From positions 1 through 23,672 of IMG/VR virus record IMGVR_UViG_3300032288_000530: a stretch of DNA of 23,672 bases; one strand, 5' to 3'. Below are positions 1 through 23,672 of the stretch, piece by piece. The DNA comes from a virus. The position numbers and the translations under genes were made by a program. The notes beneath the pieces were generated by a model. The model was not told where the DNA came from and searched no databases. It saw only the letters and a program-made list of their open reading frames with translations. The stretch's first letter is position 1. Every line of letters starts with the position of its first letter.

Positions 1-3000
1 AAGCGCGGTACAAAGGTGGTGCACGCCAAGGCGAGCCCAAGCCGTGGTTTGACTACGCGGTTAGCCGCAACCTGCTGCCCAGCATCAAGGCGCGCATCAC
101 CAACCTGCCGCCTGAGTACCGCAAGCAGCCCGAAGCCACCGAAAAGAAGCCGAGCGCCGAGCGGATGGCGCAAACGCCGGAGGCGCTGCTGGGTACGTTG
201 ATTGATCAACTGATTGCGCGGGTACGCGAGGCTACGAGCCTGACCCGGCCGGTGAGATTTCAGCAACAGTCTTACAGCAACATCGTGGAACTTGCCAAGC
301 AACTGTACGCACAGACCAGCAAGGCTGGGCGCAACTATATCGTGCGCGGTGTGCCGCTCAAGGATTACTTCAAAACCGACGGTTCGCCGAAGATGCTCAA
401 GTCCGGTGGTCGCTACATGATCACCAACGAGGAACTGACTGCTGATCAACAGCGCAAACTCGAAGCCGACCAGCGAGCCGAAGCCAAGGCACTGGCCGAA
501 GAATTTCGCCAAGCAACCGAAGATGAACTTCGTAGACTTGAGGAGGCTCCAAGTGACTTGCGCCAGCCGATGGGTGCAAGGCCAGCAGGGGGCAAGAAAG
601 GTTATGTAGTCGAGGATGAGTGGGATGACCCAGACGGTATGTTCTACCGCGACGACGGTACGCCGCTGACCACCAAGATCCCGCAAGGGCGTGTACGGCT
701 GCTGGTCAAGAACTTCCTTGCCAAGCTGCGCGCAAAGCCCAACACGTTCGTGTACGCGAACGTGGCCGACCTCAAGGCCCGCAATCCGGACCTGTACCGG
801 CGTGCGGCAGCGGCCCGCCCCGAAGGCGACTTCGATACCACCAACGCAGTGGGCTACTCGTTCGGGCCGAACGTCATCATCTTCTCGGACTTCGTGCGCA
901 CCGAGCAACAACTGAAGTTCGTGCTGGCACATGAGACGCTTGGCCACTTCGGCTTCAAGGGCATCGTCGCGCAGAAGGATCTTGCAGCAGTCCTGAACCG
1001 CATCTACGACGCTGACCCCGATGTGCAGGCCGCAGTCGATGCGATGGTGGCCAACCGTGGCATGTCGAAGCTGGAAGCCATCGAGGAATATCTTGCCGAC
1101 AACGCAGCCGATCTGGATGTGTCGCTCATCGCGCGCATCTGGAATGTGCTGAAGAACGCACTGAACAAGTTGGGCTTCACCTTCCAAGACGACGAGGCAC
1201 GCTACTTCGTGAACCTCGCACGCAAGTACGTGCGACGTGGTGAGGGTGGCAACTTCTTCAACGTGCGCTCGATGGTCGGCGACATGCAGGCGCTCGAACA
1301 GGCACGGCTTGACGGACGCTACGCTCGGGTCAACGCGGGTGACATGGGCTCGCGCATCTTCGCCGCTGGCGCAATGAACCGTCGGTATGGTGGTACGGGC
1401 GGGCTGCGTGGTGCGATGGATGCGTTCGCCAAGGGAGCCTACGGTCGGCGGCGCGATGTACCCGGCATGATCAGTCGCCTGCTGGAGCAGGTGCAGACAC
1501 TCGACAACAAGGCGCGGCGCAGCTACGGACTGAACAGGCTCTACCGGATTCTGGAGCAGCAGCAACAGTACGCCCGGACGCTGCTGTCGAAGTACCAGCG
1601 CATGACCTCGTTCACCACGTCGGCGGATCTGGGCGTGCTGAAGAAGGGGGTGACCGAGGCCGACAAGGAACGTGCAGGCGAACTGTTGGCGCGGGCCGCG
1701 CTGTTGCGTGCTGAGCAGACCACCGACGAACTGATCAAGTCGTTCAAGCCACTGGTGTATGTGGACGCCATGGGCAACGTGGTCGTGGATACCACGGTGC
1801 GCGAGCAGATCGAGAAGGCAGGTAGGGTCACCGCCGAGGAGTTCCGCAAGGGCTTCGAGATTACCTACACCGATGGCAGCAAGGTGCGCTTCCAGTATGA
1901 CGTGAAGGAGAACAGCGACGAGTGGCGCATCTACAACGAGTTGCGAGACACCGTCAACGACTCGGCCATCGACCTGATGCTGGCGAACTACGAGTCCGCA
2001 CAGGCTGAAGTCAAGCGCGTGCTTGGAGAACTCAACACCGGTCGGCGTGGCACCAACGTGTTCACCCAAGACGATCTGGCGGCTATCCGCAAGGTCGCCG
2101 AGATGTACCAGAACATGCGGTATGCGGGTAGTGACGTGGCCAGTGCAGGTGTGGAACTCAAGGCCAAGGCCCGGAAAGACTCCGAGGAGTTCCTGATCGC
2201 GTTCGGACGTGCGCTGTTCGACGACGATGTGTATGCGGCGTGGGTGGGTGACCCCAAGATTACGGGCACTATGAAGGAGGACTTCGCCAAGTTCCAAGAG
2301 GCTGAGTTCGACGATCTGCGTGCGGCGCTGCCCAGCCTGCGGGCTAAGCTGTCCAAGGCGGACAAGGAGGCACGGGTCAAAGGTACGTCCGGGGTCGTCC
2401 AGAAGGCAGTACGCGATCTGTTCCTGTTCGATCTGCAATCTAGGAACGCCGACTACTACGCCAAGCGCACGATCCTTGGTTCCTACGTGCCGTTCTCCCG
2501 GCGCGGCACCGAGCAGGTGACGCTGGTTGCAGTCGATTCGCGTGGTAATCCGGTAGCCCTTGATGAAGGGGTACGCTCCGCGCTGCCGTACTTCCAGTTC
2601 GATAGCCGCAGCGAAGCGCTCGCCACGGCCGAGGAACTCGACAAGACCTTCGGTGGTGACAACGAGTACGTGCTGCTCGATGAGAACGGCAACGAGGTTA
2701 CCGTCACCTTCCAGACCGAGGTATCCCGTACCCGCCAGTCGCCGGATCTGACCGAGGCGGTGAACTTCAACGAGTTCGTCTACGTGTTGAACCGGCTGAA
2801 CGTGAACCTTGCGCCGGAAGCACGTGAACGTATTGTCACGACCTTGACCAACCAGAACGCTCGGGCTCGTAAGAACCTGCAACGCTCCGGCACTGAGGGC
2901 TGGGACAAGGACGTGGTGCGCTCCGTCTCCGAACATCTGGAGACCACTGCGCACGTGGCTGCCAAGAAGTTGTTCCGTCACCGGCTCGACGACCTCCTGC

Positions 3001-4895
3001 TCAACAACGCGAACTGGCTGGGTGATCCGCAGCGACTGGCCGCGCTCAAGGCGGCAGTGGACAACGCCCGCACCGACGGTGAACGCGCCCGCGCGCAACG
3101 TGCCTACGACGAATACGCCCACATGTATCGGTACATGGCGGGCAGCCGAGGCGACAAGACGGTCACCATCGACGGCAAGGAAGTACCCACGCTGGGCCGA
3201 GGCGAGGACTACCGCGAGGAGGCCAAGAAGGTACTGCGCTGGTACAGCGAAACATCGAACATCAGCGACTCGACCGAGGACATGCTGTCGGGTGAAGCCG
3301 GGTCGGCGCTCAAGCTGGTCACGGTGCTGATGCAACTGGGTGGTTCGGTCGCCACGGCGGTGGTCAACCTCGCATCACTGGCCACGCACTCGCTCCCCTA
3401 CCTGTCGTACTACAACTCCAAGCGCGGCTTCGGCGGTGGCTATGGCGAGGCCAAGGCATCGGCCGCGCTGTTCCGTGCAGCGGCGGCGGTGAAGAACTTC
3501 CAACTGTCGGACCCGGCGTTTCTGGAGAAGATGCTGCGCGATGGCAGCTACGAGCGGTTTGGGCTGACCGAGGATGAGGCGGTGTTCCTATTCGAGCAGA
3601 CGGAGCAGGGCACGCTGCAGGCTGCGCAGTTCAACGCACTGGTGGGCACCGCACGTGGCAAGGTGTTCAACAACCGAGCGCAGGCGGCGGTGCAGGCGTG
3701 GATGTCGATGTTCTCCTACACCGAGCAGTTCAACCGGCGCGTCACGGCACTGGCTGCGTACCGGCTGGAGAAGGAGCGGCTGCAGGCACAGGGTGTGACC
3801 GACAACGCAGAACTCATTGCTGTAGCCACCGAGGCAGCGCGCACTGCGGTCAACACGTCGCAGGGTGAGTATGCGATGTTCAACCGCCCGGAGATGGCGC
3901 GTGGCAACGTGCTGCAGTACGTCTTCATGTACAAGCAGTTCGTCATCGTCACCGTGCAGTTGATGCGGGCGCTCCCGCCCAAGGGTCAGTTGCTGATGCT
4001 GGGCTTCCTGCTGCTGGCATCCGGGCTTCGCGGGCTGCCGTTCGCCGAAGACATCTTCGACATCGTGGACACCATCGCTCAGAAGCTGGGGTTGAAGATG
4101 GCCAGTGTCGAGAAGGAGATCTCCGAGTGGGTGGATGCAGTGGCTCCGGGCATGACGCCGTACCTGATGCGCGGGATCATGGACCGAATGACAGGGGCTA
4201 CGGTGTCAAGCCGTCTTGGGATGGGTGATCTGATTCCCCTCACCGGAGCGTTCCGGGCTGGTGCCGATCCGACGCGGGAGATGTCTGACTTCGCTGGTCC
4301 GGTGTTCTCGGGTATCTCCGGGCTGGTCGGCATGGCAGGCAGCTTCGCCAAGTACGGGGCCGAGACTGTGGGGCTGCGCGACGACGTGACCTCGATCAGT
4401 GGCATCCTGCGCGACTCGCCGATTGCAGCGGTACGCGCCTTTGCTGACGCCTATGCCTACGCTGACAGTGGCATGGTCACCAACGCACGGGGGCAAGTTG
4501 TGTCCCGCGAAGCACCGTACCATGTGATCGCGGCTCGGGCACTGGGCTTCTACCCGGCGATTGCCAGCGAGCAGAACGACATCGTGCGGCTGTCCAAGCA
4601 CGTGGCCGAGTACGCCAAGGCGCTCAAGGCTGAGTATGTTTCTGCGTATGTGAAGGCGAAGCTGGCCGACGACGGTGAGCGGATGTCAGAGATTGCCGAC
4701 GACGTGCGCGAGTGGAACGAAGCAGCCCAAGGTACCGGACTGCAGATCAGCACGTTCCTGCGCTCGGCCAACCGGGCGGCGCTCGAAGCGTCCCGCCCGA
4801 CCGTGATGCGCTACCTGAAGTCCGCGCCCAAGCAGATGCGTCCTGAGACCATCGAGTTGTTGAGGCTCAATGGTCTGGAGGACGAGGTACGCTAG
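1..4895 (+). CDS. Giant phage polyvalent/virion protein with zincin-like metallopeptidase motif (5' end outside window)
   Basis: The frame is open from base 3 to the TAG at 4893-4895, giving 1630 residues in the window. The first ATG is at 165, but 54 sense codons precede it without a stop and read like ordinary protein, so the true start lies upstream of the window. Counting from ATG 165, a zincin signature (LAHETLGHFG) puts H256, E257 and H261 in an HExxGH motif, followed by an EAIEEYLADNA stretch that could give a further acidic ligand. Long charged helical stretches fill the middle. A hydrophobic segment (LLMLGFLLLASG, about residue 1278) precedes a C-terminal region resembling the large-polyvalent-protein domain LPD38 (key stretch SSRLGMGDLIPLTG). 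Such proteins are typically packaged in podovirus-like virions and ejected with the DNA; that role is inferred. It ends the plus-strand block and converges on the replication operon. Confidence 0.85.
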   Translation, partial: ARYKGGARQGEPKPWFDYAVSRNLLPSIKARITNLPPEYRKQPEATEKKPSAERMAQTPEALLGTLIDQLIARVREATSLTRPVRFQQQSYSNIVELAKQLYAQTSKAGRNYIVRGVPLKDYFKTDGSPKMLKSGGRYMITNEELTADQQRKLEADQRAEAKALAEEFRQATEDELRRLEEAPSDLRQPMGARPAGGKKGYVVEDEWDDPDGMFYRDDGTPLTTKIPQGRVRLLVKNFLAKLRAKPNTFVYANVADLKARNPDLYRRAAAARPEGDFDTTNAVGYSFGPNVIIFSDFVRTEQQLKFVLAHETLGHFGFKGIVAQKDLAAVLNRIYDADPDVQAAVDAMVANRGMSKLEAIEEYLADNAADLDVSLIARIWNVLKNALNKLGFTFQDDEARYFVNLARKYVRRGEGGNFFNVRSMVGDMQALEQARLDGRYARVNAGDMGSRIFAAGAMNRRYGGTGGLRGAMDAFAKGAYGRRRDVPGMISRLLEQVQTLDNKARRSYGLNRLYRILEQQQQYARTLLSKYQRMTSFTTSADLGVLKKGVTEADKERAGELLARAALLRAEQTTDELIKSFKPLVYVDAMGNVVVDTTVREQIEKAGRVTAEEFRKGFEITYTDGSKVRFQYDVKENSDEWRIYNELRDTVNDSAIDLMLANYESAQAEVKRVLGELNTGRRGTNVFTQDDLAAIRKVAEMYQNMRYAGSDVASAGVELKAKARKDSEEFLIAFGRALFDDDVYAAWVGDPKITGTMKEDFAKFQEAEFDDLRAALPSLRAKLSKADKEARVKGTSGVVQKAVRDLFLFDLQSRNADYYAKRTILGSYVPFSRRGTEQVTLVAVDSRGNPVALDEGVRSALPYFQFDSRSEALATAEELDKTFGGDNEYVLLDENGNEVTVTFQTEVSRTRQSPDLTEAVNFNEFVYVLNRLNVNLAPEARERIVTTLTNQNARARKNLQRSGTEGWDKDVVRSVSEHLETTAHVAAKKLFRHRLDDLLLNNANWLGDPQRLAALKAAVDNARTDGERARAQRAYDEYAHMYRYMAGSRGDKTVTIDGKEVPTLGRGEDYREEAKKVLRWYSETSNISDSTEDMLSGEAGSALKLVTVLMQLGGSVATAVVNLASLATHSLPYLSYYNSKRGFGGGYGEAKASAALFRAAAAVKNFQLSDPAFLEKMLRDGSYERFGLTEDEAVFLFEQTEQGTLQAAQFNALVGTARGKVFNNRAQAAVQAWMSMFSYTEQFNRRVTALAAYRLEKERLQAQGVTDNAELIAVATEAARTAVNTSQGEYAMFNRPEMARGNVLQYVFMYKQFVIVTVQLMRALPPKGQLLMLGFLLLASGLRGLPFAEDIFDIVDTIAQKLGLKMASVEKEISEWVDAVAPGMTPYLMRGIMDRMTGATVSSRLGMGDLIPLTGAFRAGADPTREMSDFAGPVFSGISGLVGMAGSFAKYGAETVGLRDDVTSISGILRDSPIAAVRAFADAYAYADSGMVTNARGQVVSREAPYHVIAARALGFYPAIASEQNDIVRLSKHVAEYAKALKAEYVSAYVKAKLADDGERMSEIADDVREWNEAAQGTGLQISTFLRSANRAALEASRPTVMRYLKSAPKQMRPETIELLRLNGLEDEVR

Positions 4896-7735
4896 ACCAC
4901 CTGCAACTGTCCGAGGGCTAAGTTGTCCAGCGCTTCATCGGCGTCGGACAACATGCCTTGCAGTCTCGGATGGTTCAGGTTCAGTCCGATTACATAGGAC
5001 TGGCCCAGCTTGATCGGCGTGTCCTTGGCCAGATACGCCTTGCTGGACTTCGGGGTAGCGAGGATGCCCTCGCTGGTGAACTCGCCGATGAACGTCTTGT
5101 AGTCGCCGCCGCGCTGTGCCAGCCAGCGCCGCAAGTGGCTGCGGTCCAGCATCACGGTGCCGTTGGCCACGGGGTCAGCCGAGGACTTGCGGAAGAAGTC
5201 GAAGCGTACCCTGACCTCGCCGCGCGGCACCCGGTTGTAGTCCATCGTGGGCTTCTGCGTACCGGTGTGGAACACCTGCACCTGCATGTCGGCTGCCTCG
5301 TTCAGGTACTCGCTCAACAGGTCGAACGCATCGAGCTTGAACTCGGACACACTGCGCCGGATCGCACCGATCTGGGATAGCACCCACTCGATACCTGTCC
5401 GGTGGTCGAAGCTGATTAGTCCCCAGTCGCTAGCCAATCTTCCAGCAAGATGTGCGAGGATGATAGCCTGCTCCCAGTAGCGCTCCTCGCCGGAGAACTG
5501 TGATTTGTACTCCCGATGGAACTGCTCGGTCGCCTCGGCAATCGCAGCCCGTATGCCAGCCTCGCCCATCTCAAGCAGTCGCGTGATGAACTCGCGGCCG
5601 ACGTGGCCATAGTTGGTGGTGATGAACTCGTAGATCCTGCGGCCTGCCGTGCTGTCACGGGTGAAGATCTTGCTGGCTGGGACGCCGACCTCAAGGATAC
5701 GGGCGATCTGCGCGTCGGTATCCAGACCACTGGCAATGAGTTTGGAGTTGAGCGACTTGTTGGTGGACACGACCACCGGTATTGCCCACGTCTTGGCGTC
5801 ACGCTCCTCGGAGTTGCGGTTCATCCGCGCCTTGTCGCGGCCTTGGCTGACCCAGTAGGCGAAGTCGCCCACCTCCTTGTCATCCATCATCGTCACTTCG
5901 TCGATGGTCATCGGCATGTGCGAGTACAGACCCATGCGTCCGAACAGCGAGTTCTGCGTGAACTTGGCTGCGAAGTGCAGCTTCTCGGGGTTGCCGTAGA
6001 TCGACTGGATCCACATCTGGGCCAGCGACTTGCCACCACCGGTCGGGCCGTACAGGGATACCGTCAGCCCCTTCAGTCCAGTGAACGCATACAGCGGGCC
6101 GGACAGACCCACGGCAAGTGCGAACATGTGGGCACGTAGATCCGCTTTCTCCAACAGGCTGGTGAAGTTGACCCACGCATCGCGTGAGCCTGCGGTATGC
6201 CACAGTTCATGACCCAGCCGGGCCGAACCTGATGCGAGGTTGATGGACTCCTCAGTAACGGAGCCATCGGGGTTGCGCCGCAGAATCGTGTCGCCGATGA
6301 CGAACTGGGAGAAGTTCTCCTTCCACCCCATCGTGGCGTACAGGTTGGTCATCGCACGCTTCTGCCGCAACTCGTCCATGTATGAGCGCAGCATGTGTTG
6401 GAAGTACCCTGTCTGGTTGCGGTTGTGCAGCACGATGCCTTGGTCGGCAATCACGGACGAGAAGTCGCGGTGCCCGTCAGTGAGCAGCGCCTGCCGCATC
6501 ACCAGTTCCTGCCAGCCGACGTGTGGTCGGTTCCAGCAGTAGCGCACCGTCTCGTAGCCCAGCGACTCGTCCCGGCCATACGCCACGGGGTAGATGTCGA
6601 AGCTGCATACGTCGATGTCGGTGTCGTCGATGGTCACCTTGATGCCGCTGGTGGTCCGCTTGAACGGGCGGGGCATCGGGATGTCGGTGGCCACGGCGAC
6701 TGGCGTATCTTGCGCTGCAGCAACCTCCGCGTATTGCACACCCAGCCGGGCCGGGGTGCCCACCTTGTCCTTGAAGCGGCAATTCTTGCAGCCCGAGGAT
6801 CGTAGCTCCTCAAACTTCTTGCAGGTTGTCGGGCCAGTCGTGGCCGCCTGCCAGTGGTGCAGCTTGCGCAGCGTCTCGTTCGGGTCGTAGCCCGGATGGT
6901 TCTCCGACCACGACAGCGCAGTGGCTTCCGGGTCTTGGCAGTGTGCGGCGATACCGATCAGTGCGTACCAGAACGGCTCGTCCACATCACCTTGGTTCTT
7001 CACACCCCAACTGATCTGCTGGCATTTCGATGCCACGACGGTGGCGTTGGTGGGTGGGAAATCCTGCTGCACCTGCAGCGCTTGTGCCAACGCACTGGTG
7101 GTTGTCTGCCTCGACTGGCTCACCGGCTGAGCCACCATGTACGCACTGAGGCAGGCTGCCATCTGCTCAACGGCCACCGGGGCTGCGTCGAGCAGCATCT
7201 TGACCTTGGTGCCGCTCTTGGGGTTGGTCGTGCCCACCGGCCGCAGTACGCGGGCACTGTCGGCAGGCACCGCTGGATCTATGGCGAAGCCCTTGTCGCG
7301 GGCTGCAGCCTTCATCGCTTCGGCCAGCGGCTTCCACCGCACCGGCTCCAGTTCCTCGGTCAACACCCAGTAGACGTGCAGCCCGTTGCCTGAGTGGATG
7401 ATCAGTGGCTTGGGTAAGCTCATCTGCTGGACGAACGCGCCCAGTGCTGCCACCCCTTCCTTCCACGACGGGAAGGGTTTGTCCGTGCCGCAGTCGACAT
7501 CCAGTGCGATCACCTTGGTGGTGCGCACATTGTCCTGCTTGCGGCTGCCCTTCTCGACGAACGAGGAGAGGGCGAAGTATGTGTTGTTGCCGCGCTGGTC
7601 GAGTCCGACCACCGCCTTGGCGAGATCATCTACCGTGGAGAAGAATCCCTGCCGCCGACCGTCTGGGTTGATGACGGTGGTGACATAGAAACCTGTTGAC
7701 GGTAGAACCCGCTGAAGGAAGTTCAACGTGTCCAT
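4892..7735 (-). CDS. Primase-helicase: AEP-like primase domain, Cys cluster and P-loop helicase domain
   Basis: A 947-residue protein. The N-terminal 200 residues look like an archaeo-eukaryotic-type (RepB/PrimPol-like) primase: LDVDCG with D79 and D81 as metal ligands, SGNGLHVYW with H120, and DSARVLRPVGTTNP with basic residues R162 and R165. A segment around 275-332 (WSENHPGYDP, then GPTTC, C316 and C319) matches the Cys-containing linker common in phage primases. The C-terminal half is a DUF927-like P-loop domain with Walker A GPTGGGKS (563-570), Walker B TIDEVT (about 610-615) and a sensor-like STNKS (657-661). It probably makes primers and unwinds the fork. ATG 7735 is preceded by an AGGGG ribosome site four bases away. 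It is the last gene of the minus operon and its stop overlaps the stop of the convergent virion gene. Fold assignment is by motif only. Confidence 0.85.
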   Translation of the reverse strand: MDTLNFLQRVLPSTGFYVTTVINPDGRRQGFFSTVDDLAKAVVGLDQRGNNTYFALSSFVEKGSRKQDNVRTTKVIALDVDCGTDKPFPSWKEGVAALGAFVQQMSLPKPLIIHSGNGLHVYWVLTEELEPVRWKPLAEAMKAAARDKGFAIDPAVPADSARVLRPVGTTNPKSGTKVKMLLDAAPVAVEQMAACLSAYMVAQPVSQSRQTTTSALAQALQVQQDFPPTNATVVASKCQQISWGVKNQGDVDEPFWYALIGIAAHCQDPEATALSWSENHPGYDPNETLRKLHHWQAATTGPTTCKKFEELRSSGCKNCRFKDKVGTPARLGVQYAEVAAAQDTPVAVATDIPMPRPFKRTTSGIKVTIDDTDIDVCSFDIYPVAYGRDESLGYETVRYCWNRPHVGWQELVMRQALLTDGHRDFSSVIADQGIVLHNRNQTGYFQHMLRSYMDELRQKRAMTNLYATMGWKENFSQFVIGDTILRRNPDGSVTEESINLASGSARLGHELWHTAGSRDAWVNFTSLLEKADLRAHMFALAVGLSGPLYAFTGLKGLTVSLYGPTGGGKSLAQMWIQSIYGNPEKLHFAAKFTQNSLFGRMGLYSHMPMTIDEVTMMDDKEVGDFAYWVSQGRDKARMNRNSEERDAKTWAIPVVVSTNKSLNSKLIASGLDTDAQIARILEVGVPASKIFTRDSTAGRRIYEFITTNYGHVGREFITRLLEMGEAGIRAAIAEATEQFHREYKSQFSGEERYWEQAIILAHLAGRLASDWGLISFDHRTGIEWVLSQIGAIRRSVSEFKLDAFDLLSEYLNEAADMQVQVFHTGTQKPTMDYNRVPRGEVRVRFDFFRKSSADPVANGTVMLDRSHLRRWLAQRGGDYKTFIGEFTSEGILATPKSSKAYLAKDTPIKLGQSYVIGLNLNHPRLQGMLSDADEALDNLALGQLQVV

Positions 7736-7752
7736 CGTGCCCCTGCTCTGAT

Positions 7753-7774
7753 CGGGGAGGGTCGCCCCTCCCCG
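7753..7774 (-). promoter_or_regulatory. 9-bp GC hairpin with GNRA loop ahead of the primase-helicase gene
   Basis: The arms 7753-7761 (CGGGGAGGG) and 7766-7774 (CCCTCCCCG) pair perfectly around a four-base loop. On the minus-strand RNA the loop reads GCGA, a GNRA tetraloop. It fills the 45-base gap between the HTH gene and the primase-helicase start, ending 17 bases before the ATG. No U-run follows, so it is not a standard intrinsic terminator. A role in RNA stability, processing or translation is inference. Confidence 0.55.
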
Positions 7775-7780
7775 TCCCCA

Positions 7781-8059
7781 CTACTGGTTCAGTATTGCAA
7801 GGAGGCGCTCCTTGCGCTGCTTCTGGGTGGATGCGATCACCTCGGGCATCGGCCACCCATGGTCGGTCATCACCGCCAGCAGTCGCTTCAGCATCACCCG
7901 CACTGCCGCATCATTCGACTTGCGAAGGGCTCGCCCCTTCACCCAGCCATAGTACGTCATGCGGGACACTCCCAACAACTCGGCCATGTCCGAAGTCGTC
8001 AGGAGCATGTGCTTGCGTAGCGCCTCCACCCGGCCGAAGTCAAGCGGCTTAGGCGTCAT
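7781..8059 (-). CDS. Small HTH (Cro/CI-like) DNA-binding regulator
   Basis: A 92-residue protein. A longer reading starting at 8095 is possible, but ATG 8059 has GGAGG nine bases upstream and gives a start that overlaps the previous stop by 11 bases, as is usual in this operon. Residues about 20-44 (LTTSDMAELLGVSRMTYYGW) form a clear helix-turn-helix of the Xre/Cro type: a first helix ending at the GVS turn, then the recognition helix. The rest is basic and helical without a recognisable oligomerisation domain. It may bind the repeat-rich control region at 22905-23345 or a late promoter; neither is shown. Its place between the SSB candidate and the primase-helicase means it is made late in the transcript, which would suit negative feedback. 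The HTH call is firm; the target is unknown. Confidence 0.75.
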   Translation of the reverse strand: MTPKPLDFGRVEALRKHMLLTTSDMAELLGVSRMTYYGWVKGRALRKSNDAAVRVMLKRLLAVMTDHGWPMPEVIASTQKQRKERLLAILNQ

Positions 8060-9059
8060 CAGCGTCCACCTCCCCAACCAGTGCAGCGATCTCATCGGCC
8101 AGCGACGTGGCAGCCTGCGCTGCCGCCGGAGCCGGTGCGGGGGCCGCCGGTTTCACTGCCTTGGGGGCCGGAGCCGGGGCAGCAGCCGGAGCCGCCTTGG
8201 GTGCGCCGAAACCACGCTTGGGAGCAGCAGCCTGTGCGGGTGCAGGGGCGGTTGCAGGTTCCTCCACGGGTGCCGCTACCGGAGCAGCGGGTTTCGGCGC
8301 AACTTGTACCGCCACGGGCGCAGCCTTGGGCAACTGCGGTACCGCAACGGGCTGGCGGGTCGTCTCGCCAGTGATCTCCTTGACCGACTCGGAGCCGAAC
8401 AACCCATCAACAACTTCCTGAGTGTCGGCATCGAGGAAGCCACCGAAGGTGAACTTCAGCTTCGGGAACGATGCGTCGGTGTCAAATGATACACGGGTCT
8501 TGACGATCTCGGGCGGGATACCACGCACCGACAGTTCCTTCTGGTACTGGTTCAGCCCCTTCAGCGCCGCCGGGGTGACCGACAGCAGGTAGACCGGGCC
8601 ACTGGCATCGTCAGCAGCGACCACAGCCAGCCGCTTGGTATCCGAGCATGCCTTGATCTGCTGCCCGGTGGGGGTCACCTTGGAACCCCATGCGTTCTGC
8701 GGGCAGGATGCGCACAGGTCGTTCTGCGGGGCGGTGGACTCCGGGTCGGGGCTAACGCCGTCGAGCGAGAAGCAGTCCGGGCCAGCCGGTTCAGCGTCCT
8801 TGTCCCACTGCTTGGCATACCACGTCTTGGACAGACGCGGGTTGGCACCGACGATCACCACGTCCAGCGAGGTGGACTCCAGCACAGTCTCGGTGTCGCC
8901 CTCGACGATGCGGAACCGAGCGCCCTTGATGCTGATGCGGGGGAAGGACTGGCCGGACGACAGGCCACCGGTGAGGGACGCAGCCAGTGCGGACGGAACG
9001 CCGACACGGCCAGCGAGGTGAGCGGGGACTTGCATGTTGGCGGGGATGATGTTGCTCAT
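8049..9059 (-). CDS. Candidate phage single-stranded DNA-binding protein with Pro/Ala-rich linker
   Basis: A 336-residue protein. ATG 9059 follows AAGGAG by seven bases. Residues 1-215 form a compact, beta-rich domain with four cysteines (C96, C116, C119, C138) in a pattern that could bind zinc (FSLDGVSPD, LCASCPQNAWGSK, KACSDTKRLAVV). Residues about 217-316 are a low-complexity linker of Pro, Ala and Val. The tail ends in EVDADDA, which is acidic. A structured domain, a flexible linker and an acidic tail is the general layout of SSB proteins, and the gene lies among replication enzymes, so an ssDNA-binding role is likely but inferred. The tip lacks the terminal Pro-Phe of bacterial SSB. I recall similar Cys-containing phage proteins annotated only as hypothetical, so this could be another nucleic-acid binder. 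Confidence 0.6.
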   Translation of the reverse strand: MSNIIPANMQVPAHLAGRVGVPSALAASLTGGLSSGQSFPRISIKGARFRIVEGDTETVLESTSLDVVIVGANPRLSKTWYAKQWDKDAEPAGPDCFSLDGVSPDPESTAPQNDLCASCPQNAWGSKVTPTGQQIKACSDTKRLAVVAADDASGPVYLLSVTPAALKGLNQYQKELSVRGIPPEIVKTRVSFDTDASFPKLKFTFGGFLDADTQEVVDGLFGSESVKEITGETTRQPVAVPQLPKAAPVAVQVAPKPAAPVAAPVEEPATAPAPAQAAAPKRGFGAPKAAPAAAPAPAPKAVKPAAPAPAPAAAQAATSLADEIAALVGEVDADDA

Positions 9060-9074
9060 TGTGTTGCTCCTTGA

Positions 9075-9434
9075 TTAGTACGTGGGGGTGTTGAGAGAGA
9101 TGTTGCCCAAGGCTGTGCCCTTGATGGCGCTCTGTGCTTTGCTGATGAGGTCCAGCTTGCCCTGCACACCCAGCTTGTCCTTCGCTGCAGCAGTGACGAT
9201 GTAGTCGGCAATCGCCTGATGGTCAGCGCAGTAGGTGAACCCACCGTGCCCTACCCCGGCCATCGCAGCTTCGCGGTTGTGGACCCGCACCACGTAGCCG
9301 TTCTCGATCTTGAACGCCACGATGGCAGCACCTGCATCTGCGAGCATGTCGCCCAGTCTCGGACGGTGCTGCTCGACGGGCTGGGCCAACTGCTCGTTGA
9401 TGATGTTCCTGATCCATCGCTTGATGAATCCCAT
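9075..9434 (-). CDS. Unknown small protein (119 aa)
   Basis: ATG 9434 is chosen because AGGAG sits five bases upstream; the GTG at 9440 in the same frame would swallow that ribosome site. The upstream gene stops at 9437, so the two are separated by two bases. The N-terminus is amphipathic and basic (MGFIKRWIRNIINEQLA), followed by a region with VAFKIENGYVVRVHNRE that looks like a short beta hairpin, then a helical C-terminus. No catalytic motif or cysteine pair is seen and I do not recognise the family. It lies between an unknown 148-residue protein and the candidate SSB in the replication block. A replication-associated role is only guilt by association. Confidence 0.75.
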   Translation of the reverse strand: MGFIKRWIRNIINEQLAQPVEQHRPRLGDMLADAGAAIVAFKIENGYVVRVHNREAAMAGVGHGGFTYCADHQAIADYIVTAAAKDKLGVQGKLDLISKAQSAIKGTALGNISLNTPTY

Positions 9435-9436
9435 GG

Positions 9437-9883
9437 TCACTCCTCTGCCTTGGCACCGGGTTTGCGAATGTTCACCTCCAGCTTGGTGCCGTAGTTCACA
9501 CCGGGGGGAACGGCCTTGGTCTGCTCGATGTAGCCACGCACTGCGATCTTGCTGATGCGCTTCTCCAGCATGTCGTAGGCTTCGTTGCTGCGGATGAAGT
9601 CCAGCACCGCATCCCAGTCAGCCACGTTGGCGTAGTCGGTCGTGGTCAGGAACGCCGTGCCGTAGTCGGACTTGAAGCTGGTCAGTCCCTGCGCATCCAT
9701 CTGCGTCTTGAGGAACGCTTCGAGCTTCTCCATCTTCGCCTTCAGCCCGGACACTCGGTCCTTCGCCTCGTTCTCGATGGCTGCCTTCTGGTCACGCAGC
9801 TTCATGTAGGTGCGGATCACGTCGCCCACGTTGGGCACGCCGATTGCCGTGCGGGCGTCTGACACCACTTCTTCTTCGGTCAT
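9437..9883 (-). CDS. Unknown phage protein with N-terminal coiled coil, Gp157-like in layout
   Basis: A 148-residue protein with ATG 9883 after AGAGGT. Residues about 22-62 are strongly helical and charged (KLRDQKAAIENEAKDRV, LKAKMEKLEAFLKTQ), consistent with a coiled coil. The rest is a compact region with TSFKSDYGTAF, then VADWDAVLDFIRSNEAYD and a PPGVNY turn near the C-terminus. I recall similar proteins in many tailed phages, always without a known function. The layout (helical hairpin, then a beta-rich end with the phrase 'SFKSDYGTAF') recalls the siphovirus Gp157 group, but this is not firm. It follows the SNF2 helicase by three bases, so the two are very probably translated from the same message. 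Confidence 0.7.
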   Translation of the reverse strand: MTEEEVVSDARTAIGVPNVGDVIRTYMKLRDQKAAIENEAKDRVSGLKAKMEKLEAFLKTQMDAQGLTSFKSDYGTAFLTTTDYANVADWDAVLDFIRSNEAYDMLEKRISKIAVRGYIEQTKAVPPGVNYGTKLEVNIRKPGAKAEE

Positions 9884-9886
9884 GTG

Positions 9887-11452
9887 TCACCTCTTGGTTT
9901 GTTGTTGGATCATCTCCAGCAGCAGCCCCTGCAACTTCTGCTTGTTGCGGAGACGTTCGTACATCCGGTGTTCGAGTTCAGTACCCTCGATGTGGATGAC
10001 GTTCGACACCCGCTTCTTGCCGATGCGCTCGATCCGGCCATTGGCCTGCACGTACACCTCGTTACTGTTGATCGGACCGTACCAGATGATGGTCGATGCG
10101 GTCGTCAGCGTCAGTCCGTGAGCCATGGTGCCGGGGTGAGCGATCAGCACGTGCGGATCTTTTTCGTGCTGGAAGCCTTGGAAGATGATGTTGCGTTGGT
10201 TGGCTGATACCTCGCCGTTGACCACGCCTACACTCCAGTGCTTGCTCAGTTCCTTCTCCAACATGTGCAGCGTGCCGGTGAGCGGCACGAACACGATCAC
10301 CTTCTCGCCTGCTTCTTCGATCACCTCCTTCACTAGGTTGATACGTGGGGTGCAGTCCAGTTCGATGTTCTGCCCGTCGTCGCCGTAGGCCACGCCGCAT
10401 GCAATCTGGACCAGCTTCTGGATCTTCACCGCCTCGTTGACTGCGGTGATGGTGCCGCCTATCACCCGCTCCTTTGCCATCTCAGTGACGAAGTGGCGCA
10501 GCATCTGGGTGTAGTGCTTCTTCTGTTCGGCGGTGAGTTCCACCTGCCGGGTCTGGATGATCGTCTCGGGTAGGTCGAAGCACTCGTCCCGTGTGTATCG
10601 CACAGCAGGTTGCAGGATGTGCTTCACGATCTCCATGGACTCGGGGCGTGGTATGAACTTCCACTGCCCGATCTTCATCATTACCTGTTCACGGAACGCG
10701 GTGAACGTCTTGGTCAGGAAGGGCGAGCCCACCAGCCGGGCCAGTGCCCATGCGTCGGTCGGATCGTTCGGTGTAGGTGTGCCGGTCATCAGCCACAGCC
10801 GCACGTTGGGGTTGTGGTCGATCCACTTGCGGAAGATCTTGAACCGCTGGGTCGATGGGTTGCGCAGTACCGCCGCCTCGTCCACGATCACAAGGTCGAA
10901 CATGTCGTGGCAGTGATCAGCGATGATCGGGAAGCCGTCGTGGTTGATGATGTAGAAGTCCACGTCGGTCTTGAGCAGCTTCATGCGGCGCTCGGCTGTG
11001 CCGTGTAGCACCACGAACTTGCGGTGCACCAGCCCGGTGAAGATGCCGTCGCCCCATACCCGCTCCAGCGTGGACAGCGGGGACAGGATCAGTACCTTCC
11101 GCACCTTGCGGGTCTTGATCAGGTAGTCGGCTGCCCACAGTGCGGATTGGGTCTTGCCGGTGCCGATCTCGTTCAGCACCAATCCACGATGTTGTAGCGT
11201 GAGGAACGCTGCCGTTTGCTTCTGGTGGTCGAACGGTGTGTACTGCCCCGGCCAGTCGTAGTAGTGGAGGATCGGGCTGGGTGCCCGGATCCCCATGTTG
11301 TTGAGTACCTTCACCTCGTCCAGCCGGTGTGGAGTGACCACGATCTGGTGGCCCTGCACCTGCATGGGCTTGGCCGTAGGGATCGAGTCCAGCACCCGGT
11401 TCGGGTTGTTCAGCTTGAGGGCCAGCGCCTTGACCTTCTCAACTACCAACAT
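9887..11452 (-). CDS. SNF2-type superfamily 2 DNA helicase/translocase
   Basis: A 521-residue protein with the SF2 motifs in order: a Q-motif-like FDHQ (74-77), motif I GTGKT (97-101), motif II DEAA (191-194, in place of DEAH), motif III LMTGTPTPN (221-229), and motif VI QANGRIERIGKK (469-480). The GRIERIG phrase and the spacing are typical of SNF2-like phage helicases. It should use ATP to translocate on or remodel duplex DNA, for example at forks or recombination intermediates. ATG 11452 has only a weak ribosome site (GGGTG). The next gene upstream is a VRR-NUC nuclease, and SNF2 helicases often pair with VRR-NUC proteins in phages. This helicase family is secure; its exact substrate is unknown. 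No second helicase of the DnaB type is seen in the window. Confidence 0.92.
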   Translation of the reverse strand: MLVVEKVKALALKLNNPNRVLDSIPTAKPMQVQGHQIVVTPHRLDEVKVLNNMGIRAPSPILHYYDWPGQYTPFDHQKQTAAFLTLQHRGLVLNEIGTGKTQSALWAADYLIKTRKVRKVLILSPLSTLERVWGDGIFTGLVHRKFVVLHGTAERRMKLLKTDVDFYIINHDGFPIIADHCHDMFDLVIVDEAAVLRNPSTQRFKIFRKWIDHNPNVRLWLMTGTPTPNDPTDAWALARLVGSPFLTKTFTAFREQVMMKIGQWKFIPRPESMEIVKHILQPAVRYTRDECFDLPETIIQTRQVELTAEQKKHYTQMLRHFVTEMAKERVIGGTITAVNEAVKIQKLVQIACGVAYGDDGQNIELDCTPRINLVKEVIEEAGEKVIVFVPLTGTLHMLEKELSKHWSVGVVNGEVSANQRNIIFQGFQHEKDPHVLIAHPGTMAHGLTLTTASTIIWYGPINSNEVYVQANGRIERIGKKRVSNVIHIEGTELEHRMYERLRNKQKLQGLLLEMIQQQTKR

Positions 11453-11480
11453 GTTTTCACCCGTGTGTCGTCGCTTGTTA

Positions 11481-11780
11481 TCAAAAACTTCTTATGAACT
11501 GCCTGACGATCTCGGTGGACACATCGTCGTAGACGAGGAACCATGCCCCGCCTGCCTCTTGGATGTGCGCTGCGCACTGCATCTGTAAGGCTGTGGGCTT
11601 CTTGGTCGCGTCCGCCTTACACTCGATGCCGATGAATCGCCCCTTCACCACCCCGATCACGTCAGGTATCCCCGCCCGGCCCATACCGTTGGCTGCCGGG
11701 AAGAAGTACCAGACGCCCTCCTGCTTCAGCATCTGGACCAGCTTCCGCTTGACCTTCCCCTCCGGTGTTGTGGCACTCAT
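11481..11780 (-). CDS. VRR-NUC nuclease (stand-alone, Holliday-junction-resolvase type)
   Basis: A 99-residue protein of the usual length for stand-alone phage VRR-NUC enzymes. The PD-(D/E)XK core is visible: GIPDVIG with D40, then FIGIECKA with E53 and K55, then the TALQMQ helix. ATG 11780 follows GGAGG by five bases. Stand-alone VRR-NUC proteins of phages and bacteria have been shown to cut four-way junctions, so a role in resolving replication or recombination intermediates fits. Its neighbours are the SNF2 helicase downstream and an Fe-S RecB-type nuclease upstream, which makes a compact DNA-processing set. Activity and structure preference are inferred from the family. Confidence 0.92.
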   Translation of the reverse strand: MSATTPEGKVKRKLVQMLKQEGVWYFFPAANGMGRAGIPDVIGVVKGRFIGIECKADATKKPTALQMQCAAHIQEAGGAWFLVYDDVSTEIVRQFIRSF

Positions 11781-11819
11781 GATAGCCTCCTATACACCTG
11801 TGTCAAGTGTTTCTTTACA

Positions 11820-12476
11820 TCAGATCCGGGCGAAGTCACAGTCGTGACGGCACGGGCAGTAGCGGCACAGCCCGGAAGGACGGGCGGGCCAGTTGCCATG
11901 TTCGTAGGCGTCGTGGATGCGCTGGATGCGGCGCATGATCTCGCCCCACACCTCGTTCATATCGAGCCGTGTGTACTGGTGGGTGTCCATCTCCATGGTC
12001 TTGAGCCACACCAGACTGGTCTTGACCCGCTGCACCTCGGGGTAGTGCTTGAATACCTGTGCTGCGAACAACTGCATCTGGAACTGGTCGGCCTTGCGCT
12101 TGCCAGTCTTCCAGTCCATCACCACAGCATCCGGTCCGATGATGACAAGCACGTCCAGTTTACTGCGCAGCCACGCATCTGGTGCCCACCAAGTTGTTGG
12201 TGTAAGGTTCTCGGTGAGGGTGGCCTCCATCTCGATGTGCAGTTCGCCCTGACTGGCCAGCTTCTCGACCGACTTGCACAGCGGCTCGTACTGCGCAGCC
12301 TCCGGGTCCAACCCCGACCCCTTCAGTCGGGCTTCAAGGAACGCATGGATACGTTCCCCGTAGATGGACGCCTCACCGCCCTCGTCCTTGATCTCCTTCT
12401 TGATCCGTTGTCGGTAGTAGTTCAGCGGACAGTTCTCGAACATCTTGATCGAGGAGTACGAATGACTCAGGCGCAT
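11820..12476 (-). CDS. RecB/Cas4-type PD-(D/E)XK nuclease with 4Fe-4S cysteine signature
   Basis: A 218-residue protein. Core motifs are GERIHAFLE near residue 40, SKLDVLVII, and VVMDWKTGKR with the catalytic D and K, followed by the QMQLFA helix. Four cysteines fit the iron-sulphur pattern of Cas4/AddB nucleases: C16 near the N-terminus (FENCPLNYY), then C204-x2-C207-x5-C213 at the C-terminus. C209 lies inside the last spacer and is extra. The enzyme is probably a 5'-3' or end-resecting DNA exonuclease; polarity is not visible in the sequence. It lies directly downstream of the DNA polymerase. ATG 12476 has no good ribosome site; instead a strong hairpin (12486-12505) sits just upstream. No cas genes or repeats are nearby, so a CRISPR role is unlikely. 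Confidence 0.9.
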   Translation of the reverse strand: MRLSHSYSSIKMFENCPLNYYRQRIKKEIKDEGGEASIYGERIHAFLEARLKGSGLDPEAAQYEPLCKSVEKLASQGELHIEMEATLTENLTPTTWWAPDAWLRSKLDVLVIIGPDAVVMDWKTGKRKADQFQMQLFAAQVFKHYPEVQRVKTSLVWLKTMEMDTHQYTRLDMNEVWGEIMRRIQRIHDAYEHGNWPARPSGLCRYCPCRHDCDFARI

Positions 12477-12485
12477 AGGGATATG

Positions 12486-12505
12486 CCCACGGGGTGGCCC
12501 GTGGG
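12486..12505 (-). promoter_or_regulatory. 8-bp hairpin immediately before the Fe-S nuclease start codon
   Basis: Arms 12486-12493 (CCCACGGG) and 12498-12505 (CCCGTGGG) pair perfectly around GTGG (CCAC in the RNA). The stem ends nine bases before ATG 12476, covering the place where a ribosome site would lie. No U-run follows, so termination is unlikely. It lies in the only gap (65 bases) between the polymerase and nuclease genes and may control translation or protect the message. Confidence 0.5.
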
Positions 12506-12541
12506 AAGCAGTCGTTGGAAGTGTCAGTGTACTGCACCCGG

Positions 12542-14398
12542 TCAGGTATCGCCATAGTTCACAGCCGCACCGGACTCACATGCAACCGGCAGGCCGGGTG
12601 CCCACTTCGGCGGTGTGGACATGACCTCGACCAGCCTCGCCTCGGCTGACGTGGCAGCCTCCTGTGGTGCGGAGATGATGATCTCGTCGTGGACTTGGAA
12701 CGCCACCTTGTAGACCTGTCCGATGGTGGCCATCTGTTCGCGGATGACCAAGGCAGCCAGTGCCTGAACAAGGTTCTCCGTCACCTTGCCACCGTAGATC
12801 TTGGTCCATGCGATGGTGTCGTCGGTGCCCAGCACACGCGCCTTGGCTGCCTTCTGGTAGGTGCGCGGGTCGGCGATGTACTCGAACCCGTTGTTGGTGG
12901 CACGCAGCGCCGGGTAGTGGATCTTCAACTTGTTGGGCATTGTGATGCCGGTGTGGTCGTAGGGCAGCACATCGTGGATGTGGCCACTGCCGCCCTGCGT
13001 CATGGCTGTCAGCGCATGGCCGCACCTCTGCCACAACTGCACGATCCTCCAGTTCTTCGCCCGGTAGATCCGTACGATCCGCTCGGCTTCGTTCAGGTCC
13101 ACGTTGACGCTGATGCCCGCCTGTCCGATCTCCAGTGTACGTTGCAGCTTGGCTGCACCCATGCCGTAGCCCAGCCCGAGGATGCAGGTCTTGCCTACAA
13201 ACCTTTCAACTTTGTCAGCCTTGGTGATCTTGCGACCGTAGACCTCAGTGGCGAACTCGGAGTACACATCCCGCTTGTCCCTGAACGCCTCGACCAGATC
13301 GTCCTGCCCTGCGATGTAGGCCACCATGCGGGCCTCAATCTGGGAGGAGTCGGATGCGATCAGCACGTGCCCTTCTTGTGCCTTCAGGCTGCGTCGTATC
13401 GCGTTGCTGCCACCTCGGGCAGGCAGGTTCTGCAGGTTCAACTTGTCCCCGCCTGAGAACCGCCCGGTGTGCGCACCGTAGTAGTTCAGCATGATGGGCA
13501 GCTTGCCCCGTCCGGCCACGCCGATCAGTGCCTCGGTGCGTGTCTCCTCGATGGTGGACTTGACCCCCAGCCGGGTGGCCACCAGTGCCTGTACTGCCGG
13601 GTCAGGATGTTCGAGCAGTTCCTCCATGCCCTTGTCGGTCTTGGCGAACGCCCACGTCGTCTTGCCCGTAGTCTTGCTGGTCTTGATCGGCGGCTCGACG
13701 CCTAGGTTCTGGAGCGCCGTGGCGAACTTGGCGTTGGACATGATGTCCTCGATGCCCACGCTCACGTTGTTCAGCAGTGTCGCCTTGCGGGCACGCACAT
13801 CCTGAAGATGTTGCTCCAACAGTGGCACGTCGAGTTCGATCACCGGCTCGGTGTACATGCGCAGCGTCTGGTCGATCACCATCAACTCGCTGGCCGGGAA
13901 CCCACGCTTGAGCTTGTCGAACAACTGCCGGGTCAGGTCCACGTCGTTGATGCAGTACATCCCGTAGCGACCGATCTCGTCAGCGGTGAAGTCAGCCCGC
14001 CGCTTGCCCAAGGCAGCCACCACCTCGTCGCCCTTCTGACCCAGCCCGTAGAACGCAGCCAGCTTGGCGAGCGAGCCACCCACAGTAAGTTGGTGGAAGG
14101 GGCGAGCCATGCTCAGGGTATCCAGCCACAGCTTGGGACGGATGCCGAAGTGCCACGACAGGATCGCACCATCGAACGCTGTGTTGTGGCATAGGATCGC
14201 CTTGTCGGTGTAGTCCAGCGAGCGAAGGAACCGGCCGGGGTTGGCCCCGGTGTACCAGTCAGTCGGGTGGTTGTTGATCTTCACACCCACACCGATCACC
14301 TCGAACCTCGGGTCACGGACGTACGCCTCGGTGGTCATCTTCGATAGGCTGTACTCACGGTCGTAGTACGTCTCGAAGTCGATGGTCACGATGTCCAT
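12542..14398 (-). CDS. polA: Family A DNA polymerase with 3'-5' proofreading exonuclease
   Basis: A 618-residue replicative polymerase. Exonuclease motifs: DFETYY (D7, E9), HNTAFDG (N72, D76) and YCIND (Y148, D152). Polymerase motifs: A, ASDSSQIEARM (D350, E355, with Ser in place of the usual Tyr after the Asp); B or O-helix, ERFVGKTCILGLGYG (R399, K403, Y411); C, QVHDE (H570, D571, E572). All catalytic residues are present, so the enzyme should be active and proofreading. The site equivalent to E. coli Pol I F762 is L407. It has no 5'-3' exonuclease domain. ATG 14398 is chosen over the GTG at 14401 because AGGAG lies seven bases upstream. Its ATG overlaps the TGA of the small zinc protein upstream (TGATG), so the two are probably translationally coupled. 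Confidence 0.96.
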   Translation of the reverse strand: MDIVTIDFETYYDREYSLSKMTTEAYVRDPRFEVIGVGVKINNHPTDWYTGANPGRFLRSLDYTDKAILCHNTAFDGAILSWHFGIRPKLWLDTLSMARPFHQLTVGGSLAKLAAFYGLGQKGDEVVAALGKRRADFTADEIGRYGMYCINDVDLTRQLFDKLKRGFPASELMVIDQTLRMYTEPVIELDVPLLEQHLQDVRARKATLLNNVSVGIEDIMSNAKFATALQNLGVEPPIKTSKTTGKTTWAFAKTDKGMEELLEHPDPAVQALVATRLGVKSTIEETRTEALIGVAGRGKLPIMLNYYGAHTGRFSGGDKLNLQNLPARGGSNAIRRSLKAQEGHVLIASDSSQIEARMVAYIAGQDDLVEAFRDKRDVYSEFATEVYGRKITKADKVERFVGKTCILGLGYGMGAAKLQRTLEIGQAGISVNVDLNEAERIVRIYRAKNWRIVQLWQRCGHALTAMTQGGSGHIHDVLPYDHTGITMPNKLKIHYPALRATNNGFEYIADPRTYQKAAKARVLGTDDTIAWTKIYGGKVTENLVQALAALVIREQMATIGQVYKVAFQVHDEIIISAPQEAATSAEARLVEVMSTPPKWAPGLPVACESGAAVNYGDT

Positions 14399-14568
14399 CA
14401 CTCCACTCCTCGTTGTGGTTTCTTGAACCCGGACACGTTGCGCCGGTCAGCACATGGCTGGCAGGTGTTCTGTATGCGTCCGTTCGATGCGCGGATCCGC
14501 ACTACTGCCAGTGCCTTGGTGCACCGCTGGCATATCGTGTTGGGCTTCGCGGGTACGGGGTCGGTCAT
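14398..14568 (-). CDS. Small zinc-ribbon-like protein (56 aa)
   Basis: A 56-residue reading frame found by hand. It starts at ATG 14568, with AGGA seven bases upstream, and its TGA shares bases with the polymerase ATG. Two CxxC pairs (C13/C16 in TICQRC and C36/C39 in NTCQPC) are spaced as in a zinc ribbon or zinc knuckle. The remainder is short and basic (DRRNVSGFKKPQRG). The coupling to the polymerase suggests a role in replication, possibly as a DNA-binding accessory, but this is inference. Its first 122 bases overlap the end of the 142-residue gene upstream in another frame, which makes the arrangement unusual. Confidence 0.7.
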   Translation of the reverse strand: MTDPVPAKPNTICQRCTKALAVVRIRASNGRIQNTCQPCADRRNVSGFKKPQRGVE

Positions 14569-14875
14569 TGTGTAGTCCTAGTATCAGCTTGCGCTTCTTG
14601 GCACGGCTACGTGCCTGCCGCTCGGCGGCAGTGAACTTGTGGCGTGGCTTGTTCTTGCCATGCCCCAACTTGTAAACAGGTGTCGTGTCCCGCCCCAGTG
14701 CATCCGCTTCCCATGCACAGACATGCACCACCTTGTGCTTCTTCAGCGTACGCATCAGGCTCTGGGCAGTGACCACGTGCATGCCCGTCTCCTCGGCCGC
14801 ATCGTATGCCGTGATGGGATCGTCGAGCAGCATGCGGAACACCCGAGCATAGGTGTCTTGGTTGACCTTGTACAC
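14447..14875 (-). CDS. Putative winged-helix-like DNA-binding protein with an out-of-frame overlap
   Basis: A 142-residue frame starting at GTG 14875, with AAGGAG about eleven bases upstream. The first 75 residues look like a small HTH or winged-helix domain: YARVFRMLLDDPITAYDAAE, then GMHVVTAQSLMRTLKKHKVV, then a beta-wing-like VHVCAWEADALGRDTTPVYKLG. A very basic stretch follows (KPRHKFTAAERQARSRAKKRK). The last 40 residues, from about LILGLHNDRP on, overlap the zinc-ribbon gene and look unlike protein sequence. The natural end may be near residue 100, with the original stop lost. Its function is unknown; DNA-binding or transcription control is the best guess. Confidence 0.65.
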   Translation of the reverse strand: MYKVNQDTYARVFRMLLDDPITAYDAAEETGMHVVTAQSLMRTLKKHKVVHVCAWEADALGRDTTPVYKLGHGKNKPRHKFTAAERQARSRAKKRKLILGLHNDRPRTREAQHDMPAVHQGTGSSADPRIERTHTEHLPAMC

Positions 14876-14877
14876 GG

Positions 14878-15147
14878 CTACATCGTCTCCTTCAGGGCGG
14901 CGCGGGCTTTCTTGAGCGCGTCCTGTGCAGTCGGGTGATCGTCGCGGTCATAGACGCCGAGCATTGCTATCAGTGCCTCCCGCAGCCTCTCGACCTCTGC
15001 AAACATCGCATCGACCTTCGCTGTCTGGCTGGCTTCGCAGTACAGGGTCAGCGTGTGATCGCGGTCGAGGGCGATATCCGCCACCATCATGCCGTGGCCC
15101 CACGATGTGCGGTCTGGGGCATCGCTCCACTTGATCGGCTCGGTCAT
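14878..15147 (-). CDS. Unknown small protein (89 aa)
   Basis: ATG 15147 is chosen because GGAGGG lies five bases upstream and the preceding gene stops one base away; a longer frame up to 15255 reads through the neighbour's coding sequence. The N-terminus (MTEPIKWSDAPDRTSWGHG) is followed by a beta strand pair (VADIALDRDHTLTLYCEAS) and a helical, charged C-terminus containing AEVERLREALIAMLG. No motif is recognised. It is one of a row of small genes between the DUF3310 gene and the polymerase. Confidence 0.75.
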   Translation of the reverse strand: MTEPIKWSDAPDRTSWGHGMMVADIALDRDHTLTLYCEASQTAKVDAMFAEVERLREALIAMLGVYDRDDHPTAQDALKKARAALKETM

Positions 15148-15148
15148 T

Positions 15149-15355
15149 TCATCCCTCCTGTACGTTGCTGAGTCTTTCTTTAAGCCACGCGGGCTTCTTG
15201 GGCAGCGGTGCCCATGCGATACACCAGCGGTGGTCGTAATGACCAAAGACCGCAATGCCGCTCGGGTTCATCAACAGTAACTTCGTGCCCAGCGGGGGTG
15301 AATCAACTGCTGGGTCACGCCACTCGGTTTCGCCTGCAAGGTAGCGGTCAGTCAT
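15149..15355 (-). CDS. DUF551-like small protein (68 aa)
   Basis: The start is ATG 15355, which overlaps the previous TGA (TGATG) and has GGAGAG upstream. The protein has the hallmark layout of the phage DUF551 group: an N-terminal WRDPAVDSPPLGTKLLLM, a central GHYDHRWCIAW, and the signature WAPLPKKPAW close to the end. DUF551 proteins are widespread in phages and have no known function. The family match is by eye from the W-x-P-L-P phrase and the overall length. Confidence 0.7.
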   Translation of the reverse strand: MTDRYLAGETEWRDPAVDSPPLGTKLLLMNPSGIAVFGHYDHRWCIAWAPLPKKPAWLKERLSNVQEG

Positions 15356-15558
15356 CACTCTCTCCCCTTCAGTCGGCGGGCTGCCTCGACCCGCTCCCAG
15401 TCCTGCATGCAGTCGGCATCACAGAAGCGCCGACTTCCCTCAACATGTTCCGAGCAGAAGTAGCACGTACCCACGGCGGGTAGCGTGGCATGCCTGCGCT
15501 TCAGGGCCGAAGCCAATGCCTGTTGCTGGGTCAGATCGGCTGCGTCTGCATCATCCAT
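15355..15558 (-). CDS. Small Cys4 zinc-finger protein (67 aa)
   Basis: Starts at ATG 15558, with AGGAGG six bases upstream, and overlaps the end of the DUF3310 gene by eight bases. The first half is helical (TQQQALASALKRRH). The second half has C32-x2-C35-x10-C46-x3-C50 (TCYFCSEHVEGSRRFCDADC) and ends in a basic helix (DWERVEAARRLKG). This layout fits a treble-clef or DksA/TraR-like single zinc finger, as seen in many phage small proteins. It may bind nucleic acid or RNA polymerase, but no evidence decides this. Confidence 0.75.
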   Translation of the reverse strand: MDDADAADLTQQQALASALKRRHATLPAVGTCYFCSEHVEGSRRFCDADCMQDWERVEAARRLKGRE

Positions 15559-15802
15559 GCTCGTCCTCCTGTAGCACTTCAAGAAGTTTCTGAATGTAAT
15601 GCTGTCCCTTGGCCACCTCGGTTGCAGCCTCGTCCTTGTTACCCATCCGTAGCAGGTACTTGATCGCATTGCCCCGGTAGAACCCGATGCGCTGCTCCCT
15701 TGGCCACGTATCCACTACGTCCCACGGTTCCACGCCCATCATCTTGTAGTGATCTCCACCCACCTGTCTGCTGCGGGCAGATGCTGGCTTCTGTTTGATC
15801 AT
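15551..15802 (-). CDS. DUF3310-family protein (83 aa)
   Basis: The DUF3310 signature is clear: RQVGGDHYKMMGVEPWDVV near the N-terminus, then FYRGNAIKYLLRMGNKDEA, then an amphipathic helix KGQHYIQKLLEVLQ. The usual length for the family is 70-120 residues. DUF3310 proteins are very common in tailed phages; some are labelled 'nucleotide kinase-like' in databases, but no kinase motif is present here and the function is unknown. ATG 15802 follows AGGA by six bases. It lies eleven bases downstream of the 56-residue protein with the SSB-like tail. Confidence 0.88.
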   Translation of the reverse strand: MIKQKPASARSRQVGGDHYKMMGVEPWDVVDTWPREQRIGFYRGNAIKYLLRMGNKDEAATEVAKGQHYIQKLLEVLQEDEHG

Positions 15803-15813
15803 GCTGTGTCCTC

Positions 15814-15984
15814 TCAGAACGGAGCGGGCTCGTCGTCTTCACTCTCGGCTGCCACATCGTACTTGCCCACCTTTGCTAGTTCCTTTGGGTTGACCCGAGT
15901 GAATGGCCACCTCGGGTATGGATCGGTATGTTTCCATGACGCGTCGTAGTTTACCCAGCTTGGTAACGTGTCAGGTTGCTTCAT
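15814..15984 (-). CDS. 56-aa protein with an SSB-like acidic C-terminal tail
   Basis: A frame found by hand. ATG 15984 lies 14 bases inside the preceding gene, with GGGGTG just upstream. The body is rich in aromatic residues and Pro (LPSWVNYDASWKHTDPYP), and the last twelve residues are AAESEDDEPAPF. This end resembles the acidic Asp/Pro/Phe tip of bacterial SSB (DDDIPF), which recruits RecQ, exonuclease I, PriA and other partners. The likeness is visual and the tail is short. No other domain is recognised. Translational coupling to the gene before it is likely from the overlap. Confidence 0.65.
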   Translation of the reverse strand: MKQPDTLPSWVNYDASWKHTDPYPRWPFTRVNPKELAKVGKYDVAAESEDDEPAPF

Positions 15985-16348
15985 CGAACACCCCGAACTT
16001 GGCCCGTAGCTGCACGCTCCTCGCTGTCAGCACACCATCAACAGCCAGCAACACGTTCTCAACTGTCGGCTGTCGGCGGGGGCTCATGAACGTAACCTCG
16101 GCGGTTTTGACGAAGCCCACCAGCAATTCAGGTGGGAACTCGTTGTCACGCATGGACGTGTACAGCAGCGTGATCCACCGATCATGCGCCCACTGTGGTG
16201 CGTCCCATACCGACTGACCTCCACGTTCCTCTGCCACCTGCTTGCACAGGGTATCCAGCACCCCGAGCTTGGCACGTACCTTGACACCGTACTTGAACCG
16301 GCGCAAGGCACGTAGCCACTCAAGACGACGTGCCTTGTTTACCGTCAT
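15971..16348 (-). CDS. Unknown protein with an internal repeat (125 aa)
   Basis: ATG 16348 overlaps the TGA of the gene before it (ATGA). The N-terminus is very basic (NKARRLEWLRALRRFKYG), and the middle has tryptophan-rich helices (VWDAPQWAHDRWITLLY). Two short stretches are alike: VRAKLGVLDT near residue 24 and LRAKFGVFDE near the C-terminus, with matching DNA (about 26 of 34 bases) 270 bases apart. I do not recognise the family. It is located between a 210-residue unknown gene and the protein with the SSB-like tail. Confidence 0.75.
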   Translation of the reverse strand: MTVNKARRLEWLRALRRFKYGVKVRAKLGVLDTLCKQVAEERGGQSVWDAPQWAHDRWITLLYTSMRDNEFPPELLVGFVKTAEVTFMSPRRQPTVENVLLAVDGVLTARSVQLRAKFGVFDEAT

Positions 16349-16977
16349 ACGCCCAGCTTGGCTGCGGTGGACAGCGCGGTGAGCTTGTTGAGATCCACGT
16401 CCAGTTCAACCTCCCGCTTGGTACGCTCGGCCACCTGCCGGTGCCGGTCCTTCACATCCTCGGGGATCAGATCCCACAGTGGGGGCCATGCCTTGAGCGC
16501 CGGAGCCAGCGTGGTGTAGGCGTTGATCACCTTGTTCACTGCATCGACGAACTCATTCCGCCGCTCCTCGGCTGTCCGAACTCGGTGAACGTATGCATCC
16601 ACCTCGGCCTTCAGTTCCTGCCAGTCAGGATGCTCAGTAAGGGTCACCTCGTCCCGGTACTGGACCTTCTTTGCGAACTTGTCGGTAGCCCACATCACCA
16701 TAGGCCACGGGCGTGGACCACCCAGTCCGAACTCCAGCGAACACTGCGTCATGCCGACACCCACCACGATGATGTTCTCGCGGTAGTTCAGCCACCCCTT
16801 GGGCACTTGGTTGAGGATGGGGAGCACATCGCTGAACATGATGTCGTAGATGCGCGGACCCCACGTTGCTGCATCGGGCCTGCTCTCCTTGGCCCGCTTG
16901 ATGGCGGGCTCCATCTTCGCCCTTGCGTTGGCGCGGATCTGGTCTTGCAGGGCGCTGCTGAAACGAACGGTTGCCAT
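16345..16977 (-). CDS. Conserved phage protein of unknown function (210 aa)
   Basis: ATG 16977 is chosen because AGGAG lies six bases upstream; a longer frame from 17031 would overlap the previous gene and lack a ribosome site. The protein starts MATVRFSSALQDQIRANAR and is mostly helical, with a central WGPRIYDIMFSDVLPILNQ and a glycine-rich turn (EFGLGGPRPWP). A long charged helix follows (AEERRNEFVDAVNKVINAY). I recall similar sequences in other tailed phages, always as hypothetical proteins. No catalytic motif is seen. Confidence 0.8.
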   Translation of the reverse strand: MATVRFSSALQDQIRANARAKMEPAIKRAKESRPDAATWGPRIYDIMFSDVLPILNQVPKGWLNYRENIIVVGVGMTQCSLEFGLGGPRPWPMVMWATDKFAKKVQYRDEVTLTEHPDWQELKAEVDAYVHRVRTAEERRNEFVDAVNKVINAYTTLAPALKAWPPLWDLIPEDVKDRHRQVAERTKREVELDVDLNKLTALSTAAKLGV

Positions 16978-16978
16978 G

Positions 16979-17287
16979 TCAATCTCCTGTATGTTGTAGC
17001 TTGGAACCCACTCCGATGCGGTGCTTGGCACACATCACCTGCACCGCTTCCTTCACCGTGCTGAACTGCTGCCAACTACCGGTACCCAACCCATGCCTAT
17101 CGACCATCCGACCTGAGTACGTAGCAGCATGTGTGTAGATGTCATACTGCTTGGTTAGCTGGAAGGCAGGAGTGACGTAGTGCTGTACCAACACCGACCA
17201 CTCACTACCCATGAGGTTGTGTCCTGTCCGCACTGCCTGCTTGGCAGACTTACCGATGCGGTACGGCTCCGGTAGCTGGAGTGTCAC
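16979..17287 (-). CDS. Unknown small protein (102 aa)
   Basis: The frame starts at GTG 17287, which overlaps the TGA of the VWA gene (GTGA), and stops one base before the next ATG. A later ATG (residue 26, MGSEWSVLVQ) is possible, but the overlap supports the GTG. The protein is rich in His, Tyr and Thr (QHYVTPAFQLTKQYDIYTH), with a C-terminal KEAVQVMCAKHRIG. No family is recognised. Because its translation is coupled to the VWA gene it may be a partner of that protein, but this is only inference. Confidence 0.7.
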   Translation of the reverse strand: MTLQLPEPYRIGKSAKQAVRTGHNLMGSEWSVLVQHYVTPAFQLTKQYDIYTHAATYSGRMVDRHGLGTGSWQQFSTVKEAVQVMCAKHRIGVGSKLQHTGD

Positions 17288-18432
17288 ATCAACACCACTT
17301 CACCGAACGGTGCCGTGCCCTTCTCGGTGGACACCCACAGTACCGGGGCATCGGGCTGCTGCCCGAAGCTGCTGCAGCACAGGTCAGTCAGGAACACGAT
17401 GGCGACCGGCTCGATGCCCAGTTCCACGATCTTGTCCATCACCGGAGCGAAGTCGGTACCGCCACCGCCGTGGGGCTTGATGTCCAGTTCATCATCGGGT
17501 CCGTAGGATTCGACGTGGCTAACCTCACTGTCGAAGTACAGCACGTGTATACGAGCAGGAGCCAGATCATCCTTGACAACGCGGATCTCCGAAGCGAACT
17601 GATTGATCGTGTGCTGGTCGATTGAACCCGAACAGTCCACGGCGAACACCACCTCACCCATCACCTCGCCACTGACGGTGGGCAGGTAGATGCCTTGCGG
17701 CAGGAAGCGGCGGTTGAACCGGGCGAAGGATCGCTGGTCGGTACGTGCCTTGACGAGGAAGCGTTGCATCACCTCACGCCAGTCGACCTTGGGTTGCAGC
17801 ACCTCATCGACAAGACGTTTCAGGTTGGCTGACAGCTTGCCCATCATCTTGGCTGCCTGTGCAGCCTGAGCGACCTTGACCTTCCACTCGGCCTGCTCCT
17901 GAGCCTGCTCGGCAGGGCTGCCCTCGCCGTCCTCGCAGTTGTCCATCGGCCCACTGCCATCACCGCCGTCGTCGTTCATCTCCGGCAGGATGTTGTAGAT
18001 ACCCTCGCTGGTGCCGCCACCCGCTTGGTAGATCGCTGCGTTGTGCAGCCCGACCTTGGGCATCTTGCCGATACCCTCATCGACCAACAACTTGTTGATC
18101 ACGTAGTCGGCAGCATGGTTCCACCGCTTGTGTTGCCGCTCACCACGTCGGTAGTTGTGTTCCATCATGGGATGGAAGCACTCATGGGCGACGAGGAACT
18201 TCAACTCCTCGTCGTTCAACTCGCTGACGAAGTGCGGGTTGAACAGCACCCGCTTGCCATTGGTGGCTGCCGTGGGGATGCTGTAGTCGAGGCTGAACGG
18301 CATGTTCAGCGCCACGGTGCCGACGAACGGATGCTCCAGCACCAGTCCAGTCTTCGCCTTGGACAGCCGGGTCATCAGCCTCTTGGTTTCCGCCTCGGAA
18401 AGGGGCGGTTGCTGCGGTGCAACGGTAGTCAT
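17284..18432 (-). CDS. DUF2201-type protein: N-terminal HExxH metallopeptidase-like domain plus C-terminal VWA domain
   Basis: A 382-residue protein. The N-terminal domain has VAHECFHPMMEH (H83, E84, H87) followed by WNHAADYVIN (H106, D109), the usual layout of the DUF2201 putative metallopeptidase. A Gly/Asp/Glu-rich linker (about 150-185) leads to a long helix. The C-terminal VWA-like domain has an intact MIDAS: VDCSGS (D266, S268, S270), GGGTDFAP (T326) and FLTD (D350). ATG 18432 follows AGGAGG by four bases. Proteins of this type sit next to MoxR ATPases in many phages and bacteria, and one follows here two genes upstream. The pair probably acts as a protein-remodelling machine; the target is unknown. 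Confidence 0.9.
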   Translation of the reverse strand: MTTVAPQQPPLSEAETKRLMTRLSKAKTGLVLEHPFVGTVALNMPFSLDYSIPTAATNGKRVLFNPHFVSELNDEELKFLVAHECFHPMMEHNYRRGERQHKRWNHAADYVINKLLVDEGIGKMPKVGLHNAAIYQAGGGTSEGIYNILPEMNDDGGDGSGPMDNCEDGEGSPAEQAQEQAEWKVKVAQAAQAAKMMGKLSANLKRLVDEVLQPKVDWREVMQRFLVKARTDQRSFARFNRRFLPQGIYLPTVSGEVMGEVVFAVDCSGSIDQHTINQFASEIRVVKDDLAPARIHVLYFDSEVSHVESYGPDDELDIKPHGGGGTDFAPVMDKIVELGIEPVAIVFLTDLCCSSFGQQPDAPVLWVSTEKGTAPFGEVVLM

Positions 18433-18443
18433 ATTGCCTCCTG

Positions 18444-18797
18444 TCACGACATCCTGAGAACTTCGACGTGTTGTGCGTCAACGTTGATGTGGGTAGAGGC
18501 TGACCTCCTACCCCAGTGGTGGCACGTCCATGCTGCGATGGCACCACGCAGTCGGACGAGATCGAACTCACCGACCGGGATAACCGCCACGTCACCGACA
18601 TCCATCCCGATGATGAACGGCTGGAAGTAGTTGCTCAGTGCGTGCACCGGGTAGAAGCTGCCGCTACGCTTCTTGGGTGCAGCCACCTCCAGCACACCGA
18701 ACTCCTGCCCCTCGGGGGTGATGATCTTGTACTGCACACCCCACTTGTCCATCATTGCTGCCCACTGCTGGATACTCCGCATCTGTATGTCGTGCAT
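18444..18797 (-). CDS. Unknown protein between the DUF3150-like and VWA genes (117 aa)
   Basis: ATG 18797 shares bases with the previous TGA (TGATG) and follows GGGAGG by nine bases. The sequence has an N-terminal helix (RSIQQWAAMMDKWGVQY), a beta-rich core (KIITPEGQEFGVLEV, VGDVAVIPVGEFD) and a C-terminal helix. No motif is recognised. It is embedded in the MoxR to VWA block, so it may belong to the same machine, perhaps as an adaptor. That role is unproven. Confidence 0.75.
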   Translation of the reverse strand: MHDIQMRSIQQWAAMMDKWGVQYKIITPEGQEFGVLEVAAPKKRSGSFYPVHALSNYFQPFIIGMDVGDVAVIPVGEFDLVRLRGAIAAWTCHHWGRRSASTHINVDAQHVEVLRMS

Positions 18798-19648
18798 CAC
18801 TGCATACCTCCCATGAAGATGGACATCTTGTCCATGATTGCCTTCGCTTCAGCCGCAGTGTCACGGCGAAGGTCGGGGTCGTTGCGCAACGCCTCGGGAT
18901 GCTTGATGAGGGCTGCTTCCACCTGCTGTCGCATCGCCTCCAGATTCGGATCGTCGGCGAAGTTAAGCCTCGGCAACAGGGCACAGATCTCCCGTGCGTT
19001 CTCGATCATCGAGTCACGGAAGATGGCTTTCGGATCGGCCAGCTTCTCGGCCATGTGCTGCACTCGGTCAAACAGTCGCTGCCATACGTCACGCAGCGCC
19101 GTCTGCTCGGCGTCCTTCACCCTACGCTCAACATCCTGCTGGATGCGAGACAGTTCCTCGGATCCGATCGCCACTCGGAAGTCCGTGCTGGGTACAGGGA
19201 ACACAGCCATGTCCATCTTGAACTTGCGCTGCACATCGTAGGCTGACGGGTAGTCTGCCGGGTCGTACAGTTGACCCAGCACCCGTTGTGCGTCGTACTT
19301 CAGTGCGTCGTAGCTATCGACGAACGCCGTGACCAGCGACTCCCACTCACCCTTCTCCCTGCGGAACTCGTTCATGAACTGCAGGTAGTTGCTGGTGGGC
19401 AGCATCTGGGTACCGTCGATACCCCACGGCAACGTGTTGTCGTAGTACTTGGCACGGATGAGCGTCGACTTCTTGTGCACGTTGTCGAGCAGGCTGTTCA
19501 TCGGCAGCAGTGCCTTGTTGTACCTGCCCTGATCGACGAAGTTGTGGAACGTGTCGGCCACCTGCCGGGTGGCCTTCTTGTCGTACTTGCGTGCAGTCCA
19601 CTGGCTGATGGACAACTGCACAAGCAATGCCCGGTCATTCAGATTCAT
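18797..19648 (-). CDS. DUF3150-like protein associated with the MoxR/VWA module (283 aa)
   Basis: A helical protein of 283 residues. ATG 19648 follows AGGAG by seven bases. The N-terminus (LLVQLSISQWTARKYDKKATRQV) and the pattern 'NKALLPMNSLLDNVHKKSTLIR' look like the DUF3150 group, which is often encoded beside MoxR ATPases and VWA proteins in phages. The C-terminal half has long amphipathic helices with many Arg, Glu and Asp residues. No catalytic residues are seen. Its likely role is a scaffold or substrate adaptor for the neighbouring ATPase; family assignment is tentative and context is the stronger evidence. Confidence 0.65.
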   Translation of the reverse strand: MNLNDRALLVQLSISQWTARKYDKKATRQVADTFHNFVDQGRYNKALLPMNSLLDNVHKKSTLIRAKYYDNTLPWGIDGTQMLPTSNYLQFMNEFRREKGEWESLVTAFVDSYDALKYDAQRVLGQLYDPADYPSAYDVQRKFKMDMAVFPVPSTDFRVAIGSEELSRIQQDVERRVKDAEQTALRDVWQRLFDRVQHMAEKLADPKAIFRDSMIENAREICALLPRLNFADDPNLEAMRQQVEAALIKHPEALRNDPDLRRDTAAEAKAIMDKMSIFMGGMQ

Positions 19649-19678
19649 TCTGTCACTCCTGAATATGTTGTGTTGGGG

Positions 19679-20665
19679 TTAGAACAGCACGTCCTGATGC
19701 TTGATCGACCACTTCGTAAACGCTGCCGTGTTGGCCAGATCGGGGTTGCGACGGCAGGCATAGCTCACGGTCAGCACGCTGAACTCCGGTGCCATGCGTT
19801 CGCAGTACGTCGTCACCCTGTCGAAGTTCGCCTCGGTGGCACGCTGGGAGATCGCACCAGACAGGGCATACAACGTTGCCGGATCCGTCGGCACATCTGC
19901 CGTAGTCGGGTTGAGCAGGATCGCATCGGGGTTGGGCAGCTTGCGGAAGATGCGAACGAAGCCCACGAACTCGGCTGCTGCACCCTCACCGACCGCACCC
20001 TTGAAGCTCTCGAACTCAGCCTCGGAGGGGACCACACCCAGCAGGTCGGACACACCCTCCACCCAGCTACGGGGCGTGGGGTTCTGCTGACGCTGCGGGT
20101 CGTAGTCGTGCAACAAGTTGGGACGGAAGCGGATGAAGCTGATCACCTCGGGCTTGACGTTGTTGTCGATGGCCCATGAGGTCCAGTCATCGAGGTGCGT
20201 CTCAAGCTCGTAAGTGTTCTCCCGGTTGCTGAGATGACCCAGCACACGGTTGGCACCAGCCCTGTCCGACTGCCGGTTACCCGTACTGACCACCATCCAC
20301 CCCTCGGGCATCGGCGTGCCGTGCAGGTTGCGAGCTTGGCAGATATTGGCCAGAACCTTCTGCAGGTCGGTGCTGGCTTGGTTGCGGTCATCGAAGCACA
20401 GGATGCCACGCTCCGGTGCCTTGCCCTTGACGGGGAACCACTCGGGCAGCTTGTACTGCAACGTGTCATCCCCACTGGGGTACAGCACGCCGAAGTCCTC
20501 GACCAGCATCGTCGGCATGTGCCGCTCGATGTACGGCACATCCAACTCCTGTGCAACTTGCTGCACGATGGTGGTCTTGCCACCGCCGGGCGGGCCTTCG
20601 ATGCAGACCGTACGCCGGATGGGGAACAGCGACTTCAGGGTCTCCTTCATCAACGTCGAACGCAT
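19679..20665 (-). CDS. MoxR-type AAA+ ATPase
   Basis: A 328-residue AAA+ protein with Walker A GPPGGGKT (24-31), Walker B ILCFDDRNQAS (D92, D93) and a sensor-1-like STGN (127-130), then NRVLGHLSNRE with candidate arginine-finger and sensor residues. The DDRNQA phrase has a second Asp where MoxR proteins usually have Glu (DE), so the catalytic base may be altered. The rest is a helical lid ending in SIKHQDVLF. MoxR ATPases work with VWA-domain proteins as chaperones that insert cofactors or remodel complexes. Here the gene is followed by the DUF3150-like and VWA genes in the same order as in other phages I recall. The ribosome site is weak; the start is ATG 20665. Confidence 0.9.
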   Translation of the reverse strand: MRSTLMKETLKSLFPIRRTVCIEGPPGGGKTTIVQQVAQELDVPYIERHMPTMLVEDFGVLYPSGDDTLQYKLPEWFPVKGKAPERGILCFDDRNQASTDLQKVLANICQARNLHGTPMPEGWMVVSTGNRQSDRAGANRVLGHLSNRENTYELETHLDDWTSWAIDNNVKPEVISFIRFRPNLLHDYDPQRQQNPTPRSWVEGVSDLLGVVPSEAEFESFKGAVGEGAAAEFVGFVRIFRKLPNPDAILLNPTTADVPTDPATLYALSGAISQRATEANFDRVTTYCERMAPEFSVLTVSYACRRNPDLANTAAFTKWSIKHQDVLF

Positions 20666-20667
20666 GG

Positions 20668-20850
20668 TTACACGCCTTTGTAGTTGCGGTTGTCAGGGCC
20701 ACGGGAGACGACGACGCCCCCCAGTTGGTCACGCTGCTGCTTCGCAGCAGGCTTGGATCCGAAGTACATCGGATGCCCGTCCGCACCGTTGACGATGGAT
20801 CCACCTTTGCCGTGCCGCAGCACGAACAGACGCTTCATGGTTGCTGTCAT
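20668..20850 (-). CDS. Small conserved phage protein (60 aa)
   Basis: ATG 20850 has AGGA six bases upstream, while the in-frame ATG twelve bases later (MKRLFVLRHG) has none. A longer frame to 20988 overlaps the membrane-protein gene. The protein is basic, with a KRLFVLRHGKGGSIVNG start, a central PMYFGSKPAAKQQRD and a C-terminal RGPDNRNYKGV. I recall similar short phage proteins without a known function. It ends two bases before the MoxR start and is probably translated from the same message. Confidence 0.75.
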   Translation of the reverse strand: MTATMKRLFVLRHGKGGSIVNGADGHPMYFGSKPAAKQQRDQLGGVVVSRGPDNRNYKGV

Positions 20851-20851
20851 T

Positions 20852-21016
20852 TCACTTCCTCTGATTGGTATTGGGGATGAACACACACTCGTACTGATGC
20901 CGCACCCCGTAGGCATCGACGTAAGACTCACCACAGCCTGCTGCCCACTCGATGAGCAGCACGGCGAATACCGCAGCGAACACGGCACAGAACACCACCT
21001 CGGCGAGGAACTTCAT
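20852..21016 (-). CDS. Small membrane or lipoprotein-like protein (54 aa)
   Basis: Found by hand: ATG 21016 overlaps the previous TGA (ATGA) and has GGAGG four bases upstream, which strongly supports the start. The first 25 residues form one hydrophobic segment (AEVVFCAVFAAVFAVLLIEW) followed by AAGC, which could be a weak lipobox, then a short polar tail (GVRHQYECVF). It should sit in the inner membrane or be exported with a lipid anchor. A membrane protein inside the replication operon is unusual; its function is unknown. Confidence 0.75.
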   Translation of the reverse strand: MKFLAEVVFCAVFAAVFAVLLIEWAAGCGESYVDAYGVRHQYECVFIPNTNQRK

Positions 21017-21189
21017 TGCCCCTCCGCTATTTCGAGCATCACTGGCTCAGCCCACAGCCACTGCCCTTGGTACATATGCTCGGCGTCCTGCTCGAGCACC
21101 ATCTCCTTGGCGTGCTGTGCAGACCGTGCCGATACAGCCACGGTCACCTGCTTGACGATGGTTGCGTAGTACAGCTTGTGGTCGCTCAC
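21013..21189 (-). CDS. Unknown small protein (58 aa)
   Basis: Found by hand: GTG 21189 overlaps the previous TGA (GTGA) and its own TGA overlaps the next ATG (ATGA). A G-rich ribosome site (GGGGGG) lies about eleven bases upstream. The sequence has a beta start (HKLYYATIVKQVTVAVSA) and a helix (RSAQHAKEMVLEQDAEH), then WLWAEPVMLEI. No motif is recognised. It resembles other short helix-beta phage proteins of the early region. Confidence 0.7.
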   Translation of the reverse strand: MSDHKLYYATIVKQVTVAVSARSAQHAKEMVLEQDAEHMYQGQWLWAEPVMLEIAEGQ

Positions 21190-21404
21190 TTGACCAGTCC
21201 CCCCTTGTTGTTGATCCCCTTGAGATCTGCTATGTCAGTGCACAGGAAGTAGTTGCTCTTGTGCATAGGCACCACGGTGCGCTTCACAGCACGTGCCAAC
21301 TTCTCCCCACAAGCCATGCAGGTGGGTCGTGGAACCTTGGCACGATGCGGCTCAACCCTGACTGCGTAGCAGCAGGTACAGATGGGCAGGTAGTCCTCGT
21401 TCAT
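21186..21404 (-). CDS. Small zinc-ribbon-like protein (72 aa)
   Basis: ATG 21404 overlaps the previous stop (TGATG) and has GGGGGG six bases upstream, so it is preferred to the GTG at 21407. Two cysteine pairs are C9/C12 (ICTCC, with an extra C11) and C29/C32 (TCMACGEK), the spacing of a zinc ribbon. The C-terminal third is basic with a GINNKGGLVK end. Such small zinc proteins are common in phage early operons; DNA or RNA binding is likely but unproven. Confidence 0.75.
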   Translation of the reverse strand: MNEDYLPICTCCYAVRVEPHRAKVPRPTCMACGEKLARAVKRTVVPMHKSNYFLCTDIADLKGINNKGGLVK

Positions 21405-21580
21405 CACAGTCCCCCCGTGCTGTGGGTCACCTGCTGACCACCACGTTCGACCAGAATCACGGTCACGTCATAGGACCGACGTGCCTTGAACATGGCCACA
21501 GCCTTCTGCTGTGCCTCGTAGCTGGACGAGGCATGCACCTCGACCTGCTTGCCCTTGTAGAACGCGATGTAGCCGTTCAT
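21404..21580 (-). CDS. Small conserved phage protein (58 aa)
   Basis: Found by hand: ATG 21580 overlaps the TGA of the gene before it (ATGA), and its own TGA overlaps the ATG of the next gene. It begins MNGYIAFYKGKQVEVHA, then SSYEAQQKAVAMFKARRSY, then TVILVERGGQQVTHST. I recall this 'GYIAFY-GKQ-EVHA-SSYEAQQKA' layout from many phage genomes as a short protein of unknown function. It looks like a small beta-helix-beta domain. Confidence 0.8.
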   Translation of the reverse strand: MNGYIAFYKGKQVEVHASSSYEAQQKAVAMFKARRSYDVTVILVERGGQQVTHSTGGL

Positions 21581-21894
21581 GCCGCCACCCCCATCCGTTG
21601 ACGGACCAGTGCATCGAAGCCGAAGTGATCCAGAACCTTCATCTGGTCAACGGACAACTTCACCGTGTCGCAGTGGGGATGGCACTGGGTGTGGTGCTTG
21701 CTGGTGGTCACACCGTACTTGTTGGCGTTCTCGTACCACAAGTCATGGACATGGATGAACAGCGGCCAGTGGTAGCCGTAGCTGTAGACGATGTACATGT
21801 CATCCACTGCCCGGTGAACCGCGAACAGGTTGGAGCCTTGGAACTCCGTACAGGACTGCACGTAAGTACGTGCACCCCGGTTGGCTATCTTCAC
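21577..21894 (-). CDS. Conserved phage protein of unknown function (105 aa)
   Basis: GTG 21894 is the start: GGAGG lies five bases upstream. The core AVHRAVDDMYIVYSYGYHWPLFIHVHD is typical of a phage protein group that I recall only as hypothetical, followed by WYENANKYGVTTSKHHTQCHPH. The His/Cys-rich stretch might bind a metal. The C-terminus (VDQMKVLDHFGFDALVRQR) is helical. Its TGA overlaps the next gene by four bases. Confidence 0.8.
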   Translation of the reverse strand: MKIANRGARTYVQSCTEFQGSNLFAVHRAVDDMYIVYSYGYHWPLFIHVHDLWYENANKYGVTTSKHHTQCHPHCDTVKLSVDQMKVLDHFGFDALVRQRMGVAA

Positions 21895-21936
21895 AGTTGC
21901 CTCCGATAGTCGGTGTCGATGCGACAGTGCATCTCG

Positions 21937-21962
21937 AAGGGCAGCGATGTGCTGCTACCCTT
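21937..21962 (-). other. Imperfect hairpin in the 80-base gap after the 86-residue gene
   Basis: Bases 21937-21945 (AAGGGCAGC) pair with 21951-21962 (GCTG, a three-base bulge, then CCCTT) around a five-base loop. It lies between the stop at 21975 and the GTG at 21894. No U-run follows on the minus strand. It may stabilise or process the message; evidence is weak. Confidence 0.3.
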
Positions 21963-21974
21963 GAAGCTGGACTG

Positions 21975-22235
21975 TCAGCCCGGCTGCTCCACATCACGGC
22001 AGTGCTGCTCGAACTCAGCAGCCACCTCAGCATCGCTCTGGTACTTCAGCCCAGTGCCGGGATCGATCAGACCGAGCAACGACTCACAGGGGTAGGACAT
22101 GTACATCGACTCAGCCACCATGAGGAACTCGTCAATCGTCAGGATGCCGCTGAGATACTGGGAGATGTTCTCCCGGAGAACCTTGTCCATCTTGTCGATG
22201 GACTCCTGAGTGAGGGGGGTATCGAACTCGGCCAT
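21975..22235 (-). CDS. Unknown small protein (86 aa)
   Basis: ATG 22235 follows AGGAG by five bases. The protein is acidic and helical (TPLTQESIDKMDKVLREN, then GILTIDEFLMVAESMYMS), with a C-terminal SDAEVAAEFEQHC. No domain is recognised. After its TGA the same frame stays open for 27 more codons up to the GTG of the next gene, which could be chance or a readthrough extension. It is one of the first genes of the early block. Confidence 0.75.
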   Translation of the reverse strand: MAEFDTPLTQESIDKMDKVLRENISQYLSGILTIDEFLMVAESMYMSYPCESLLGLIDPGTGLKYQSDAEVAAEFEQHCRDVEQPG

Positions 22236-22243
22236 GTCTGCTC

Positions 22244-22429
22244 CTACTTGGTAGTGATACGAGCCGAGTAACCGGCATCGACCAGCATGTTGAGGAAAGT
22301 GACAGCGGCACTGTCACGTTTGTACCACCTCATGTAGACGGTGTCGTGTTCCTGCCACTTCACTACGTAGTGAAGTGACTCCTGCTTACGATGCTTCCGC
22401 TGACCGTACACTTTCGTTGATTGAGCCAT
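22244..22429 (-). CDS. Unknown basic small protein (61 aa)
   Basis: ATG 22429 follows GGAG by six bases. The N-terminus is very basic (QSTKVYGQRKHRKQESLHY) and is followed by a beta strand (VVKWQEHDTVYMRWYK) and a helix (DSAAVTFLNMLVDAGYS). It looks like a small nucleic-acid or protein-binding domain, but no family is recognised. It is the second gene of the operon, separated from the first by a stable hairpin. Confidence 0.75.
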   Translation of the reverse strand: MAQSTKVYGQRKHRKQESLHYVVKWQEHDTVYMRWYKRDSAAVTFLNMLVDAGYSARITTK

Positions 22430-22457
22430 GTCAATCTCCAGTGGTAGGGATGATGAA

Positions 22458-22475
22458 GGGGAGCCGAAGCTCCCC
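22458..22475 (-). promoter_or_regulatory. 7-bp hairpin with a cUUCGg tetraloop between the first two operon genes
   Basis: The plus strand reads GGGGAGC, CGAA, GCTCCCC; the minus-strand RNA therefore has the extra-stable C(UUCG)G loop. It sits 15 bases after the stop of the first gene. The bases that follow (TTCATCATCCC) are not a proper U-run, so complete termination is unlikely. A partial terminator, processing or stabilising element is the likely role. Confidence 0.6.
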
Positions 22476-22489
22476 AGTGGATGGCTGGT

Positions 22490-22783
22490 CTACGCCAGCT
22501 TGATGACCGTCACCTTGCCCGGCTTCTGGGAGTCCGGAAGGGCAGGCATCAGTGCCAAGTAAGGGCTGTTCTCATAACTGTACATCAGCACCGGCACAGT
22601 GCCCTTGGGGTCCGGCTTGAACGTCTTGACCGGAGCCTTCATCTTCTTACCGAAGGCCAGCATGGTTTCGTACAGTTCGACCACGTTGTCGGTGTTGAAC
22701 TTCCCCTCGGGATCGGCCTTGACGGTGATCTCCTTCTTGGTGTTGAGGACGACACTAACGTTACCCTTGTAAATCTTTGCCAT
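22490..22783 (-). CDS. First gene of the early operon, unknown function (97 aa)
   Basis: ATG 22783 follows AAGGAG by six bases; a longer frame up to 22903 runs through the GC-rich leader and starts with an Ala/Arg string that is not protein-like. The protein has beta strands (KIYKGNVSVVLNTKKEITVKA), a helix (DNVVELYETMLAFGKKM) and Pro/Lys-rich turns (APVKTFKPDPKGTVPV), then YSYENSPYLALMPAL. No family is recognised. As the most promoter-proximal gene it is probably made first and strongly, like host-takeover proteins in other phages, but this is inference. Confidence 0.8.
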   Translation of the reverse strand: MAKIYKGNVSVVLNTKKEITVKADPEGKFNTDNVVELYETMLAFGKKMKAPVKTFKPDPKGTVPVLMYSYENSPYLALMPALPDSQKPGKVTVIKLA

Positions 22784-22909
22784 GATAGGCTCCTTACAGG
22801 TTGTATAGAGAGGTGAAAGCCCGGCAGATCGCCGGACCCCCAGTCTCGCCCAGCCGGGCCGCGGTGTCAAGTTCCCGGCCCGCCGCCGGGCCGCCGCCGC
22901 CATAAAGGC

Positions 22910-22945
22910 GTAAACAATCTATATTTTACATGTAAACAATCTACG
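22910..22945 (+). repeat. Two direct copies of GTAAACAATCTA flanking a TTTACATGTAAA palindrome
   Basis: Copy one (GTAAACAATCTATAT) is at 22910-22924 and copy two (GTAAACAATCTACG) at 22932-22945; their starts are 22 bases apart, about two helical turns. The palindrome TTTACATGTAAA (22925-22936) overlaps the start of copy two. This is a typical operator layout. Confidence 0.75.
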
Positions 22946-22959
22946 TTTGGATCGTAGAA

Positions 22960-23028
22960 TAGATCACAAATAGATCGTGCAAGTCGTTGATTTATAAGGA
23001 TGTTGCGTTGCACAATCTATTTGATCTA
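22960..23028. repeat. Long inverted repeat (cruciform-like), arms 22960-22982 and 23008-23028
   Basis: The left arm begins TAGATCACAAATAGATCG and ends TGCAA; the right arm is TTGCACAATCTATTTGATC followed by TA. They pair with one mismatch and a two-base insertion in the left arm. The 25-base spacer is AT-rich (GATTTATAAGG in its middle). Direct repeats of ATCTACGTTT lie on both sides (22940 and 23024). Confidence 0.65.
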
Positions 23029-23129
23029 CGTTTTTGGAAGTAATGTCGCACTCCGGAGAGTGAAAGACCCTACAGTTTAGTCGGGTATTCCGCGCGGTGG
23101 TGGGAACATTATAGCTAAAAACATGGATT

Positions 23130-23153
23130 ATCTATATCATATAGATTGTTTAC
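23130..23153. repeat. Palindrome ATCTATAT-C-ATATAGAT joined to an inverted copy of GTAAACAATCTATAT
   Basis: Bases 23130-23146 form an odd-centred palindrome with eight-base arms. Bases 23139-23153 (ATATAGATTGTTTAC) are the exact reverse complement of 22910-22924. The two together mark a likely protein-binding site. Confidence 0.7.
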
Positions 23154-23212
23154 AGAGTAAGCTTAGCTCTCTCTCTCTGGCAAGTGGCTGATTCCCCTCA
23201 TCTTTTTGGAAC

Positions 23213-23224
23213 TTTACATGTAAA
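23213..23224. repeat. TTTACATGTAAA palindrome, second perfect copy
   Basis: Identical to the 12-base palindrome at 22925-22936. A TGTCAAG follows six bases after it. Confidence 0.7.
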
Positions 23225-23270
23225 CAAGTGTCAAGTTACGCGATCTAAATTCCGAAAATCGTGCTGTGTT

Positions 23271-23298
23271 TAAGTTTACATGTATTGACGTAAACTTA
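23271..23298. repeat. Dyad TAAGTTTAC-N10-GTAAACTTA
   Basis: Nine-base arms at 23271-23279 and 23290-23298 are perfect reverse complements and contain the same GTAAAC half-site as the other repeats; the spacer starts ATGTA, so a partial third TTTACATGTA palindrome is included. Confidence 0.7.
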
Positions 23299-23427
23299 GA
23301 TTGTGTCAGCTTATACACTTCTAGCCATCAACTTGACGATTTCCCTTTACAGCGCCGTGTAATGCGCGTTTAGAGGGGCAAGCCATGACCCCCCGACGTA
23401 TAGTCATCTACAATTTTACAAGTACGC

Positions 23428-23466
23428 AGACAAAAGAAAAGCCCGCTCACCTTGCGGTGGCGGGCT
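23428..23466 (-). terminator. Strong intrinsic terminator on the minus strand
   Basis: On the minus strand the stem AGCCCGC, CACC, loop GCAA, GGTG, a one-base bulge, then GCGGGCT is followed at once by TTTTCTTTTG. Plus-strand positions: GCCCGC 23441-23446, CACC 23448-23451, GGTG 23456-23459, GCGGGC 23460-23465, and the A-run 23432-23440. It ends the transcript of the small membrane-protein genes to its right and insulates the control region from them. Confidence 0.9.
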
Positions 23467-23470
23467 GTGG

Positions 23471-23593
23471 TCAGAGGCTCAGCAGGATGGCTACATACAA
23501 CCAGAGGACGGGTATTCCGAAGATCAGTCCAACGGTTACCTTGATCCACTCGGGAACCCGGCGAACCGGGCGGTGGTTCTTGTAGTCGTTCAT
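23471..23593 (-). CDS. Tiny membrane protein (40 aa)
   Basis: Found by hand: ATG 23593 has AGGAG six bases upstream; an in-frame ATG directly before it (23596) is closer to the site and less likely. A basic N-terminus (NDYKNHRPVRRVPEW) is followed by one hydrophobic segment (VGLIFGIPVLWLYVAILLSL) to the end. It should be a single-pass inner-membrane protein with a positively charged cytoplasmic end. The terminator begins five bases after its stop. Its function is unknown; a role in lysis or membrane interaction is possible. Confidence 0.75.
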   Translation of the reverse strand: MNDYKNHRPVRRVPEWIKVTVGLIFGIPVLWLYVAILLSL

Positions 23594-23602
23594 CATTGTC
23601 TC

Positions 23603-23672
23603 CTAGGCAATCATCGTAGCTACGAAGGTATTCACTGCAACGAAGATCGCGGTGAGGATGGCGATCACAGTC
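23603..23672 (-). CDS. C-terminal part of a small hydrophobic protein, cut by the window edge
   Basis: The frame is open from the window edge to the TAG at 23603-23605. The 22 visible residues (VIAILTAIFVAVNTFVATMI in the main) are hydrophobic and read as a transmembrane segment. A GTG at 23668 could be an internal start, but the true start cannot be seen. It ends about ten bases before the next gene, so the two form a small operon of membrane proteins. Confidence 0.55.
   Translation of the reverse strand, partial: TVIAILTAIFVAVNTFVATMIA

Follow-up and report, generated by a model that had tools for sequence, protein, structure and literature searches.

A conserved, repeat-dense AT-rich region with putative IHF sites as the probable replication origin of a group of phages with a DUF927 primase-helicase

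Origins of Gram-negative iteron plasmids (pSC101, R6K and RK2 type) combine repeats, an AT-rich segment and IHF sites. At the lambda origin, the O protein occupies repeated sites beside an AT-rich segment and recruits host DnaB via P. To our knowledge, the origins of tailed phages that carry their own primase-helicase have rarely been mapped. In the SaPI and SCCmec elements, the helicase Cch of SCCmec and SaPIbov1 Rep are relatives; Rep is an initiator that loads itself and reads the origin iterons through its C-terminal domain (PMC7581432). In pRN1, a small DNA-binding protein (orf56) is encoded beside the primase-helicase orf904 (PMC4234260).

The window analysed here is a 23,672-nt stretch of viral DNA, positions 1-23,672 of IMG/VR virus record IMGVR_UViG_3300032288_000530. 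An earlier note had pointed to an AT-rich repeat block at 22905-23345 and offered two interpretations, binding sites for one regulator, perhaps a helix-turn-helix (HTH) protein of the phage, or an iteron-type replication origin. Our analysis supports the iteron origin and leaves the HTH option the weaker of the two. We consider it probable that the block is the replication origin of the phage, with the repeats serving as iterons, the C-terminal domain of the primase-helicase as their most likely binder and IHF bending the DNA. An origin of this kind best fits the position of the block, its lowest GC content, its confined and co-changing repeats, its IHF sites and the presence of a helicase resembling SaPI Rep and Cch. 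As with SaPIbov1 Rep and the SaPI origin, and with SCCmec Cch, a DUF927-type, presumably self-loading initiator helicase occurs together with clustered short repeats that its C-terminal domain would be expected to bind, and the element would thereby link phage origins with those of SaPI and SCCmec elements. Unlike in those systems, the helicase carries a primase-like part fused to its N-terminus, the hosts are presumed to be Gram-negative, and the putative origin carries putative IHF sites and lies ~15 kb from the helicase gene; this last point speaks against the origin reading, as SaPI origins adjoin rep. With the pSC101, R6K and RK2 type the region shares repeats, an AT-rich segment and putative IHF sites, but no RepA/TrfA-type initiator was identified in the phage and no DnaA box (TTWTNCACM) was found in the region in the window or in six related genomes, such boxes being common but not universal in iteron origins. 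A phage-coded candidate initiator and repeated sites next to an AT-rich segment recall lambda, whereas this phage brings a primase-helicase of its own, and its origin would lie outside the initiator gene. As with orf56 and orf904 of pRN1, the HTH gene adjoins the primase-helicase gene; in contrast to the repeat cluster described here, a stem-loop that follows orf904 is presumed to be the origin of pRN1.

A sequence scan located GTAAACAATCTA at 22910(+), 22932(+) and 23142-23153(-), the three copies that had been claimed, with no further exact copy anywhere else in the 23.7-kb record. The 15-base inverted pair at 22910-22924 and 23139-23153 proved to be a perfect match, the two perfect palindromes are copies of TTTACATGTAAA at 22925-22936 and 23213-23224, and the GTAAAC dyad, previously placed at 23271, is a GTTTAC/GTAAAC dyad at 23274-23295. 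These repeats are genuine and not due to chance: among 5000 dinucleotide shuffles of the 441-nt block, none contained a 12-mer occurring three times and none reached the ten TAGAT words observed on both strands (mean 1.4), while two perfect 12-bp palindromes were reached in 44 (0.9%). The conserved repeat core is TAGATTGTT(TAC), a 9-bp TAGATTGTT unit present in both orientations, with additional related sites at 22960, 22971, 23019, 23028, 23134, 23247 and 23297. The copies described earlier therefore stand, but with TAGATTGTT as the unit and ten TAGAT sites they were an undercount. The TACATGTA palindrome is missing from the homologous region of most relatives in the alignment and is thus a local feature rather than a conserved element; TTTACATGTAAA is mostly specific to this phage and seldom occurs in the corresponding region of relatives. 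A pattern scan with TTTACATGTAAACAAT returned 33 viral contigs, including the near-identical contig 3300033571_002196. The sole other one that was read, L108, gave no sign of the homologous region, so that the TTTACATGTAAACAAT palindrome by itself is not diagnostic. L108, an apparently unrelated viral contig, contains at 1780-2000 a dense array of its own, made up of TTTTGACATGTCAA, GTTTACATGTAAACAATT and repeated GAACAGTTTATAGCC and adjoining an AT-rich stretch, which also looks origin-like.

Using the nearby MoxR-type ATPase as an anchor, we took 80 related viral loci; the phages they belong to measure about 50-60 kb. Where a locus reached far enough upstream, it nearly always had an AT-rich stretch 1.3-4.1 kb before the ATPase gene. 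An nhmmer profile search begun with the region as it stands in the window detected a homologous, equally placed non-coding region in 64 of the 80 (E 1e-116 to 1e-18). Removal of near-copies reduced these 64 regions to 44 non-redundant ones. Their alignment revealed that the blocks keep one order. First come an entry block, ACGTCGGGGG, then ACACAATCTA and an AACTTGACA...TGTMAAGTT dyad, followed by an AATCAACCACTTR element, an AT-rich GATATAGATGATATAGATAAT block and T-runs, and finally CCAAAAACGTAGATTATTTAGATYGT, a second AATCAANNNNTTR element and two further copies of TAGATTGTT. A short repeat is present in multiple copies at one locus together with an AT-rich segment, the region being the lowest-GC 300-nt window genome-wide in all six complete or near-complete genomes (54-57 kb). 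Three of these six have terminal overlaps of 59-127 nt, indicating that they were assembled as circles. Early genes point away from the region for ~19 kb and late genes run in the opposite direction. GC skew, which had been suggested as a check of the origin, switches at the region but also tracks gene direction, and hence does not confirm it. An Rfam search gave no match. No DNA similarity to phage records was detected; the phage collection searched held no DNA-similar isolate and no close cultured member of this group, and its closest DUF927 primase-helicase has 26% identity. A search of bacterial genomes for a host returned a single contig in an actinobacterial MAG, which is probably misbinned.

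The conserved element reaches slightly further than 22905-23345, to about 22910-23402 as judged from nhmmer homologues and the alignment. GC content is 38% for 22905-23345 versus about 60% across most of the window. The element (22910..23402), as the whole putative origin, is given on the minus strand, the direction of the flanking early genes, as are the parts of the window listed in this and the next paragraph. It is preceded by the terminator of a small-gene operon, a hairpin with a T-run (AGCCCGCCACCGCAAGGTGAGCGGGCTTTTCTTTT, 23432..23466) that has equivalents in relatives, and begins with the near-invariant entry block TATACGTCGGGGGGTCATGGCTTGC (23378..23402). Block B (23274..23307) joins a (TG)ACACAATCTAAGTTTAC repeat site to the GTTTAC/GTAAAC dyad, within which ACAATCTA is nearly invariant, and Block C (23210..23237) is an AACTTGACA...TGTAAAGTT dyad that includes one TTTACATGTAAA and is kept across relatives. 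Putative IHF site 1 (AATCAGCCACTTG, 23181..23193) follows, and then the conserved AT-rich Block E (23108..23150), AACAATCTATATGATATAGATAATCC...TTTTT...TATAAT, a putative unwinding element with a repeat dyad. Block G (GCGACATTACTTCCAAAAACGTAGATCAAATAGATTGT, 23012..23049), with two repeat sites 9 bp apart, is among the best conserved blocks. Putative IHF site 2 (AATCAACGACTTG, 22980..22992) precedes Block I (GCACGATCTATTTGTGATCTA, two repeat sites, 22960..22980) and Block J (two copies of TAGATTGTTTAC, equal to the GTAAACAATCTA copies at 22910 and 22932; 22910..22945), both defined by repeat scan and alignment.

Beyond the element lies the promoter-like TTGACA-N17-GAGACT of the next early operon (22842..22870, with TTGACA at 22870-22865), the single match to TTGAC-N16..18-NAGNCTG in the window; in relatives the same promoter arrangement precedes the first early gene. 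The first gene after the element encodes a 97-aa protein (22490..22783) of no known family. A similar gene stands before the element in the related locus L004 (400-684), and this early protein occurs twice in tandem early operons that flank the putative origin. The setting, with a promoter on the downstream edge and a terminator on the upstream side, between two co-directional early operons, raised the main rival to an origin, namely a transcription control region in which the repeats would be operators, for example of the HTH protein, and IHF would shape the promoter of the second early operon. We judge this unlikely. No repeat cluster accompanies the second early promoter of this class, which lies ~1 kb upstream, and this makes a purely regulatory role less likely; ten sites plus two IHF sites over 450 nt would be a large complement for a single operator, and the TATAAT at 23108, within Block E, is not itself conserved in the alignment. 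The two functions are not exclusive, and an origin may also hold such a promoter.

The distribution of the repeats across genomes is consistent with an origin. In the complete genomes checked, the repeats are concentrated in the region 30-fold or more: in five genomes YAGATYRTT has 2-7 copies per ~500 nt where the remaining genome would predict 0.01-0.07, and in a sixth all five copies of TAGATAGTT lie inside the region. A generic form of the repeat gave a median of 8 sites per region compared with 0 in a reversed-sequence control. The core of the repeat changes between lineages. AGT-core sites are absent from 40 regions, 39 of which carry other cores, whereas three loci (L022, L035 and L082) carry AGT-core sites almost exclusively (17 of 19 counted), and a further lineage, L038, has TAGATTCTT instead. 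To account for the AGT type, the best MoxR tree requires two changes, of which the strong branches force only one. Since the core switches as a set between lineages (TAGATTGTT, TAGATAGTT, TAGATTCTT), the repeats appear to be sites of one co-evolving binding protein. These natural lineages with altered repeats make recognition between initiator and repeat directly testable.

Both putative IHF sites had been overlooked in the earlier note. The conserved AATCAANNNNTTR elements fit the IHF consensus WATCAANNNNTTR, as quoted in PMC10380432. Site 1 of the window has one mismatch to it and is exact in most relatives (e.g. AATCAACCACTTA), and site 2 is exact, with no other exact match anywhere in the 23.7-kb record. 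Across the 44 regions there are 60 exact matches, distributed over 38 regions, versus 2.0 expected from shuffles, while the remaining 6 regions have none, a point against the origin reading; elsewhere in the genomes they occur at about 0-0.04 per region length. In 20 of the 22 regions with a pair of exact sites, the distance between mid-points is 191-212 bp. The four free positions of the element vary and its orientation is flipped in some lineages, yet the spacing is retained. Taken from sequence comparison, this argues strongly that IHF-like binding is under selection. Conserved IHF elements imply hosts that make IHF, which would be proteobacteria; the elements suggest that the phages depend on host IHF.

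Repeats combined with IHF sites also occur at other kinds of locus. Arm-type repeats with IHF resemble lambda attP, where integrase binds the arm sites, and IHF has a part in P1 parS, which led us to consider an attachment or a partition site. Neither the tyrosine integrase PF00589 nor the ParA-type AAA_31 (PF13614) was detected in any of 20 related records, in searches whose controls were positive in 14 of 14. An attP of the tyrosine-integrase kind and a ParA-type partition site are thereby largely refuted, and we give these readings almost no credence.

Lambda cosB likewise combines repeats with IHF, having three TerS sites and one IHF site (PMC4669245), and the late-gene block starts about 1-1.5 kb from the region, which makes a packaging (cos/pac) site conceivable, at which the repeats would bind the small terminase with assistance from IHF. 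We nevertheless regard this as very improbable. The element sits inside the early block, with small early genes and their terminator before it and a promoter and more early genes after it; a lowest-GC window of the genome is not a property of cos, and cosB spans ~120 bp versus ~450 here. Moreover, closer to the late genes there is a second conserved dyad, GC-rich in sequence (GGGGGG...CCCCCC), and it is around this dyad, 755-1020 nt upstream of the region and not within the region, that several linear contigs end. Contig ends as a whole are scattered and partly clustered ~0.75-1 kb upstream. A second conserved non-coding block, ~1 kb upstream between early and late genes, reads TAACTTTACACG...GGGTCTTGCTTTAAGAGGTT...GGGGGG...CCAGTCCATGTACCCCCC (L004 60-190 and the equivalent place in related genomes, with several contigs ending near it) and is itself a candidate late promoter or packaging site.

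Returning to an origin, its candidate initiator is the primase-helicase encoded at 4892..7735 on the minus strand (947 aa), which has an N-terminal primase-like part and a DUF927 helicase domain (E 1.3e-27, above the curated cut-off). By sequence it has only two solved relatives, SCCmec Cch (5dgk, E 8e-8) and 8tch (E 5e-7), a pathogenicity-island protein that the structure search below lists as the SaPIbov1 replication-initiation helicase. In an AlphaFold2 model, the last 148 residues (~800-947; pLDDT 79) have a winged-helix-like order of elements, and a Foldseek search of 350,542 PDB chains ranked Cch first and SaPIbov1 Rep third for this part, both weakly (E 0.23 and 0.29). From sequence and model we propose that this C-terminal domain binds the repeats. 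In the lineage with shifted repeats, the primase-helicase has diverged along its whole length; changes in its C-terminal domain consequently do not stand out, and this test of coevolution is not decisive.

The HTH protein (7781..8059, minus strand), encoded directly before the primase-helicase, could be an accessory binder or a repressor. It is present in 20 of 20 relatives, which would also suit transcription control, and its model is all-helical (pLDDT 92) with weak lambda-repressor-like matches. However, its recognition helix is essentially invariant, with one M/V exchange among 21 proteins, while the sites change, and at positions conserved elsewhere the protein of the TAGATAGTT lineage shows no substitution of its own. 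Because the helix does not track the repeats, the protein is a weaker candidate for reading the core, and it may instead be a helper or regulator.

We infer the following steps of binding, bending, melting and initiation. About ten TAGATTGTT copies in both orientations would serve a phage initiator as iterons, with the C-terminal domain of the primase-helicase as the likeliest binder, perhaps aided by the HTH protein. Host IHF, at two sites about 200 bp apart, would bend the DNA and bring the repeat clusters together, and this bending would strain the AT-rich segment between them until it opens. The helicase would then load itself and prime, and the phage family-A DNA polymerase would extend. 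The element thus supplies a ready hypothesis of an initiator, its repeats and host IHF. In its fullest form, the proposal is of a chromosome-like origin far from its initiator in a tailed-phage family, where a SaPI-Rep-type primase-helicase acts on ~10 nine-bp repeats between two IHF bends and the specificities of repeat and initiator change together; this we put forward tentatively, as a serious possibility that we doubt slightly more than we believe. If true, close relatives would be mutually independent replicons.

The same layout, with another repeat, is present in the cultured Pseudomonas phage Rollin (OR577172), which its primase-helicase marks as a distant relative and which shares a DUF927 primase-helicase (the 26% identity above), a lowest-GC stretch (record positions ~300-1100), a repeat cluster and an exact IHF-consensus site. 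Nine of ten copies of its repeat AAAAGGTAG, mostly as AAAAGGTAGNAAGTTACTACCTTTT dyads, lie within 1-500, beside that stretch and partly inside it, the tenth being at the record end, and one of its two exact IHF-consensus sites (AATCAACCACTTA) falls in the same interval. Its repeat is unrelated to the one described here and a search of it for the small HTH protein found no homologue, which further weakens that protein as the repeat binder. The cluster and IHF-consensus site at 1-600 are unannotated and, by analogy, are probably the origin of Rollin.

Further features were observed in the early regions. The first early leader has GCTCTTTAACAA after a GC-rich hairpin (L004 about 305-325; also G001, G002 and G011), with variants in G006, G008 and G009, and this motif is similar to boxA, the antitermination element found in rRNA operons. 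In the early block, the MoxR-type ATPase (19679-20665) lies close to a second conserved protein (17284-18447), which is assigned to the PHROG 'HNH endonuclease' and has a von Willebrand-type look. Finally, 16345-17031 weakly matches Nucleotide modification associated domain 5 (Nmad5), with an E-value of 1e-4 that misses the cut-off, a hint that the phage DNA may be modified.
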